A stretch of 64,000 bases of DNA from Winogradskyella psychrotolerans RS-3. Its GTDB lineage: Bacteria > Bacteroidota > Bacteroidia > Flavobacteriales > Flavobacteriaceae. The stretch covers positions 62,001-126,000 of the forward strand of contig NZ_ATMR01000095.1 of assembly GCF_000427335.1 (NCBI RefSeq). The letters run 5' to 3'. The notes below the pieces were generated by a model. It worked only from the letters and a program-made list of their open reading frames with translations. It was not told where the DNA came from and made no database searches. Below are positions 1 through 64,000 of the stretch, in pieces. The position numbers and the translations under genes are program-made. The first letter of the stretch is position 1, and each line of letters starts with the position of its first letter.

Positions 1-2
1 TG

Positions 3-224
3 ATTCTCTTTTTATACGGAAACTATAATGCTATCCCGATGAGCACTACTTGGACATTTATAGGTATCCTTGCTGGACGTGAAATTGCAATAAACTACAT
101 GCTCAATAAAAAACAACTAAAAAATTCCTATAAACTTATAGCTAAAGACTTTGCAAAAGTAAATATTGGTCTGGCTGTTAGTATTTTTGTCGTCTATATT
201 ATTCAACTTATTAAAGAGTTTTAG
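3..224 (+). CDS. C-terminal end of an integral membrane protein, possibly a PiT-type phosphate permease (partial)
   Basis: The reading frame is open to the left edge of the window, so the first visible ATG at 39 is probably internal and only about 73 C-terminal residues are seen. They contain a short hydrophobic stretch with the pattern PMSTTWTFIG, then a basic segment rich in Lys (NKKQLKNSYK) and a final hydrophobic helix before the stop. An STT motif in a hydrophobic helix followed by GR-E recalls the end of PiT-family phosphate/sulfate permeases (PF01384). That assignment is from memory of the family and is tentative. It ends about 135 bp before the dihydrouridine synthase. Confidence 0.45.
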   Translation: MLFLYGNYNAIPMSTTWTFIGILAGREIAINYMLNKKQLKNSYKLIAKDFAKVNIGLAVSIFVVYIIQLIKEF

Positions 225-359
225 TACGCAAATTCACTCTTTTTTTTAAGATGCTATAATTCAAATATTATTTTTTTTATAGCATATCCTCATTTTATTT
301 GACAGTCCCAAAAAAATAAACCACCTTCGTTTTACAAGACTAATAAAACACAATTCTAA

Positions 360-1304
360 ATGCCATTAACGTTATTATCTTCACCTTTACAAGGGTTTAC
401 AGATTTCCGATTTCGGAATGCCTTTAACCATTATTTTGGAGGCATTGACACGTTTTATGCTCCTTACATTCGTTTTAATAATAAGTTGATTATTAAAAAT
501 TCTTATAAACTCGATTTACAACTCGAAAACAATACAGAACTCGAAGTCATTCCACAAATTATGACCAATAGTGCTGATGAGTTTTTATTCGTAGTCGATT
601 ATATTCAGGAATTAGGGTATAAAGAATTGAACTGGAATTTAGGTTGTCCCTATCCCATGGTGACGAATCGAGGCATGGGTTCTGGACTCATTTGCGACCC
701 AGAAAAAATCAATCATATTTTAGAACGCGTGCATAAAGAAACGGACATTGTGGTGTCTATGAAAATGCGCATGGGTTACGAAAATCCTGAAGAAATTTTA
801 GACACCTTTCCTATTCTAGACGCTTATCCTCTTAAGAATATTGCCATTCACGCACGTATTGGCAAACAACTTTATAAAGGAGGTGTGAATCTTGACGCTT
901 TTGGAAAGTGTATAGAAAGCACCAAACACAAATTATATTACAACGGTGACATTACTTCTGTTTCCAAACTGAAAGAAATGCAAACCCGTTTTCCGAGTAT
1001 CGATCATTTTATGATTGGTAGAGGACTAATTGCAGATCCGTTTTTACCAAGCATGATTAAAAATGACACGACAGAATATCCAGAAAACCGATGGGACATT
1101 TTTAGAGAATTTCATGATACCATTTATCAGCAATACGATGCGGCACTTTCTGGCCCTACTCCGATTAAAATGAAAATGCAAGGGTTCTGGGAATTCTTTG
1201 CACAGTCGTTTTCAAATCCGCAGAAAGCATTTAAGAAAATTAAAAAAGCGAATAATCCAAGAGCATACCAACAAGCTGTTAGTGAGATTTTGAAGAATGG
1301 GTAG
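360..1304 (+). CDS. tRNA-dihydrouridine synthase (Dus family)
   Basis: This is a 314-residue FMN-dependent enzyme that reduces uridine to dihydrouridine in the tRNA D-loop, in the cytoplasm. The TIM-barrel Dus signature is complete. It has an N-terminal SPLQGFTD motif, NLGCP with the catalytic Cys at residue 96, followed by a Gly-Met-Gly loop, then KMRMG at about 135-139 and the FMN-binding HARIG (H164, R166). A late MIGRG binds phosphate. Length matches single-domain Dus proteins (about 310-330 residues). The subfamily (DusA, B or C) cannot be decided by eye, though the compact form resembles DusC-like flavobacterial members. It starts at an ATG with an A-rich leader and appears monocistronic. 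Confidence 0.88.
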   Translation: MPLTLLSSPLQGFTDFRFRNAFNHYFGGIDTFYAPYIRFNNKLIIKNSYKLDLQLENNTELEVIPQIMTNSADEFLFVVDYIQELGYKELNWNLGCPYPMVTNRGMGSGLICDPEKINHILERVHKETDIVVSMKMRMGYENPEEILDTFPILDAYPLKNIAIHARIGKQLYKGGVNLDAFGKCIESTKHKLYYNGDITSVSKLKEMQTRFPSIDHFMIGRGLIADPFLPSMIKNDTTEYPENRWDIFREFHDTIYQQYDAALSGPTPIKMKMQGFWEFFAQSFSNPQKAFKKIKKANNPRAYQQAVSEILKNG

Positions 1305-1338
1305 GTATAAATACCTTATCTTTATTTAAACCACAATC

Positions 1339-1460
1339 GTCAGTTCGAGTGTTTAGTTATTTGAAGAGAAACGAAGAAGAACTAAATGTATCGAGAACCT
1401 TCGGCACAACAATTGTTCTCGATACAATTTTATCGTACCTCAAAAATCACTCGAACTGAC
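1339..1460. repeat. Nested-palindrome dispersed repeat, copy A
   Basis: A 122-bp element bounded by a perfect 13-bp inverted repeat (GTCAGTTCGAGTG at 1339-1351, its complement at 1448-1460). Inside lies a second perfect 12-bp inverted repeat (TGTATCGAGAAC at 1387-1398, complement at 1415-1426) with a 16-base loop. Copies B, C and D have the same architecture and orientation. With copy B it fills the roughly 330-bp gap between dus and the GIY-YIG gene. No ORF in it is convincing. Confidence 0.92.
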
Positions 1461-1506
1461 AGAAGGATAAAATTGAAAATCCAAACCACTCAAGCGAACC
1501 ACCTAC

Positions 1507-1628
1507 GTCAGTTCGAGTGTTTAGTTATTCGAAGTGAAACGAAGAATAAATAAATGTATCGAGAACCTTCTGTACAACAAATGTTCTCGATACAATTTTC
1601 TCGTGCCTCAAAAATCACTCGAACTGAC
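1507..1628. repeat. Nested-palindrome dispersed repeat, copy B
   Basis: Second copy, 122 bp, 46 bp after copy A and in the same orientation. Outer arms are at 1507-1519 and 1616-1628, inner arms at 1555-1566 and 1583-1594. It ends 10 bp before the stop codon of the GIY-YIG gene, so it forms the 3' border of that gene and could serve as its transcript terminator hairpin. Confidence 0.92.
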
Positions 1629-1638
1629 GGAAAGAACT

Positions 1639-1929
1639 TTATTTAAAATTCTTTTTTGCCAAATTGGGCAACTTATCAAATTCATTATTAATTAAAGCTT
1701 CCTTTTTAGCTCTAGACCACTTTTTAATTTGTTTCTCAGTTTCTATGGCGAGATTAATATCGGTAAATTCCGCGTAGAATTTTAATTCAACAGGTCGCCT
1801 TTTGTACGTATAACTATCTATATGTGCTCCTGATTTATGTTCAAATAATCGCTTATTTAAATTACTTGTAACACCAGTGTAGTACGTATAATCTGAGCAT
1901 TTTAAAATATAGACATATGATATTTTCAT
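1639..1929 (-). CDS. Small GIY-YIG nuclease-family protein bracketed by repeats
   Basis: A 96-residue single-domain GIY-YIG protein. The family signature appears as YVYILKCSDYTYYTGVTSNL at residues 5-24 (the YVY and YTG elements), followed by the conserved Arg in LNKRLFEHK and a late KKWSRAKKEALI segment with the supporting Glu. This is the UvrC-like/YhbQ-type minimal domain, about the usual length (80-100 residues) and without a separate DNA-binding domain. Members cut or bind branched DNA in some cases, but the role of this subgroup is not established. The gene sits between repeat copies B (10 bp downstream) and C (35 bp upstream), so its promoter must lie in or next to copy C. Confidence 0.88.
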   Translation of the reverse strand: MKISYVYILKCSDYTYYTGVTSNLNKRLFEHKSGAHIDSYTYKRRPVELKFYAEFTDINLAIETEKQIKKWSRAKKEALINNEFDKLPNLAKKNFK

Positions 1930-1964
1930 AGTTAAAGTTATAAAATCTAAAATAAACCTACAGC

Positions 1965-2085
1965 GTCAGTTCGAGTGTTTATTCATTTGAAGTTTAACGA
2001 AAAAGAATAAATGTATCGAGAACCTCCGGTACAACAAATGTTCTCGATACAATTTTCTCGTACCTCAAAAATCACTCGAACTGAC
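1965..2085. repeat. Nested-palindrome dispersed repeat, copy C
   Basis: Third copy, 121 bp, same orientation. Outer arms are at 1965-1977 and 2073-2085, inner arms at 2012-2023 and 2040-2051. It lies upstream of the GIY-YIG start (minus strand) and upstream of the radical SAM gene (plus strand). The four copies differ mainly in the apical loop and the left connecting segment, whereas both stems are kept. Confidence 0.92.
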
Positions 2086-2130
2086 GTATCAACTTCTATT
2101 CAAATTAAAACCAACCAACGATATTACCTT

Positions 2131-2138
2131 TATATTTG
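2131..2138 (+). promoter_or_regulatory. Flavobacterial -7 box for the radical SAM gene
   Basis: TATATTTG matches the Bacteroidota -7 consensus TAnnTTTG and lies 20 bp before the GTG start at 2159. This supports that start. Confidence 0.6.
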
Positions 2139-2158
2139 CAAACACATAAATCCAACAA

Positions 2159-4338
2159 GTGAAAGACCTCTTACTCATAACACCTCCATTTACCCAATTA
2201 AACACTCCGTATCCTGGAACCGCCTATCTTAAAGGGTTTTTGAATACCAAAGGGATTGGTGCGTTTCAAATGGATTTGGGTATTGAAGTGATTTTAGAGT
2301 TGTTCAAAAAAGAAACCTTTGAAGAAATTTTTCAATTGGCTTTTGAAAACGATCGTATTCAATCCGAAAATTGCGAACGCATTTATGCTTTAAAAGACCA
2401 TTATTTAAAGTCTTTAGATGATATCATCTTATTTTTACAAGGCAAAAATCAAACCTTTGCCAGACAGATTTGCACCACCAACTTTTTACCACAAGCTTCG
2501 CGTTTTGCCCAATTAGACGATATGGATTTTGCATTTGGTGCCATGGGAATGCAAGACAAAGCCAAACATTTAGCCACACTTTATATTGAGGATTTATCCG
2601 ATTTTATTGTGGAGTGTATTGATCCCGATTTTGGATTCAGTCGTTATGCAGAACGTTTAGGACAAAGTGCCAATGCCTTTGATGAACTCTATGCACAATT
2701 ACAAGATCACGAAACCTATATCGACCAAATCACATTAGAGTTATTAGACGTTCAGCTTAAAAATACAGAACCCAAACTGGTGTGTTTCTCAGTACCATTT
2801 CCAGGAAATTTATACAGCGCCTTTCGTTGTGCGCAATATATAAAAGCACATCATCCTGAAATTAAAATAGCCATGGGAGGCGGATTTCCAAATACCGAAT
2901 TACGTTCAGTAACTGACGTTCGCGTATTTGAGTTTTTCGATTTTATCACCTTAGATGATGGTGAACTGCCTATTGAATTACTGCACAACGCAGTCCTCAA
3001 TAACGGAACCGAATTCAAACGCACATTCATTCTCGAAAACGGAATTGTTACCTATAAAAATAACGCCACCAAACCCGATTACAAACAGCAAGATGTTGGC
3101 ACTCCTGATTATTCAGATTTATTATTAGACCAATATATCTCTGTTATAGAAATTGCCAACCCAATGCACAGTTTATGGAGCGATGGCAGATGGAACAAAC
3201 TCACCATGGCACACGGTTGTTATTGGGGAAAATGTACCTTCTGCGATATATCCTTAGACTATATAAAAATTTATGAACCTGTTGCTGCATCGCTTTTAGT
3301 AGACCGCATGGAAACGCTCATTGCACAAACTGGCGAAACCGGATTTCACTATGTAGATGAAGCGGCTCCTCCATCGCTGATGAAAGCCTTGGCGCTCGAA
3401 ATCATAAAACGCAACCTCAGCGTCACCTGGTGGACCAACATTAGATTCGAGAAAAACTTTACTCAAGATCTTTGTATTTTATTGAAAGCCTCTGGTTGTA
3501 TTGCCGTTTCTGGTGGCTTGGAAGTCGCTTCAGATCGTTTGTTAAAATTGATTGATAAAGGAGTTACCGTTGAGCAGGTGGCGCAAGTGACACGCAATTT
3601 TACCGAAGCGAATATTATGGTGCATTCGTACTTAATGTATGGTTACCCAACGCAAACGGTTCAAGAAACGGTGGATAGTTTAGAAATGGTGCGTCAGTTG
3701 TTTGAAGTTGGTGTGTTACAATCGGGCTTTTGGCATCAATTTGCTTTAACAGCGCATAGTCCTGTGGGATTAAATCCTAGCGACTATGGCATTACTCCCA
3801 ATTACAAAAACATCAGTTTTGCCAATAATGATGTTGATTTTACAGATTCAACTGGTATTGACCATTCACAATTTAGTTACGGATTAAAGAAATCACTCTT
3901 TAATTTTATGCATGGTATTGGATTTGACATTCCTTTGCAAGATTGGTTCGACTTCGACATTCCAGAAACCGATATCGATCCCGATTTTATTTATAATTCC
4001 TTAGCACAAGAACCGGTTTTCAACATTAAACCAACCGCAAAAATTGTGTGGTTAGGCAGCATGCCTTTAGTGGCTGAATTTTCAAAAACTAAAAAGGAAC
4101 CACTAAAGACTTCTTAGAATTCACGTTTCATGATACGGCAGACAGCTTTCAGATTACACTAGAAAAAGAGAAAGGCCTTTGGCTTTTAGATATTTTAGAA
4201 GACATCACTCCTCAACATAAACCACAATCGTTTAAGCAGTTAAAAACCAGTTTTGAAACCCAATTTGAAGATTTTGAATTGTTTTGGTATGCTAAACCGA
4301 TAAACATTTTGAGAGATTCTGGGCTTTTAGTTTTATAA
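2159..4338 (+). pseudogene. B12-binding-domain radical SAM protein, frameshifted near its 3' end
   Basis: It starts with GTG, and no nearer ATG exists. The uninterrupted frame gives 652 residues to 4117. The N-terminal third begins LLLITPPFTQLNTPYPG and contains SVPFPGN and a Gly-rich MGGGFP segment, resembling a cobalamin-binding Rossmann domain. The radical SAM core has HGCYWGKCTFCD with Cys 354, 359 and 362, a CX4CX2C spacing instead of the usual CX3CX2C. After the stop, frame 1 continues sensibly from about 4096 to a TAA at 4336-4338. Adding one A to the A5 run at 4091-4095 joins the two parts into 726 residues. The substrate is unknown. The break is probably a sequencing error or a recent mutation. 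Confidence 0.8.
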
Positions 4339-4457
4339 CAGTTTAATTCTAAATACACACAAAACAATTTGCCTCTTAAAAATTTTCTTAGACCTTTGCA
4401 CCTTCTAATACAGCGTTAGCCAAATTAGCCCAAAAACAAAACATCAAAAATTTCTTA

Positions 4458-5018
4458 ATGAGAAAACATAAAGCCATTCGATTTTTAATGGTCGCTACTG
4501 TTTTATTTACACAGGTTACCTTTTTAACCATGATTGTAAACGCGCATTACGAAACCAACGCAGCTATAATTATAGCGGCACTTGTTATTATACTTACCAT
4601 CGTTTTTGGCTATCGCTACTTAGATTTACACCACGAGGATTACGCCTACGAAAAAATATCCGTCGTGATTTGGGTGCCAATTGGAGCCGTATTGTGTTAC
4701 CTCTTAAATGTTCCTGGTGGTTTGGGCCCCATTTTAGCCATGGGCATTGTGGGAACATTAGCGTCATTTTTACCATCTTTAAATAAAAAATCGAACTACT
4801 TAAAACAACTACCAGCAAGCATTTATTGTGGTGCTTTTGTTGGCATGTCTAGTGCAGAAACTAGTCCTTCCCTTGGTTTTGCACTTGCTGCAGGCACACT
4901 TGCAGGACTGTTTTTTATGATGTCTAAAAACTTATTTCTTGGTGTTGGCGGAAAACTAGGCACCATGGCATTTGCAGGTGTCATCACAGCAACTCTAATG
5001 TATGCGTTATTAGTATGA
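4458..5018 (+). CDS. Uncharacterised polytopic membrane protein, first of a coupled pair
   Basis: 186 residues with about six hydrophobic helices and no recognised domain. The second half contains IYCGAFVGMSSAET, then AAGTLAGLFF, and GVGGKLGTMAFAG, a module repeated in the next gene (VGTSFIGMVSAKT, IAGTLFTGIY, GYGGALGALAF). The gene ends in an ATGA overlap with its partner, so the two are almost certainly translated together and probably form a heteromeric inner-membrane complex. I do not recognise the family. Conserved Gly-rich helices suggest transport or a pore, but this is inference only. Confidence 0.75.
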   Translation: MRKHKAIRFLMVATVLFTQVTFLTMIVNAHYETNAAIIIAALVIILTIVFGYRYLDLHHEDYAYEKISVVIWVPIGAVLCYLLNVPGGLGPILAMGIVGTLASFLPSLNKKSNYLKQLPASIYCGAFVGMSSAETSPSLGFALAAGTLAGLFFMMSKNLFLGVGGKLGTMAFAGVITATLMYALLV

Positions 5019-5458
5019 ATATATGTATCCTCATCATCACCGGAATTTTAGGCGCTACACTCACCCACTTTGTTAGCGAACACTTACGCTTTGGAGCTGT
5101 AAAAGCCTCTGCGTTGCTATCGCTAATAGTCGGTTTGTTTTTTTATGCCTTTCCTAACGTACTCAATGGCTATTTAACCGAACATCTCCCTATTGTATTT
5201 GTTGGCACCTCGTTTATTGGGATGGTCTCTGCTAAAACTTTAAAAAGTTACACCTTGCTTGCCATAGCAGGAACGCTATTTACTGGGATTTACATTACGA
5301 AAAGCCATGTCTTTGATGGTTATGGAGGTGCACTTGGCGCACTTGCGTTTATTGCTTTAGTGACTACTATGGGTTTTGCTTTTGTGGTATCGAATTCTGC
5401 TAAAATTAGGCGTAAGGTTGTTTTGGTTTGGGAGACGGTTTTTGGTTCTGGGGAATAG
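5015..5458 (+). CDS. Uncharacterised membrane protein, paralogue-like partner of the preceding gene
   Basis: 147 residues, four to five predicted hydrophobic helices, starting with the ATG of an ATGA overlap. It shares a Gly-rich module (GTSFIGMVSA ... AGTL ... GGALGALAF) with the upstream protein, so the pair looks like a tandem duplication in which this copy lost the N-terminal helices. There is no catalytic motif. It ends with a basic, probably cytoplasmic tail (KIRRK). Function unknown. Confidence 0.72.
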   Translation: MNICILIITGILGATLTHFVSEHLRFGAVKASALLSLIVGLFFYAFPNVLNGYLTEHLPIVFVGTSFIGMVSAKTLKSYTLLAIAGTLFTGIYITKSHVFDGYGGALGALAFIALVTTMGFAFVVSNSAKIRRKVVLVWETVFGSGE

Positions 5459-5651
5459 GTTTTAAATCTCTGTTTATTAAAATCTTACATTAATTGTTGT
5501 AAGGCTTGACTTTCTGAAAAATTTAAGAGAACCTTATTTATAGGATATAAGTCTTTATATAATTAAGTTAAATCACATTAAACAGCAATCCTTACTAATT
5601 AAGATTTCATATATATATTTAATTTAAGAACCTCCTTATTTAATTTTTTTT

Positions 5652-5690
5652 AATATTCTTAAATAAGAAGTACTTTTGTTTAAGAATATT
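5652..5690 (+). promoter_or_regulatory. Perfect 12-bp inverted repeat around the Fic gene -7 box
   Basis: AATATTCTTAAA (5652-5663) and its exact complement TTTAAGAATATT (5679-5690) flank a consensus -7 box TACTTTTG at 5671-5678. A second, overlapping inverted repeat pairs CTTATTTAA (5635-5643) with TTAAATAAG (5659-5667). The layout is that of a repressor operator. The downstream protein carries a C-terminal winged helix, so autoregulation is a reasonable inference. Confidence 0.6.
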
Positions 5691-5697
5691 GAAAGAA

Positions 5698-6822
5698 ATG
5701 AAAACATTCAACGCTGGTAATTATATAAATCAAGGAACTTATAAAAGTTTTCAACCCACCAAAATAAATCAAAAATGGGCAATTGAAGACATGGAGGTAC
5801 TAAGTCTTTTAAGTCAAGCAGACAGACAACTTGGAAGACTTGACATGTATTCAGAGTACATTCCAAACATTGATTTATTTATCAGTATGCACGTGTTAAA
5901 AGAAGCAACACAATCAAGTAAAATAGAGGGAACAAAGACAAATATAGAAGATGCTTTATTAGACAAAGAAGATGTAAATGATGAAAAAAGGGATGATTGG
6001 GAAGAAGTACAAAATTATATAGAAGCTTTAAACTCTGCTATCAAAAGTTTAGAAAAGTTACCTTTCTCTTCGCGGCTGATAAGAGAAACTCATAAAATAT
6101 TACTACAAGGAGTAAGAGGAAAACATAAACTGCCTGGAGAGTTCAGAAGTAGTCAAAACTGGATAGGAGGAGCGAGCATTAATGATGCTACATTTATTCC
6201 CCCTACTCACACAAGTGTTAACGACTATATGGGAGACTTAGAGAATTTCGCCCATAACACAGAATCCTTTTTCCCTGACTTGCTTAAAATTGCTTTAATA
6301 CATTATCAATTTGAAACAGTTCACCTTTTTCTAGATGGAAATGGAAGAGTTGGTAGGCTTATGATTACATTGTATTTGGTAGAAAAAAGAATATTAAAAA
6401 AACCTATACTTTATCTTTCAGATTTTTTTGAAAGAAACAGAACGTTATACTATGACAATCTTACAAGAGTTAGAGAAAAAAGCGATTTAAACCAATGGTT
6501 AAAATTCTTTTTAGTTGGAGTTATAGAAACTGCAAAAAATGGAATAAACACATTTGATAGTATTTTAAAATTGCAAAAAGAAGTTGAAGTTAAATTACAA
6601 ACACTGGGAAGTCGTTCAAACAATGCACAATTAATTTTAAACCATCTTTTTCAAAAACCAATTGTAGATGCTCAAAAGGCTAAAGAATTAACTGGCTTGT
6701 CTTCCCCTTCTGTTTATAAGTTAATCGAAGCACTTGAAAAGCTTGAAATATTAACTGAAATCACTGGTGCTAAAAGAGGAAAGATATATTTGTTCAGAGA
6801 ATACACAAAAATATTTAAATAA
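5698..6822 (+). CDS. Fic family protein with N-terminal inhibitory motif and C-terminal winged helix
   Basis: 374 residues from the ATG at 5698. The TTG at 5689 overlaps the operator arm and is a less likely start. The Fic motif HLFLDGNGRVGR is complete at about 209-220 and has the catalytic His, Asp, Asn and two Arg, so AMPylation or another NMP transfer to a protein hydroxyl is expected. An SSKIEG segment near residue 72-77 fits the class II inhibitory motif [S/T]xxxE[G/N], so the enzyme should be self-inhibited. The last 70 residues (KAKELTGLSSPSVYKLIEAL) form a winged helix-turn-helix. The gene stands alone, without a small antitoxin. Its target is unknown. Confidence 0.88.
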   Translation: MKTFNAGNYINQGTYKSFQPTKINQKWAIEDMEVLSLLSQADRQLGRLDMYSEYIPNIDLFISMHVLKEATQSSKIEGTKTNIEDALLDKEDVNDEKRDDWEEVQNYIEALNSAIKSLEKLPFSSRLIRETHKILLQGVRGKHKLPGEFRSSQNWIGGASINDATFIPPTHTSVNDYMGDLENFAHNTESFFPDLLKIALIHYQFETVHLFLDGNGRVGRLMITLYLVEKRILKKPILYLSDFFERNRTLYYDNLTRVREKSDLNQWLKFFLVGVIETAKNGINTFDSILKLQKEVEVKLQTLGSRSNNAQLILNHLFQKPIVDAQKAKELTGLSSPSVYKLIEALEKLEILTEITGAKRGKIYLFREYTKIFK

Positions 6823-6929
6823 TCTCATGCAAACACTTGAAAGGAATCATCTCACAAAAACCTTATATAATTTTAAAACCTCATATCAAAACGTCATGTT
6901 AAACCTTCTTCATCCATCTAATTAATCCA

Positions 6930-6937
6930 TATTTTTG
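6930..6937 (+). promoter_or_regulatory. -7 box for the PLP enzyme gene
   Basis: TATTTTTG fits TAnnTTTG and lies 20 bp before the ATG at 6958. It favours that ATG over the TTG at 6949. Confidence 0.6.
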
Positions 6938-6957
6938 CATATTGAAAATTGAGAATT

Positions 6958-8802
6958 ATGCAAGACAATAAAACCCTAAATTACATAAAAGACGTATTAA
7001 AAAACATGCCAACAGACTGGTTAGGTCTAACCACGCATCGTTTAGATATTTACAACGAGAAATTAGCTAAAACACAGTTTTTAGATGAGTTCGAGTTGTT
7101 ATTTAATGCCAATAGCACTGAGCCATCGGCATTAAACGAATTACCAACCGCTTACGATTATATTCGTTTAGGACATCCCTTATCTTGTATTTTAGAATGG
7201 GGAATTGCGAATTTAAACGACATTAAAGCAGACAACGTGATTAGTTTTTCGTCACAAACGGTGCCTGTGTTGTCTATTTTAAGAACAAATTTATTAGAAG
7301 ACAAAAAGACCCAAATTGTATATACTGGCGAACTTCCAGAATTTTTCGATGCTGAGATCATCAAGCAGGTCTACGGTTATCATTTCGATGTCATAAAAGT
7401 AGATAGTGTAGATGCTATTTTAGAGTTTAAAGGCAGTACTGTTTTTATCTCGCAGCAAGAGGACATTTCACATCTTGAGGACAATGTCAATATTGATTTT
7501 TATATCAATCTTCATGGACACCTTGGAAGTGTACTCATCGTTAATGGCAGTCATAACGATCATTATATTTCAGATATTCAGCATGTGAGACGTCGTGAAA
7601 CGATTGCGATGACTCCATCGAATTGTTTAGTGGCTTTACAAGCGTTAACAGCACATACTCCGATTACTAAGTTAGACAATCATTTTGAAGCCAATAAAGC
7701 AAGTGTTTTAAACTCTATTAAGGAGATTAATGGCACAACGTCTAAGCCTTTAGTCGGTTCTAGTGGATTATCGGTTCAGTATGCTATTATGATGGGCTTG
7801 GTGGACTATTCCTTAGAACACCATAAAGGCAAAGCGATTAAATTTGTGGTGCCACCAAATTGTTATGGAGGCACCAATGACCAAGCCAGACGTGTGGCTG
7901 CCTGTTTAGATAATGTGGAAGTGGTAGATTTACCTGTAGATGGTGATAATGATATGGTGCAAAGTATCCATACCGTTTTAGATAAAATTGCACACGAGGA
8001 CGCGATTCCGTATATCATTGCAGAAATTCCAACCAATCCACGTGTTGAAGTTCCGGATTTACAAAAGTTAAAAGACGCTTTGACCGAAGAACGTAAAACG
8101 GCTTCTGGAGACATCGCGATAGATCCTGTGTTTATATTAGATCAAACGTTTTGTCCTAATGTGCACTTTTTAGGTGAAGGTGAAATACTATCTACTATGC
8201 GTACCATTTCTTATGCTAGTGGTTCTAAATTCCCGAGTGGTGGAAAATGTACAGCGGGTTATATTGTAGGAAATACAAAAGCAGACGCTTTAATGGATAA
8301 AATTGCATTGCATTTGACGCTTTGCGATAATGAGGCGACTGCGCTTCAATACGAGATTTTGGCAAAGCAATTACCATCCATGAATCAGCGTATTGCGGAG
8401 GCGTATAAAAACACCCGTGAGTTTGTGAATTTTATTCATGACACCTTACCAGAAGCGAAAATCAATTTTGTTTCAGAGGAATTGGCAGCACAAGGATTTA
8501 CTCCTTCGGTGTTTTCATTAGATCTTCCAACAAAAGGCAATACACCTGAAGAGAAGGAAGCCTATAAACGAAAATTAAATCATAGATTAATCAATTTAAT
8601 GATTACTGAGATTCCTAGTGAAAGCAAGTATTGCGTGAGTTACGGACAATTAAAAGGCTGTTATTGGACAATTCCTGCAACCTCAACACAAGGTACCACA
8701 AAAGAAGGAGACAAAGATTATATTGCACGTGTGTCTTTATCTCCAGATTTAGATTTAGAAAAGCATAAAGCGGTATTTTTGGAGTTTGTTTCTGAGATTT
8801 AA
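6958..8802 (+). CDS. Long Cys/Met-metabolism PLP-dependent enzyme (cystathionine gamma-synthase/beta-lyase type)
   Basis: 614 residues from the ATG at 6958, far longer than classical members of about 380-400. The C-terminal half has the fold-type I features: VPPNCYGGTNDQ, EIPTNP (about 360), the Asp of ILDQTF and the PLP lysine in SYASGSKFPSGGK (K424). The N-terminal 230 residues resemble the part that normally follows the PLP lysine (GSHNDHYI, VRRRETIAMTPSNCLVALQAL) but lack the lysine. The protein may therefore carry a degenerate first half. It probably acts on sulfur amino acids in the cytoplasm, but substrate and direction cannot be told. It is monocistronic with its own promoter. Confidence 0.8.
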   Translation: MQDNKTLNYIKDVLKNMPTDWLGLTTHRLDIYNEKLAKTQFLDEFELLFNANSTEPSALNELPTAYDYIRLGHPLSCILEWGIANLNDIKADNVISFSSQTVPVLSILRTNLLEDKKTQIVYTGELPEFFDAEIIKQVYGYHFDVIKVDSVDAILEFKGSTVFISQQEDISHLEDNVNIDFYINLHGHLGSVLIVNGSHNDHYISDIQHVRRRETIAMTPSNCLVALQALTAHTPITKLDNHFEANKASVLNSIKEINGTTSKPLVGSSGLSVQYAIMMGLVDYSLEHHKGKAIKFVVPPNCYGGTNDQARRVAACLDNVEVVDLPVDGDNDMVQSIHTVLDKIAHEDAIPYIIAEIPTNPRVEVPDLQKLKDALTEERKTASGDIAIDPVFILDQTFCPNVHFLGEGEILSTMRTISYASGSKFPSGGKCTAGYIVGNTKADALMDKIALHLTLCDNEATALQYEILAKQLPSMNQRIAEAYKNTREFVNFIHDTLPEAKINFVSEELAAQGFTPSVFSLDLPTKGNTPEEKEAYKRKLNHRLINLMITEIPSESKYCVSYGQLKGCYWTIPATSTQGTTKEGDKDYIARVSLSPDLDLEKHKAVFLEFVSEI

Positions 8803-8855
8803 AAAATTACAAACTGGAACTAAATCATTAATTATTGATAACTAAAATAGCCTTG

Positions 8856-8935
8856 ACCTGCAAGGTTTTGAATACCTTGTAGGTCTATAAAGCTAACAAG
8901 TCATACCTACAAGGTTAAAAAGAAACCTTGCAGGT
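8856..8935. repeat. Second type of nested palindrome (ACCTGCAAGG element)
   Basis: The outer arms ACCTGCAAGGTTT (8856-8868) and AAACCTTGCAGGT (8923-8935) are exact complements. The inner arms ACCTTGTAGGT (8874-8884) and ACCTACAAGGT (8905-8915) are also exact complements. The design, two nested stems, is the same as that of the 122-bp family, but the sequence is unrelated. The two kinds lie 18 bp apart and together fill the 312-bp gap between the PLP gene and the Imm53-like gene. It may end transcription of the PLP gene. Confidence 0.85.
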
Positions 8936-8953
8936 TATCAAGTTTTCTAGCAC

Positions 8954-9075
8954 GTCAGTTCGAGTGTTTATTGATTCGAAGTGCAACGAAGAATTAAAAA
9001 ATGTATCGAGAAGCATTCGTTTTACTGCAGGTTCTCGATACAATTTTTCAAAAAAGAAAAATCACTCGAACTGAC
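8954..9075. repeat. Nested-palindrome dispersed repeat, copy D
   Basis: 122 bp, same orientation as copies A-C, about 7 kb away. Outer arms at 8954-8966 and 9063-9075 are perfect. Inner arms are at about 9002-9012 and 9031-9042 with one change at the loop end. An ATG inside it (9001) is in frame with the downstream gene, but it only translates the repeat and is not taken as a start. Confidence 0.9.
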
Positions 9076-9114
9076 GTAATAACAAATAATCAAATTCAAT
9101 ACCTTATAACACAA

Positions 9115-9420
9115 ATGGAAATACTAGAATGGATACAAGATTGGCTTAAAGACAATGCTGATGGCGAATGGGAAAAAGGCGATGCCATTCAAATTACCAC
9201 TTTAGACAGTCCATTGGGTTGGGATGTTGAAATTGATATCTCAAAAACATCTATTGCAAATCTTGAAATCAAATGGATTCTTAACGAAAACGGAAAACAA
9301 GATTGGTATGGAGTTAAAATTCAAAACCAACGGTTTAGAGCAGCTGGTGATGCTGGTAAATTAACGTTTCTACTGAATCTTTTTAGAGAGATGATTGAAA
9401 AAATTGAAAACGAAGATTAG
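9115..9420 (+). CDS. Immunity protein 53 (Imm53)-like protein, orphan
   Basis: 101 residues from the ATG at 9115; upstream in-frame codons belong to repeat copy D. The pattern WIQDWLKDNADGEWEKG, then ITTLDSPLGWDVEIDI, a later DW, a RF near 80 and a terminal LLNLF matches my memory of the Imm53 family (PF15580), cytosolic antidotes to polymorphic toxins. No toxin gene or Rhs/CDI-like gene is adjacent. It is therefore an orphan immunity gene, perhaps kept to resist neighbours' toxins. It lies directly behind two repeat elements, a setting consistent with insertion of a cassette. Confidence 0.75.
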   Translation: MEILEWIQDWLKDNADGEWEKGDAIQITTLDSPLGWDVEIDISKTSIANLEIKWILNENGKQDWYGVKIQNQRFRAAGDAGKLTFLLNLFREMIEKIENED

Positions 9421-9521
9421 CACTTTCTTGACTAAACCTAACGTTCTTAAGGAAATAGATAACTCTCAAACCGGAAAAATCGCTTCAAAACTATAAATAA
9501 ACGTTAAATACTATTTTATAT

Positions 9522-9542
9522 CTAACCGATTGTTTAGTTTTG
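9522..9542 (+). promoter_or_regulatory. TetR operator overlapping the -7 box of the regulator gene
   Basis: CTAACCGATTGTTTAG (9522-9537) is an imperfect palindrome closely matching the operator at 10143. It overlaps the -7 box TAGTTTTG (9535-9542), 17 bp before the regulator ATG. This is the position expected for autorepression. Confidence 0.65.
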
Positions 9543-9559
9543 TCCTGTAGTTAGAAATA

Positions 9560-10123
9560 ATGGCAAGAAAAAAACAATATAATGAAGACGACGTCGTAGA
9601 AAAAGCCATGAACCTTTTTTGGAAAAATGGTTATGAAGCGACATCAATGCAAATGCTCGAAAAAGAAATGGGCATTAATAAGTTTTCGATATATTCTAGT
9701 TTTGGTAATAAACACGGTTTGTTTCTTGAAAGTTTAAAACACTATAAAACCAAAGTCAGTGCGACGTTATTAAAATTTAAAAATGGTACGAATGGAGTTG
9801 AAGACATTAAGCAGTTTTTTCACGACTCTATAAATTCCAATTTTAAAGTTGGCAATCAAAAAGGTTGTTTGGTGACTAATACGTACAACGAATTTTCTGA
9901 GAACGAAGACCAACTTATAAAAGACGAAATGACATCTTTTATGGGGAATTTAAAAGCTCTTATTATAGAAAAACTACAGATGGATGCTTCAAAAGATGAA
10001 GACACCGTTTTAAAACAAGCAAATTACTTACTCTTAGCAAAACACGGCTTAGCAGCTGCAGCAAGAGTTAACACAGCTCAAGAAATTGAAGATTATATTG
10101 AAATGACATTCAAAAATTTATAA
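9560..10123 (+). CDS. TetR/AcrR family transcriptional regulator
   Basis: 187 residues. The N-terminal DNA-binding domain shows the TetR pattern: AMNLFWKNGYEATSMQML, then a helix-turn-helix EMGINKFSIYSSFGNKHGLFLESL at about 34-57. The C-terminal ligand domain is variable; GCLVTNTYNEF near 110 is typical of the YxaF/TetR_C subgroup, which is often linked to oxidoreductase genes. It is followed by a carboxymuconolactone-decarboxylase-like gene whose promoter carries the same palindrome as the regulator's own, so it should repress itself and that cluster. The inducer is unknown. Confidence 0.9.
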   Translation: MARKKQYNEDDVVEKAMNLFWKNGYEATSMQMLEKEMGINKFSIYSSFGNKHGLFLESLKHYKTKVSATLLKFKNGTNGVEDIKQFFHDSINSNFKVGNQKGCLVTNTYNEFSENEDQLIKDEMTSFMGNLKALIIEKLQMDASKDEDTVLKQANYLLLAKHGLAAAARVNTAQEIEDYIEMTFKNL

Positions 10124-10142
10124 TCCTTTTTTTGGCAAATAA

Positions 10143-10158
10143 CTAAACGAACGTTTAG
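10143..10158 (+). promoter_or_regulatory. TetR operator before the peroxidase-related gene
   Basis: CTAAACGAACGTTTAG has 7-bp perfect arms (CTAAACG/CGTTTAG) around AA. It shares most positions with the operator at 9522 and lies 37 bp before the ATG at 10196. A weak -7-like TAAATTTA (10160-10167) follows directly. Confidence 0.65.
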
Positions 10159-10195
10159 ATAAATTTAACATTTACAAATAATAAAAAGAAAAATT

Positions 10196-10759
10196 ATGAC
10201 AACTTTAAAAATTCACAATATCGAAAGCGCACCAGAAGACAGTAAAGCATTATTAGAGAACTCTCAAAAAGCTTACGGAATGATTCCTGGTTTACATGGC
10301 GTTTTAGCTGGAGCACCAAAAATATTAGAAGCTTACCAAACTTTACACCAATTATTTGTTGACTCTTCATTTAACGAAGAAGAATTAACAGTGGTGTGGC
10401 AAACTATCAACGTAGAACACGCTTGTCATTATTGTGTTCCTGCACATACAGGTATCGCAAAAATGATGAAAGTAGATGACGCTATCACAGAAGCATTACG
10501 TAATGAAACACCACTTGAAAGTTCAAAATTAGAAGCTTTACGTACCTTAACATTAACTATTGTTAGAAATCGTGGTTATGTAACTCAAGATGATTTAGAT
10601 GCATTTTATGCTGTTGGTTATGGTGAAGCACAAGTATTAGAGATCATCTTAGGCTTATCTCAAAAAACAATAAGTAACTATGTAAATCATATTGCAAATA
10701 CACCTGTAGATGCCGGATTTAAAGCATTTACATGGTCTAAAGAGAATGTGGCTAAATAA
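10196..10759 (+). CDS. Carboxymuconolactone decarboxylase/AhpD-like peroxidase-related protein
   Basis: 187 residues of the all-helical AhpD/CMD fold. The active-site motif EHACHYCVPAH at about 77-87 provides the ExxCxxC...H arrangement of AhpD-like alkylhydroperoxidases, where the two Cys cycle between thiol and disulfide. Length fits the uncharacterised peroxidase-related group. It lies under a TetR operator and is followed by a strong terminator, so it is probably transcribed mainly alone. Likely a cytoplasmic thiol peroxidase or reductase induced by a reactive compound; the substrate is unknown. Confidence 0.85.
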   Translation: MTTLKIHNIESAPEDSKALLENSQKAYGMIPGLHGVLAGAPKILEAYQTLHQLFVDSSFNEEELTVVWQTINVEHACHYCVPAHTGIAKMMKVDDAITEALRNETPLESSKLEALRTLTLTIVRNRGYVTQDDLDAFYAVGYGEAQVLEIILGLSQKTISNYVNHIANTPVDAGFKAFTWSKENVAK

Positions 10760-10796
10760 TCCCTATAAACCAAGCCACAGGTTGATTAATAGCTTT

Positions 10797-10822
10797 AAAC
10801 CTTCCGTTGATTCGGAAGGTTT
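10797..10822 (+). terminator. Intrinsic terminator after the CMD-like gene
   Basis: AAACCTTCCG (10797-10806) pairs exactly with CGGAAGGTTT (10813-10822) around a 6-base loop, followed by a T-rich stretch. It separates the TetR target from the EthD gene, so downstream genes need read-through or another promoter. Confidence 0.75.
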
Positions 10823-10845
10823 ATTAATCTTTAAAAATTAATATT

Positions 10846-11172
10846 ATGATAAAAGTTTCTGTAATGTACCCTAATAGTAAAGACGTACAATTTGATACGG
10901 ACTACTACCAAAATAAGCACTTACCAATGGTTACAAAACTTATTGGTAACGCCTTAAAAGGATTAGAGTTAGATTTGGGTATCGCAAGTAGAGTTCCAGG
11001 AGAATCTGCTCCTTATGTTGCTATTGCACATTTATTATTTGATGATGTAGCGTCTTTTCAAGAGGCTTTTGGCCCTCATGCAGCGACCTTTGCTGCTGAT
11101 GTAAAAAATTATAGTAATGTACAGGCAGAGCTTCAAATTAGTAAATTGGTTATCTTTAAAACTAAAGACTAG
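10846..11172 (+). CDS. EthD family protein
   Basis: 108 residues with the EthD/dimeric ferredoxin-like alpha-beta barrel pattern: IKVSVMYPN at the N terminus, DTDYYQNKHLPMV at about 18-30 with the conserved Tyr-x-x-x-His, and a late F-x-x-A-F-G-PHAATFAADV. EthD proteins are small cytosolic dimers. One member is needed for ethyl tert-butyl ether degradation, but most have no proven reaction. It lies in the TetR-linked redox cluster after a terminator and 19 bp before the next gene. Confidence 0.85.
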   Translation: MIKVSVMYPNSKDVQFDTDYYQNKHLPMVTKLIGNALKGLELDLGIASRVPGESAPYVAIAHLLFDDVASFQEAFGPHAATFAADVKNYSNVQAELQISKLVIFKTKD

Positions 11173-11191
11173 TAATTATAAAGGTGTTTAA

Positions 11192-11863
11192 ATGAAAATT
11201 GAAGGGGAAACGATAAAACAAATAGCCAATAAGAGCTTCCAAGCCGTTTTTAGAACTACTACGGAAACGCCTGGCTTTATCCACCTAGTTTTCAGAAAAA
11301 AAGAATTAACACCTTATGAATTCAGGTCTATTATGATAGACCTAAAAAAAGAATTATCAAAACTTAGTGTTTCAAAATTCAATAAAAAACTAAGCTATCA
11401 TTGGCTAGTTCGATTTGATCAGCAGGTGACTACACCTTTTCATGTAGATAATGCTGCAGATCAATCTATATTAATGCTGGGTTACGAACCTAGCGCTATT
11501 AAAAGTGAATTGCACATAGCGGATTATTATACTTACGCTAATAAAGCCTTTGAAGCACCTGAAGATTATTTCAATAATTTTTCACCTGTTTTTAAAGATA
11601 ATGAGGACGTATTATTACCTTTTATTTCAAAATTAAAGTTAGTTAATATGAATAATTATTTTATTCTTATAATTAATAATAGCAGTCCGAAACCTGATGT
11701 CGATACGTTAGGTGTTTTTCATAAAGCTCTAATTATAAATAAAGATTTAAATAAAAGCAGAATAGTTAACTCTATGGTTTTAAATGTAGTGCAAAAAGAT
11801 CAAGTTACAGAAGATGAACAAAGGGAAAATAGCTTTCTAAATACTAATCTAATTAGCAAATAA
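11192..11863 (+). CDS. Uncharacterised protein with a possible 2-oxoglutarate-oxygenase-like metal triad
   Basis: 223 residues, soluble, with no signal peptide. I do not recognise it securely. The central TPFHVDNAADQSILMLGYEP carries an H-x-D pair, and a later GVFHKALIINKDLNKSRIV supplies a His and, about ten residues on, an Arg. This H-x-D...H...R order is what a double-stranded beta-helix iron/2-oxoglutarate dioxygenase shows. No close family is claimed. It lies 19 bp behind ethD and 50 bp before the FrnE-like gene, so it belongs to the same detoxification cluster. Confidence 0.6.
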   Translation: MKIEGETIKQIANKSFQAVFRTTTETPGFIHLVFRKKELTPYEFRSIMIDLKKELSKLSVSKFNKKLSYHWLVRFDQQVTTPFHVDNAADQSILMLGYEPSAIKSELHIADYYTYANKAFEAPEDYFNNFSPVFKDNEDVLLPFISKLKLVNMNNYFILIINNSSPKPDVDTLGVFHKALIINKDLNKSRIVNSMVLNVVQKDQVTEDEQRENSFLNTNLISK

Positions 11864-11913
11864 TAAAATTAGTATAACGGATACATATATAAAGTTTAAT
11901 TAAAAATAAAAAC

Positions 11914-12570
11914 ATGGCAAATAAATTAAAAATAGATATCGTTTCAGATGTCGTTTGTCCTTGGTGTACCATTGGTTACAAACGTTTAGAAAAAGCGATT
12001 TCAGAATTAGGAATTGAAGACCAAATAGATATAGAATGGCAACCTTTTGAGTTGAATCCTAATATGCCAGCCGAAGGTCAGAATGTGATAGAACACATTA
12101 CTGAAAAATACGGTTCGACTTTAGATCAACAAAGAGCATCGCAACAACATATGGCAGATGCTGGTGAAGAATTAGGTTTTAAATTCGACTATTTTGATGA
12201 GATGCGTATGGTTAACACCTTTGATGCTCATATTTTATTAGAATATGCTAAAGACTTCGGGAAACAAACCGAATTAAAAATGGCATTCACTAAAGCGTTT
12301 TTTAGCGACAGAAAAGATGTGTCTAAAAAAGACGTCTTAAAAGAGACACTTTTAAGTGTTGGTTTAAACGCAGATGAAGCCTTAGCAAAATTGGATAGCG
12401 AAGACGCACGATTAGAAGTAAGAGAAAAACAAGATTATTGGAAAAATTTGGGTGTAAACTCTGTTCCAACAATTGTGTTTAACAGAAAAAGTGCCGTTAC
12501 CGGTGCGCAACCTGTAGATACCTTTAAACAAGTGTTAACTGAATTAATTGCTGAGCAGAAATCCATCTAA
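11914..12570 (+). CDS. DsbA family oxidoreductase, FrnE-like
   Basis: 218 residues with a thioredoxin-fold start (KIDIVSDVVCPWCTIGYKRL) carrying the CPWC active site at about residues 15-18, a helical insert, and the cis-Pro region VNSVPTIVFNRKSAVTGAQP near 180-199. There is no signal peptide, so it works in the cytoplasm like other FrnE proteins (2-hydroxychromene-2-carboxylate isomerase/DsbA superfamily) that handle disulfides under oxidative stress. Position after AhpD-like and EthD genes fits a redox-stress cluster. Confidence 0.9.
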   Translation: MANKLKIDIVSDVVCPWCTIGYKRLEKAISELGIEDQIDIEWQPFELNPNMPAEGQNVIEHITEKYGSTLDQQRASQQHMADAGEELGFKFDYFDEMRMVNTFDAHILLEYAKDFGKQTELKMAFTKAFFSDRKDVSKKDVLKETLLSVGLNADEALAKLDSEDARLEVREKQDYWKNLGVNSVPTIVFNRKSAVTGAQPVDTFKQVLTELIAEQKSI

Positions 12571-12622
12571 CGCAGCAGTTCGCTATATTCAAATTATTTA
12601 TATAAAAACCGAAAGCATAATA

Positions 12623-13420
12623 ATGAAAAACAACAGAAGGAATTTTATTAAAAATTTAGGAATTATGGGTACAACAGGAATGTTAATGCCTAACTTAGTA
12701 TTAGGAAACACACAAGAAAATAAAAACATTATGACAAACACAACACGACCTAAAGTATTATTTTTTGATGTTAACGAAACGCTTTTAGACCTTACCCAAA
12801 TGAAAAAGCAAGTTGGTGAAGCGCTAAATGGTAGAGAAGATTTATTATCGCTTTGGTTTACTACGATGTTACAATATTCATTAGTAACTACCGCAAGTGG
12901 ACAATACGAACACTTTGGTAATATTGGTGCAGCAGCATTACAAATGGTGGCCGCAAATAATGACATTTCAATTTCTGAAAAAGAAGCTCGAAACGTCATC
13001 GTAAATTCTTTAAGAGGATTACCAGCACATCCAGACGTAAAAGCAGCCCTAACGCAACTAAAGGCAGACGGTTATAAATTAGTGTCCTTCACTAATTCAT
13101 CTAACGAAGGTGTAAAAAAACAATTTGAAAGTGCCGGATTAACCGACTTTTTTGATGAACGTTTAAGCGTGGAAGATATAGGAAAATTTAAACCATTTAC
13201 AGATGCCTACACTTGGGCAGCACGTAAAATGGGTGTAAAACCAGAAGAATGTATGCTAATCGCAGCACATGGTTGGGATGTTGCCGGAGCCGTTTGGGCT
13301 GGTTGGAGAGCTGCATTTATCAGCAGACCTGGTCAACAATTATTTCCATTAGCACCAAAAACTGAAATTGTAGAATCAGATTTACAAAAGGTGGCTGATG
13401 TTTTGGTGACTTATAAATAA
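12623..13420 (+). CDS. Haloacid dehalogenase type II with a Tat-like signal peptide
   Basis: 265 residues from the ATG at 12623; the frame upstream runs into the previous gene. The N terminus NNRRNFIKNLGIMGTTGML has the twin-Arg RRxFIK consensus and a hydrophobic region, so export in folded form is predicted, which is unusual for this family. The HAD core begins at VLFFDVNETLLDL (the nucleophile Asp in DVNET), continues with the motif II region SFTNSSNEG and a Lys in GKFKPFTDAYTWAA, and ends with a motif IV-like AAHGWDVAGA. It should hydrolyse a 2-haloacid or act as a related phosphatase. It ends before a strong terminator. Confidence 0.85.
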   Translation: MKNNRRNFIKNLGIMGTTGMLMPNLVLGNTQENKNIMTNTTRPKVLFFDVNETLLDLTQMKKQVGEALNGREDLLSLWFTTMLQYSLVTTASGQYEHFGNIGAAALQMVAANNDISISEKEARNVIVNSLRGLPAHPDVKAALTQLKADGYKLVSFTNSSNEGVKKQFESAGLTDFFDERLSVEDIGKFKPFTDAYTWAARKMGVKPEECMLIAAHGWDVAGAVWAGWRAAFISRPGQQLFPLAPKTEIVESDLQKVADVLVTYK

Positions 13421-13455
13421 AGTATCTATTGAAAAAGAAAATGATTTACTAAATG

Positions 13456-13484
13456 ACAAAGGAGCTTCAATAAAGCTCCTTTGT
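13456..13484. terminator. Bidirectional terminator between convergent genes
   Basis: ACAAAGGAGCTT (13456-13467) and AAGCTCCTTTGT (13473-13484) are exact 12-bp complements with a 5-base loop. It lies between the HAD gene and the converging membrane protein gene and can serve both. Confidence 0.8.
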
Positions 13485-13519
13485 TGCTTTAAAATATTAA
13501 GCTTTGTAATTACAAGCAC

Positions 13520-14920
13520 TTATTCAAAACGTTCCGTAATGCGAAACGGATACTCCTTTGTAATTCTATCTCTTTCTTCATAAAGTTTATCATCACGGCT
13601 AAATATATTTTTTCGAATCTGAGCATCTATCTCTTCATAATTTTCAGTCGCTCTTAATTCCCATACTGAGATTTTATGAGCAGATAACACATCAATATAA
13701 TCTTGATAGGTTACATTATCTCCATAAATATATTCCATAATAGATGATTCATTAATATGACTTTTGAGCTTTTCAGGAAGCATATATAGTGGAATCTCAC
13801 GATTATCAATTTTAATCCCTTCTGAAATATAAACGCTTAATGTATCTTGAAACTTCTGATCTTTATAAAAATCCCAACCTGGAACTCTAGGTGGTTTTCC
13901 GATTCTTGTAAAAGCTTCTTGTAAGGAAGGAGAAATACGTTTGTCCAATTCATTATTATAATAGCTTTCCGTCAATTCATCATTATTAGCTACTTCATAG
14001 ACCAATCTCCATTGATTCATTTCCAAAAGTTGAAGTTCAAATTCTTTAATATACTTAATAGGTATATTTCTATTTGCCCGTAATCGTACTAGCGTTCGAC
14101 TAGAATAATACTGGCCCTCATTAAAATCTAATATTAATCTATATAAATCAGACCATTCTATTTGTTCATTTGCTTCATTAAATAAGCAAACGAGATGCTT
14201 CGAATCAAAATCCATTTTAATGACTAAATTATCATAAGAGTATCTACGATAGTTATCATTGAGGTATACACTAGACGGTACATCCACTGTTGGGTTTGAA
14301 GCCATCATGGACGCATCCAAAGATTTATAATCTATAAAATAAACACGACTAAGCATAAAAGTAAGCACTACAAAAACTATCAAATGAATACTTTGAATTT
14401 TCCAACGGTTATTTTTTATAACGGTTATCAGTGTTTTCCAACTATCTAAATAAAGTACTATGACCAATAAGATTGAAGGCCATAAAAATGTATCGATAAA
14501 TTTCGAGCCCATAAATTGAGAAGCAAAAACACAAAATAGAAACCAAATTTTTGTAAACCAATGAAGAAAAGTTGCCCCTAAAAAAGCTTGGTCATTAAGA
14601 ACTCTATTGCGCTTATTGTTTCTTCTTGAAAATGCTTTTTGAGGCCTAGAAAACAAATAGCTAATACCAATAGAATTTCCTATAACCATTGAAATTGCAG
14701 CGAAGAATAAATTGTATAATTGTCTTTCAGATTCAGGAATTATAACGGGTCTATTCTCAAAATTAAGAAATAGCATCCTATCCGTTTCTCGCAAAACATC
14801 ATAAAAACTGTAGAGTATAATCGCAGATAATAATCCAATAATAAATGACAAAACAATTCTCTTCTTAGAAATTGATTTGAAGTTTACATGTGAATCATAG
14901 AAAATACGATTAAATTTCAT
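13520..14920 (-). CDS. Uncharacterised membrane protein with large C-terminal soluble domain
   Basis: 466 residues. The first 220 contain about five hydrophobic helices, the first after a basic SKKRIVLSF. After a final helix ending near YFIDYKSLD, residues 220-466 are hydrophilic and rich in Asn, Tyr and charged residues. A segment LVCLFNEANEQIEWSDLYRL with following VRLRANRNIPIKYIKEFELQ has an alternating strand-helix look similar to the periplasmic domain of ExbD, but this is weak. No catalytic motif is seen. Monocistronic; function unknown. Confidence 0.75.
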   Translation of the reverse strand: MKFNRIFYDSHVNFKSISKKRIVLSFIIGLLSAIILYSFYDVLRETDRMLFLNFENRPVIIPESERQLYNLFFAAISMVIGNSIGISYLFSRPQKAFSRRNNKRNRVLNDQAFLGATFLHWFTKIWFLFCVFASQFMGSKFIDTFLWPSILLVIVLYLDSWKTLITVIKNNRWKIQSIHLIVFVVLTFMLSRVYFIDYKSLDASMMASNPTVDVPSSVYLNDNYRRYSYDNLVIKMDFDSKHLVCLFNEANEQIEWSDLYRLILDFNEGQYYSSRTLVRLRANRNIPIKYIKEFELQLLEMNQWRLVYEVANNDELTESYYNNELDKRISPSLQEAFTRIGKPPRVPGWDFYKDQKFQDTLSVYISEGIKIDNREIPLYMLPEKLKSHINESSIMEYIYGDNVTYQDYIDVLSAHKISVWELRATENYEEIDAQIRKNIFSRDDKLYEERDRITKEYPFRITERFE

Positions 14921-15028
14921 AAATAATAAGTTCTAACATATCAGTCTTATAAAAAGAATAATTGTTACGTCCTACGATTCAAAAAGTCAATGATTATGAT
15001 ATTCTGTTACAGGATAAGAATGACAAAT

Positions 15029-16384
15029 CTATTTAATCAAATTCTTCACCTCATCAAAATCCAAACCACCATAATTCCCAGAACTCATTAATAACAACGA
15101 TTTATTATCAAAATTTTGTTCGAATAAGAAGTTTTTAAAATCTTCTGGATTGGTGTAAATGATTAAATCATCGCGCTCAAAAGCATTCGCGATTTGCTCT
15201 TTGGTAACTTCTTCTAATTTCTTAATTTCAACCGCATGTGGAGAATAGAAAACGACCGCTACATCTGCAGCATCTAAAGCTCCTTTATATTCTTTTAGAA
15301 ATTCGGCATTAAGGCTGCTATAGGTATGCAATTCTAAACAAGCGACTAAAGTTCTGTCGCTGTATTGTTCTTTAACCGCTTTCGTTGTGGCTTCTACTTT
15401 ACTCGGTGAGTGCGCAAAATCTTTATAAGCGACACTTGTCTTAGATTCAGCAATCTTCTCTAAACGTTTGCTGGCTCCTTTAAAGGTTGAAATGGCTTCG
15501 TAGAAATCATCTTCATCAATGCCCATATGTTGGCAAATCCATTTGGCACCAGCTAAATTATTTAAGTTGTGCGCACCAAAGACTTCAATTGGCATTGGCC
15601 CTTCTGGAGTTTCTAATAAGGTTTCACCATTTTCAACGGTGTATTCTGGAGTTTTGTAGGCTATTTTTCGAATCTGATTTTCGGAAGCTTCCACGACACG
15701 CTTTACTTCAGGATCTTCTTCGTTATAATTAATACTTCCACCTGTGACAATAGAATCTACAAATATGCTAAACTGCTCCACGTAATTTTCATACGTTGGA
15801 AACACATTAATATGATCCCAAGCAATACCACTTAACAAGGCAATATTAGGTTTATATAAATGAAATTTTGGTCGTAAGTCAATTGGTGAACTTAAATATT
15901 CATCTCCTTCTAAAACGATAAAATCATTGTTTTCCGTGAGTTTTACCATCACATCAAAACCGTCCAATTGTGCACCAACCATATAATCCACATCACGATC
16001 GTGATAATGCATTACATGTAAAATCATGGAAGTAATCGTTGTTTTTCCATGACTTCCTCCAATAACCACACGTGTTTTATTTTTGGCTTGTTCGAATAGA
16101 AATTCAGGATAACTGTAGATTTTTAAACCGAGTTCTTGAGCTTTTAGCAATTCCGGATTATCAGCTTTAGCATGCATTCCTAAAACGATAGCTTCTAAAT
16201 CTGAAGTAATTTTTTCAGGATACCAACCAAAAGCCTCAGGCAATAACCCTTTAGCATCTAATCTCGATTTTGAAGGTTCGAAAATAGTATCGTCGCTTCC
16301 TGTAACTTTGTAACCTTTATTGTGAAGTGCTAAGGCTAAATTGTGCATTGCTGCACCACCAATAGCGATAAAATGTACGTTCAT
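15029..16384 (-). CDS. mpl: UDP-N-acetylmuramate:tripeptide ligase Mpl (murein peptide recycling)
   Basis: 451 residues of the Mur ligase family. The N-terminal Rossmann domain starts VHFIAIGGAAMHNLALAL, the central domain has the ATP loop GGSHGKTTITSM (about 108-119), a Glu-rich VLEGDEYLSS and WDHINVFPTY, and the C-terminal domain includes KDFAHSPSKVEATTKAV and LELHTYSSLN. The GDEYxS and HSP motifs distinguish Mpl from MurC. Mpl joins recycled L-Ala-gamma-D-Glu-meso-DAP to UDP-MurNAc in the cytoplasm. Length matches the family (about 450). It implies DAP-type peptidoglycan with recycling. Confidence 0.92.
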   Translation of the reverse strand: MNVHFIAIGGAAMHNLALALHNKGYKVTGSDDTIFEPSKSRLDAKGLLPEAFGWYPEKITSDLEAIVLGMHAKADNPELLKAQELGLKIYSYPEFLFEQAKNKTRVVIGGSHGKTTITSMILHVMHYHDRDVDYMVGAQLDGFDVMVKLTENNDFIVLEGDEYLSSPIDLRPKFHLYKPNIALLSGIAWDHINVFPTYENYVEQFSIFVDSIVTGGSINYNEEDPEVKRVVEASENQIRKIAYKTPEYTVENGETLLETPEGPMPIEVFGAHNLNNLAGAKWICQHMGIDEDDFYEAISTFKGASKRLEKIAESKTSVAYKDFAHSPSKVEATTKAVKEQYSDRTLVACLELHTYSSLNAEFLKEYKGALDAADVAVVFYSPHAVEIKKLEEVTKEQIANAFERDDLIIYTNPEDFKNFLFEQNFDNKSLLLMSSGNYGGLDFDEVKNLIK

Positions 16385-16569
16385 AGTATCCTTAAATGTA
16401 TACCGTAAAAATACTATAAGTTTTTTGAAATTAGAAGAACTAAAAGCTTTACCTCTCTGTTGATTTAAGAGAGTTAATTGATGGAATTAAATATGTGTGA
16501 ATAACATCAACCTACGATTACACTATATTGAGCTATATACTGAAACGGACGTAAAAGAAAGTTTTTTCG

Positions 16570-16577
16570 TAAATTTG
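16570..16577 (+). promoter_or_regulatory. -7 box for the toxin-antitoxin operon
   Basis: TAAATTTG fits TAnnTTTG, 16 bp before the antitoxin ATG. Confidence 0.55.
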
Positions 16578-16593
16578 TTTAAAAGATTACAAC

Positions 16594-16812
16594 ATGGATA
16601 TTCAAGCAACAAAACTGGAATTATTGAAAATCATATTAGAAAATGAAAATTCTGAATTTATTCAACGTGTATCTGATTTCGTAAAAAACGAGAAAAAAGA
16701 CTTTTGGGATGAATTAAGTTCGTCTGAGCAAAATGAAATTGAAAAAGGCATTGAAGATCTTAACCAAGGTAAAAGAATTTCTTATGATTCTTTTTTGAAG
16801 AAAATTTCATAG
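16594..16812 (+). CDS. Antitoxin of a ParE-type toxin-antitoxin pair
   Basis: 72 residues, acidic and helical. The second half (FWDELSSSEQNEIEKGIEDLNQGKRISYDSFLKK) is the helix-then-arm layout of small Phd/ParD-like antitoxins in Bacteroidota: a WDEL-SxxQ-IEKGIEDL-xG core followed by a C-terminal toxin-binding arm. There is no obvious ribbon-helix-helix at the N terminus, so DNA binding may rely on the complex. The stop lies 3 bp before the toxin start. Confidence 0.82.
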   Translation: MDIQATKLELLKIILENENSEFIQRVSDFVKNEKKDFWDELSSSEQNEIEKGIEDLNQGKRISYDSFLKKIS

Positions 16813-16815
16813 AAA

Positions 16816-17121
16816 ATGAAAGTATTCTTATCTGAACTTGCCGAAACAAAACTTCTAAAACTATGTGAATATCTATCAGAAAATTGGAATTTAAAAACAA
16901 GAGATAAGTTTATTACCAAACTGACTGAAAAGATTAAGCAAATATCAATTGAGCCAAATAGTTGTCAAAAATCATCGGAATTTGATAACCTTTACAAATG
17001 TGTTGTAACAAAACAAACATCATTTTTTTATCGAATAAAAGAAGAAAAGAAAGAGATAGAAATCATCACAATATTTGATACAAGACAACATCCTGAGAAA
17101 TTAAAAAAAGATATCGATTGA
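16816..17121 (+). CDS. RelE/ParE superfamily toxin
   Basis: 101 residues. MKVFLSELAETKLLKLCEYL is the typical N-terminal strand-helix, followed by FITKLTEKIKQI, the middle PNSCQKSS, and VVTKQTSFFYRIKEEKKEIEIITIFDTRQHP, which is the RelE/ParE C-terminal beta sheet ending in D-x-R-x-x-P. It is translated with the antitoxin 3 bp upstream. ParE types poison gyrase and RelE types cut mRNA. The DTRQHPEKL ending favours the ParE group, but the target cannot be decided from sequence. Confidence 0.88.
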   Translation: MKVFLSELAETKLLKLCEYLSENWNLKTRDKFITKLTEKIKQISIEPNSCQKSSEFDNLYKCVVTKQTSFFYRIKEEKKEIEIITIFDTRQHPEKLKKDID

Positions 17122-17255
17122 AAAAGCACGAAACCTCAACAAGAGCTATAGTAGTTGCATATTCTCACCTACTCTAAAAGCCATATACAATATTCAGTTT
17201 GGGGTGTACTTGAAAATAATCGAATTCATAAGTACATTATAATTCAAACGGTGGA

Positions 17256-18200
17256 CTAAATACCTCCCTTAAACTCCTGAAATACATCAATATCTGGCAA
17301 ACCCGAAATTGCTTTATTGATCCAAATCAAGGCTTCAGCCTTATTGTTTTTATGCTTGTAAATTTGTGCCAAACGGTAATAAGCCCATTCTTTGGGAACA
17401 CCGTCTTTTGCTGAATGGTTTGAAAGATAAACTTTCAGCATGCCTTCACCTTTATCTAACTGAATATTATAATCGGCACAGACTTTACCTATTTGATAAT
17501 GCATGGCATTACGTTGGTGTTTATCCTTAGCTTCTTCTAGATTTCCGATGGCTTTTTCTGGTTGCTTCTGACCTTCGTAGAAATTGGTCAATTTTTCATA
17601 ACAGGTTAAAGAGCCACCAACTTTTATAGCTAGTCTATAATATTTTTCGGCCAATTCTGGTTCGTCATCATATTCGTAAACATAGCCTTTTGCTAAATAA
17701 CCATCTACTTTAGAGAGTTGTTCTAATTGCTCAGCATAACTTAAAGCTTTAGAGAAACTTCCTCCAACAATACCTGGCAAAGATACATACAACTCAACCA
17801 AAGCCCAACGTGCATCGATATGATTTGGATCTAATTGGGCTGCCTTGTGAAACGAATCTTTAACATCACCAATAATACCTAATGCTTTTAGCTTACTTAT
17901 ACTTAACGCTTTCATCCCCAAAGCTCCACCATATTTATAATAATAATTGGCGTTCTGAGGACGTTTTTGTTTTAAAATCTGATATTGTTCAATAGCTTCA
18001 TCCCATTTCTTTTGATGTCCATAGGCATCACCTAAAAGTTCAATAGCTTTTAAATCATCAGGATTAGAACTTAAAAACAATGTCATTTCGTCTTGAGCTT
18101 TTATAAACTCCTTTTTAGCAATAAATGCTTCTGCATTATCTATTGATGTTTGAGAAAAACAGAATGACGATAGTAATAAAATAAACAAAAATCTATTCAT
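17256..18200 (-). CDS. Exported tetratricopeptide repeat protein
   Basis: 314 residues from the ATG at 18200. The longer frame start at 18230 lies upstream of the -7 box (18220-18227) and cannot be used. A signal peptide NRFLFILLLSSFCFSQ is followed by consecutive TPR-like helix pairs: AEAFIAKKEFIKAQDEM, AIELLGDAYGHQKKWDEAIE, YYKYGGALG, DARWALVELYVSL, AKGYVYEYDDEPELAEKYY and AYYRLAQIYKHKNNKAEAL. It is a scaffold for protein contacts in the periplasm or outer membrane. No enzyme domain. Monocistronic. Confidence 0.85.
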   Translation of the reverse strand: MNRFLFILLLSSFCFSQTSIDNAEAFIAKKEFIKAQDEMTLFLSSNPDDLKAIELLGDAYGHQKKWDEAIEQYQILKQKRPQNANYYYKYGGALGMKALSISKLKALGIIGDVKDSFHKAAQLDPNHIDARWALVELYVSLPGIVGGSFSKALSYAEQLEQLSKVDGYLAKGYVYEYDDEPELAEKYYRLAIKVGGSLTCYEKLTNFYEGQKQPEKAIGNLEEAKDKHQRNAMHYQIGKVCADYNIQLDKGEGMLKVYLSNHSAKDGVPKEWAYYRLAQIYKHKNNKAEALIWINKAISGLPDIDVFQEFKGGI

Positions 18201-18219
18201 ATAATATGGGCAATTTAGA

Positions 18220-18227
18220 CAAAAATA
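18220..18227 (-). promoter_or_regulatory. -7 box for the TPR gene (minus strand)
   Basis: On the minus strand TATTTTTG, 19 bp before the ATG at 18200. It decides the start of the TPR gene. Confidence 0.6.
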
Positions 18228-18260
18228 CAATTATTAAACGCTCAGGTTCCTCAACAAATT

Positions 18261-18329
18261 GTTAACTTCACTCATCGAAATGAGTCGTTAACTCATTATG
18301 CCTATTTTGGAATACATTTTGAATGTATT
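18261..18329. repeat. Stacked inverted repeats before the macroglobulin gene
   Basis: CTCAT-CGAA-ATGAG (18271-18284) is enclosed by two GTTAAC palindromes (18261-18266 and 18287-18292). A second hairpin AATACAT-N5-ATGTATT (18311-18329) follows, with TTTTGG on each side. These lie in the shared upstream region of the TPR and macroglobulin genes and may be regulator sites or RNA hairpins in the leader. Confidence 0.45.
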
Positions 18330-18410
18330 TTGGCAAAGCTAACAGAATCTGTTCGCCTCTATATTAACCGAAACAGACTCATCAAATATTACCGCATTTG
18401 CGGAAAAACT

Positions 18411-21400
18411 ATGAAAAACTATATATCTATACTCATGCTAATATGCATCGTTTCCTTTTCTAATGCTCAAAACGATTTTGAAGATCAATGGAAAGAAGTG
18501 GACAAACTCGAATATGACGGCCTTACAAAAAGTGCTGCCGATTTGGTTGAAACCATTTATAAAAATGCCGTTAACGCTGACAATACGCAGCAGCGCATCA
18601 AAGCATTATTACATATCAGTAAGTATATGCTCATACTAGAAGAAGATGCTCAGCTCTCTATTGTTAATCGGTACAAAGCCGAAATCAACGCGACTAAAAA
18701 CGAGATCACCAAACACCTCTTAGAAAATATGTTAGCTACCATGTACTGGCAATATTTTCAACAAAGTCGTTACCAATTTTATAACAGAACTAAAACGTCA
18801 GAAAAGATAAGTGATGACTTTAGAACTTGGGATTTAGAGACTTTGTTCAATGAAATTCATTTGTATTATCAGCGTTCACTTGAAAATTCAGATTTATTGC
18901 AACAAGAATCACTAAGTGATTATGCGCTACTTTTAAATGAATCTGAAAATTCTAAAATATATAGACCTACATTATTTGATTTGTTAAGTCATAATGCACT
19001 TAGTTTTTATAAAACGGACGAAAACAGCATTACACAACCTGCTTACAAATTCACTATTGATAACAATCACTTTATTGCTGATAGTGAAATTTTCACAAGG
19101 ATAGATTTAAGCTCTAAAGACAGCTTATCGCTTCAACGTAATGCTTTAAAAATCTATCAAAATTTATTGAAATTTCATCGTAAAGGCAAAACTTCAAAGG
19201 CCTTTGCAGATGTAGATATTGAACGTTTAAATTTTGTAGCGCAACATGGCACGTTTTCAAATTTAGAAGATCAACTTTTGAATACGTTACAATCGACATC
19301 AAAAAAATTAAAAGCTTCAGAATTATCGACGTTATATGATTATGAAATTGCTAAGCTGCATGAAAAACAAGGTAATTTATTCAATCATACACCAGGAGAA
19401 AATGAAATCAACAGCAAAAGCCAATGGAAACTAAAGGAAGCGATAGCAATTTGTAATGTGGCAATTTCTAAATTCCCGAATAGCATTGGCGCTCAAAAAT
19501 GTGAGTTTTTAATAGCGCAAATTGGTAAACCCAACTTAGAGCTTCAAGTCGAAGAATTTATTGGTATCAATTCACCTTCAAAATTATTAGCGACGTATAA
19601 GAATTTAGAAGGCTTAGAATTTAAAGTTTATAAAGTTTCACAAAAGCAATTAGAGCTTTACAGTCGCACGTATAGTGATGATAAAAAGATGGAGTTCTTC
19701 AAAAAACTAGATCCGGTTAAAACGTTTTCGAGCACATTAAAATCCGAAGGCGATTACCAAAATCATAGCACTGAAATTGTATTACCAAATCTAAATAATG
19801 GTTTATACATCGTTAAAGCCGATACTAATACTGACAACTACACGAATGTTTTTGCTACAGCGCATATTCAAGCTACGAATTTAGCATTAGTAGAAAGTTT
19901 AGAAAATGATGTACAGGTTTATCAAGTTATTGATAGACATAATGGAAAACCTCAAGCTAACATTAAGGTGAAACTCTCCTATAATACTCACAACAGCAAA
20001 CAATTCACGAAAGTATTTACAACAGACCATTTTGGAAAATTTCAATTCACAAAAGACAATAACTATTACAATAGCATTCAAATAAATGTCAACTCTAAAA
20101 ACGATACGGCTTATTTTGGCGACTATTACATTAACAGAACTTATAACCAAAATAAAAACAACGATACACAGTACCGTAACTTCTTATTCACAGATCGAAG
20201 TATTTACAGACCAGGACAAATAGTTTATTTTAAAGGTATTGCTACCAAATCTAAAGACGAAAAGACCACAGTCTCAGAAGACGCAACTGCAATAGTCAAA
20301 TTAATGAATGTTAATGGAGAGATTGTCAAGGAACTAAATTTATTAACTAATGAGTTCGGTTCGGTTCATGGAGAATTATTACTACCAAACGATGGTTTAA
20401 CGGGTAATTACACTATTAATATGTTTAGTGGAACTAATAGTTATACGAATATTTCTGTGGAAGAATACAAGCGACCAAAGTTTAAACCAGAATTTCAACC
20501 CATAACAGAAACTTACAAAGTAAACGACAGCATTACGGTAAACGGAACGGCAATCGCGTTTGCTGGGAGCACCATTACAGATGCTATAGTGGTGTATCGT
20601 GTAAAACGAAATGTAAGATTTCCTAGTTGGTATTATTGGAGACGTCCATATTTTAATGTGGAAGCCCAAGAAATCACTTTTGGTGAGACTAAGACAAATG
20701 ATAAAGGAGAGTTTGAAATTATGTTTAAAGCACTTCCGGATGCAAGTGTCTCTAAAGAAAATCTCCCTGTTTTTAATTATGAAATCACAGCAGATATTAC
20801 AGATATCAACGGTGAAACGCGTTCAACATCTACAATTGTTAATGTTGGTTATCATGCTATGACGCTCAATATTCTTGCTCCTCAGAAAATTGATAAAGAT
20901 CAAAAAGAAATTGAATTCACTTTAGCGTCGCAAAATCTTAATGGAGAATTCGCACCAGCAAAAGGACAATTAAAAATATATAAACTAAGTGCACCAGATC
21001 GCATTTTAAGAACACGGCCTTGGCAAGCACCAGACTACCAAAAGCTTTCTGAAGCTGAATTTAAAAAGCTATTTCCTCATGAAGCCTATGATAATGAAGG
21101 TCTACTAATCAATTGGACCAAAGGAGACGAAGTTTTTAGCACCGAATTTGATACCGAAAAAGAAAAACGATCATTCTAAAACGACTTCACAAATGGGATT
21201 CTGGTCAGTATATTATTGTTGCAGAAAGCAAAGATAAATTTGGACAACCGGTAAAAGACCAAGTGTTTACATCTCTTTTTAGTGATAAGGACAAAACGGT
21301 TGCAGACCACCAATTGTATGAAGCGCAATTGGATAAAGAAAGTTATGACATTAATTCTATGGCAAAACTAACTTTAGGTTCTGCCGCAGAACATATAACC

Positions 21401-24400
21401 GTTACTGTTGAAATTGAAAAAGACGGTAAAATTATAATGACACAATTAGTGGAGCTTAATAATTCGAGAAAAACAATTATAATTCCCGTTTTAGCAAGTG
21501 ATGTAGGTGGTTTTGCTGTTCATACGTCTTTTGCAGCGTTCAACGAATTTAAATCTCAGAGTTTTAATGTTAGTGTCCCTTATCCTAAAACGGATTTAAA
21601 TATTGAAACCACAACGTTTAGAGATAAACTACAACCAGGACAAGATGAAACTTGGAGTTTTAAAATAAAAGGCCCTAAAGGAGATAAAGTATCTGCAGAA
21701 TTATTAGCTAGCATGTACGATACCTCTTTAGACGAGTTTAGAACACACAATTGGAATTTTAATCCTATTAACAACCCTGTTTATCATGGTAGATTAGGCA
21801 AAAATTCTAGACAAAGTTTCGGAAACACTAATTTTAGAGTATTCAATAATTTTTATACAGATGTGACATATCCATATCAAGGTTATGATGAATTAAATTG
21901 GTTTGGATTTTACTTTGGAAATAATTACAGGTACTTAAGTAAAAGCAAAAGGCTTTCTTCTCCCGAAGCTGTGGCAATGGTTTCAGATTCTGCAGAATTA
22001 GAAGAGGTTGTAACTGTTGGTTATGGTGAGGCTGCGGAAAATAAAACGGCTTTGAACAATTTGAATGGAGCAGTTTCAGGACTAAATATAACATCTGGTT
22101 CAGGTCAACCTGGATCTGACAGCTCTATTATTTTGAGAGGCACAGGGTCTATAACTGGTAACAGCGAACCGCTTTTTATAATCAATGGAAACATAGCAAC
22201 TGAAACACAATTTAGATCTATCGAAGCTTCAGATATTTTAGAATATAAGATCTTAAAAGCCGAGGAAGGAACTGCTCTATATGGCGAAAAAGGTAAAAAT
22301 GGAGTTATAATAATTACAACTAACCAAGATCTTAGCGACTTACAAAAAGTAAAAATCCGAAAAAACCTAAACGAAACCGCCTTCTTCTTTCCACAATTAC
22401 AAACCGACAAGGAAGGAAATGTGAGCTTCAATTTTACGGCACCAGAAGCTTTAACTAAATGGAAGCTACAATTATTGGCACACACTAAAACTTTGGAAAG
22501 TGCCGTGACGAAATTAGAAACAGTGACGCAAAAAGAATTGATGGTAATACCGAATGCTCCTCGTTTTTTAAGAGAAGGCGACGAAATTACTATTAGTACA
22601 AAAATTGCAAATCTTACAGACAATGAATTATCTGGAGTTGCTCAATTAATTTTGACCGATGCTGTAACGGGTAAATCGATTGATACAGAACTTTCAAATT
22701 CGAATAACACATCCAATTTTATTGTAGATGCGAAAGGCAATACGCAAGTATCTTGGAGTTTAAATATTCCAAAAAACATCCAAGCGGTACAATATAAAGT
22801 GATTGCAAAAGCTGGTGATTTTAGTGATGGCGAGCAAAATGCCTTACCTGTTTTATCTAACAGAATGCTAGTGACTGAAACGCTTCCGATGTGGATCCGT
22901 TCTAACCAGACCAAAACGTTTACTTTAGATAAGTTGAAGAATAATACTTCCACGACGCTCAGTCACCATAAGTTGACCTTAGAAATGACATCGAATCCGG
23001 CGTGGTATGCGGTTCAGGCTTTGCCTTATTTAATGGAATATCCTTATGAGTGCAATGAGCAAACATTTTCACGTTACTATGCGAATGCCTTAGCGCAACA
23101 TATTGTAAAATCGAATCCAAAAATTGAAGCGGTTTTCAACCAATGGAAATCTACTGACGCTTTATTGTCTAATTTAGAAAAGAACCAAGAATTAAAATCA
23201 TTATTAATACAAGAAACACCTTGGTTACGTGATGCGGAATCCGAAACCGAACAGAAAAACGAATCGCGTTATTATTCGACTTGAATAAAATGACGAATGA
23301 ATTGCAATCTGCTGTTCGTAAACTAAAGAATAATCAACACGGTTCTGGAGCTTGGCCTTGGTTTAATGGCGGGCGTGACAATCGATTTATCACCCAACAT
23401 ATTATTGCTGGTTTTGGACATTTAAAACAGTTAAATGTAACTTCGACTTCAGATGAAGAAACTATGATTGAAAACGCCATAGACTATTTAGATGCCCAAT
23501 TCGTTCAAGAATATAAAGACATTAGAAAGCACAACAAGGATGCCGACTTAAGCAAAGATCATTTATCGCATACGCAATTGCATTATTTGTATACCAGAAG
23601 TTTTTATTCAGAAATGACACCTTCTAAAGAGGTTCAAAATATTATGGAATATTACCAAAGTCAGATTCAAAAGTATTGGTTATCGCGTTCATTATACGAG
23701 AAAGGTTTAATGGCTTTAACCATGTATAGATCAGATGACGCAAAAACGGTTGGTAAAATTGTTAAGTCATTAAAAGAAAATAGTATTACTTCAGAAGAAT
23801 TAGGCATGTATTGGAAAACCAACACCAACTCATGGCATTGGTACCAAGCACCAGTTGAAACACAAGCCTTAATGGTGGAAGTGTTTTCTGAAATTGGAAA
23901 TGTCATTCTGAGCGAAGCGAAGAATCTCGAAGTTGTAGACAATCTAAAAATATGGTTACTTAAAAACAAGCAAACCAACAGTTGGAAAACGACTAAAGCC
24001 ACCTCAGAAGCTGTATATGCGCTATTGTTACAAGGAAGCGATTGGCTAAGTGTTACAGAACAAGTAGACGTTAAAGTTGGTGGTGAAACGATTTCACCTG
24101 AAACATTAGAAAACGTAAAAGTAGAAGCTGGCACAGGGTATTATAAAACCTCTTGGAATGGTTCTGAAATTAAACCAGAACAAGCTGATGTTACCATTAC
24201 TAAAAAAGGAGACGGTATTGCTTGGGGAGCGTTATACTGGCAATATTTTGAGGATTTAGATAAAATAACTTCAGCTGAGACACCATTAAAATTAAGTAAA
24301 AAATTGTTCTTAAAATCGAATACCGATAAAGGAGAAGAAATCACCGAAATTACTTCAAATACAAAATTAAAAGTTGGTGATTTAATTAGAGTTAGAATTG

Positions 24401-24702
24401 AATTGAGAACCGACCGCATTATGGAATTTGTACATCTAAAAGATATGCGCGCCGCTGGTTTAGAACCGGTAAATGTACTCTCGCAATACAAATGGCAAGA
24501 TGGATTGGGTTATTACGAAAGCACAAAAGATGCTGCCACCAATTTCTTTATGGATTATTTACCAAAAGGGGTTTATGTGTTTGAATACGATTTACGTGTT
24601 AATAACGCTGGTGACATGAGTAATGGCATTAGCACCATTCAGAGTATGTATGCACCAGAATTTAGTAGTCATAGTGAAGGTGTTAGGATTACGGTGGACT
24701 AA
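18411..24702 (+). pseudogene. Alpha-2-macroglobulin family protein with embedded TonB-plug-like domain; two frameshifts
   Basis: From the ATG at 18411 (signal peptide NYISILMLICIVSFSNAQ) the frame reads to 21179, then 21180-23284, then from about 23260 to 24702. Each break disappears if one A is added to an A5 run (21163-21167 and 23255-23259), giving 2097 residues. MG-type beta domains include FTDRSIYRPGQIVYFKGIA (MG2) and RSNQTKTFTLDKL. Before the macroglobulin core a plug-like insert runs from VVTVGYG to GVIIITTN (about 22010-22330). The thioester motif CNEQ is at 23051, inside the helical thioester domain. These proteins are periplasmic or surface protease traps. An in-frame dispersed repeat lies at 23901. 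The stop overlaps the converging response regulator gene by 4 bp. Confidence 0.82.
23901..23928. repeat. Dispersed repeat unit inside the macroglobulin coding sequence
   Basis: TGTCATTCTGAGCGAAGCGA followed by AGAATCTC. As I remember it, this is a common intergenic repeat in Bacteroidota genomes. Here it is in frame and encodes VILSEAKNL within the thioester domain of the macroglobulin. Its GC content is above that of the surrounding gene. Confidence 0.7.
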
Positions 24703-25427
24703 AAACTTAATTGATCTTTAAAAATATAGGATTGTCTTCTGGAGATTTCAATTTCTTCTCCAGAATTCATTTCTATTTTTAGCTTTCCATTAAACCATGA
24801 GACGACTTTTTTAACGTGATTAATGTTTATTATTTGTTGTCGGTTGGCTCTAAAAAACACATCTGAAGGTAACTTTTCTTCTATTTGCGCGAGTGATTTA
24901 TAAATTAGAGGAGTATTCGAATCAAAAAAGACACGTGTATAATTACCAACAATTTCAAACAATGAAATATCCTGAACTTTAACCAACCAACATTGTTCAC
25001 CGTCTTTAATAAAAATCTGTTTATCTAAACGCAGTCCCTCTTCTTTTTCGGTTGTGGTAGATGTAGTACTAATTTTTTCAAGAACCTTAGTAATCGAACT
25101 TGAAAAACGTTTTTGACTAATAGGCTTCAATAAATAATCGAATGCGTTGTACTCAAAAGATTTAATGGCATAATCATCAAAAGCGGTAGTAAAAATAGTT
25201 ATTGGCACGTCATCAAGCATTTCAAGAAGTTCAAAACCATCTTTCTCTGGCATATTGATATCCAAGAAAAGTAAATCAGGATTTGTTTTAGTAATCAGCT
25301 CAAAACCTTCATCTACATTTTCGGCTTCACCAATGAGTTCTATGTCTTGGTGAACTTTCAATAGTTCTTTTAACTCATTACGAGCCAAACGTGAATCTTC
25401 TACAATAACAGCTTTTAATGTTTTCAT
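24699..25427 (-). CDS. LytTR family response regulator
   Basis: 242 residues. The receiver domain starts KAVIVEDSRLARNEL with the acidic pair, has the phospho-acceptor Asp56 in LLFLDINMPEKDG, the Thr in IFTTAFDDYA and the Lys in YLLKPISQKRF. The C-terminal LytTR DNA-binding domain (about 140-240) shows FLRANRQQIININ-type features: VFFRANRQQIININHVKKVVSWFNGK. It is translationally coupled (4-bp overlap) to the upstream sensor kinase, so the two are a LytS/LytR-like system. The target is not evident; the nearest candidates are the converging macroglobulin gene and the membrane gene at 26537. Confidence 0.93.
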   Translation of the reverse strand: MKTLKAVIVEDSRLARNELKELLKVHQDIELIGEAENVDEGFELITKTNPDLLFLDINMPEKDGFELLEMLDDVPITIFTTAFDDYAIKSFEYNAFDYLLKPISQKRFSSSITKVLEKISTTSTTTEKEEGLRLDKQIFIKDGEQCWLVKVQDISLFEIVGNYTRVFFDSNTPLIYKSLAQIEEKLPSDVFFRANRQQIININHVKKVVSWFNGKLKIEMNSGEEIEISRRQSYIFKDQLSF

Positions 25428-26482
25428 ACGATTGGCATTTTAATAGTGGCAACCACTTTATTTTTGATTTCTTTTAAGGTAAAGGTCGCATTTTGGCCAT
25501 AAAGCAATTCTAGACGTCTCTTTATATTCTTTACACCTAACTGTGTAGAATTTTCGCTTTTCTGTAGTTTCCCAGAATTGGTAACCTCAATTTGTAATTG
25601 ATGATCCGACACAAGCGTTGATAAAGTAACTTCACCTCCACTTTTTATATTTGAAATACCATGCTTTAAAGAATTTTCAACAAGCATCTGAATAATCATT
25701 GGTGGAATTTGTTTATTTAAGGATTCTTCGTCAATATGAGTTTCAAACTGCAAACGATCTTCAAACTGAATTTTAGAAATTTCAACATAGTTTTCTACCA
25801 TTTCTAATTCATCTTCTAGCGAAATAGAATTCAATTCACTTTTGGTAAGCGAATACCGCAATGTTTCAGATAAATTGGTCAACATGTTTCTGGCGACATT
25901 TGCATCTTCTAGCATTAGTCCACGAATGTTATTCAAACTATTAAACATAAAATGTGGATTAATCTGCCCTTTCAACGTATTGAGTTGCGACTCTTTTAAA
26001 TTGGCTTCTAGTTGTAATTGTTTCACTTTAATAGTATTAATGTGATGTACTAACTTTAAGGTTAAGACAACAAATAACCAAACCACAAAATAGGCCAAAA
26101 AATGAGGCACATTGGTTAACTTTTGTAATAAAGTTAACTCTATACGTTCATTCAAAAAATAACTCGCAGGAATCCCTAAAATAGGCCAAAGTAACAGGTG
26201 ATAAATCAACTGCGTTACAATAATTACAGCAATAAGTTTATAGACATCAGCTTTAGAATAATCACCTATATTAAAATAATTTTCGATAAAGTATAGAATA
26301 ACAAAAGATAAAACAAAACCCAATAAGCCGCACAAGACTCCTTCAGACAAAAGGTAATACATTCTATCATTAGAACTACCTCCTCCATAGGATATCTTGT
26401 CTATAGTGAGCATAAAAAGCGCGAATAAAATCCACCCAAAAAAATTAATAATCCAGTATTTATAGTTTGTTAAAAGCTTCAT
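25424..26482 (-). CDS. LytS-type sensor histidine kinase
   Basis: 352 residues. Four hydrophobic helices lie within about residues 10-145, then a coiled linker, then the His_kinase domain (PF06580) with QINPHFMFNSLNNIRGLM, whose PHF-x-FN-x-LN holds the phosphorylated His, and the ATP-binding N-box MLVENSLKHGISN plus a Gly-poor GVKNIKRRLELLYG. No extracellular sensor domain is present, so the signal is probably sensed in the membrane. The stop overlaps the response regulator start by 4 bp. Confidence 0.93.
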   Translation of the reverse strand: MKLLTNYKYWIINFFGWILFALFMLTIDKISYGGGSSNDRMYYLLSEGVLCGLLGFVLSFVILYFIENYFNIGDYSKADVYKLIAVIIVTQLIYHLLLWPILGIPASYFLNERIELTLLQKLTNVPHFLAYFVVWLFVVLTLKLVHHINTIKVKQLQLEANLKESQLNTLKGQINPHFMFNSLNNIRGLMLEDANVARNMLTNLSETLRYSLTKSELNSISLEDELEMVENYVEISKIQFEDRLQFETHIDEESLNKQIPPMIIQMLVENSLKHGISNIKSGGEVTLSTLVSDHQLQIEVTNSGKLQKSENSTQLGVKNIKRRLELLYGQNATFTLKEIKNKVVATIKMPIV

Positions 26483-26536
26483 TTATTCTTCTTTAGCCGA
26501 GATATAATTAAATGCAAGATATGAGATAATACGTGT

Positions 26537-27048
26537 TTATTGCAACTGTAGTTCATATTCCATTGTGCTTTCTAACGACGCTATTTCTTTTTCTGTTTTT
26601 CTATACGATAAATATCCAAAAATACCTACGAAAGTTATATAAGCCAACATACTTAAAATACCTGAAACACTAGAGTCAAAATATAATGATGCTGAGGGAA
26701 TTAAGGTTAACATCCAAAAGCCCATAAAATACATTTCGTATTTCTTGCGATTAACCATATAGGTTTTGAATTTAGAGATACTTGAAACTAAAGAGGTTTG
26801 TGTATATGATGTTTGCTTAATATCTTTTAGGGATAAAAATTTATCTATAAAAAATACTATGGCTAAAATACCCATAAGTAATAGCATAACATAAAGGTTA
26901 TTATCTCTAAAGCGAATGGCAAGTCCTATTGATACTCCAATTAGGATGAACGATGAAAGCTTAGCCATCTTTGCTCCTATTAATAATTTCTCAAATGTTT
27001 TTAATTGCTTTTGAAATGTGTCTTTTTTTCTTGTTTTGAATTTCCCAT
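26537..27048 (-). pseudogene. Small membrane protein with coiled N terminus; start region frameshifted
   Basis: The intact frame from 26968 gives 143 residues with about four hydrophobic helices (SSFILIGVSIGLAI, YVMLLLMGILAIVFF, GFWMLTLIPSASLYF, AYITFVGIFGYLSY). The reading frame is open further upstream (KQLKTFEKLLIGAK). If one T is restored to the T7 run at 27023-27029, it joins an ATG at 27048 that starts MGNSKQEKKDTFQ, a charged N terminus natural for this kind of protein. I therefore call the full gene to 27048 (170 residues). It lies 55 bp upstream of the sensor kinase gene and may share its operon. Function unknown. A GATT repeat begins 6 bp upstream of the start. Confidence 0.6.
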
Positions 27049-27053
27049 AATTT

Positions 27054-27090
<37 letters not shown>

Positions 27091-27400
27091 AACTAAATAC
27101 GACTTCAATAATAAATTCGATAATTACTTTTACTAAATTGATCATAAGACTGTTGTTTTTTGATTGATGATTACTATCCGATTTTTAATTGATAGTATAA
27201 ATATAAAACAGCATTAGCCTTTTAAAATTAAAAATATGATGAGTGGTTCTTAGATTATGCTAAACGGAAATTTGAATAACCAATTGCTATTATAGACGTA
27301 TAAAAACCTGAAGAAAATTCTTTTAAACAAAAATAAATCACGCACCAATACATCTAAATACCGTCTTCCCTATCAAGTCGAAAAAATCATAAACAAAAAA

Positions 27401-27420
27401 AGGTTTCGTAAATGAAACCT
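27401..27420 (-). terminator. Intrinsic terminator of the SDR gene
   Basis: AGGTTTC (27401-27407) pairs with GAAACCT (27414-27420), preceded on the plus strand by an A-run that becomes the T-tail in minus-strand transcription. Confidence 0.75.
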
Positions 27421-27442
27421 CTTTTTATGCTAAGTGCTTGTT

Positions 27443-28168
27443 TTATTTACTCGGAGGAGTTGTAGGCCTCACTTCTATTTTACTTGGTAAGGTTCTTGGG
27501 TTCATCTTTAATAAATCGATCACCAATTCTCCTATATCTTCACTCTGAATTTTCCAAGCTTGTTCGTCACTTGGTTCATTTCCATTAAAATGTGTGGATA
27601 CTGAACCAGGCATTATCGTACTCACTTTAATTCCATGTTGTCTTAAATCTAACATTACCGCCTGTGTAAATCCTGTGACTCCAAATTTACTTGCATTATA
27701 CGCAGACCCTCCTGCGAAAAAATTAGCACCAGCTAAACTCGAAATCGTGATATAATAGCCTTTCGATTTTTTCAATTCTGCTACACTCGCCTTTATAGAA
27801 TTAAAGGCACCTGTAAGATTTGTATCTATGGTATCTTTCCATTGTTGCTCTGTTAAATCTTCGATACTTGCAAAATGTCCTAATCCTGCATTTGCAATTA
27901 CAATATCTAAAGCGCCAAATTTAGCTATTGCTTCTTTTACGGCTGCTTCCTGACTCTTTAAATCTCTTACATCTGCTTCGACTCCGATTATAGCATCTAA
28001 GGCATTTGTTTTTGATGCTAATTCTTTAGCCGCGCTTTCTGCTGCACTTTTAGCTCTACTCGTTATCACAACTTTCACTCCTTTATTAAGTAGAGCTTCT
28101 GCAATACCATAACCTATTCCTTTTGTTCCACCTGTAATTAAGGCGACTTTTCCTTTTAAATTTTCCAT
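27443..28168 (-). CDS. Short-chain dehydrogenase/reductase
   Basis: 241 residues from the ATG at 28168 (ENLKGKVALITGG). The longer start at 28186 is upstream of the expected transcription start, since the -7 box lies at 28184-28191. The classical SDR motifs are present: TGGTKGIGYGI for NAD(P), NAGLG, the catalytic Ser in ITISSLAG and Tyr-x-x-x-Lys in AYNASKFG. The basic residue in SRAKSAAE after the second strand suggests NADP(H). It lies alone between terminators, so its substrate cannot be inferred; 3-ketoacyl reductases and small carbonyl reductases are similar. Confidence 0.9.
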   Translation of the reverse strand: MENLKGKVALITGGTKGIGYGIAEALLNKGVKVVITSRAKSAAESAAKELASKTNALDAIIGVEADVRDLKSQEAAVKEAIAKFGALDIVIANAGLGHFASIEDLTEQQWKDTIDTNLTGAFNSIKASVAELKKSKGYYITISSLAGANFFAGGSAYNASKFGVTGFTQAVMLDLRQHGIKVSTIMPGSVSTHFNGNEPSDEQAWKIQSEDIGELVIDLLKMNPRTLPSKIEVRPTTPPSK

Positions 28169-28183
28169 ATGTGTTGTTTTTAC

Positions 28184-28191
28184 CAAATTTA
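28184..28191 (-). promoter_or_regulatory. -7 box for the SDR gene (minus strand)
   Basis: On the minus strand TAAATTTG, 15 bp before the ATG at 28168. Confidence 0.6.
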
Positions 28192-28349
28192 CAAAACAAG
28201 ACTAAAAACTCAGCTTTTGGAATGTTAGGATTATTATAAAACCACGAATAAATATTAACAGATAGAATTTTACTCACCTATATTATTTATTTTACCACGA
28301 CCATTTTTATAACTAACTTTAACATTCTAAAAAACATTTAATTTCGCGA

Positions 28350-28836
28350 ATGAAAATTTCAAAAACCATAAGAGTCACCTACCTATTAACACTTTTAATA
28401 GCTATACTTTCTTGCGCTAGTAAACAACACATCGTAACTGAAGAAGAACCTTTAATTACACAACCCAAACTTCTTTTCTTAAATTTTGAAATTGTAAAAT
28501 TAAACGACACAAAAAGTGTTTCGTTAATCAATCAAATTACAACGGATGGTAAATTGAAAGGACATACGAGCGAAGAATCTAAAGGAGACATCGGAGACTT
28601 AGAATATTTGATTTTAGATAAAGACCTCAACCAATTAGAAAGACATTATATAAAAAACCCTTTAAAAAAGTTATAGAATTTATAAACGACTCAGGAAATT
28701 TTGAAAAAAAATGCTAGATTTAGACCGTTCGGAATTTTCATTAAGATTACAACTAAAGTCAAAAGCTGAATACATTGTAATCAACGAAATCACTTCAGAA
28801 GGTATTACAAAACTGAACACCACAAAAATAGAATAA
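28350..28836 (+). pseudogene. Lipoprotein of unknown function, two frameshifts
   Basis: The intact frame 28350-28676 encodes 108 residues with a lipoprotein signal (LLTLLIAILSCASKQ, lipobox Cys). After the stop, adding an A to the A6 run at 28664-28669 continues KKVIEFINDSGNFEK. Adding another to the A8 run at 28704-28711 continues KMLDLDRSEFSLRLQL to a TAA at 28834-28836, 2 bp before the next gene. The restored protein has 162 residues. It contains repeated strand-like segments and no known domain. The close spacing suggests co-transcription with the M64 peptidase. Confidence 0.65.
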
Positions 28837-28838
28837 AC

Positions 28839-30224
28839 ATGAAAAAACTATTACTCTTCGTACTTATTTCCCTTAATGTTCAATTTGTTTTTTCTCAAAC
28901 TTTTGATGTTCAAGCTATCAAAAATTCTGGTGATACTGACAAACGTATTAACCTTGTTATTTTGGGTGATGGTTATTTAGCTAGCGAATTACCGCAGTTT
29001 GAAATCGATGCGACTAATTTTATGAATGATATGTTTTCTCAAGAGCCTTTTGCGAGTTATGAAAACTACTTCAATGTTTATATTATAAAAGTACCTTCTA
29101 ATGAAAGCGGCACAACACACCCAGGAACAGCTTCAGACGAGCCAGATCCTGCTGTACCAATACTAAATGTGGACAATTATTTTGGAACTGCATACGACTT
29201 TAATGGTAGTCACAGATTATTATACACCGAAAATTTTTCTGTTATCACTACGGTTTTAGCGAATAATTTTCCTTTATACGATCAGGCGCTTATTTTAGTA
29301 AACTCATCATATTATGGAGGTAGTGGAGGCCAGTTTCCAATTTCTTCAACAGGTGAAGATGCCAGTGAAATTGCTATTCATGAATTAGGGCATTCGTTTG
29401 TAGATTTGAAAGATGAATATTACCCTGGAGATATTCTTGCAGAAGAAGGTATTAATATGACCCAAGAAACAAATCCTACATTAGTAAAATGGAAAAACTG
29501 GATAGACACTGGTAATGTTGGTGTATTTCCATATGCTACATCTGGGACTGCGTCAACTTGGAACAGACCGCATCAGAGTTGTAAAATGCGCTATTTGGGT
29601 TATGATTTTTGTGCTGTTTGCAAAGAAGGTATTATTGAGCAGATCCATGATTTAATTTCACCAATAGATTCATATACTCCGACAGAAACTACAATTAGCG
29701 CATCAAATTTCCCTCTAAATTTTGAAATCAATACTATTGAAACTCTTCCTGTAAATACTTTAGAAACAAATTGGTCTCTCAATAGCACTGCTATTGCCTC
29801 TAATATAAATACTGTTACTCTTGAAGAAAGCGATCTAACCGTTGAAACGAATAACCTAAGCGTTGTGGTCAACGATACCACGACTTTAATTAATGTAGAT
29901 AGCCATGAAACCATTCATATTTCTACCGTGACTTGGACCATAGATAACACTTTAGGAGTGCAAGACGTAACCGTTAATGATTATAGCTTAACAATGTATC
30001 CTAATCCATCACAAAACAGTTTAAATATAAAACTAGATAATGTGCGCAACGAAACTGTTCGTGTTGAAATCTTAAGCCTTGACGGAAAAAGAATAAAATC
30101 AGCATTAGTTAAAAATGATGAAACTACAGCAATAGATATTAGTGCATTAAGCAATGGCGTTTACATCACTAATTTTTATACCAATTCAGTTTTAATTGCG
30201 AGTAAAAAGTTAATCAAAAACTAA
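28839..30224 (+). CDS. Secreted M64-type metallopeptidase with T9SS sorting domain
   Basis: 461 residues with an N-terminal signal peptide (KKLLLFVLISLNVQFVFSQ). The peptidase M64 domain starts NLVILGDGYLASEL and has the zinc motif HELGHSFVDLKDEYY beginning at H181, with a further HQSCKMRYLGYDFCAVC segment whose Met and Cys are typical of the family (IgA peptidase M64, PF09471). A beta-rich linker of about 150 residues is followed by a type A C-terminal sorting domain (LTMYPNPSQNSLNIKL ... LSNGVYITNF ... SKKLIKN) that targets it through the type IX system to the surface or outside. The T9SS protein PorV is encoded at the end of this window. Confidence 0.92.
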   Translation: MKKLLLFVLISLNVQFVFSQTFDVQAIKNSGDTDKRINLVILGDGYLASELPQFEIDATNFMNDMFSQEPFASYENYFNVYIIKVPSNESGTTHPGTASDEPDPAVPILNVDNYFGTAYDFNGSHRLLYTENFSVITTVLANNFPLYDQALILVNSSYYGGSGGQFPISSTGEDASEIAIHELGHSFVDLKDEYYPGDILAEEGINMTQETNPTLVKWKNWIDTGNVGVFPYATSGTASTWNRPHQSCKMRYLGYDFCAVCKEGIIEQIHDLISPIDSYTPTETTISASNFPLNFEINTIETLPVNTLETNWSLNSTAIASNINTVTLEESDLTVETNNLSVVVNDTTTLINVDSHETIHISTVTWTIDNTLGVQDVTVNDYSLTMYPNPSQNSLNIKLDNVRNETVRVEILSLDGKRIKSALVKNDETTAIDISALSNGVYITNFYTNSVLIASKKLIKN

Positions 30225-30226
30225 AA

Positions 30227-30748
30227 CTATTTGGATTTCGGAGGATAGTTTGAAAACACCTTATCCACTACGATTTTAAACTGTTCTTCTCGCTTTTCGG
30301 GAGTGGCATTTGGGCTATAACTACTTTCACTTATGGCTTGCCAAAACATTCCTGTTTTAGTATCGTCCACAAACTCAATTACTAATTCTCTGGTGTTTTT
30401 GTTTCCACCTATAGGTAATCCGACAGAAACTCCACCACCAACACTACCTCCGCCTCCACCGAGACCAACACCGACATTACTATTATTTCTACTTTGTATC
30501 TCTTGACTTTGAATATCAATATAAAAATCGGGATTATTGGATCGGACTAACCCCATGGTTTCAAGCTTAGTATCCATTGTTCTAATTAAGCGTTTAACGT
30601 CTAATTCGGATAGGCCCGTTGTCATTTCATCAAAATAATTGTAGGTTTTGTAGTTATTGAAATCAGTTGACTTTTCGTAATCGTAGTTGACTTTGGTTCC
30701 GCAAGACGTTAGGATAAGTGCTATAAATAAGAATTTTAAATTTTTCAT
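30227..30748 (-). CDS. DUF4136 lipoprotein
   Basis: 173 residues with a lipoprotein signal (FLFIALILTSCGTK). The DUF4136 pattern is clear: YDYEKSTDFNNYKTYNYFD, LIRTMDTKLETMGLVRSNNPDFYID and a late MFWQAISESSYSPNATPEKREEQ with a final VFSNYPPK. A Gly-rich stretch GVGLGGGGGSVGGG lies at about 97-110. Members are outer-membrane-associated proteins of unknown function. It converges with the M64 gene 2 bp away. Confidence 0.9.
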   Translation of the reverse strand: MKNLKFLFIALILTSCGTKVNYDYEKSTDFNNYKTYNYFDEMTTGLSELDVKRLIRTMDTKLETMGLVRSNNPDFYIDIQSQEIQSRNNSNVGVGLGGGGGSVGGGVSVGLPIGGNKNTRELVIEFVDDTKTGMFWQAISESSYSPNATPEKREEQFKIVVDKVFSNYPPKSK

Positions 30749-30789
30749 CTTTTTTTATTTAAAGATATTAAAAATTTAAGATGCCATCC

Positions 30790-31518
30790 CTATTTTAACT
30801 TGTCTTCTTTTTCGTCGTCATGTGGCTCAACAGCCTTGGTTAAAGAAGATGAGATAATACCTGTAGGAATCGCAACAATTCCTAAACCAATCATAAGTAT
30901 AAAAAATGTAAAGATGCGACCACCAACAGTTATCGGATATACATCACCATAACCAACTGTTGTTAAAGTAACAATAGACCACCACAGACTAGAGAATATG
31001 GAAGAAAAATGTTCAGGCTGTGCTTCATTTTCAAAATAATAAATACCTACTGCAGCAAAATAAATCAGCATCAATGTAATTATCATAAATAAAATAATCT
31101 GTTCTTTTGCCAACTTCATAGCATTAGCAAAATGATGCATCGCTTTGTTATAGCGCACTAACTTAAACAGCCTAAATAATCGGAACATACGTAGTAAACG
31201 CAAAGAGCGTAAATCGATACCGAAAGAGAGATAAAATGGTAAAATGGCCAAAAAATCTACAATGCCGAAAAAACTAAAAACGAATTTAGGTTTACTATCA
31301 GCAACATAAATGCGTGCTAAATATTCAAAAGTAAAAATGATAACACTAAAAGCCTCAATAGCTTTTAAAACAACTCGTGTTTGAGGTTTTAAATCTGGTA
31401 AGGTTTCAATGGAAAATGTAATTACAGAAAAAATAATTAAAAACTGAATAAAGTACGCAAACCGTCTACTTTTCTTGGTACCATTAATTTCTACCAAATC
31501 TTTTAGGTACGTTTTCAT
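30790..31518 (-). CDS. Voltage-gated-type potassium ion channel
   Basis: 242 residues with six predicted helices. The voltage-sensor-like S4 segment reads RSLRLLRMFRLFRLFKLVR with Arg or Lys at about every third position. The pore loop carries the K+ filter TTVGYGD, followed by the last helix (IFTFFILMIGLGIVAIPTG) and an acidic tail. It is the standard bacterial Kv-like tetramer subunit in the inner membrane. It is encoded 15 bp downstream of obg, so it probably shares that transcript. Confidence 0.93.
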   Translation of the reverse strand: MKTYLKDLVEINGTKKSRRFAYFIQFLIIFSVITFSIETLPDLKPQTRVVLKAIEAFSVIIFTFEYLARIYVADSKPKFVFSFFGIVDFLAILPFYLSFGIDLRSLRLLRMFRLFRLFKLVRYNKAMHHFANAMKLAKEQIILFMIITLMLIYFAAVGIYYFENEAQPEHFSSIFSSLWWSIVTLTTVGYGDVYPITVGGRIFTFFILMIGLGIVAIPTGIISSSLTKAVEPHDDEKEDKLK

Positions 31519-31533
31519 ACTAAAGTCAACTTA

Positions 31534-32535
31534 CTAATTTAACATCTTCCAAAGTGTATCTTTCAATTCTATCAAACCTTGTTGAGCAACAGAAGAGATA
31601 AACATATAATTAGCATCTAAATCTTTGTCTAGAATGGCTGCTATTTCAGATTTTAATTCGTCATCTAACATATCAGATTTAGAAACCACTACAAAGCGTT
31701 CCTTATCTAGCATTTCAGGATTATAACGTCTTAATTCATCTTCTAATATTTCGTATTGCTTTACAATATCCTTTGCATCTGCAGGAATTAAAAACAATAG
31801 AATAGAGTTACGTTCAATATGTCTTAAAAAATAATAGCCTAAGCCTTTTCCTTCAGCAGCTCCTTCAATAATACCAGGAATATCTGCCATTACAAACGAC
31901 TGAAAATCGCGATATTCTACAATACCTAGATTCGGTTTTAAAGTCGTAAACTCATAATCCGCAATTTTAGGTTTTGCTGATGTTAATACAGAAAGTAAGG
32001 TTGATTTTCCTGCATTAGGAAATCCAACTAATCCAACATCTGCTAATACTTTAAGTTCTAATGTAATATCTAGTTCTTCAAGTGGAATTCCAGGTTGTGC
32101 ATAACGCGGAGTTTGATTCACTGAATTTTTAAAATGCCAGTTTCCTCGTCCACCCATTCCACCTTTTACTACAATAATTTCTTCACCTTCTTCGGTAATT
32201 TCAAATAAAATAGTATCAGATTCTGAATCACGAACAACAGTTCCTAATGGCACATCGACATAAATATCTTCACCATCGGCACCTGTACTTCTGCCAGAAC
32301 TACCATGAGACCCATGACCTGCTTTAAAGTGTCTTTTAAACTTTAAGTGAATAAGTGTCCAAAGATTAGAATTTCCACGCAAAATAACATGACCTCCACG
32401 ACCACCATCTCCTCCATCTGGCCCACCTTTCATTATATATTTTTCGCGATGTAAATGCGCAGAACCTTTTCCTCCGTTCCCGGAAGATACGTGCATTTTT
32501 ACGTAGTCAACAAAATTTCCTTCAGTCATATTCAT
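31534..32535 (-). CDS. obg: GTPase Obg
   Basis: 333 residues. The N-terminal Obg fold is Gly-rich ([15 protein letters not shown] and [14 protein letters not shown]). The G domain has GFPNAGKST (P-loop), FTTLKPNLG (switch I), DIPGIIEGA (G3) and SKSD (G4). There is no C-terminal OCT extension, as in many Bacteroidota. Obg binds the 50S ribosome and links GTP levels to ribosome maturation and growth. An ATG at 32529 is an alternative start six bases on. A small hairpin (CCCAC/GTGGG) lies directly at the start. Confidence 0.96.
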
Positions 32536-32538
32536 TTC

Positions 32539-32585
32539 CCCACCAAAGTGGGAATCTTTTTAGTTAATTCCTATTTTAGTAGGAA
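32539..32585. repeat. Two short hairpins between hpt-adk and obg
   Basis: CCCAC-CAAA-GTGGG (32539-32552) and ATTCCTA-TTTTAG-TAGGAAT (32566-32585) are perfect short palindromes. The first touches the obg start codon. Similar hairpins occur before purK (33834) and at 49007. Confidence 0.6.
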
Positions 32586-32592
32586 TGGCAAT

Positions 32593-33702
32593 TTATAATT
32601 TATCAATCACAGAACTTAAACGCACTGTAATATCTTCAACACTACCAACACCATCAACACCAAAATATTTGTTTTGATCGGTATAGTAATCTTTTAAAAT
32701 AGCCGTTTTTGTATAGTATTGTTTTATTCTATTTCTTATGATACTTTCGTCCGCATCATCAGTTCTTCCACTAGTTTCTCCACGTTTAAGTAAACGTTGT
32801 ACCAAAACCTCATCGTCTACCTCTAAAGCAACCATAGCGTCGATTTGAGAATCTTTATCTTCCATTAACGCATCTAATGCTTTTGCTTGTGCATTCGTTC
32901 TTGGAAAACCATCAAATATAAAGCCGTTAGCTCCAGCATTTTTTTCAACCTCTTTATTCAACATATCAATAGTAACCTGATCTGGCACTAATTCTCCTTT
33001 GTCCATAAATGACTTAGCTAACATTCCTAATGCCGTTTCGTTTTTAATATTAAACCTAAAAACGTCACCTGTAGAGATGTGTATTAAGTCGTATTTCTCT
33101 TTTAGAAAATTAGCTTGTGTTCCTTTACCTGCACCTGGAGGGCCAAATAGTACTATGTTTGTCATGTGTTGTGTGGTTTTTAATTGATATACATCTGGTA
33201 AATCCCTTCCTAATCCGTTATAATCAAGTCCATAACCAACGATGAACTTATTAGGAATTTCCATACCTACGTAATGAAGTTTAAAATCTTTGTTATAAGC
33301 TTCAGGTTTGTAAAACAAGGTTGCAATAATTAATTGTTTTACATTTTCATTTTCAAAAATACGGTGCACTTCTTCCAAAGTGTTTCCTGAGTCTATAATG
33401 TCTTCTAAAATAACAACCGTTCGACCTGTTAAGTCTTGGGTTAACCCAATTAAGCGCTGAATATCTTCTGTAGACTTTACGCCTTCGTAAGATGCCAACT
33501 TAATAAAAGTGACTTCACAAGGTTTCGGATATTTTTTTACAAAATCGCTCACTAACATAAATGAGCCATTCAAAATCCCAATAAACACGGGCACTTCATC
33601 ACCCAAATCGTCAGCGATACCATCTACCATTTTCTGGACAGCGGTATCTATTTCTTTTTCAGATATGAAGGGTTTGAAGTATAAATCGTGAAGCTTAATC
33701 AC
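32593..33702 (-). CDS. adk: Fused hypoxanthine phosphoribosyltransferase-adenylate kinase
   Basis: 369 residues starting with GTG (IKLHDLYFKPFI). Residues 1-178 form a complete HPRT domain with the PRPP loop LEDIIDSGNTLEEV (E100-T108) and a PDVYQLK end. Residues 180-369 form a complete short-lid adenylate kinase beginning MTNIVLFGPPGAGKGTQ, with STGDVFR, DGFPRT and a late RTDDADESIIRNR. The HPRT part makes IMP or GMP from PRPP and a purine base, and the kinase part interconverts AMP, ADP and ATP, so one polypeptide joins purine salvage to energy balance. The -7 box at 33724-33731 is upstream of both domains. I recall this fusion in other Flavobacteriia. Confidence 0.92.
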   Translation of the reverse strand: MIKLHDLYFKPFISEKEIDTAVQKMVDGIADDLGDEVPVFIGILNGSFMLVSDFVKKYPKPCEVTFIKLASYEGVKSTEDIQRLIGLTQDLTGRTVVILEDIIDSGNTLEEVHRIFENENVKQLIIATLFYKPEAYNKDFKLHYVGMEIPNKFIVGYGLDYNGLGRDLPDVYQLKTTQHMTNIVLFGPPGAGKGTQANFLKEKYDLIHISTGDVFRFNIKNETALGMLAKSFMDKGELVPDQVTIDMLNKEVEKNAGANGFIFDGFPRTNAQAKALDALMEDKDSQIDAMVALEVDDEVLVQRLLKRGETSGRTDDADESIIRNRIKQYYTKTAILKDYYTDQNKYFGVDGVGSVEDITVRLSSVIDKL

Positions 33703-33723
33703 TTTCTTTTTATTTTAGAGTTG

Positions 33724-33731
33724 CAAAGATA
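33724..33731 (-). promoter_or_regulatory. -7 box for the hpt-adk gene (minus strand)
   Basis: On the minus strand TATCTTTG, 21 bp before the GTG start at 33702. It is divergent from the purK promoter about 65 bp away. Confidence 0.6.
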
Positions 33732-33796
33732 CATATTTGATTACTTTTTAAGGGATTTTTGATTTAGGAATTTAGAGGGATGTATGATATTTACCG

Positions 33797-33804
33797 TATT
33801 TTTG
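33797..33804 (+). promoter_or_regulatory. -7 box for purK
   Basis: TATTTTTG, 53 bp before the purK ATG. This leaves a leader that contains the hairpin at 33834-33851. Confidence 0.55.
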
Positions 33805-33833
33805 CTATAAATTAAGTTGAATCTTTTAACCGA

Positions 33834-33851
33834 TTTCCACTTTCGTGGAAA
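33834..33851 (+). promoter_or_regulatory. Hairpin in the purK leader
   Basis: TTTCCAC-TTTC-GTGGAAA is a perfect 7-bp stem, 6 bp before the purK ATG. It may influence translation or mRNA stability, or be a copy of the small dispersed palindromes seen at 32539 and 49007. Confidence 0.5.
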
Positions 33852-33857
33852 ATAAAC

Positions 33858-35012
33858 ATGAACTATTTTTCTTCAAATTTTAAACTCGGAATTCTTGGTG
33901 GTGGCCAACTTGGCAAAATGATGTTGTACGACACTCGTAAGTTTGATATTTACACTTGTGTGTTAGACCCTAGTGCCGATGCACCATCCCGACTCGCTTG
34001 CGATGAATTTACCATAGGTGATTTATTAGATTACGACACCGTAATTAACTTCGGAAAGAACGTTGATGTATTAACTTTTGAAATAGAAAACGTTAATGTA
34101 GATGCTTTAGAGACACTCGAAAAACAAGGTGTAAAAGTTTTCCCATCTTCTAAAACGTTGCGAACCATTCAAAATAAAGCGACTCAAAAATTATTTTATC
34201 GCGATCACGATATTCCGACAGCAGATTTCTCAAGATTTGCATATACCTCTGAAATTGATGAAGCTGTAGATAATGGAGGCCTAAGTTATCCTTTTGTATG
34301 GAAAAGCGCACGATTTGGTTATGATGGCACAGGAGTAAAAGTAGTTAGAACTATTTCTGACTTAACGGATTTACCAAATGTGGAATGTATTACCGAAAAG
34401 TTGATTCCATTTAAAAATGAATTAGCTGTTATTGTTGCAAGAAATGCACAAGGAGAGGTTAAGACCTATCCTGTTGTTGAAATGGAATTTCATCCTGAAG
34501 CCAACCAAGTTGAATACGTGATTTGTCCGGCAAGAATACCAGATACTATTGCAAAAAAAGCAGAATCTGTGGCATTAAAAGTCGCAGCGGAATTTAAACA
34601 TGTTGGCTTATTAGCTGTTGAAATGTTTCAGACTGAAAATGATGACATTATAGTAAACGAAGTGGCACCAAGACCACATAATTCTGGTCATTATAGTATT
34701 GAAGCCAGTTATACCTCGCAATTTGAACAACAGATTAGATGTATTTTAGGTTTACCACTTGGTAATACTGAAAGTAAAGTTGCAGGAGTGATGGTGAACC
34801 TTGTTGGCGCAGAAAATCATACCGGAAATGTGGTTTATAAAAACATTGAAAACATCTTAGCAATGGATGGAGTAACACCTCACATTTACGGAAAAAAACA
34901 AACTAGACCTTTTCGAAAAATGGGACATGTCACCATAGTTAACAAGGACATTGCTGTAGCTCGTAAAATTGCAGAAGAAGTAAAACGTACAATCGAAGTA
35001 ATTAGTGAATAA
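33858..35012 (+). CDS. purK: 5-(carboxyamino)imidazole ribonucleotide synthase PurK
   Basis: 384 residues of ATP-grasp fold. The N terminus has GILGGGQLGKMM, the central part KSARFGYDGTGVKVV and EKLIPFKNELAVIVARN, and the metal site region EMFQTENDDIIVNEVAPRPHNSGHYSIEA. PurK carboxylates AIR with ATP and bicarbonate in de novo purine synthesis. It precedes purE by 2 bp, so the two are translationally coupled and their products hand over the unstable N5-CAIR. Confidence 0.96.
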   Translation: MNYFSSNFKLGILGGGQLGKMMLYDTRKFDIYTCVLDPSADAPSRLACDEFTIGDLLDYDTVINFGKNVDVLTFEIENVNVDALETLEKQGVKVFPSSKTLRTIQNKATQKLFYRDHDIPTADFSRFAYTSEIDEAVDNGGLSYPFVWKSARFGYDGTGVKVVRTISDLTDLPNVECITEKLIPFKNELAVIVARNAQGEVKTYPVVEMEFHPEANQVEYVICPARIPDTIAKKAESVALKVAAEFKHVGLLAVEMFQTENDDIIVNEVAPRPHNSGHYSIEASYTSQFEQQIRCILGLPLGNTESKVAGVMVNLVGAENHTGNVVYKNIENILAMDGVTPHIYGKKQTRPFRKMGHVTIVNKDIAVARKIAEEVKRTIEVISE

Positions 35013-35014
35013 CA

Positions 35015-35497
35015 ATGAGTAAAGTAGCCATCATAATGGGGAGTAAAAGCGACATGCCAGTAATGCAAGACGCTATAGATATATTAAACGGATTTGATAT
35101 TGAAATTGAAGTTGATATCGTTTCTGCACATAGAACACCTGAAAAATTATTCGACTTTAGTAAAAATGCGCACAAAAGAGGTATAAAAGTGATTATTGCT
35201 GGGGCTGGTGGAGCAGCACATTTACCAGGAATGGTAGCGTCAATGTCCCCTTTACCAGTTATTGGAGTTCCTGTAAAAAGCAGCAATTCTATAGATGGTT
35301 GGGATTCTGTATTATCAATTTTACAAATGCCAGGAGGTGTACCTGTTGCTACAGTAGCGTTAAACGGCGCTAAAAATGCTGGAATTTTAGCTGCTCAGAT
35401 TTTAGGCTGTTCTGACCAATGTGTTTTAGATAAGATAATGATCTATAAGGAAGGCTTGAAAGCAAAGGTTATTGATTCGGCTAAAGATTTACAATAA
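35015..35497 (+). CDS. purE: 5-(carboxyamino)imidazole ribonucleotide mutase PurE
   Basis: 160 residues, the class I PurE size. Motifs MGSKSDMPVM, DIVSAHRTPE (with the active-site His), GAGGAAHLPGMVAS, and PVIGVPVKSS are present, followed by the conserved LQMPGGVPVATV. It converts N5-CAIR to CAIR in the cytoplasm and lies 2 bp behind purK. Confidence 0.97.
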   Translation: MSKVAIIMGSKSDMPVMQDAIDILNGFDIEIEVDIVSAHRTPEKLFDFSKNAHKRGIKVIIAGAGGAAHLPGMVASMSPLPVIGVPVKSSNSIDGWDSVLSILQMPGGVPVATVALNGAKNAGILAAQILGCSDQCVLDKIMIYKEGLKAKVIDSAKDLQ

Positions 35498-35516
35498 TCT
35501 CATAAAGGTTAAATGA

Positions 35517-36371
35517 ATGAATAAGGACCTTTTTTATTTCTTAATTTTAACAGCGATTGCTACAACGAGTTGCAAACAAGACACCATTTTACCAATTGAA
35601 ACGTATAAAGCAGAAATTTCAAGTTTAAAAAACGAAGATGAGATTTCGATGTATTGGGATAAATTATATGATTTAGACCAAAGTATGTTGAAAAATTCTA
35701 AGAGTAGCAGGGAAATTGACTCCACATCAATTACCAATATGCTTCGAACAGCATTACTTTATGAAACCCATGGAAACAAAATTTTCAGCCCTAGGACACA
35801 TGTTCCTACTTTAAATTTAATCCATAATTACACTGCGGAATCTAACCTTGCCTTTTGGCCGATTATAAGGGAACGTGTCAAAGCAGGTGGCACTATTTTC
35901 GAAATGGGAGCCGGCTACCCTGCATATCAACTAGAAGGAATTTCATTTTCTTTTTATGACTACTCTCTTTTTAATCAAGATTCAATTCATCAAAGTTTAG
36001 TTACTAAATTAAATGCAAGAACATACGAAACCGTCAGTTTAAGCCTTATTGCATCATTTCAAGAACTGGTCGATTTAAGAAAATTGACTACTCAAAAGGT
36101 TCTTGGAAAATGGAGAAGACAACATTTTAAGAACAGAGATAACGAAAGAATTGATTATTTCGAATTTGTAAAAATGTCTGACCATCAAATTTATTTGAGA
36201 AGAGCAGGAAGACTTCTAAAACTGAATCCTATTAAAAATGAAAAAGATTATATAATTTACAGAATTGAAAACGAACCGTTTGGGTTTCATTATAAACTTA
36301 AGAAAAACGGAGAACTTTTTTTAATTAACGACGTAGGTGACTTTTTAATTACCTACAGTATACAAACATAA
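35517..36371 (+). CDS. Uncharacterised lipoprotein
   Basis: 284 residues with a lipoprotein signal (FLILTAIATTSCKQD). The sequence is mixed helix and strand, with a conserved-looking WPIIRERVKAGGTIFEMGAGYPAY in the middle and a Lys/Arg-rich KVLGKWRRQHFKNRDNERID. I recognise no family. It lies 19 bp after purE and 12 bp before the M3 peptidase, so it is probably co-transcribed. The role is unknown. Confidence 0.7.
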   Translation: MNKDLFYFLILTAIATTSCKQDTILPIETYKAEISSLKNEDEISMYWDKLYDLDQSMLKNSKSSREIDSTSITNMLRTALLYETHGNKIFSPRTHVPTLNLIHNYTAESNLAFWPIIRERVKAGGTIFEMGAGYPAYQLEGISFSFYDYSLFNQDSIHQSLVTKLNARTYETVSLSLIASFQELVDLRKLTTQKVLGKWRRQHFKNRDNERIDYFEFVKMSDHQIYLRRAGRLLKLNPIKNEKDYIIYRIENEPFGFHYKLKKNGELFLINDVGDFLITYSIQT

Positions 36372-36383
36372 AAACACTTAAAG

Positions 36384-38414
36384 ATGGCAGTCTTAAATAA
36401 ACCTTTCAATACACCATATAACACCGCCCCTTTTTCAGAAATAAAAACAGAAGATTATTTACCTGCTTTTAAAGAAGGTATAAAAAAAGCTAAATCTGAA
36501 ATTGATGCGATTACAGCAAACACCGAAGCACCAACTTTTGAAAACACTATTGAAGCCTTAGATTATTCTGGCGAAGAATTAGATCGTCTTTCCAGTATTT
36601 TCTTCAATTTGAACTCAGCTGAAACTAATGACGAGATTCAAAAAATAGCACAAGACGTTTCTCCTTTGCTTTCTGAATTCAGTAATGATATCACTTTAAA
36701 TGAAGACTTGTTCAAACGTGTAAAAGCGGTTTATGATTCTAAAGCTCGTTTAGATTTAACTACAGAACAAGAAACCCTTCTCGATAAAAAATACAAAGGA
36801 TTTTCTCGAAATGGCGCTAATTTACCTGAAGACAAAAAAGAAAAGCTTCGTGCTATTGATAAAGAATTAAGTCAATTAAAATTAAAATTCGGAGAACATA
36901 TTTTAGCAGAAACGAATAAATTTGAAATGCATCTTACTGACGAATCTGATCTTTCAGGTTTACCAGAAGGCGCCAAAGAAGCCGCGAAACAATTGGCAGA
37001 AAGTAAAGACAAAGACGGTTGGTTAATCACTTTAGATTACCCAAGTTATATTCCGTTTATGACTTATGCAGACAACAGAGCATTAAGAGAAGAATTGTCA
37101 AAAGCTTTTGGAAGAAAAGGATTTCAAAACGATGAGCTAGACAATCAAAACATTGTTCTCAAAATAGCGCAATTGCGTTTTGAGCGTGCTCAACTTTTAG
37201 GTTACAAAACACATGCTCACTTTGTATTGGAAGAGCGTATGGCAGAAACACCAGCAAAAGTAACGTCATTTTTAAACGAATTATTAGAAAAAGCAAAACC
37301 AGCTGCTAAGGATGAATTTGAAGAATTAGAAAGTTTTGCAAAAGAATTAGATGGTATTGACCAACTTCAAAAATGGGATTCTGGCTATTATTCTGAAAAG
37401 TTGAAACAAAAATTATTCGACTTGGACGACGAGCAATTAAAACCGTATTTTAAATTAGAAAATGTGATCAATGGTGCTTTTACGGTTGCTGAAAAATTAT
37501 TCGGACTACAATTTGAAGAAATTAATACTATCGATAAATATCACGACGACGTTTTAACTTACAAAGTTACTGATGCAGACGGTGAATTAGTATCCATCTT
37601 CTATGCTGACTTTTTCCCAAGAGCAGGAAAGCGTAACGGTGCATGGATGACGTCTTACAAACCTCAAATGATTAAAGATGGTAAAAACGAAAGACCACAC
37701 ATTTCTAACGTTTGTAATTTCACTAAACCAACAAAAAGCAAACCATCATTATTAACGTTTAATGAAGTTACAACGTTGTTTCATGAATTTGGTCACGCCT
37801 TACACGGTATGTTAGCCAACACCACGTATCCTAGCATATCTGGAACCAGTGTGTATTGGGATTTTGTTGAATTACCAAGTCAGGTGTTAGAAAACTGGTG
37901 TTACGAAAAAGAAGCTTTAGAGTTATTTGCTACACATTACGAAACAGGCGAAGTCATCCCAATGGAACTAGTTGAAAAAATAAAAGCCTCAGCAACGTTT
38001 CACGAAGGCATGCAAACCTTACGTCAATTAAGTTTTGGGTTGTTAGATATGTCGTGGCATGGTATTGATCCTTCAAACATTACAAATGTGAAGTCTCATG
38101 AAGTTGAAGCCTTTGGAGATACAAGTCTTTATCCTGATGTGGCAGAAAATTGTATGAGCACGTCGTTTTCGCATATTTTTCAAGGTGGTTATTCTTCTGG
38201 CTATTACAGTTACAAATGGGCAGAAGTTTTAGATGCAGATGCCTTTGAATATTTTAAAGAAGAAGGTATTTTCAATAAAACAGTAGCAGACAAGTTTAAA
38301 ACCTTTGTATTATCGCAAGGAGGTACCGACAATCCTATGACCTTATATAAAAAGTTTAGAGGACAAGAACCAAAACCTGAAGCCTTATTGAGACGTGCAG
38401 GTTTATTGAAATAA
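36384..38414 (+). CDS. M3 family oligopeptidase/peptidyl-dipeptidase
   Basis: 676 residues of the thimet oligopeptidase fold. The zinc motif TLFHEFGHALHGML starts at H467, followed by the GTSVYWDFVELPSQVLENW segment with the third ligand Glu, and a late HIFQGGYSSGYYSYKWAEV with substrate-binding Tyr residues. There is no signal peptide, so it trims short peptides in the cytoplasm, as Dcp or OpdA do. The length is typical (about 680). Confidence 0.94.
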   Translation: MAVLNKPFNTPYNTAPFSEIKTEDYLPAFKEGIKKAKSEIDAITANTEAPTFENTIEALDYSGEELDRLSSIFFNLNSAETNDEIQKIAQDVSPLLSEFSNDITLNEDLFKRVKAVYDSKARLDLTTEQETLLDKKYKGFSRNGANLPEDKKEKLRAIDKELSQLKLKFGEHILAETNKFEMHLTDESDLSGLPEGAKEAAKQLAESKDKDGWLITLDYPSYIPFMTYADNRALREELSKAFGRKGFQNDELDNQNIVLKIAQLRFERAQLLGYKTHAHFVLEERMAETPAKVTSFLNELLEKAKPAAKDEFEELESFAKELDGIDQLQKWDSGYYSEKLKQKLFDLDDEQLKPYFKLENVINGAFTVAEKLFGLQFEEINTIDKYHDDVLTYKVTDADGELVSIFYADFFPRAGKRNGAWMTSYKPQMIKDGKNERPHISNVCNFTKPTKSKPSLLTFNEVTTLFHEFGHALHGMLANTTYPSISGTSVYWDFVELPSQVLENWCYEKEALELFATHYETGEVIPMELVEKIKASATFHEGMQTLRQLSFGLLDMSWHGIDPSNITNVKSHEVEAFGDTSLYPDVAENCMSTSFSHIFQGGYSSGYYSYKWAEVLDADAFEYFKEEGIFNKTVADKFKTFVLSQGGTDNPMTLYKKFRGQEPKPEALLRRAGLLK

Positions 38415-38426
38415 AAATTAAGGTTT

Positions 38427-39224
38427 ATGCGTTCACTGTTTATGAGGTTATTAAAACTTATTGGACATATCGCAATCATTTTAGTTTTAACAGCAATCAC
38501 TCAAGTTGGAGGTATCATCTGGCTTCTTGCTGTTATTATTTCTTATAAAATCAAAAAGGGAAAACGTATTGTTTTCCCTTTACTTTACCTGCTATTCAAC
38601 CTCGTTATAATTCCACCAATTGCTTCTCATTTTGGAAGAGTAAAATTACCTTGGTTTGACAACAATTTAAAACCTCGAAATTGGTTTTATCCTTTAGCTT
38701 TTAGAAATTATGTGGATTCAGAATTAAAAGATGTGTTGAAAGATGCTGCTCATGTTTTGGGGTCATCAGACATTACAATCACTTATCTAGATGCTAATTT
38801 CCCTTTTATTGATGGCTTTCCTTTATTGCCGCATTTAAGTCATAATGACGGAAAAAAGATAGATTTATCGTTGATGTATTTAGACCACAATGGCATTTCC
38901 ACATCTAAAAAACCTTCAATCTCTGGTTATGGTGTTTATGCTAATACCGATAAAAATTACACCTCTAAATCTTGTTTAGATAAAGGCTATTGGCAATATG
39001 ACTTCACTAAGTATATAACGTTTGGAACCTTAAATGAATTAGAACTCGATAAAGAAAATACAGTACGCATAATTAATCAACTACTTTCAATTCCATCAGC
39101 TCAAAAACTATTTATTGAACCGCATCTTAAACAATCCTTGGGTTTAAGTTATCAATCAAAAATTAGATTTACAGGTTGCCAAGCTGTTAGACATGATGAT
39201 CATATTCATTTTCAAACAAAATAA
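38427..39224 (+). CDS. Membrane-anchored LAS-type (MepA/M15-like) metallopeptidase candidate
   Basis: 265 residues. Three hydrophobic segments (residues 8-36 and 49-66) are followed by a soluble domain with H139 and D146 in SHNDGKKIDL (H-x6-D) and a C-terminal RHDDHIHFQ (H259-x-H261). This is the zinc ligand pattern of LAS peptidases such as MepA (M74) and D-Ala-D-Ala peptidases (M15). It also carries two Cys (C183 and C251) that could pair. The inferred job is cutting peptidoglycan cross-links at the membrane surface. An alternative start is ATG 38442. It sits 12 bp behind the M3 peptidase. Confidence 0.65.
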   Translation: MRSLFMRLLKLIGHIAIILVLTAITQVGGIIWLLAVIISYKIKKGKRIVFPLLYLLFNLVIIPPIASHFGRVKLPWFDNNLKPRNWFYPLAFRNYVDSELKDVLKDAAHVLGSSDITITYLDANFPFIDGFPLLPHLSHNDGKKIDLSLMYLDHNGISTSKKPSISGYGVYANTDKNYTSKSCLDKGYWQYDFTKYITFGTLNELELDKENTVRIINQLLSIPSAQKLFIEPHLKQSLGLSYQSKIRFTGCQAVRHDDHIHFQTK

Positions 39225-39248
39225 ACTTTCAAAGATTACTGAAAGTTT
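39223..39248 (+). promoter_or_regulatory. Operator of the GbsR-like regulator gene
   Basis: AAACTTTCA-N8-TGAAAGTTT, perfect 9-bp arms, placed 11 bp upstream of the -7 box where the -33 region should be. An identical pair with identical spacing is at 39886-39911. Confidence 0.75.
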
Positions 39249-39259
39249 GAAAATTATCA

Positions 39260-39267
39260 TATATTTG
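39260..39267 (+). promoter_or_regulatory. -7 box of the GbsR-like regulator gene
   Basis: TATATTTG lies only 4 bp before the ATG at 39272. With the usual spacing the transcript would begin at or next to the start codon, so it would be leaderless or nearly so. Confidence 0.6.
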
Positions 39268-39271
39268 TAAT

Positions 39272-39775
39272 ATGGAATATCAAGAAGCAAAAGAGAAATT
39301 TATAAGTACTTGGGGAAGTTTAGGATCACTTTGGGGAATCAATAAAGCGATGGCCCAAATACAAGCATTGCTTTTTATTTCAACTCACCCCTTATCGATG
39401 GAAGACATTATGGAGGATCTTAAAATTTCGCGCGGTAACACAAGTATGAATTTAAGACAATTAATGGATTGGGGCATTGTCACTAAAGTATTGATTTCTG
39501 GTGAACGTAAAGAGTTTTTTACGACGGAAAAGGACGTTCAAGAATTAGCACGCACAGTTGCTAAAGAGCGCAGTCGAAGAGAAATCAGACCTGTGATTAA
39601 AGTTCTTGAAGAGGTCTCTACAATAAAAGATGATGGCACCGAAAAAACAAAAGAGCTCATTAAACAAACTAAGGCACTAAACCAATTAACGCAAGATTTA
39701 GACACGTTGATGAATAAGATGGTCAATCAAAAACAAAATTGGTTAACGAAGTCAGTTTTAAAACTAATGACATAG
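39272..39775 (+). CDS. GbsR/MarR family transcriptional regulator
   Basis: 167 residues. The N-terminal winged helix reads FISTWGSLGSLWGINKAMAQ, then HPLSMEDIMEDLKISRGNTS (recognition helix) and GIVTKVLISGERKEFFTTEKD (wing), as in GbsR-type regulators. The C-terminal part is a long coiled helix (KTKELIKQTKALNQLTQDLD) for dimerisation. The same AAACTTTCA-N8-TGAAAGTTT palindrome lies before this gene and before the next operon, so it probably regulates both. The ligand is unknown. Confidence 0.88.
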   Translation: MEYQEAKEKFISTWGSLGSLWGINKAMAQIQALLFISTHPLSMEDIMEDLKISRGNTSMNLRQLMDWGIVTKVLISGERKEFFTTEKDVQELARTVAKERSRREIRPVIKVLEEVSTIKDDGTEKTKELIKQTKALNQLTQDLDTLMNKMVNQKQNWLTKSVLKLMT

Positions 39776-39885
39776 CCGTAACTAAAATTTCAATAAAAAT
39801 ACCACCTCTTAAATGGATGTTCTATATGACAATTGAAAAGCAATAAACAAAAACATAGAAAATAGCATTTCTATTTTTTTAAACC

Positions 39886-39911
39886 AAACTTTCAATTTTT
39901 TCTGAAAGTTT
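39886..39911 (+). promoter_or_regulatory. Second GbsR-type operator, before the membrane/methyltransferase operon
   Basis: AAACTTTCA (39886-39894) and TGAAAGTTT (39903-39911), exact complements with an 8-base spacer, identical to the site at 39223. It lies 15 bp before the ATG at 39927 and just after a -7-like TATTTTTT (39872-39879). This is a repression position. Confidence 0.75.
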
Positions 39912-39926
39912 AAAAACAAAGAAAAC

Positions 39927-40259
39927 ATGAAACATTTTTATGATATTAACAAGTTGTTAATCTTGATTACCTCGTTCCTTTACTTGACTTTTTGGGGAGG
40001 TATTGCGGCACAAATTGTTTTAGGTATTATTCAAATCTTAATGAGTGTAACACTTATCGTTCATTTCAAAACGCTCTCTAAACTCGTTAAGAACTTATTT
40101 AAAGCTTATGTAATTACTACATTATCCTTTATTGTACTCTTTCGGATTATAGGTCATTTCGGAATTGGAGGATTCCAATTCATATTTCTATGGTTATTCC
40201 TTTCAATGGGTCTTGCCCTATTCCATCTCTATATCACTTATAAAATTAAATTATCATGA
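39927..40259 (+). CDS. Small membrane protein in the GbsR-controlled operon
   Basis: 110 residues, nearly all hydrophobic, with four predicted helices (LLILITSFLYLTFW, IVLGIIQILMSVTLIV, YVITTLSFIVLFRII, FIFLWLFLSMGLALFHLY). There is no catalytic motif and no family that I recognise. The last codon overlaps the next start in ATGA. The first gene of a three-gene operon under the operator at 39886. Confidence 0.75.
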   Translation: MKHFYDINKLLILITSFLYLTFWGGIAAQIVLGIIQILMSVTLIVHFKTLSKLVKNLFKAYVITTLSFIVLFRIIGHFGIGGFQFIFLWLFLSMGLALFHLYITYKIKLS

Positions 40260-40689
40260 AAATACAAATTCCAAATTGGTTAATTATTCTAGGTGGCTGT
40301 GGACAAATATTCACGGCATTAATTTATCCTTATATAAGACATAAAGTTTTTGATTGGTATAATGATGTGAAACAACTAAAACCTTTAAATCAAGAAATCG
40401 CAAAAACGTATGGCAGATATATTCAAGGTTTAAATTTTCTTTTGGATTAATTGCTATCGTAATACCCACTGATTTAAAAAACGGATCAAACTTAGCTATT
40501 GCATTAACTGGACTTATTGCAGCATACTGGGTTGGAAAAGTCGCTACGCAAATTGCTTATTATCCCATGTATCAAATACCTCAGAAATTAATTTTTAAGA
40601 TCGGTAGTTATTTCATGAATACTTTGTTTACACTATTTGCTGTGGTTTACACGTGGTTATTAATTACAAATCTTAGTTCAATCTTTTAA
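40256..40689 (+). pseudogene. Membrane protein in the GbsR-controlled operon, frameshifted
   Basis: The frame from 40256 stops at 40450 after 64 residues (NWLIILGGCGQIFTALIYPY ... GRYIQGLNF). If one T is added to the T4 run before the C at about 40440, it continues SFGLIAIVIPTDLKNG through three hydrophobic segments to a TAA at 40687-40689. The restored protein has 144 residues and four helices. It is translationally coupled to the preceding gene (ATGA). Function unknown, but both small membrane proteins accompany a methyltransferase. Confidence 0.65.
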
Positions 40690-40699
40690 ATGTACTATC

Positions 40700-41578
40700 A
40701 TGAACACACAAGCACTACCTATTAACAACTATTCTGAAAGAAACAAAATAGAAATGATAGATTTCTATAACGAAGCCTCAGAAGATTACGAATTTTGGAG
40801 TCAAGATTTCAATATGCATTTCGGTTATTACGCCCCATTTAAAACTAATCCTTTTAAACGCGACAGCATGCTTAACCAAATGAACGCTCAGGTTATAAAA
40901 CGACTTCAAATAAAAGATAAAAAACATAGACTCATCGATTTAGGTTGTGGTATGGGCGGCACTATGCGCTATGCTTTAAACCAACATCAAAATCTGATTA
41001 CTTATGGAGTCACCCTTTCTGATTTTCAAGTGAAACATGGCAATGACTTATTACAAGGAAAAAATGGTATTATTATAAAAGAAAACTATAACAACACCTC
41101 TTTTCAATCTAATTCCTTTGATTCGGCTGTAGCTATAGAAAGCTTTTGCCATTCCGGACATGGAGAAAATTCATTAAAAGAAGCTTATCGAATTTTAAAA
41201 CCAGGAGGAAAACTAGTCATCGCTGATGCCTTTTTAAAAAAAGAACAATCAGAACTTTGCAAAGGTGCTAAATATGCTTACCACAATTTATGCGATCATT
41301 GGAGTCTTGAGAAACTAGAAACCCATACCGCTATAAAACTTAAATTACAAGACTTAGGTTTCTGTAACATTAAAATTGAGGATGCCTCATATAGAGTCGC
41401 ACCGTCTGTATTACATGTACCATTTGCGATTACAGGATTTATTCTAAAAAAACTACTGAGTTTTAAATCTGTAAAACGTGAAAGTCTTCATAATCTAAAA
41501 GGGTCATTCTTCGCTTTAATGACCGGTTTACACATGAAGAATTTTGGGTATTATATAATAACTGCAGCAAAAAAATGA
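40700..41578 (+). CDS. SAM-dependent methyltransferase (sterol/tocopherol C-methyltransferase-like)
   Basis: 292 residues. The start NMHFGYYAPF recalls the SMT/tocopherol methyltransferase entry motif, and motif I is LIDLGCGMGGTMRYA (78-92). FDSAVAIESFCHSGHGENSLKEAYRILKPGGKL is the motif II/III region. The C-terminal part has hydrophobic helices (FAITGFILKKLLSF) that could face a membrane lipid. I infer methylation of a small lipophilic substrate. It is the third gene behind the GbsR-type operator, with two small membrane proteins upstream. Confidence 0.85.
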   Translation: MNTQALPINNYSERNKIEMIDFYNEASEDYEFWSQDFNMHFGYYAPFKTNPFKRDSMLNQMNAQVIKRLQIKDKKHRLIDLGCGMGGTMRYALNQHQNLITYGVTLSDFQVKHGNDLLQGKNGIIIKENYNNTSFQSNSFDSAVAIESFCHSGHGENSLKEAYRILKPGGKLVIADAFLKKEQSELCKGAKYAYHNLCDHWSLEKLETHTAIKLKLQDLGFCNIKIEDASYRVAPSVLHVPFAITGFILKKLLSFKSVKRESLHNLKGSFFALMTGLHMKNFGYYIITAAKK

Positions 41579-41645
41579 TAAAATATACATCCTATGTTAT
41601 TTCAGTTTAATTTTTAGAACTAAATAATATTTCAAATTTTTAACC

Positions 41646-41653
41646 TATTTTTG
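41646..41653 (+). promoter_or_regulatory. -7 box for the sigma factor gene
   Basis: TATTTTTG, 21 bp before the ATG at 41675. Confidence 0.6.
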
Positions 41654-41674
41654 AATCAGCAATGAAATTGAACA

Positions 41675-42232
41675 ATGCCTAAGCATCAAATAGACCCAAA
41701 TACTTGGGTAAAATCATATTCAGATTATTTATTTAATTACACGATTACTCGTGTTAATAGCAGAGAAATTGCCCAAGATTTAATATCTGAAACATTTTTA
41801 GCTGGCCTTAAATCCATGAAAAATTTCAAGGGAGAAGCGAGCGAACGCACATGGCTAATTTCGATTTTAAAGCGTAAAATTATTGATCATTACCGAAAAA
41901 TAAATTCTAACAAAGGTAAAGCTGAAGTTAGAATGACTTATAACAGTGACACAGATACTGAAGGTGATTGGTTAGAAGAACGCGTAGCAGACACTAATGA
42001 TAAGACTGCTGAAGACAATTTAGTAAATTCAGAATTAGGAGATGCTATCTACAATTGTTTAGGAAAATTACCAGAAAAACAAGCTGACGTTTTTAAGATG
42101 AAAACCATTTTAGGTTATGATACAGAAACCATTTGTAATGATTTGGATATTACTGCGTCTAACCTATGGGTTATTATACACAGAGCCCGAACTGCATTAG
42201 CAGAATGCATGCAAGATAATTGGTATAAATAA
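41675..42232 (+). CDS. ECF-type sigma-70 family RNA polymerase sigma factor
   Basis: 185 residues. Region 2 is SRE-IAQDLISETFLAGLKSMKNF with KGEASERTWLISILKRKIIDHYRK, and region 4 is LGKLPEKQADVFKMKTILGYDTETICNDLDI followed by ASNLWVIIHRARTALAECM. There is no region 1 or 3, so it is an extracytoplasmic-function type. It is followed 25 bp later by a small cysteine-containing protein that looks like its anti-sigma factor. The signal is unknown. Confidence 0.93.
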   Translation: MPKHQIDPNTWVKSYSDYLFNYTITRVNSREIAQDLISETFLAGLKSMKNFKGEASERTWLISILKRKIIDHYRKINSNKGKAEVRMTYNSDTDTEGDWLEERVADTNDKTAEDNLVNSELGDAIYNCLGKLPEKQADVFKMKTILGYDTETICNDLDITASNLWVIIHRARTALAECMQDNWYK

Positions 42233-42257
42233 TATTCCGTTTACAAGGACATTAAAG

Positions 42258-42521
42258 ATGAAAAAAAGTTTTTTATTTATAAGCTGTGATGAAGCAAAAC
42301 ATATTTGTGATAAAGCACAATATGATGAGGCTTCTACTTGGGAACAATTCAAACTAAGATTACGTCTTGTGTATTGTCACATTACAAAGAAGTATTCTAG
42401 CAACAACACTAAACTATCCCAAACCATAGAAAAATCAAAAGTTCAGTGTCTCAAAACTGAAGAACTCAATAAGCTTCAATCACAATTTGATAAAGAATTA
42501 GCGAAGCAACAACAAGATTAA
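42258..42521 (+). CDS. Putative anti-sigma factor, small cysteine-rich protein
   Basis: 87 residues without a membrane helix. It begins with SCDEAKHICDKAQYDEASTW and has LVYCHITKKYSSNN, the layout of small flavobacterial zinc-type anti-sigma proteins (S-C-x-E-A ... C-D ... W ... C). One of the usual paired Cys seems replaced by His (YCHI), which can still bind zinc. The position after the sigma factor supports the role. Its last 24 bp overlap the converging UbiA-like gene. Confidence 0.7.
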   Translation: MKKSFLFISCDEAKHICDKAQYDEASTWEQFKLRLRLVYCHITKKYSSNNTKLSQTIEKSKVQCLKTEELNKLQSQFDKELAKQQQD

Positions 42522-43334
42522 TAGCCAAATAATAGGTAAACCTTCTACCCAAAACGCACTAAAATATTTTGATTGATTTTTGTTTGAAAGGAGTAAAAAC
42601 AATAATGTAATAACTGTAATTATTACGATTGCAATTATTGATTCCTCTAGCAATTCATCTTTAAAAAATTCTAATATCAAAAAAGCAGCTAAAAGCACAA
42701 CACCTATAATTTTAGTTTTTTTGACTCCTATTTTTTGAGGAATTGTTGCTAATTTTAAATTATCATAATTTAGATCTCTAATCTCAAACGGCAGCATTAA
42801 TATAAGTACATAACAAAACCGCTGAACACCTATAATTACACTATCAGAATTTATAAAAACATCATTATTCAATAGTGGTAATAACACCGTTGTAAACGTC
42901 CATATCAATGCAATAAGATAAACTTTCAAACCACTGACTTGCCGTAAGTTCTTATGGTCATCAAACAAATATTTTTTTGGTACCATTATAGGAATGGCAT
43001 AAAAGAATGTAATAACTCCAAGAATAACGATAAGCATTAAGGCATCAGCCTCTAGCATTAGCACATAATAACACATGGCTAAAAAAGCTATAAAAGAAAA
43101 CACTTGTAATGCTTTTAACCAACTTGCCAAACTGCGATGATGAAACTTAACGATTCCAAAATATTTCACAAAATTATAACCCGTTATTGTCGCAAAAAAA
43201 ACAAAACTTAAAAGAGATTTATCACAATCAATATTCATCTCTATTAATGTTACCCATGCCAAGGAACATGTGGCTAATGCGACATGAATACTACTATTTA
43301 AATAAAAGTTGAAGATGCGTTTTAAAACTTCCAT
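42498..43334 (-). CDS. UbiA-like prenyltransferase-family membrane protein
   Basis: 278 residues with eight to nine hydrophobic helices. The late EIRDLNYDNLKLATIPQKIG resembles the second Asp-rich loop of UbiA-type prenyltransferases (D-x-x-x-D). The first loop, normally N-D-x-x-D, is degenerate here (TITGYNFVKYFG), so enzymatic activity is uncertain. It lies divergent to gcvP, an arrangement I recall from other flavobacteria. The -7 box 4 bp before the ATG suggests a leaderless transcript. Confidence 0.75.
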   Translation of the reverse strand: MEVLKRIFNFYLNSSIHVALATCSLAWVTLIEMNIDCDKSLLSFVFFATITGYNFVKYFGIVKFHHRSLASWLKALQVFSFIAFLAMCYYVLMLEADALMLIVILGVITFFYAIPIMVPKKYLFDDHKNLRQVSGLKVYLIALIWTFTTVLLPLLNNDVFINSDSVIIGVQRFCYVLILMLPFEIRDLNYDNLKLATIPQKIGVKKTKIIGVVLLAAFLILEFFKDELLEESIIAIVIITVITLLFLLLSNKNQSKYFSAFWVEGLPIIWLLILLLLR

Positions 43335-43338
43335 ACAG

Positions 43339-43346
43339 CAAAAGTA
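43339..43346 (-). promoter_or_regulatory. -7 box for the UbiA-like gene (minus strand)
   Basis: On the minus strand TACTTTTG, 4 bp before the ATG at 43334. Like the GbsR-type gene, this predicts a leaderless message. Confidence 0.6.
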
Positions 43347-43420
43347 GGGATTGTGTTAATAACCTCTAACATCGGTTAAAAACTTTAGCATTCCTTAACT
43401 AAAAAATTAGGCTAAATCCT

Positions 43421-43428
43421 TACTTTTG
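43421..43428 (+). promoter_or_regulatory. -7 box for gcvP
   Basis: TACTTTTG, 27 bp before the gcvP ATG. It is divergent from the UbiA-like promoter 75 bp away. Confidence 0.65.
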
Positions 43429-43455
43429 CAGAACTAAATAAATCATTTTTTTTTA

Positions 43456-46305
43456 ATGGATACTACTTCTTTTGCACTCAGACATATTGGCCCAAATTCA
43501 GACGACCAACAAGCCATGCTAGACACAATTGGTGTTAAAAGCATAACTCAATTAATTGCTGAAACTATTCCCGATAACATTCGATTAGATCACGATTTAA
43601 ATCTCGATGCTGCCCTGAGTGAGCAAGAGTACCTCAGCCATATCAATGAGCTCTCACAACGTAATAAAATTTATAAAACGTACATTGGTTTAGGGTATTA
43701 CCCAACTAATTTACCTGCAGTAATACAACGTAATGTATTAGAAAACCCAGGTTGGTATACAGCTTACACACCTTATCAAGCAGAAATTGCACAAGGTCGA
43801 TTAGAAGCCTTATTGAATTTCCAAACTATGATTATTGATTTAACAGGAATGGAAATTGCCAATGCCTCTCTTTTGGATGAAAGTACGGCTGCAGCGGAAG
43901 CTATGGCATTATTATTTGCGATTAGAGATCGTGGTCAAAAGAAAGCCAATGTCAATAAATTCTTTGTTTCAGATTTAGTTTTACCACAAACTATCGATTT
44001 ACTTGAAACTAGAGCGAATCCCATAGGCATTGAATTAGTCATTGGTAACGAAACGGAATATAATCTTTCAGACGAATATTTTGGAGCCTTAGTTCAATAT
44101 CCAGCCAAAAATGGTCAGATTACAGATATTAAATCATTTATAGAACAAGCAAACGCTAAAAATATTAAAGTTGCTGTTGCAGCTGATATTTTAAGTTTAG
44201 TTAAACTTGAAGCTCCAGGGAAATTTGGTGCAGACGTTGTGATTGGTACAACACAACGTTTCGGAATACCAATGGGTTACGGAGGTCCACATGCCGCTTA
44301 TTTTGCAACAAAAGACGCTTATAAACGTGATGTTCCTGGTCGTATTATCGGAGTAACAAAAGACGTTACTGGTAATAGAGCTTTGCGAATGGCACTACAA
44401 ACTAGAGAGCAACATATTAAACGCGATAAAGCAACATCAAATATCTGTACTGCCCAAGTTCTTTTAGCGGTGATGGCAGGTATGTATGCTGTTTATCATG
44501 GCCCTAAAGGTTTAACTTTTATTGCCGATAAAGTTAAAGATTCAGCCTCAACTCTAGCTAATGCTTTAGAACAATTAGGATTAGAACAAGTAAACTCTCA
44601 TTACTTTGATACCATTCAGATAAAAGCAGATGCTGTTAAAGTAAAATACGAAGCTGAGAAAAATGAAGTTAATTTTCATTATCCAGATACGAATACGGTT
44701 ACTATAGCTTTAAACGAAACCACTACTATTTCTGACTTAAATGATATTATTTCAATTTTTGAAAAGGTAACAGGAAAAGCAACAGATAAAATTGAATCTA
44801 TTTCAACGAACGAAACGATTCCTTCACACCTGAAACGTCAATCTGAATTTTTAAGTTTTGATGTCTTTAATACCTATCATTCTGAAACGGAATTAATGCG
44901 TTACATTAAACGTTTAGAGCGTAAAGATTTAGCATTAAACCATTCTATGATTTCATTAGGGTCTTGTACCATGAAATTAAATGCGGCTTCAGAAATGTTA
45001 CCATTAAGTTGGCCAAGTTGGGGAAATATGCATCCATTTGTACCTTCTGACCAAGCAACGGGTTACAAACTAATGTTAAAAGCATTAGAGAATCAGTTAT
45101 CAGAAATCACTGGTTTTGCAGCGACCTCACTTCAACCAAACTCTGGTGCACAAGGAGAATTTGCTGGATTAATGGTTATTAAAGCGTACCATGAATCTCG
45201 TGGAGATCACCATAGAAACATCTGTTTAATTCCATCATCTGCACACGGAACAAATCCTGCAAGTGCTGTTATGGCTGGTATGAAAGTCGTAGTTACTAAA
45301 GCATCAGAAAATGGAAATATAGATGTTGACGATTTAAGAGAAAAAGCAGAATTGCATAAAGATAATCTTTCGGCCATCATGGTAACGTACCCTTCTACAC
45401 ATGGGGTTTACGAATCTGCCATTAAAGAAATCACACAGATTATTCACGATAACGGAGGTCAAGTTTATATGGATGGTGCCAACATGAACGCTCAAGTCGG
45501 TTTAACAAACCCAGGAAATATTGGAGCTGATGTTTGTCACTTAAATTTACACAAAACCTTTGCTATTCCTCATGGAGGTGGTGGACCTGGAGTTGGACCA
45601 ATTTGCGTTGCAAAACAATTAGTACCATTCTTACCAGGAAACCCAATCATAAAAACTGGTGGTCACCAAGCGATTACAGCTATTTCAGGCGCACCTTTTG
45701 GGTCTTCCTTAGTATGTCTTATCTCTTATGGTTATATCAAAATGCTAGGCTATAGAGGATTGAAAAAAGCCACCGAAGTTGCCATTCTAAATGCCAATTA
45801 TATTAAAGAACGTTTAAGTGAATATTATCCAACTCTATATTCTGGAGAAAACGGTAGAGCTGCCCACGAGATGATTATTGATTGTCGAGATTTTAAAGCC
45901 AATGGTATTGAAGTTACAGACATTGCAAAACGTCTGATGGATTACGGATTCCATGCACCAACAGTATCATTCCCTGTAGCAGGAACCATGATGATTGAAC
46001 CTACTGAAAGTGAAAGTAAAGCTGAAATGGATCGTTTTTGTGATGCCATGATTTCAATTCGAAAAGAAATTGATGCCTCTTCTAAAGACGAATCCAATAA
46101 CATGCTAAAAAATGCACCTCACACCTTAGGTATGCTTACTGCTGACGAATGGACATTACCATACAGTAGAGAGGCTGCAGCATTTCCATTAGATTTTGTG
46201 AGAGATAATAAATTTTGGCCAAGTGTGAGGCGTGTAGATGATGCCTATGGAGATCGAAATCTAATATGTAGTTGTGCTCCAATTGAAGCTTATATGGATG
46301 CTTAA
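43456..46305 (+). CDS. gcvP: Glycine dehydrogenase (decarboxylating), P-protein
   Basis: 949 residues, the size of the fused homodimeric P-protein. It contains a degenerate first half with [18 protein letters not shown] and a second half with the PLP lysine K700 in [18 protein letters not shown]. Motifs [13 protein letters not shown] and [11 protein letters not shown] are also typical. P-protein decarboxylates glycine and passes the aminomethyl group to lipoylated H-protein. The other glycine cleavage genes are not in this window. A strong terminator follows. Confidence 0.97.
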
Positions 46306-46325
46306 TTTTAATAGATAAATATTTT

Positions 46326-46358
46326 AAAAAAAAGTATTCAATATGAATACTTTTTTTT
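46326..46358 (+). terminator. Intrinsic terminator of gcvP
   Basis: A8-GTATTC (46326-46339) pairs with GAATAC-T8 (46345-46358). Confidence 0.85.
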
Positions 46359-46480
46359 GGTTATTTATCCATTATAGACGGCTATAATTATGAATTCTTT
46401 AAAAATTACTGCTTTAGAACTGTAAATTATAAAAATGTATATATTATTAATTAGTTTCGTAACTATGAAAACAATTAGCG

Positions 46481-47539
46481 ATGGCAATTAAAATAACAGG
46501 TACAGGGAGTTATATCCCTAATACTATCGAAAAAAATGAAGATTTTTATAATCATCAGTTTTTAAATGCTGATGGTTCTTCTATTAATAGTCCAAATGAA
46601 ATCATTGTAGAAAAATTTAGAGCGATTACAGGTATACAAGAACGACGTTATATTGAAGAAGACTTATTAAATTCTGATATTGCTTTTTTTGCTGCTCAAA
46701 AGGCTATAGATGATGCAAAAATAGATAAAGAAAGTATCGATTATATCATTGTAGCACATAATTACGGTGATGTTAAATATAATGCAGAACAAAGTGATAC
46801 CGTACCTAGTATGGCGTCTAGAGTGAAGCATTTATTACAAATTAAGAATCCAAAATGTGTTGGGTACGATTTACTTTTTGGTTGTCCTGGTTGGATTGAA
46901 GGGGTTATACAAGCCAAAGCGTTTATCGCTTCTGGTATTGCTAAACGTTGTTTAGTAATTGGCTCAGAAACGCTATCTAGAGTTATAGATAAACACGATA
47001 GAGACTCTATGATTTACAGTGATGGATCTGGTGCTGTAATCATTGAAGAGACCGATGAAGAAGGCGGTATTTTAGCGCATGACTCGGCGACTTACGCCTT
47101 AGACGAAGCGCATTTTATCTACTTTGGTGAAACCAATAATACTGAAATTACAGATAAACGTAAATACATTAAAATGTATGGTCGCAAAATTTATGAATTT
47201 GCACTATCTAACGTTCCTAAAGCCTTAAAAGCGTGTCTTGATAAAAGTGGAGTTTCGATTACAGATGTCAAAAAAATATTGATACATCAGGCGAATGAAA
47301 AAATGGATGAAGCTATTATAAAGCGATTTTATAAACTACACAACATGGAAATGCCAGAAGGCATAATGCCGATGACTATTAATAGGTTGGGTAACTCTAG
47401 TGTGGCAACAGTTCCTACTTTATTAGATATGATTTTAAAAGGCCAAGTAAAAAATCAAGAGATTAAAAAAGGGGACATAATTATGTTTGCTAGCGTTGGT
47501 GCTGGTATGAATATAAATGCTATTGTATATAAATATTGA
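46481..47539 (+). CDS. 3-oxoacyl-ACP synthase III family protein (KASIII-like)
   Basis: 352 residues of thiolase fold. The active-site Cys135 lies in DLLFGCPGWIEGVIQA, the His in KILIHQANEKMDEAI and the Asn in RLGNSSVATVPTLL, so the Cys-His-Asn triad is complete. The sequence is longer than housekeeping FabH (about 320) and begins IKITGTGSYIPN. The family condenses acyl-CoA with malonyl-ACP or acts in special lipid or secondary pathways. Followed by a methyltransferase and a glycosyltransferase in the same direction. Confidence 0.88.
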   Translation: MAIKITGTGSYIPNTIEKNEDFYNHQFLNADGSSINSPNEIIVEKFRAITGIQERRYIEEDLLNSDIAFFAAQKAIDDAKIDKESIDYIIVAHNYGDVKYNAEQSDTVPSMASRVKHLLQIKNPKCVGYDLLFGCPGWIEGVIQAKAFIASGIAKRCLVIGSETLSRVIDKHDRDSMIYSDGSGAVIIEETDEEGGILAHDSATYALDEAHFIYFGETNNTEITDKRKYIKMYGRKIYEFALSNVPKALKACLDKSGVSITDVKKILIHQANEKMDEAIIKRFYKLHNMEMPEGIMPMTINRLGNSSVATVPTLLDMILKGQVKNQEIKKGDIIMFASVGAGMNINAIVYKY

Positions 47540-47566
47540 TTTAAAAGACTGCTTTAAACCCCTTTT

Positions 47567-48088
47567 ATGTACGAAAAAACATATCCAAATAAACGCTTTA
47601 AACTCACACTTCAGTTTTTACAAAAACACATCAATACATCAGAATCTATTTTAGATTTAGGGATTAAAAATCCGTTTTCAGAAATTATGATTTCCGAGGG
47701 TTACGCAGTTGAAAATACAACTGGAGAAGATTTGGATGAAAATCAATCAGCAATTGAAAATTCTTCGACTGAAGTTGTAACGGCTTTTGAAATTTTTGAA
47801 CATCTATTATCTCCTTATGAGGTTTTAAAATCTATTAAAACCAATAAATTAGTTATTAGTGTGCCTTTAAAATTATGGTTTGCTCCTGCTTACAGAAGTA
47901 AAACTGATATGCGAGATAGACATTATCATGAGTTTGAAGATTGGCAACTCGATTGGCTATTAGAAAAAACAGGTTGGACCATTAAAGACAGACAACAATG
48001 GACCAATCCTGTGAATAAATTAGGCATTAGACCTATTTTAAGACGGTTTACGCCTCGTTACTACATTGTATATGCAGAAAGAGTTTAA
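47567..48088 (+). CDS. Methyltransferase-like protein (class I fold)
   Basis: 173 residues. SILDLGIKNPFSEIMISEGY is a modified motif I region lacking the usual G-x-G-x-G, followed by NTTGEDLDENQ and VVTAFEIFEHLLSPYEVLK, the latter being the motif typical of ubiquinone-type methyltransferases. The Gly-poor motif I makes SAM binding uncertain. It lies 27 bp after the KASIII-like gene and 23 bp before the glycosyltransferase. Confidence 0.7.
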   Translation: MYEKTYPNKRFKLTLQFLQKHINTSESILDLGIKNPFSEIMISEGYAVENTTGEDLDENQSAIENSSTEVVTAFEIFEHLLSPYEVLKSIKTNKLVISVPLKLWFAPAYRSKTDMRDRHYHEFEDWQLDWLLEKTGWTIKDRQQWTNPVNKLGIRPILRRFTPRYYIVYAERV

Positions 48089-48111
48089 CTTTGAAAAAAT
48101 AGCTTTCAATT

Positions 48112-48963
48112 TTGAAATTTTATATTATCATTCCGGCTCACAATGAAGAAGGTTACATCGGTAAAACTTTAGACTCTTTAATACAGCAAACGTTACTACC
48201 CAAAACAGTGGTTGTAGTGAATGATAATTCCACTGACACTACTCAAAAAATTGTTGAAGACTATGCTTCAAAACACCCTTGGATATCTTTACTAAATTCA
48301 AAATCATCAGACAAACATTTACCTGGTTCTAAAATTATTAATGCTTTTAATAAGGGCTTAGACTCATTAGACGATGATTATGACATTATTTGTAAGTTTG
48401 ATGCTGATTTAATTTTTCCTGAACATTATTTAGAACAATTAGCCAATCATTTCAATTCGAATAAAAATTTAGGAATGGCTTCGGGGTTCTGTTACGTTGA
48501 AAAACAGAATGCGTGGATTCTTGAAAACCTAACGAATAAAGATCACATAAGAGGTGCATTAAAAGCGTATAAAAAAGATTGCTTCACGCAAATAGGACAA
48601 CTCAAACCATCGATGGGATGGGATACCGTTGATGAGTTATTAGCGAAATATAATGGTTGGGAAATTCTTACCGATGACACACTTCATGTCAAACATTTAA
48701 AACCAACCGGACAATCCTACAATAAAGCATCTAAATACTTACAAGGAGAAGCCATGTACAAAATGCGTTATGGCTTTTGGATTACCTTAATTTCTGCTTT
48801 AAAATTGGCGTATAAAAAAGGAAGCTTTAAATTATTTAAAGATTATATGTCTGGCTATTTTAGAGCTAAATCTAATCACTTAGAATTTTTAGTTTCTAAA
48901 GAAGAAGGACAGTTTATTAGAGACTTACGTTGGGATGGAATAAAGGGTAAATTTCTAAAATAA
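48112..48963 (+). CDS. Family 2 glycosyltransferase, TTG start
   Basis: 283 residues. The start is TTG at 48112; no in-frame ATG precedes it, and KFYIIIPAHNEEGYIGKTL is the expected N terminus of GT2 enzymes. The GT-A motifs are VVNDNSTDTT (nucleotide-sugar binding), CKFDADLIFPEHY (the D-x-D metal site), and a late GWDTVDELLAKYNGW. It transfers a sugar from a nucleotide donor, probably for surface glycan or lipid. It is the last gene of the group with KASIII and the methyltransferase-like protein. Confidence 0.9.
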   Translation: MKFYIIIPAHNEEGYIGKTLDSLIQQTLLPKTVVVVNDNSTDTTQKIVEDYASKHPWISLLNSKSSDKHLPGSKIINAFNKGLDSLDDDYDIICKFDADLIFPEHYLEQLANHFNSNKNLGMASGFCYVEKQNAWILENLTNKDHIRGALKAYKKDCFTQIGQLKPSMGWDTVDELLAKYNGWEILTDDTLHVKHLKPTGQSYNKASKYLQGEAMYKMRYGFWITLISALKLAYKKGSFKLFKDYMSGYFRAKSNHLEFLVSKEEGQFIRDLRWDGIKGKFLK

Positions 48964-49006
48964 AAATCCCAATTCTAACAGTAAATTATTGCGCTTTGAA
49001 ATAGAG

Positions 49007-49026
49007 ATTCCTGCCCTCGCAGGAAT
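49007..49026. terminator. Palindrome between convergent genes, probably a terminator
   Basis: ATTCCTGC-CCTC-GCAGGAAT, perfect 8-bp arms, in the 66-bp gap between the converging glycosyltransferase and endonuclease genes. It resembles the short palindromes at 32566. Confidence 0.6.
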
Positions 49027-49029
49027 TGG

Positions 49030-49837
49030 TTAAAAACTCCAGCTTTTATAACTGCTTGATGCTTCTAATTTATCTTCAATAGCATCGTCTAACTGTGGAA
49101 AAAAGTCAATTCCTGTTAAAGCCTCAACCTCATCAACTGAAACCACAAACTTATACAATGGTAAATCCGAGTTCTCGTGATTCATAATAAAAGCAAGCAT
49201 TTTTATTTTTCCATTGGTATTGTCTAATATCACTTTATAAAACTGCATAGGCACAGCGACATTTTCATCACCAATCACTTTTAGTCCATTTTTAAGAACA
49301 CCACCTGTCACTACAAAAACACCATCATTCTTTTTTGCCCAATAGCGTACTTTCTGCTCCAATCGATTCCAAACACCAGCATTAAATTGATGTTCTTGTG
49401 GACTAATATTACTCGTTAAAAAAAGTTTCATCATGTGCCTCTTGGGTGAATCGTCTATCACCAGCAGGACATAAATGCCCTTTGTCGTAACCCGATTGTT
49501 TATAATTATTCCAATGTGCTGCACCTGTTTTTACGGCATTATCAATTTCAAAATAAGGTCGTTTATGGTTTGTAGAACTTATATGTGATGCTTTCAACTC
49601 ATAAGCCACCCACTCCGCTTGTTCGTGAGGTTCGCTATACGACAACGAATAGTTTTTATGATGTATGATTTGATTGGTGGTACTTGTTGGCAAATAATAC
49701 GCGTTAGTGTTTTCTTTTAAAGTCGCACCTTCACTTACAATCTCGGTTTTCGCGTTAGTCTCTAAAAAATAGTCATAGCTGTATATGCCAATCACTATAA
49801 TTACTGCAATGATTGTAAAAATGGGTTTTCTCTTCAA
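49030..49837 (-). pseudogene. DNA/RNA non-specific endonuclease (NucA-like), frameshifted
   Basis: The first part (from 49837, 142 residues) has a signal anchor IFTIIAVIIVIGIYSYDYF and the active site SGYDKGHLCPAGDRRF with the catalytic His. It stops after FFNE because the A7 run (plus strand 49418-49424) has one base too many. Removing one gives ETFLTSNISPQEHQFNAGVW, exactly as in the family, and continues to 49030 (268 residues). The C-terminal part has DGVFVVTGGVL. Metal-dependent, probably secreted or periplasmic nuclease. It is downstream of the phosphatase gene by 9 bp, so both may serve nutrient scavenging. Confidence 0.85.
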
Positions 49838-49846
49838 AATATGGTA

Positions 49847-51514
49847 TTAATCTATCACAAATCCTAAAGGTTGACCTGTAGCACCATTAGGAAAACTAAT
49901 ACCTAAAAGTGCTGACATTGTAGGTGCAATATCTGGAATTACTGTTTTGCTAAACGTTTGTCCATGCTTAATGCCTTTTCCAAAGAATAACAATGGCACA
50001 TGTGTATCGTAATTTAAACCACTACCATGTGTAGAACCTGTTTTACCATAGGAAATAAAAGAGGTATCATTCACCAATATCACATCACCTGAACGTTTTT
50101 GGTTAAAGCCATTTTGTAACAACGCTTCTATGCCGTCAGAAAAACCTGTTGAACCCATTGTCGTTGCAGTATAAACTTTAGACACATTAAGGTAACTTAA
50201 TTGCTCCATGGCAATAGTCTCTTGTACATCGCTAAGTTTTAATCCTAACGCTTTAACCTTATCTCTGTCTAAAAATATTTGATCGTTGCTAATATTCTCT
50301 ACAATAGAATCAGTTCCATAAGTCGCTTCTAAAAAGGCATTAAATATTGCCTTTCTATCCTTATTATTTACATAACCCGCAGGAACTTTTAATGAACTTA
50401 AATAAGAAGGAACATCTATTGCTCCATGATCGGCAGTTAAAAAAACAGTATATTCTCCTTTACCGACAGTTGTATCTAAATACTCAAATAAACGCTCCAA
50501 ATCTTTATCCAAACGAATATAAGTGTCTTGAACTTCCTTTGAGTTCACTCCGAAGTTATGTCCCACATAATCCGTCGCTGAAAAGCTTACCGCTAAAACA
50601 TCTGTAATCTTATCTTGCCCTAAACCTTCCGCTTCAATTGCAGCCATTGCAAAATCCGCTGTTAAGCTATTCCCATAAGGTGTGGCTTTTAAAATATCGT
50701 AACCTCTATTGTCTTTACTTAATGCTTTTAAATCATAAGGAAATGTTGCTTTTTCTTTGCCTTTAAAACCACCTTCAAAAGTGTTTTCATCAACCCCACT
50801 TTCTGTGTATGTTGAAATATCATATAATGTATTCCATTCTTTCAAATAAGATTCCGCATGTGTCGAAGCATTAAAATTTGATACCCATTCTGGTAACTCA
50901 GTCATGTAATGAGAACTTGAAATCCAACGTCCTTCATCTCTACCATGAAACCAATACGCTGCATTTGCCGTATGACCTGCGGGCAAAATTGCTCCTCTAT
51001 CTTTTAAAGAAATTCCGATAGTTTTCCCTTGGCCCTGTGTAAACAACCTATTCTCATCTGCAAAAGTTGTAGTTTGCATTCTACGGGGTGACATCTTACC
51101 TGCATCATCTTCTGTTCCGATCGATTTCACATTCTCGTCACCAGCACAATACACCATTTCCTTAGTTTCTTTATCGTACCAATTGTTACCAATTATACCA
51201 TGAATTTTTGGTGTGGTCCCTGTATAAACAGAAGCATGACCAGGACCAGTATAGGTTGGTACATAATTAAAATGATTATTTTTACAGTTAAAGCCTTCAT
51301 TTATCATACGATTAAAACCACCATCTCCAAATTTAGATTCAAAGCGTGTTAAGTAATCATAACGCATTTGATCTACGACGATACCAACGACTAACTTTGG
51401 CCTATCGTTAGATTCTAAAACTGAAGTTTCTATTTTTGTATCAGTAATTGTATTTTGCGCACCACAAGAGGAAAACATAAATAAAACACCAATTAAAGAG
51501 AAGATATTTTTCAT
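49847..51514 (-). CDS. Alkaline phosphatase PafA-like lipoprotein
   Basis: 555 residues with a lipoprotein signal (FSLIGVLFMFSSCGAQ). It belongs to the type I phosphodiesterase/nucleotide pyrophosphatase superfamily: VVGIVVDQMRYDYLTRFESK (first metal Asp), the nucleophile Thr in YTGPGHASVYTGTTPKIHG, VSFSATDYVGHNFG and TADHGAID for the other metal ligands. PafA-type enzymes of Bacteroidota are calcium-activated, broad phosphatases at the cell surface. With the adjacent nuclease it suggests a phosphate-scavenging pair. The -7 box is at 51540. Confidence 0.92.
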   Translation of the reverse strand: MKNIFSLIGVLFMFSSCGAQNTITDTKIETSVLESNDRPKLVVGIVVDQMRYDYLTRFESKFGDGGFNRMINEGFNCKNNHFNYVPTYTGPGHASVYTGTTPKIHGIIGNNWYDKETKEMVYCAGDENVKSIGTEDDAGKMSPRRMQTTTFADENRLFTQGQGKTIGISLKDRGAILPAGHTANAAYWFHGRDEGRWISSSHYMTELPEWVSNFNASTHAESYLKEWNTLYDISTYTESGVDENTFEGGFKGKEKATFPYDLKALSKDNRGYDILKATPYGNSLTADFAMAAIEAEGLGQDKITDVLAVSFSATDYVGHNFGVNSKEVQDTYIRLDKDLERLFEYLDTTVGKGEYTVFLTADHGAIDVPSYLSSLKVPAGYVNNKDRKAIFNAFLEATYGTDSIVENISNDQIFLDRDKVKALGLKLSDVQETIAMEQLSYLNVSKVYTATTMGSTGFSDGIEALLQNGFNQKRSGDVILVNDTSFISYGKTGSTHGSGLNYDTHVPLLFFGKGIKHGQTFSKTVIPDIAPTMSALLGISFPNGATGQPLGFVID

Positions 51515-51539
51515 TTGAATATGACATTATTGTGAGTTT

Positions 51540-51547
51540 CAAAAATA
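51540..51547 (-). promoter_or_regulatory. -7 box for the PafA-like gene (minus strand)
   Basis: On the minus strand TATTTTTG, 25 bp before the ATG at 51514. Confidence 0.6.
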
Positions 51548-51625
51548 CAATTTTTAAATTATCTTAGTTTAAATTAACATTAATAACTAATCCTTTTTTA
51601 TACTTTAGCATTAAGAAAATATAAC

Positions 51626-52363
51626 ATGACTTACCTACATAATATAGGCACCTATTTTATAATGATTAAAGACATCTTTCGCAGACCCACAAAGTGGTCA
51701 GTGATGAAACCTTTAATTCTGAAAGATATTGATGATCTTATAATTGGTTCTCTAGGCATTGTTGCCTTTATTTCATTTTTTGTTGGAGGCGTTGTGGCCA
51801 TCCAAACCTCGTTGAATATGACGAGTCCATTAATGCCAAAATCTCTAGTCGGTTTTGCGACAAGACAGTCCATAATTCTAGAATTTGCACCAACTTTTAT
51901 CTCCATTATTATGGCTGGTAAAGTGGGTTCTTTTATTACTTCGAGTATAGGAACAATGCGTGTTACAGAGCAAATTGATGCTCTTGAAGTTATGGGAATA
52001 AATGCCATTAACTATCTCGTTTTTCCAAAATTTATAGCTTTAACACTCTATCCATTTGTAATTTCTATTGCTATGTTTTTAGGAATTTTAGGTGGACTTA
52101 TGGCATGTGTTTATGGCGGTTACGGAACTATGGAAGACTATGTAGAAGGTGTTCAGATGGATTTCATTCCATTCCACTTCTTTTATGCCTTTATAAAAAC
52201 TTTTGTGTTTGCCTTTTTATTAGCAACTATACCATCGTATTATGGCTATTTTATGAAAGGTGGAGCTTTAGAAGTTGGTAAGGCTAGTACAACGTCTTTT
52301 GTTTGGACTAGTGTTATGATTATACTTGTCAACTTTTTACTAACCAGTTTATTACTCGGCTAA
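51626..52363 (+). CDS. MlaE-like ABC transporter permease
   Basis: 245 residues with five to six hydrophobic helices. The MlaE signature appears as GVVAIQTSLN, RQSIILEFAPTFISIIMAGKVGSF, SIGTMRVTEQIDALEVMGINAINYLVFPKF and a late YYGYFMKGGALEVGKAST. The protein works with the adjacent ATPase in the inner membrane, moving phospholipid between inner and outer membrane. No MlaD-type substrate-binding gene is in this window; it may be elsewhere. Confidence 0.93.
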   Translation: MTYLHNIGTYFIMIKDIFRRPTKWSVMKPLILKDIDDLIIGSLGIVAFISFFVGGVVAIQTSLNMTSPLMPKSLVGFATRQSIILEFAPTFISIIMAGKVGSFITSSIGTMRVTEQIDALEVMGINAINYLVFPKFIALTLYPFVISIAMFLGILGGLMACVYGGYGTMEDYVEGVQMDFIPFHFFYAFIKTFVFAFLLATIPSYYGYFMKGGALEVGKASTTSFVWTSVMIILVNFLLTSLLLG

Positions 52364-52365
52364 TT

Positions 52366-53133
52366 ATGATAGAAGTTAAAGACTTAAAAAAATCGTTTGG
52401 AGACACCCAAATTTTAAAAGGAATAACAACTTCTTTTGAAAAAGGAAAGACCAACTTAGTTATTGGCCAAAGTGGTTCCGGTAAAACCGTATTTTTAAAA
52501 TGCTTGCTTGGATTATTTGAATATGAAAGTGGTTCCATTTCTTATGAAGGAAAAAACTTCAGCGAATTATCAAGAGATGAAAAAACCAATTTACGTTCAG
52601 AAATGGGAATGGTTTTTCAAGGAAGTGCGCTTTTTGACTCCATGACTATTGCTGAAAATGTAATGTTTCCATTACGCATGTTTACAAAACAGAGCAAAAG
52701 CGAAATGGAAGATAGAGTTAATGAGGTTTTAAAACGTGTGAATCTAGATGACGCTCACAAAAAAATGCCAAGTGAAGCTTCTGGTGGAATGCAAAAACGT
52801 GTTGCGATAGCCAGAGCTATTGTGAACCGACCAAAATATCTATTTTGTGATGAACCAAATTCTGGATTAGATCCTAAAACAGCCATAGTTATTGATAACT
52901 TAATTCAAGAAATCACGGAAGAGTTCAATATCACAACAGTGGTTAACACACATGATATGAACTCTGTTATGGAAATAGGAGAAAAAATCGTTTTTCTAAA
53001 AAATGGCTTATTAGAATGGGAAGGCTCTAGTGAAACGATATTTAGAACCGATAACGAAGCTGTAACCAACTTTGTATATTCTTCTGAGTTATTTAGAAAA
53101 GTACGTAAAATGTATCTTGAAGAAAGCGAATAA
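52366..53133 (+). CDS. MlaF-like ABC transporter ATP-binding protein
   Basis: 255 residues. Walker A GQSGSGKT, Q-loop MVFQGSALFD, signature ASGGMQKRVAIARA, Walker B YLFCDEPNSGLDP and switch His in NTHDMNS are all intact. Starts 2 bp after the permease stop, so it is translationally coupled. The ATPase drives lipid transport by the Mla-type complex. Confidence 0.94.
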   Translation: MIEVKDLKKSFGDTQILKGITTSFEKGKTNLVIGQSGSGKTVFLKCLLGLFEYESGSISYEGKNFSELSRDEKTNLRSEMGMVFQGSALFDSMTIAENVMFPLRMFTKQSKSEMEDRVNEVLKRVNLDDAHKKMPSEASGGMQKRVAIARAIVNRPKYLFCDEPNSGLDPKTAIVIDNLIQEITEEFNITTVVNTHDMNSVMEIGEKIVFLKNGLLEWEGSSETIFRTDNEAVTNFVYSSELFRKVRKMYLEESE

Positions 53134-53136
53134 TCT

Positions 53137-54635
53137 TTAGTTACGCTTAATAAACACAGTATCTACTTTCAGTTCGTTTTTTAACCACTTTTGCAAATTG
53201 CGTTCCTTTACGTAAACCATGCTATCGGTTAATTGAACCCTCCATCTTACGTTCGCTACTGTAATAGTATCTATATTAATAAAGTCTTTAGATTCCAACA
53301 TCTTAGCGTAACCAAAATACTCTAAATCACTAAACTTAATTTTAGCATCGCGAGAGAGCGAACTAAACGACACAGCGTTTTGATCGGTGCTTTTAGACTC
53401 TATAACTTTATTCAAATTAGAGATATTAGCTTGTAATTCTTCAATTTGTTTTTGCAGTCTATCAATGACATTATCTTTCCGATCTGATTCTGCATAAGCT
53501 CTATCTAATGATTCCATTAAGCGGTCTGCACTTCTGGTTTTATTGGCATTTATTATTAATTCAAAATCTTTAATGCTTTCGTATTTATGTATATCGTTTT
53601 GTAAAGCTGAAACCATCTCATCGCTTACATCTCCATTAAAATGCAAGCGGATTATTTTATTATCAGAATCTAAATCATCATCCTTTCGTTGTAACCAAAG
53701 GTTGTCATTGTTTTCAATATCACTTTTAACAAAACTATCAAAATCTCTTTTATATTTACTTTCCTGCAACACAGTTAAAAACGTCCAAATTGCTGGAAGC
53801 ATAACTACCACAGCAACTAGCATTGCAAATCGAGAAGTTCGTTTTCGCTTTGCGGAATTGGCATACTTTAACATTGGAAAACGCAACAACTTTAATACTA
53901 AAAATGTTGCTAAGGCGATAAAAATGGTATTTATCGTAAATAAATACATGGCTCCTCCAAAATACTCCCAGTTCCCTATCGCTAAGCCATAACCAGCCGT
54001 ACATAAAGGTGGCATTAAGGCTGTTGCAATAGCAACACCAAAAATAACCGAAGCGATAGTTCCTTTTTAGTTCGTGCAATTATTAACGCTAAACCTCCAA
54101 AAAAGGCAATAAGTACATCTCGTATATCAGGTCGTGTTCTCCCTAAGAGTTCAGACGTATCTGCACTTAACGGAAATAACCAAAAGAATAAAAATGCGGT
54201 TAATAAACTTAGCACAATCATAATGGCTAAATTGATAAGCGATTTTCTTAAGGTATCAATATCGTTGATAGCGATTGAAAGACCAACTCCCAAAATCGGC
54301 CCCATTAATGGCGAAATTAACATGGCACCAATAACAACCGCTGTAGAGTTTGCATTAAGACCAATAGATGCCACAAAAATTGAACAGACCAAAATCCAAG
54401 CTGTTGCACCTTTGAATGGAATATCTGCTTTTATTGCTGTAATCGTAGCATCTCTATCCGTATCATCTCTAAAATCGAGCAATTCGCTTAAAAATGTCTT
54501 TATACTAGCAAATAAACCTTGAGCGTCTTTTTTTACCGCAGCTTTTTTTTCTTCAACGGCAGCTTCCTTATTCATCTCATTGGTCACCTGAGAATTCTCT
54601 TCCTCAGAAAAATTGAATTTATTTTCGTCGCTCAT
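53137..54635 (-). pseudogene. DUF389 (TIGR00341) membrane protein, frameshifted
   Basis: The N-terminal part (54635-54015) carries an acidic tail, then helices with STAVVIGAMLISPLMGPILG, the DUF389 hallmark. It ends in ARTKKELSLR because the T5 run at 54064-54068 lacks one T. Restoring it gives ARTKKGTIASVIFGVAIATA joined to LMPPLCTAGYG, the second hallmark, and a helical region. The C-terminal 200 residues are soluble with a coiled coil (VIDRLQKQIEELQANISNLN). The restored protein has 499 residues. Its function is not established. Confidence 0.82.
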
Positions 54636-54638
54636 AGT

Positions 54639-55721
54639 TTACCCATATTCTTCTCCAAAATTAGCTTTTACATTTTGAAGTACTTTTTTAATATCTTGTT
54701 CTTTTGCCTTAGGAAAGATAAGTAAAACTTCGTCTTTATCAACAATTATGTAATCTTTTAATCCATCTAAAACAACAATTTTACCCGCTTTAGATCGAAT
54801 CATATTGCCATTAGAATCTTCTAATAATGTTTTAGCATTAACCACTGCATTATCATTTTCATCTTTGTCTAATTTATCATATAAACTTCCCCATGTTCCC
54901 AGATCATTCCAATCGAAAGTTGCAGGAATCACATAAACATTATCACTCTTTTCCATAAGCGCATAATCTACAGATATGTTTTCAGCCTTTTGATAATTCT
55001 CTTTTATAAACGCATCTTCGTGCTCAGTATTATAGATACTGTAACCGCTTTCAAACAATTTAAATAACTCTGGTTGATTGTTTTTAAAAGCTTTAATAAC
55101 TGATTTCGCACTCCACATAAAAATCCCTGCATTCCACAAGAAGTTTCCTTGACTTATAAAAGTCTTTGCTGTTTCATAATCTGGTTTCTCTCTAAATTGA
55201 TTGACTTGCTTAATTTCTGTCGTTGCAGATTTATCATATTCAATATAACCGTAACCTGTATTAGGAAATGTAGGAGTAATACCTAAAGTCATTAATGCAT
55301 CGTTGGATTCGCAATACTCAAAAGCTGTTTTTACGTTATTAGAAAATGCTTGTTCGTCTTCAATCCAATGATCACTCGGAGCCACAATCATTACAGCATC
55401 TTCATTTTCTTTCTGAATTTTTAAGGCTGCATATAATATACAAGGAGCCGTATTACGCATTGCTGGCTCTAAAACAACTTGTCGTTTTGTAACGTTTGGT
55501 AATTGTTCAAAAACGAGGTCGTTATAACGTTCGTTGGTTAATATGAAAATATTCTCTTCCGGAATTAACTGTGCTAAGCGATGAAATGTTTTTTGTATTA
55601 AGGTATCTCCAGTACCAAGCATATCGTGAAACTGCTTAGGGAAATCTTGCGTACTTACAGGCCAAAATCTTGAACCAACTCCTCCTGCCATTAAAATGGC
55701 GTAATAATTTTTATTTTTCAT
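54639..55721 (-). CDS. Mannose-1-phosphate guanylyltransferase
   Basis: 360 residues. YAILMAGGVGSRFWPVSTQDFPKQF is the nucleotidyltransferase signature with the GG-x-GSR-x-WP and Lys. VAPSDHWIEDE (metal site), GYGYIEY, FREKP, NAGIFMWSA, and a late DWNDLGTWGS with the following domain are typical of GDP-mannose pyrophosphorylases. It makes GDP-mannose from GTP and mannose-1-phosphate for surface glycans. Its start overlaps the SprT-like gene stop by 4 bp. No CsaB-type isomerase fusion is present. Confidence 0.94.
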   Translation of the reverse strand: MKNKNYYAILMAGGVGSRFWPVSTQDFPKQFHDMLGTGDTLIQKTFHRLAQLIPEENIFILTNERYNDLVFEQLPNVTKRQVVLEPAMRNTAPCILYAALKIQKENEDAVMIVAPSDHWIEDEQAFSNNVKTAFEYCESNDALMTLGITPTFPNTGYGYIEYDKSATTEIKQVNQFREKPDYETAKTFISQGNFLWNAGIFMWSAKSVIKAFKNNQPELFKLFESGYSIYNTEHEDAFIKENYQKAENISVDYALMEKSDNVYVIPATFDWNDLGTWGSLYDKLDKDENDNAVVNAKTLLEDSNGNMIRSKAGKIVVLDGLKDYIIVDKDEVLLIFPKAKEQDIKKVLQNVKANFGEEYG

Positions 55722-56317
55722 TCTTCTAATAATTCAACTTCTGCATTAGGGTTAAACAAATATAACTTACCTGTTTTAACTTCTAAACATTCAAACCGTT
55801 TTCTTCTTTGTTTACCTTGTTTAAAAATTCTTCCATTATACAACTTAAACATTTTACCTAGTGGCACTTCAAAGACATAGGTCTTATCATTACTTTCGTC
55901 ATATTGCTTTAGGGCGTAGGCGAGCTGCGTATCTGTATCGCTAGACGCTTTTGGGTTTTTAAAGTGATTAGCCAATAATGGTAACAACTCTAAAGGAAAA
56001 ATTTCTGGACTAAAAAACGGCAACATTAAATGTTGAAAAGTCTGCTTCCACTCTTTTCCATGCGGTTTAATAAATCTACCGTGTTTTTTATACGCTTCAA
56101 AGTGCGCAATTTCGTGAATTAATGTTATTAAAAAACGATATACATTTAAATTAGAATTTATCGTAATCTGATGTTTTCCATTGGGCAATTCTCTATAATC
56201 TCCATGCCGAGTTTTACGCTCATTTTTCACTTTTACGACTAAATGATCAATAGCTAAAAGCTCTATAATCATTGGTTGTGCCGCAGTAGGAATAAAATTT
56301 AAAAGATGTGTTTGCAT
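55718..56317 (-). CDS. SprT-like domain protein
   Basis: 199 residues. The SprT-type zinc motif LIHEIAHFEAYKKHGRFIKPHGKEWK supplies H-E-x-x-H and a later His. There is no signal peptide. A C-terminal ARKR-type region (GRIFKQGKQRRKRFECLEVKTGKLYLF) resembles the zinc-ribbon position of SprT but without four Cys. The function is unproven; eukaryotic Spartan relatives remove DNA-protein cross-links. The -7 box 5 bp before the ATG suggests a leaderless transcript. It is overlapped by the guanylyltransferase gene. Confidence 0.9.
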   Translation of the reverse strand: MQTHLLNFIPTAAQPMIIELLAIDHLVVKVKNERKTRHGDYRELPNGKHQITINSNLNVYRFLITLIHEIAHFEAYKKHGRFIKPHGKEWKQTFQHLMLPFFSPEIFPLELLPLLANHFKNPKASSDTDTQLAYALKQYDESNDKTYVFEVPLGKMFKLYNGRIFKQGKQRRKRFECLEVKTGKLYLFNPNAEVELLEE

Positions 56318-56322
56318 TAGTG

Positions 56323-56330
56323 CAAAAATA
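56323..56330 (-). promoter_or_regulatory. -7 box for the SprT-like gene (minus strand)
   Basis: On the minus strand TATTTTTG, 5 bp before the ATG at 56317. Confidence 0.6.
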
Positions 56331-56532
56331 AGCGTTAAATTATTACTTTTTAAGTCTTTTTCTAATCAAAATGAACGCTACAATTGTAATGAGAATAATG
56401 AAAAAGCTAATTGAAGTACACAAAGCATTTAATATATATTCTTAATAGCACTTATCTTGATATTAGTCTAAAAAACCATTAACTTAGCTAGACGCTATTT
56501 AATACTCACAATTATTCACAGAATTTAAAATT

Positions 56533-57420
56533 ATGGCATTTATTGACTATTATAAAATACTTGGGGTAGATAAAAGTGCAACCAAAAGTGATATCAAAAA
56601 AGCCTACCGAAAATTGGCAAGAAAACATCACCCCGATTTAAACCCTAATGATAAAGAGGCTGAATTACAATTTAAGAAAGTTAATGAAGCTAACGAAGTA
56701 TTAAGCAACGACGAAAATCGAAAAAAATACGATAAATACGGTGAAAATTGGCAACATGGTGAAGCTTACGACCAGGCCCAAAAACAACAAGATCAGCAAC
56801 AACATTACCAACGTTCATCCAGACCTCAGGATTTCGGAGATGGCGAGTACTCTGATTTTTTCGAATCCATGTTTGGAGGAGGATTTGGAAACCGGTCTGG
56901 CAATACTAAATTTAGAGGACAAGATTTTAATGCACAATTGCAATTAAACCTTAAAGACGTTTACACCACAGAGAAACGTGTGTTGACCGTTAATGGTAAG
57001 AACATACGCTTAACAGTTCCTGCTGGAATTACCAATGGACAAATTATAAAAATTAAAGGTAAAGGTGGAGAAGGTAGAAATGGTGGCCCTAATGGTGACT
57101 TACTTATTGAATTTAATATCAGTAACAATACGGATTTTAAACGCGATGGCTCAAACCTTTATAAAACCGTAAATCTCGATGTATATAAATCCGTTTTAGG
57201 AGGAGATGTTATCCTTGATACATTTGATGGTAAAGTAAAGCTAACTATAAAACCGCTAACCCAAAATGGGACTCAAGTCAAATTGAAAGGTAAAGGCTTT
57301 CCTATTTATAAAAAAGAAGGACAATTTGGTGACTTGGTCATTACGTATAATATCGAATTACCAAAAAAACTATCTGATAAGGAAAAAGAACTTTTTGAAG
57401 AACTGGCAAAATTACAATAG
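56533..57420 (+). CDS. CbpA-type DnaJ co-chaperone
   Basis: 295 residues. A J domain ([20 protein letters not shown] ... RKHHPDL with H-P-D) at 1-70, a Gln/Gly-rich linker ([26 protein letters not shown]) and two C-terminal peptide-binding beta domains ([37 protein letters not shown]). There is no zinc-finger domain, so it is CbpA-like, not DnaJ. It stimulates DnaK. The partner CbpM-like protein follows 2 bp later. Confidence 0.95.
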
Positions 57421-57422
57421 TT

Positions 57423-57719
57423 ATGCAAAACACACATTTAATACCCATACCGAGTCTATGTACGCATTACCAAGTTGAAATGTCCTTTTTTACGGGATTG
57501 AATGAGTATGGCCTCATTGAATTTATTTCAGTAGAAAAGACCTATTGTATCCATCAAGATAAGATTGCAGATGTAGAAAAAATGATTCGATTACATCAAG
57601 ATCTTCAACTTAACTATGAAGGTATTGATGCTGTATTTAATCTTTTGGAAAAAATTGATGATTTAAAATCTGAATTAATTACGGCTCAGAATAAACTTAA
57701 ACGGTTTGAAGACGGTTAG
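57423..57719 (+). CDS. Chaperone modulator CbpM-like protein
   Basis: 98 residues. NTHLIPIPSLCTHYQVEMSF with FLGL-like FTGLNEYGLIEF, then DKIADVEKMIRLHQDLQLNYEGIDAVFNLLEKI is the MerR-like CbpM fold that inhibits CbpA. Starting 2 bp after CbpA, it is the normal partner. The last bases overlap a terminator stem. Confidence 0.9.
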   Translation: MQNTHLIPIPSLCTHYQVEMSFFTGLNEYGLIEFISVEKTYCIHQDKIADVEKMIRLHQDLQLNYEGIDAVFNLLEKIDDLKSELITAQNKLKRFEDG

Positions 57720-57730
57720 GAACCGTTTTT
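57699..57730 (+). terminator. Terminator at the end of the CbpA/CbpM operon
   Basis: AAACGGTT in the last codons can pair with AACCGTTT (57721-57728), or ACGGTT (57712-57717) with AACCGT (57721-57726), followed by T5. It overlaps the coding end. Confidence 0.65.
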
Positions 57731-57738
57731 AAAACCTA

Positions 57739-58152
57739 CTAATTTGTTCTTTTTCTATTTTTAAGGTATTCCGCCGTTTTTCCAACGACAAAAACAACAA
57801 CTGCTATCATTCCAGAAAATAATAGTCCAGTTATAACGATGAAATTTCTTCCCGTATCTGACGTCACCTTTTTCATTGCAGCGCGCTGTTCCAATGAAAT
57901 TTCGTCTCCGCTAAAAAAACCATCTTTATTCAAATCAAATTTCTGCAAAGCCAATTCTGCTGAAACACCTGAATAAATGGCACTTCCAATGAGTACAACA
58001 TATAAAAATAAAAAAGTAGTGAGACTAATCCAGAACCATTTCCATTTACTTGCTCCAAATAGCCGTTTCTTGTTATAACCTATAAATCCTAAAATTAGAA
58101 TAGAGATTAATGCAGGAATAATTAAATGAAAAGGTAATGTTATAGCATTCAT
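57739..58152 (-). CDS. Small membrane protein with an EF-hand-like loop
   Basis: 137 residues with three hydrophobic helices (PFHLIIPALISILILGFIG, KWFWISLTTFLFLYVVLIG, FIVITGLLFSGMIAVVVFV). Between the second and third lies FDLNKDGFFSGDE, matching a calcium-binding EF-hand loop (D-x-N-x-D-G-x-x-S-x-x-E with the last Glu). Converges with the CbpM gene. Function unknown. Confidence 0.72.
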   Translation of the reverse strand: MNAITLPFHLIIPALISILILGFIGYNKKRLFGASKWKWFWISLTTFLFLYVVLIGSAIYSGVSAELALQKFDLNKDGFFSGDEISLEQRAAMKKVTSDTGRNFIVITGLLFSGMIAVVVFVVGKTAEYLKNRKRTN

Positions 58153-58183
58153 TGAAAAATAGACTAAAGCTAAAAATTCAATT

Positions 58184-58867
58184 CTAAGGTGTAGAATTAG
58201 AAACCTGCAACACCTTTCCGTTATAATATTTATTTCCGGTTAAAGCAAAATCTTGAATATACCTTGCCATTTCTATAGCTGTAGTTGGAGCTTTGTACCC
58301 TGGAAATGCCTCTTCTAACATTTCGGTTTGTACAGCGCCCAATGCTAATACGTTGAATTGTGGCCCTGTTTCTTTATATTCTTCCGCTAATAATTCCGTC
58401 ATAGTAATTACAGCTCCCTTACTAGAACTGTAGGCAGATAAGCCTGGAAATTTCATACTTCCCTGAATGCCTCCCATCGAACTAATCGTAACTACATGTC
58501 CGTCACTTTTCATAAAAGGAAGAACCGTTCTGGTTAATTCGGAAACACCAAATACGTTGGTTTGGTATACTTTTTCAAAGTCTTTAAATGTTGTTTCTGC
58601 AAAAGGTTTATTAATAATAGCGCCTGCATTATTAATCAAAATATCAACATGTTTCCATTCACTTTTAACGAAATCTACTACGTTTTGGTAATCGTCTTCA
58701 TTACATAAATCAAATGCAAATGATGAAATATTATCAAAATGAAGATTAGAGATTGGTTTTGCATTTCGAGATAAGGCTAAAACGTTGTGACCTTGATCCG
58801 CTAATAAATGAACCAATTCAAATCCTATTCCTCTGCTCGTTCCTGTAATTATTATATTTTTACTCAT
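58184..58867 (-). CDS. Short-chain dehydrogenase/reductase
   Basis: 227 residues. TGTSRGIGFELVHLL for the cofactor, NNAGAIINKPF, the catalytic Ser in VTISSMGG and Tyr-x-x-x-Lys in AYSSSKGAV. Ends in VLQVSNSTP. The start is 8 bp inside the end of the upstream M28 peptidase gene, so the two are coupled. The substrate is unknown. Confidence 0.91.
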   Translation of the reverse strand: MSKNIIITGTSRGIGFELVHLLADQGHNVLALSRNAKPISNLHFDNISSFAFDLCNEDDYQNVVDFVKSEWKHVDILINNAGAIINKPFAETTFKDFEKVYQTNVFGVSELTRTVLPFMKSDGHVVTISSMGGIQGSMKFPGLSAYSSSKGAVITMTELLAEEYKETGPQFNVLALGAVQTEMLEEAFPGYKAPTTAIEMARYIQDFALTGNKYYNGKVLQVSNSTP

Positions 58868-59840
58868 CGTTTAAAACCACTTCTTTTGTTGGTGCATTCA
58901 TCATCCCTTCTAAAGCAGGAATCATTTTATTCATAAAATTCGCCATGTGTACATAATCCATTTTATCGGCTTCGTCATATACATGATGATAATAATCAAA
59001 ATTTGTAAAGTCGAAAGTTGAAATGGCATGCGCAGGCATATTTAACTCTTTAAAGAAAGGAAAGTTATCTGATCTCATAAATAAATTCATCTTTTTTGCT
59101 CCTGGAAAAAACCCAACAACTTCCTCGCCTGCATATCTATTTAAAGTTTCTGCAAAATTAGAACGCTCGTAACCACTCATATAAGCCATCGCTTCAGTTG
59201 AAGCTCTGGGTACACCTATCATTTCAAAATTAATCATTGAATAGGCATTTATACCTTCATTTTTTAAACGTGCCGCTAAATGTGCTGAGCCTTTTAATCC
59301 CTTTTCTTCCGCATCATATAAGGTTATTAAAATACTACGTTTGTTGGTTTTTGTTTTGGCAAAATAGGCGCCAAATTCCATAGCGGCAATAGTACCAGAA
59401 GCATCGTCATTGGCACCATTTGCAATTGAATCTCCTTCTACAACTTTCCCTATTCCTATATGATCGTAATGACCACCTAGAATTACATATTCATTTTTAA
59501 GTTTAGGATCATTGCCTTCCACTACACCCACAATATTATAGGCGTCTATATCTTTTAGCTTAAATGAATCGCGATACGTTTTAAAGTACGGTTTAATTCC
59601 ATTAGATTTTAGATACTCTTCAATAAACACAGCTGCTTTTTCAAGGCCTTCACTTCCTGTTTCCCTTCCTCCTAATTCGTCCGAAGTTAAATATTCCATA
59701 CTGGCTTTAATAGCTTCCTGTGAGATAATAGGTTTAGCATTTTCACCATCTTTTCCAGGTGTGCCATCTGGTGCATTTACATTAAAAGCACATGAGCAAA
59801 GTAAAGCGATTGAGACTAGTGAAAGTATTTTTTTCATCAT
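58860..59840 (-). CDS. M28 family aminopeptidase, lipoprotein
   Basis: 326 residues with a lipoprotein signal (LSLVSIALLCSCAFN). The two-zinc M28 motifs are GGHYDHIG, NGANDDASGT, YDAEEKGLKGS and a late HAIST. A PA-type insert is absent, as in small bacterial members. It removes N-terminal residues from peptides at the membrane surface or in the periplasm. It is upstream of and coupled to an SDR gene. Confidence 0.92.
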   Translation of the reverse strand: MMKKILSLVSIALLCSCAFNVNAPDGTPGKDGENAKPIISQEAIKASMEYLTSDELGGRETGSEGLEKAAVFIEEYLKSNGIKPYFKTYRDSFKLKDIDAYNIVGVVEGNDPKLKNEYVILGGHYDHIGIGKVVEGDSIANGANDDASGTIAAMEFGAYFAKTKTNKRSILITLYDAEEKGLKGSAHLAARLKNEGINAYSMINFEMIGVPRASTEAMAYMSGYERSNFAETLNRYAGEEVVGFFPGAKKMNLFMRSDNFPFFKELNMPAHAISTFDFTNFDYYHHVYDEADKMDYVHMANFMNKMIPALEGMMNAPTKEVVLNDE

Positions 59841-59864
59841 TATGTTTTATTTGTGTTTAAAGAT

Positions 59865-59901
59865 AAAAAAATCCTGATTCGAAAATTATCAAATCAGGAT
59901 T
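59865..59901 (-). terminator. Intrinsic terminator of pdhC
   Basis: AATCCTGATT (59870-59879) and AATCAGGATT (59892-59901) pair exactly, with an A-run on the plus strand that becomes the T-tail on the minus strand. Confidence 0.8.
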
Positions 59902-59942
59902 ATATTATATAGATACTCTAAATTTAGAGTGCTGTATGATAT

Positions 59943-61570
59943 TTACACAACCATTGTTAATGGGTTTTCAATATAACCTTTCAAAGTTTGAAGGAATTGA
60001 GCACCTGTAGCCCCATCAACCGTTCTATGATCGCAAGCTAAACAAAGTTGCATGGTATTACCCACTACAATTTGCCCGTTTTTAACGACTGGTTTTTCAA
60101 CAATATTTCCAACAGATAAGATTGCCGAATTAGGTTGATTGATAATTGATGTAAAACTATCGATACCGAACATTCCTAAGTTAGAAATTGTAAAAGTACT
60201 ACCTTCCATTTCGTCTAGTCCTAACTTTTTATTTCTAGCTTTACCTGCTAATTCTTTAACAGCTCCACCAATTTGAGTTAAACTTTGCTCGTTCGCAAAT
60301 TTAACAACAGGCACTAATAAACCGTCTGGTACGGCAACTGCTACACCAATATGTACGTGGTTATTTAATTTCATTCTATCATCAAACCACTGTGAATTTA
60401 CTTGAGGATGCTGCTTTAATGCTAAAGCACATGCCTTTACAATCATATCGTTGTAAGAAATCTTAGTATCTGGAATAGAATTATATTGCTTTCTAAATGC
60501 AATGGCATTTTCCATATCAAACTCCACATTTAAATAATAATGTGGTGCCGTAAATTTAGATTTCGCTAAGTTTTTAGCAATCGCTTTACGCATGTTTGAG
60601 TTTGGTATTTCATCAAAATCTTCTTGACCCGTTGGCACAAATTTACCAACAGAAGCTCCTTGTGCAGCAGGTGTAAAGTTTTCGATATCTTTCTTTACAA
60701 TTCTACCGTTTTCACCAGAACCTTTAACTTGATTTAAATCAACACCTTTTTCCTCAGCCATTTTTTTAGCTAATGGAGACACAAAAATACGTCCTGAAGT
60801 TGACGTCGAAGTTGAAGCTTTTGGAGCTTCTTTCTTTTCTTCAACCTTTTTAGTTTCAGCTTTTGGCGTTTCTTTTTAACTTCTGCCTTAGGTGCTTCTT
60901 TCTTTGGTTCTGCTCCTTCAGATTTAAAGTTTTTAGCAATCCCAGAAACATCAGTTCCTTTAGGGCCTATTATAGCTAATAATGAATCTACTTTAGCAGA
61001 CTCACCTTCTTCTAAACCGATATATAATAAATTTCCAGACTGGAAGGACTCAAATTCCATTGTTGCCTTATCTGTTTCAATTTCAGCAAGAATATCACCT
61101 TCTTCAACCTCGTCGCCAACTTTCTTTAACCAAGTAGCAACTGTTCCTTCTTCCATGGTATCACTTAAACGTGGCATGGTAACAACGATAACTCCTTCTG
61201 GTAATTCTTGTTCTTCACTAGAATCAGAACTTTCAGTTTCAGTTTCAGTTTCTTTTTCTTCAGAGTCAGAATTTACTTCTTCAGAGTCGTCTGATGCGGC
61301 ATCTCCGTTTAAATAACTAGAAATATCTTCACCTTCTTCGCCTATAATAGCTAAAAGGGTATCAACTTTGGCAGTTTCACCTTCTTCAATACCAATATGC
61401 AGTAACGTACCTTCGTTAAAAGACTCGAACTCCATAGTTGCTTTATCAGTTTCGATTTCAGCTAAAATATCGCCTTCCTCAACTTTGTCACCTACCTTTT
61501 TTAACCAAGAGGCAACAGTTCCTTCTTCCATGGTGTCGCTCAAACGCGGCATATTTATTACTTCAGCCAT
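59943..61570 (-). pseudogene. pdhC: Pyruvate dehydrogenase E2, dihydrolipoyl acetyltransferase, frameshifted
   Basis: The N-terminal part (61570-60770) carries two lipoyl domains, each with EIETDKATMEFESF and the lipoyl Lys, and an acidic linker. A missing T in the run 60873-60877 shifts the frame into a Lys/Arg-rich tail. Restoring it gives VKKETPKAETKKVEEKKEAP and joins the peripheral-subunit-binding domain (SPLAKKMAEEKGVDLNQVKG) and the catalytic domain with HRTVDGATGAQFL at the C terminus. This core metabolic gene is very unlikely to be truly broken. It is 3 bp downstream of pdhA and transfers acetyl groups to CoA within the PDH complex. Confidence 0.92.
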
Positions 61571-61573
61571 AGT

Positions 61574-62575
61574 TTACTTAATTTTGTGGTCTATAAATGG
61601 GTAATCTTCTTGCTCATATACAACATCGTACATCACATTCTTTTCAGGATATGGAGATTCGTCTGCGAATTTCTCACATTCTGCAACGCGTTTTTTAACG
61701 TCCTTGTCAATTGCTTTTAAATCTGCTTCTGTAGCATATTCATTTTCAAGAATAATATCTTTTACTTGTGTAATTGGATCAATTTTCTTGTACTCAGCAA
61801 CCTCATCTTTAGTTCTATAATGTTGCGCATCAGACATTGAGTGACCTCTATAACGGTACGTTTTCACTTCTAAAAATGTTGGTCCACCACCTTTTCTTGC
61901 ACGTTGAATAGCTTCATCAAAAGCTTCTGCAACTTTAATAGGGTTCATACCATCTACTGGTCCTGAAGGCATATCATAACCAAGACCTAGTTTCCAAATA
62001 TCGGTATGATTTGCTGTACGTGCTACTGAAGTTCCCATGGCATAACCGTTGTTTTCACAAACGAATACGACTGGTAAATTCCAAAGCATTGCTAAGTTAA
62101 ACGTTTCATGCAACGAACCTTGTCTTGCAGCACCATCACCAAAACAGCAAATGGTTACAGCATCTTTATCGTGATATTTATCACCAAATGCAATACCAGC
62201 TCCTAAAGGAATTTGACCTCCAACAATACCGTGACCTCCATAAAAACGAAATTCTTTAGAGAAAATGTGCATAGAACCACCAAGACCTTGAGATGTCCCT
62301 GTTGCTTTTCCAAACAACTCTGCCATAACACGTTTTGGATCTACACCCATGCCTATTGGCTGCACGTGATTACGATACGCAGTAATCATTTTGTCTTTGG
62401 TTAAATCCATAGCATGTAAAGCTCCTGCTAATACCGCCTCTTGGCCATTATACAGGTGAAGGAATCCTCTAACTTTTTGCTGAATATAAACTGCGGCAAG
62501 CTTGTCTTCAAACTTTCGCCAGAACAACATGTCCTCGTACCACTTTAGGTAAACTTCTTTAGTTATTTTTTGCAT
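61574..62575 (-). CDS. pdhA: Pyruvate dehydrogenase E1 alpha subunit
   Basis: 333 residues. The thiamine diphosphate motif is GDG...NN: CCFGDGAARQGSLHETFNLA followed by CENNGYAMGT. Also RGFLHLYNGQEA, LGGSMHIFSK and the phosphorylation-loop-like YRYRGHSMSDAQHYR. The E1 beta subunit gene is not adjacent. A -7 box is at 62611. It lies directly upstream of pdhC in the porV-cdd-pdhA-pdhC order. Confidence 0.96.
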   Translation of the reverse strand: MQKITKEVYLKWYEDMLFWRKFEDKLAAVYIQQKVRGFLHLYNGQEAVLAGALHAMDLTKDKMITAYRNHVQPIGMGVDPKRVMAELFGKATGTSQGLGGSMHIFSKEFRFYGGHGIVGGQIPLGAGIAFGDKYHDKDAVTICCFGDGAARQGSLHETFNLAMLWNLPVVFVCENNGYAMGTSVARTANHTDIWKLGLGYDMPSGPVDGMNPIKVAEAFDEAIQRARKGGGPTFLEVKTYRYRGHSMSDAQHYRTKDEVAEYKKIDPITQVKDIILENEYATEADLKAIDKDVKKRVAECEKFADESPYPEKNVMYDVVYEQEDYPFIDHKIK

Positions 62576-62610
62576 TTCTTGATGAGTTCTTTTTAAATAA
62601 AATAGAATAA

Positions 62611-62618
62611 CAAAAATA
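62611..62618 (-). promoter_or_regulatory. -7 box for pdhA (minus strand)
   Basis: On the minus strand TATTTTTG, 35 bp before the ATG at 62575. Confidence 0.6.
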
Positions 62619-62694
62619 ACACATTAGTCAATAATGAAGAAACAGTATATCATAAAAAAAATAAGTTATTACTGAATTTATTGCAATGAAAACC

Positions 62695-63177
62695 TTATAA
62701 AACTGAACTTTCAAAAAGAAGCGGCAATAAATTAGCTAAAGAATTTGATTTTACAACCTTACCTTCTGCTCCCATAAAATAAATTTCGATGGGTTGATCT
62801 TGTTTTATTTCGTATTCTGCGATAGATTGCCTGCATGCACCACATGGTGGAATAGGCTTATTCGTAATTTGATTTTGTGATGAAGCCGTTATTGCCATTT
62901 TCAGAATTTTAGCTTTAGGATACTTTGCTCCTGCATAAAATATTGCTGTGCGTTCTGCACACAATCCCGAAGGGAAACATGCGTTTTCTTGGTTACTCCC
63001 AATAACAACAATACTATTATCTAACAAAATAGCAGCTCCTACGTTAAATTTTGAATACGGTGCATACGCATTCTCTCTAGCTTCTATGGCCGTAGTCATT
63101 AAATTTTGAATGGCTTTAGGAAGCTCATTTATATCATCATAGACTTGTAATGTGGTTTCTATTTTGACTTCCTTCAT
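62695..63177 (-). CDS. cdd: Cytidine deaminase
   Basis: 160 residues from the ATG at 63177; a TTG nine bases upstream is a poorer start. NAYAPYSKFNVGAAI, NACFPSGLCAERTAIFYA (zinc ligand Cys and catalytic Glu) and PPCGACRQSIAEY (two zinc Cys) are all present. It deaminates cytidine and deoxycytidine to the uracil nucleosides. It lies between porV and pdhA, separated from porV by a terminator. Confidence 0.95.
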   Translation of the reverse strand: MKEVKIETTLQVYDDINELPKAIQNLMTTAIEARENAYAPYSKFNVGAAILLDNSIVVIGSNQENACFPSGLCAERTAIFYAGAKYPKAKILKMAITASSQNQITNKPIPPCGACRQSIAEYEIKQDQPIEIYFMGAEGKVVKSNSLANLLPLLFESSVL

Positions 63178-63200
63178 AGTTTGCAATTTATTTTAGACAA

Positions 63201-63232
63201 AAAAACTATTGCTTTAATAAACAATAGTTTTT
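63201..63232 (-). terminator. Intrinsic terminator of porV
   Basis: AAAAACTATTG (63201-63211) and CAATAGTTTTT (63222-63232) are exact complements around a 10-base loop, ending in a T-run on the minus strand. Confidence 0.8.
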
Positions 63233-63255
63233 AATATCTAATTTAGTTATAAATT

Positions 63256-64000
63256 TTAATATTCAGTGTATTCACCATCACCAAAATTAAAGGTCAGTGA
63301 GAAACGTAGCGTATTTTCTAATGGACTCTGAATTTTAGATGCTGAAAATAAATATGATAAATCAACATTTATTGTAGTGTATTTGAAACCTGCACCAAGT
63401 GCAAAAAACTTACGTGCACCTTTATCATCGGCTTCATTAAAATAACCTGTTCTCAAAGAAAAGTTCTCTTGATATGTATATTCTGCACTCAACGCCCACG
63501 TGAATTCTCTTAACTCTTCACTAAAACCTCCTGGTGCATCACCAAACGATTGAAACACTCCGTTTAAAAAACTAACATCTGGATTCTGACCTGACATAAT
63601 AATATCCCTTCTAATTGGGTTTGTACTTATGTCATCTATATCTTCCTCGTACGTTCCATTATCATTATTATCTGTAAATTCATATTCATTACCATAAATA
63701 GGAGGTGTTGGTACCAAATATTTAGTAACCTCACCAGTCACTGCTAGTGTACTGTATTGATCAAATATAAAATCAAAACCTGCCCCTAGTCTTAAGTTTG
63801 TTGGCTGAAACACATCGTTACCAGCATCATCATACTTAAATTTTGGCCCTAAATTCTGAATTGCAAAACCTGCTCTCCAACGGCCATTATAATCGTTATA
63901 AGCTTCTTCCTCACTTTGATAGTAACCAGTAATATCAGCACCAAAAGTACTACCAGGTTGTGCATTAGAATCTACTTGCCCTATTCGTAAAGCAGACCTC
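63256..64000 (-). CDS. porV: Type IX secretion outer membrane protein PorV (partial)
   Basis: The frame is open to the right edge of the window, giving at least 248 C-terminal residues; the shorter GTG start at 63813 is internal. Strands such as NLRLGAGFDFIFDQYSTLAV, SLRTGYFNEADDKGARKFFA and a final LRFSLTFNFGDGEYTEY are typical of the outer-membrane beta barrel PorV (LptO). PorV carries T9SS cargo from the translocon to the PorU sortase. The order porV-cdd-pdhA-pdhC supports the call. The secreted M64 peptidase at 28839 is a likely client. Confidence 0.85.
   Translation of the reverse strand, partial: RSALRIGQVDSNAQPGSTFGADITGYYQSEEEAYNDYNGRWRAGFAIQNLGPKFKYDDAGNDVFQPTNLRLGAGFDFIFDQYSTLAVTGEVTKYLVPTPPIYGNEYEFTDNNDNGTYEEDIDDISTNPIRRDIIMSGQNPDVSFLNGVFQSFGDAPGGFSEELREFTWALSAEYTYQENFSLRTGYFNEADDKGARKFFALGAGFKYTTINVDLSYLFSASKIQSPLENTLRFSLTFNFGDGEYTEY

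Follow-up and report, generated by a model that had tools for sequence, protein, structure and literature searches.

A single-domain GIY-YIG nuclease gene set between CGTC-tagged, REPIN-like palindromes in Winogradskyella psychrotolerans and related bacteria

Introduction

Why does the gene of a very small GIY-YIG nuclease lie among several copies of one palindrome in Winogradskyella psychrotolerans RS-3? The window examined here (64,000 nucleotides of contig NZ_ATMR01000095.1, positions 62,001 to 126,000) carries such a gene, and the original prediction, made from the letters of the DNA, was that the nuclease recognises the cruciform of the palindromes and takes part in their spread or control, in analogy to REP elements and RAYT transposases. 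Palindromes with a CGTC tag have been defined as CGTC-REPs and reported in five phyla, apparently without a dedicated transposase in the available part of that paper (Di Nocera et al. 2013, PMC3733652). In this study, we examined the anatomy of the elements, their association with the gene in other genomes, and the evidence that gene and elements form one mobile unit.

Results

Palindromic elements of the window

Three elements with two nested stems had been predicted near the gene, and all three were found (Table 1). They are 123 to 124 bp long with the tags included. The outer arms (GTCAGTTCGAGTG / CACTCGAACTGAC) are perfect over 13, 14 and 14 bp in elements 1, 2 and 3, respectively, and the inner arms (TGTATCGAGAAC / GTTCTCGATACA) are perfect over 12 bp in all three elements around the gene. 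The spacing of the gene was likewise as described, the start codon being 35 bp from the arm of element 3 and the stop codon 10 bp from the arm of element 2. A fourth copy had been claimed at 8954; it was located as element 4, which has an imperfect inner stem and a mismatch in one hairpin foot. The window has eight half-elements, six of them around the GIY-YIG gene. The tag pattern YGTCASTTCGAGTG occurred 42 times in the genome of the window and was present in 54 of 60 genomes of the genus, while its reversed control was found in none of the 60; the elements are therefore not due to chance. A separate inverted repeat pair (ACCTGCAAGGTTT / AAACCTTGCAGGT) adjoins element 4 at window positions 8856–8935, and a similar pair was seen by eye in locus L314.

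Table 1. Positions in the window of the GIY-YIG gene, the palindromic elements and their parts
Feature	Position	Strand	Remark
Palindromic element 1	1338–1461	.	REPIN-like dimer of two tagged hairpins
Element 1, half-element A	1338–1398	+	CGTC tag, AGTTC stem, GA, inner hairpin, GA, GAAC foot
Element 1, half-element B	1415–1461	-	TGTC tag
Spacer between elements 1 and 2	1462–1505	.	44 bp
Palindromic element 2	1506–1629	.	half-elements A 1506–1566, B 1583–1629
GIY-YIG nuclease gene	1639–1929	-	96 aa, single domain; Pfam GIY-YIG, E=3.4e-15
Palindromic element 3	1964–2086	.	half-elements A 1964–2023, B 2040–2086
Palindromic element 4	8953–9076	.	without a GIY-YIG gene

The GIY-YIG protein

Residues Y7, Y17, G19, R27 and E65 were invariant among 52 aligned sequences, and the Y, R and E of the protein presumably belong to the catalytic set of the superfamily. 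Its structure was predicted with a mean pLDDT of 83.5. The closest solved relatives by both sequence and fold were the UPF0213 proteins BH0048 (1zg2) and EF2693 (1ywl); 1zg2 (phmmer E=2.6e-10, Foldseek E=2.7e-5) was the sole structure that passed a Foldseek E of 0.001. After UPF0213, the sequence search and the predicted structure gave weak matches to Slx1 and UvrC.

Association of gene and repeats in relatives

Genomes of 84,980 species, one per species, were scanned for relatives of the gene, and the best 80 of 284, which represent 79 distinct loci, were analysed. These relatives are 71–92% identical and come from flavobacterial genera or metagenome bins, two being named only Bacteroidia. 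Among these best 80 of 284, 71 of the 79 loci had a half-element no more than 200 bp away on each side of the gene, and the remaining 8 had one on a single side. The nearest half pair in the 71 loci was A-gene-B in 41, B-gene-A in 11, A-gene-A in 10 and B-gene-B in 9. A tag with at most one mismatch was present within 500 bp of the gene in all 79 loci, in line with the expectation that genes of this subgroup lie nearer to the repeats than random genes do.

The upstream and downstream flanks of the gene were alike in 63 of 78 relatives (one of the 79 loci was too short and was dropped) as compared to 11 of 587 shifted control intervals of the same loci, a control that sets intergenic flanks against mostly coding DNA. 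The same holds for the comparison with all distant DNA, which is mostly coding (6.35 half-elements beside the gene versus 0.33). Against the other intergenic DNA of the same loci, the density was 6.76 versus 1.71 half-elements per kb, and the enrichment is thus fourfold, not twentyfold; a half-element was present in 17 of the 92 other intergenic gaps of at least 150 bp in the 79 loci.

Single-domain GIY-YIG genes of any subfamily were also surveyed in 61 Bacteroidota genomes, where 70 of the listed genes of this kind were taken and three were dropped for the flank comparison. Repeated flanks, direct or inverted, were present in 51 of 67 versus 3 of 124 controls, again with intergenic flanks set against mostly coding DNA. 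Of the genes with supported tagged stems, 22 of 24 had direct flank repeats; the figures were 19 of 25 for genes adjacent to tRNA genes and 6 of 17 for the remainder. For 39 further genera of the family, 67 of the listed single-domain genes were taken and one was dropped; such repeats were found in 39 of 66, made up of genes with tagged stems (26 of 37), genes beside tRNA genes (5 of 8) and others (8 of 21). Around 16 GIY domains in frames of 597–672 aa, assigned to UvrC by length alone, three tagged hairpins were detected in 36.7 kb of mostly coding DNA. Pairing of gene and repeats by chance is excluded, and a dedicated enzyme-repeat pair is well supported.

Structure and covariation of the half-elements

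In every half-element, YGTC is followed by a foot of ca. 5 nt and GA; then comes the inner region, and after it a second GA and the complement of the foot. Hairpins with GA outnumbered those with any other dinucleotide both in the 79 loci (249 versus at most 12) and in 70 loci (65 versus at most 13), and the exact tagged GA-hairpin was present in only 19 of the 70 loci of the phylum sample. The base 5' of GTC, a trinucleotide that the detector itself demands, was C in 309 and T in 138 of 455 halves. The foot was complementary in 410 of 446 halves (among the 446, G..C 207, C..G 198, C..C 15 and G..G 1). The inner stem was paired at 0.85 as compared to at most 0.58 with shuffled partners, and 245 of 292 loops were distinct. 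Since the inner region is self-complementary but variable, in length as well, these observations suggest a hairpin in single-stranded DNA rather than a double-strand operator. In the genome of the window, TTCCTGCG..CGCAGGAA elements are plain palindromes without the G-A mismatch.

In 89 dimers of the relatives, the foot bases paired inside a half in 166 of 178 cases, whereas the outer arms of the dimer matched each other at the foot position in 7 of 89. Of the 89 dimers, 77 joined a C-type to a G-type half (71 of 100 by another detector); the dimers of the window are G/G, a minority type (6 of 89). A one-pair difference of this kind was seen by eye in other families (ATTCT/ATGCT in L150, ATTTC/ATGTC in L193 and L203). 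Two whole elements of the window, folded as DNA, had z values of -7.5 and -9.1 against shuffles, with the nested fold best by predicted energy, whereas isolated window halves folded no better than shuffles (nearest-neighbour DNA energies, z -1.7 to +0.6). The half-hairpin reading thus rests on covariation and not on energy.

It had been supposed that the stems are conserved through selection of the fold. Covariation does exist, but it acts within the half-element more than between the outer arms, and it does not favour the nested outer and inner stems as the selected structure even though they form the best predicted fold of a whole element. Judged from covariation, the nuclease most likely recognises one tagged hairpin, formed in single-stranded DNA, rather than the four-way cruciform that the original prediction had put forward.

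With the tags outward (A-B), 100 pairs were counted at distances of -3 to 59 bp; 114 B-A pairs came from arrays. Tandem arrays of tags had periods of ca. 109, 171–173 and 181 bp (contigs C1 and C3 of genome G022, contig C39 of G036), and the array in G036 directly adjoins two tandem copies of a GIY-YIG gene.

Matching of protein and palindrome

Matching was evaluated at 63 of the 141 loci beyond the 79, namely those with at least two supported stems, no adjacent tRNA gene and a protein of 76–124 aa. The nearest homologue in another genome had a common stem 5-mer in 42 of these 63 REP-type loci, which belong to 35 Bacteroidota genomes; permutations gave a mean of 7.2 and a maximum of 19 (n=2000). 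Of 45 pairs of paralogues within one genome, 6 had a stem in common (4 of 43 for dissimilar paralogues). Homologous flanking DNA was found in 1 of 33 matching pairs examined, and these 33 cover all 42 matches, nine being reciprocal. Since nearest homologues matched far more often than paralogues and did so between largely non-homologous flanks, the palindrome type is tied more closely to the enzyme than to site or host, and vertical inheritance at one site was rejected as the cause of the matching. The order of the tree, inspected by eye, agreed with this specificity: the palindrome type goes with the protein clade.

Differences between genomes in the presence, place and orientation of the elements

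The intergenic site between dusB and the radical-SAM gene was located in 15 of the 60 genus genomes. Two of the 15 had the gene with three elements. L131–L133 had a single element, degenerate in one of them, and L134 a degenerate trace; L128–L130 carried a different REP family, and the other six held no recognised element of the window family. The order is element-spacer-element-gene-element in the window and element-gene-element-spacer-element in G048, where the spacer has a close counterpart across the GIY-YIG gene (L126). The gene cassette has thus shifted its place relative to the spacer. Five genomes (G016, G022, G031, G039 and G042) have no gene at the dusB site and a cognate gene (at least 74% identical) elsewhere, and in several pairs, e.g. 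L046/L047, the neighbours are the same but the gene has the opposite orientation. In the comparison of filled and empty syntenic sites that had been proposed, the dusB site occurred with the gene and with a single element, but no filled/empty pair with base-resolved junctions was found among the loci compared.

The commonest gene-bearing form is tag-hairpin-gene-hairpin-tag of ca. 400 bp. The A-gene-B form was measured in 35 loci (median 414, range 392–473 bp), and compact gene-bearing units of 392–409 bp, with no other half within 900 bp, were found in 10 loci. The gene is better described as part of a mobile unit. Element 4 was compared through the gene that follows it, which was matched in 33 genomes; in the 30 loci read, not all of them syntenic, the DNA upstream of this gene held the present family in 13, the ATTCT/ATTCA family in 4 and no recognised element in 13. 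A search for target-site duplications at 31 isolated elements gave values similar to those of control pairs, with two elements above the 99th and four above the 95th percentile of the control.

In another family of the same genome, a GIY-YIG paralogue with an internal stop (L004, contig C102) has TTCCTGCG palindromes on its flanks and lies between two 47-bp direct repeats (1408–1454 and 1841–1887; two differences) that copy the beginning of a lipoyl-domain gene. This 47-bp repeat may be a long target duplication.

Repeat number and Y1 genes

A cognate gene, defined in the Pfam count of the genus by an identity of 66% or more, was among the matches listed in 16 of 60 genomes. The median number of exact tags was 22 in these 16 genomes and 10 in the 44 without it (p=0.001), and all six genus genomes with zero tags were without the cognate gene; many tags and no cognate gene among the matches listed were found in G028 (72), G017 (39) and G026 (39). 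Repeat number thus differs by presence of the gene, as had been expected, but the difference is not specific to it: the 26 of 60 genomes with any Y1 match had a median of 21.5 tags versus 5 in those without (p=0.0035). Copy number is poor evidence because of this similar difference. IS200-size Y1 genes alone showed no difference in tag number (p=0.37), and ten genomes with at least 20 tags had no Y1 match. At 30 loci among the Y1 matches listed, a tag was present within 500 bp in none and anywhere in the locus in one.

Occurrence in other phyla and a clade beside tRNA genes

A related GIY-YIG protein led to 35 records of a plasmid collection, 12 of which were read. YGTC-tagged palindromes were present on both sides of the gene in 8 of the 12 loci, which come from three phyla, Pseudomonadota and Cyanobacteriota among them: Azospirillum lipoferum 4B, Novosphingobium, Shinella, Sphingobium, Rhizobium CIAT894, Neisseria gonorrhoeae, Planktothrix and Spirosoma. 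The Aeromonas locus had a tagged palindrome on one side, and in three of the 12 loci there was none or a doubtful one. In the outer regions of these loci, the background of this detector was 0.29 per 250 bp, so that ca. 1 of 12 loci would be flanked on both sides by chance. Several Pseudomonadota loci had the classical CGTC-REP form. On plasmid p1 of Planktothrix agardhii (L304), the GIY-YIG gene and its palindromes lie between an MmeI-type restriction enzyme gene and drmA of DISARM.

A second Bacteroidota clade has even smaller GIY-YIG proteins and adjoins tRNA genes (e.g. L148, L151, L153, L161, L162, L170, L172, L177, L178, L186–L189, L191, L194, L196–L198, L205, L229, L241, L250, L256, L260, L276 and L290). 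A tRNA gene was found within 200 bp in 31 of 48 cases for proteins of up to 94 aa versus 4 of 93 for longer ones, and nearest homologues in other genomes adjoined the same tRNA isotype in 14 of 35 cases (permutations: mean 2.5, maximum 11). By eye, parts of the tRNA were often repeated on both sides of the gene, with small palindromes in the partial copy. One locus (L195, G112:C34:5500-11200) is a tandem array with eight GIY-YIG matches listed at a spacing of ca. 364 bp, and its first copy is flanked by tRNA-like 3' parts and a terminator-like hairpin.

Discussion

These results suggest, with a probability of about 0.7, that the window carries a gene-bearing member of a CGTC-tagged REP-like family and that the GIY-YIG protein serves this family as its dedicated enzyme, nicking its tagged hairpins. 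Each element is an inverted, REPIN-like pair of hairpins, and every hairpin combines a YGTC tag that is unpaired and points outward with a foot stem of 4–5 bp, a tandem G-A mismatch and an inner stem that varies. The protein most likely recognises the tagged hairpin in DNA that becomes single-stranded in replication, transformation or repair, and would nick it at or near the tag. The tag-hairpin-gene-hairpin-tag unit of ca. 400 bp, as well as the gene-less dimer, would then be copied or moved with the help of host replication, repair or homologous recombination. We infer that such cutting of single strands at this place would drive the spread of the repeats, and hence their transposition.

The most serious alternative, which we consider possible though clearly less probable, is that the repeats are address labels by which the nuclease controls incoming single-stranded DNA in transformation or repair, the repeats having spread otherwise and the gene having been kept nearby. 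A model of this kind has reportedly been advanced for Neisseria Ssn and NTS. The Neisseria GIY-YIG locus with tagged palindromes on both sides agrees with it, as do the persistence of repeats in genomes without the gene and the lack of a clear target duplication, but address labels do not alone explain a gene placed between outward-tagged hairpins at many unrelated sites or the non-homologous flanks in 32 of 33 matching pairs. Free-standing homing, in which the enzyme cuts empty repeats and the gene is copied in by break repair, would make the repeats targets and not ends. The single elements of L131–L133 at dusB, where the window has element-spacer-element-gene-element, could be read in this way, and the outer flanks of L132 match by eye; A-gene-B is, however, the commonest arrangement (41 of 71, the others together 30), and the 10 compact units stand apart from any other half, which makes homing unlikely.

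Far less probable is mobilisation of the repeats in trans by a RAYT/Y1 transposase with the GIY-YIG gene as a passenger. Genomes with a Y1 match do carry more tags, and a Y1 subclass with flanking secondary structures has been described for Bacteroidetes in the available part of PMC6006769, but a tag lay within 500 bp in 0 of 30 Y1 loci versus 79 of 79 GIY-YIG loci, the ten tag-rich genomes without a Y1 match and the result for IS200-size genes also speak against such a mobiliser, and the matching of protein and stem is not predicted by it. We regard as most improbable of all that the repeats serve to terminate transcription or to stabilise RNA and that the gene lies beside them by chance in repeat-rich intergenic space. 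The elements are intergenic and common there anyway (17 of 92 gaps), and whole elements fold strongly; however, they are four times as dense next to the gene as in other intergenic DNA, and a stem that tracks the protein clade contradicts this view.

The dedicated-enzyme reading can be set beside several known systems. The analogy to REP and RAYT holds up well: as in REPIN/RAYT systems, tagged hairpins form inverted pairs, the enzyme gene is flanked by its own repeats, and enzyme and repeat co-vary, with the stem tracking the protein clade. The differences are the tag, GTAG there and YGTC here, and the enzyme, a Y1/HUH transposase there and an unrelated GIY-YIG fold here. Unlike IS elements and MITEs, the window family has no clear short target-site duplication at the 31 isolated elements. 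The gene of a GIY-YIG homing endonuclease is found in an intron, an intein or its own cleaved target; the window gene lies between repeats that might be such targets. In Nature Communications in 2025, Chenal et al. are said to have described the Ssn proteins, GIY-YIG nucleases with a cognate repeat at which they cleave single-stranded DNA; thousands of homologues are reportedly included, and the emphasis is said to lie on transformation and cleavage. The likeness extends to the small single-domain protein with a repeat family, to a cognate genomic repeat for homologues (42 of 63 versus 7.2) and to the Neisseria locus read here, and cleavage would be the shared activity. The pairing of gene and repeat is thus partly known. 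REPIN anatomy, heterotypic ends or a reading as mobile elements are not known to be part of that reported work, and a search of open-licence PubMed Central papers found none linking GIY-YIG proteins to REP, REPIN or CGTC palindromes; the REPIN anatomy and the evidence for mobility may be new.

CGTC-REPs resemble the window family in the outward CGTC/TGTC tag, the short palindrome and the predominance of inverted dimers with tags outside, and several families occur in some genomes, with Bacteroidetes, A. lipoferum and Neisseriae being named in the available part of the paper (PMC3733652). They have a stem of 8–9 bp and a loop of 4–5 nt according to the same part (PMC3733652), whereas the halves of the window are 47–61 nt long and combine a foot of 4–5 bp with the tandem G-A mismatch and an inner hairpin that is long and variable. 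The repeat families studied here go with GIY-YIG genes, whereas a dedicated enzyme is not reported for CGTC-REPs in that part (PMC3733652).

A wider reading, which we hold tentatively and at slightly less than even odds, is that CGTC-type REPs are mobilised by their own GIY-YIG single-strand nucleases. The unit of ca. 400 bp would then be among the smallest autonomous mobile elements and would use a route without DDE, Y1 or serine/tyrosine recombinase, left and right hairpin types would pair, and the sister GIY-YIG clade would do something similar with tRNA genes. The enzyme for CGTC-tagged palindromes was left open by Di Nocera et al. 2013 in the available part (PMC3733652), and the present comparison points to GIY-YIG nucleases as candidates that fit this vacant role; the Y1 genes found in the genus do not fit it (0 of 30 loci). 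The clade-specific stems form a ready table of protein-target pairs for work on specificity, and the question would be testable with one small protein and short oligonucleotides. If the dedicated-enzyme reading is true, these families would provide a second counterpart to REP/RAYT, built on an unrelated enzyme.
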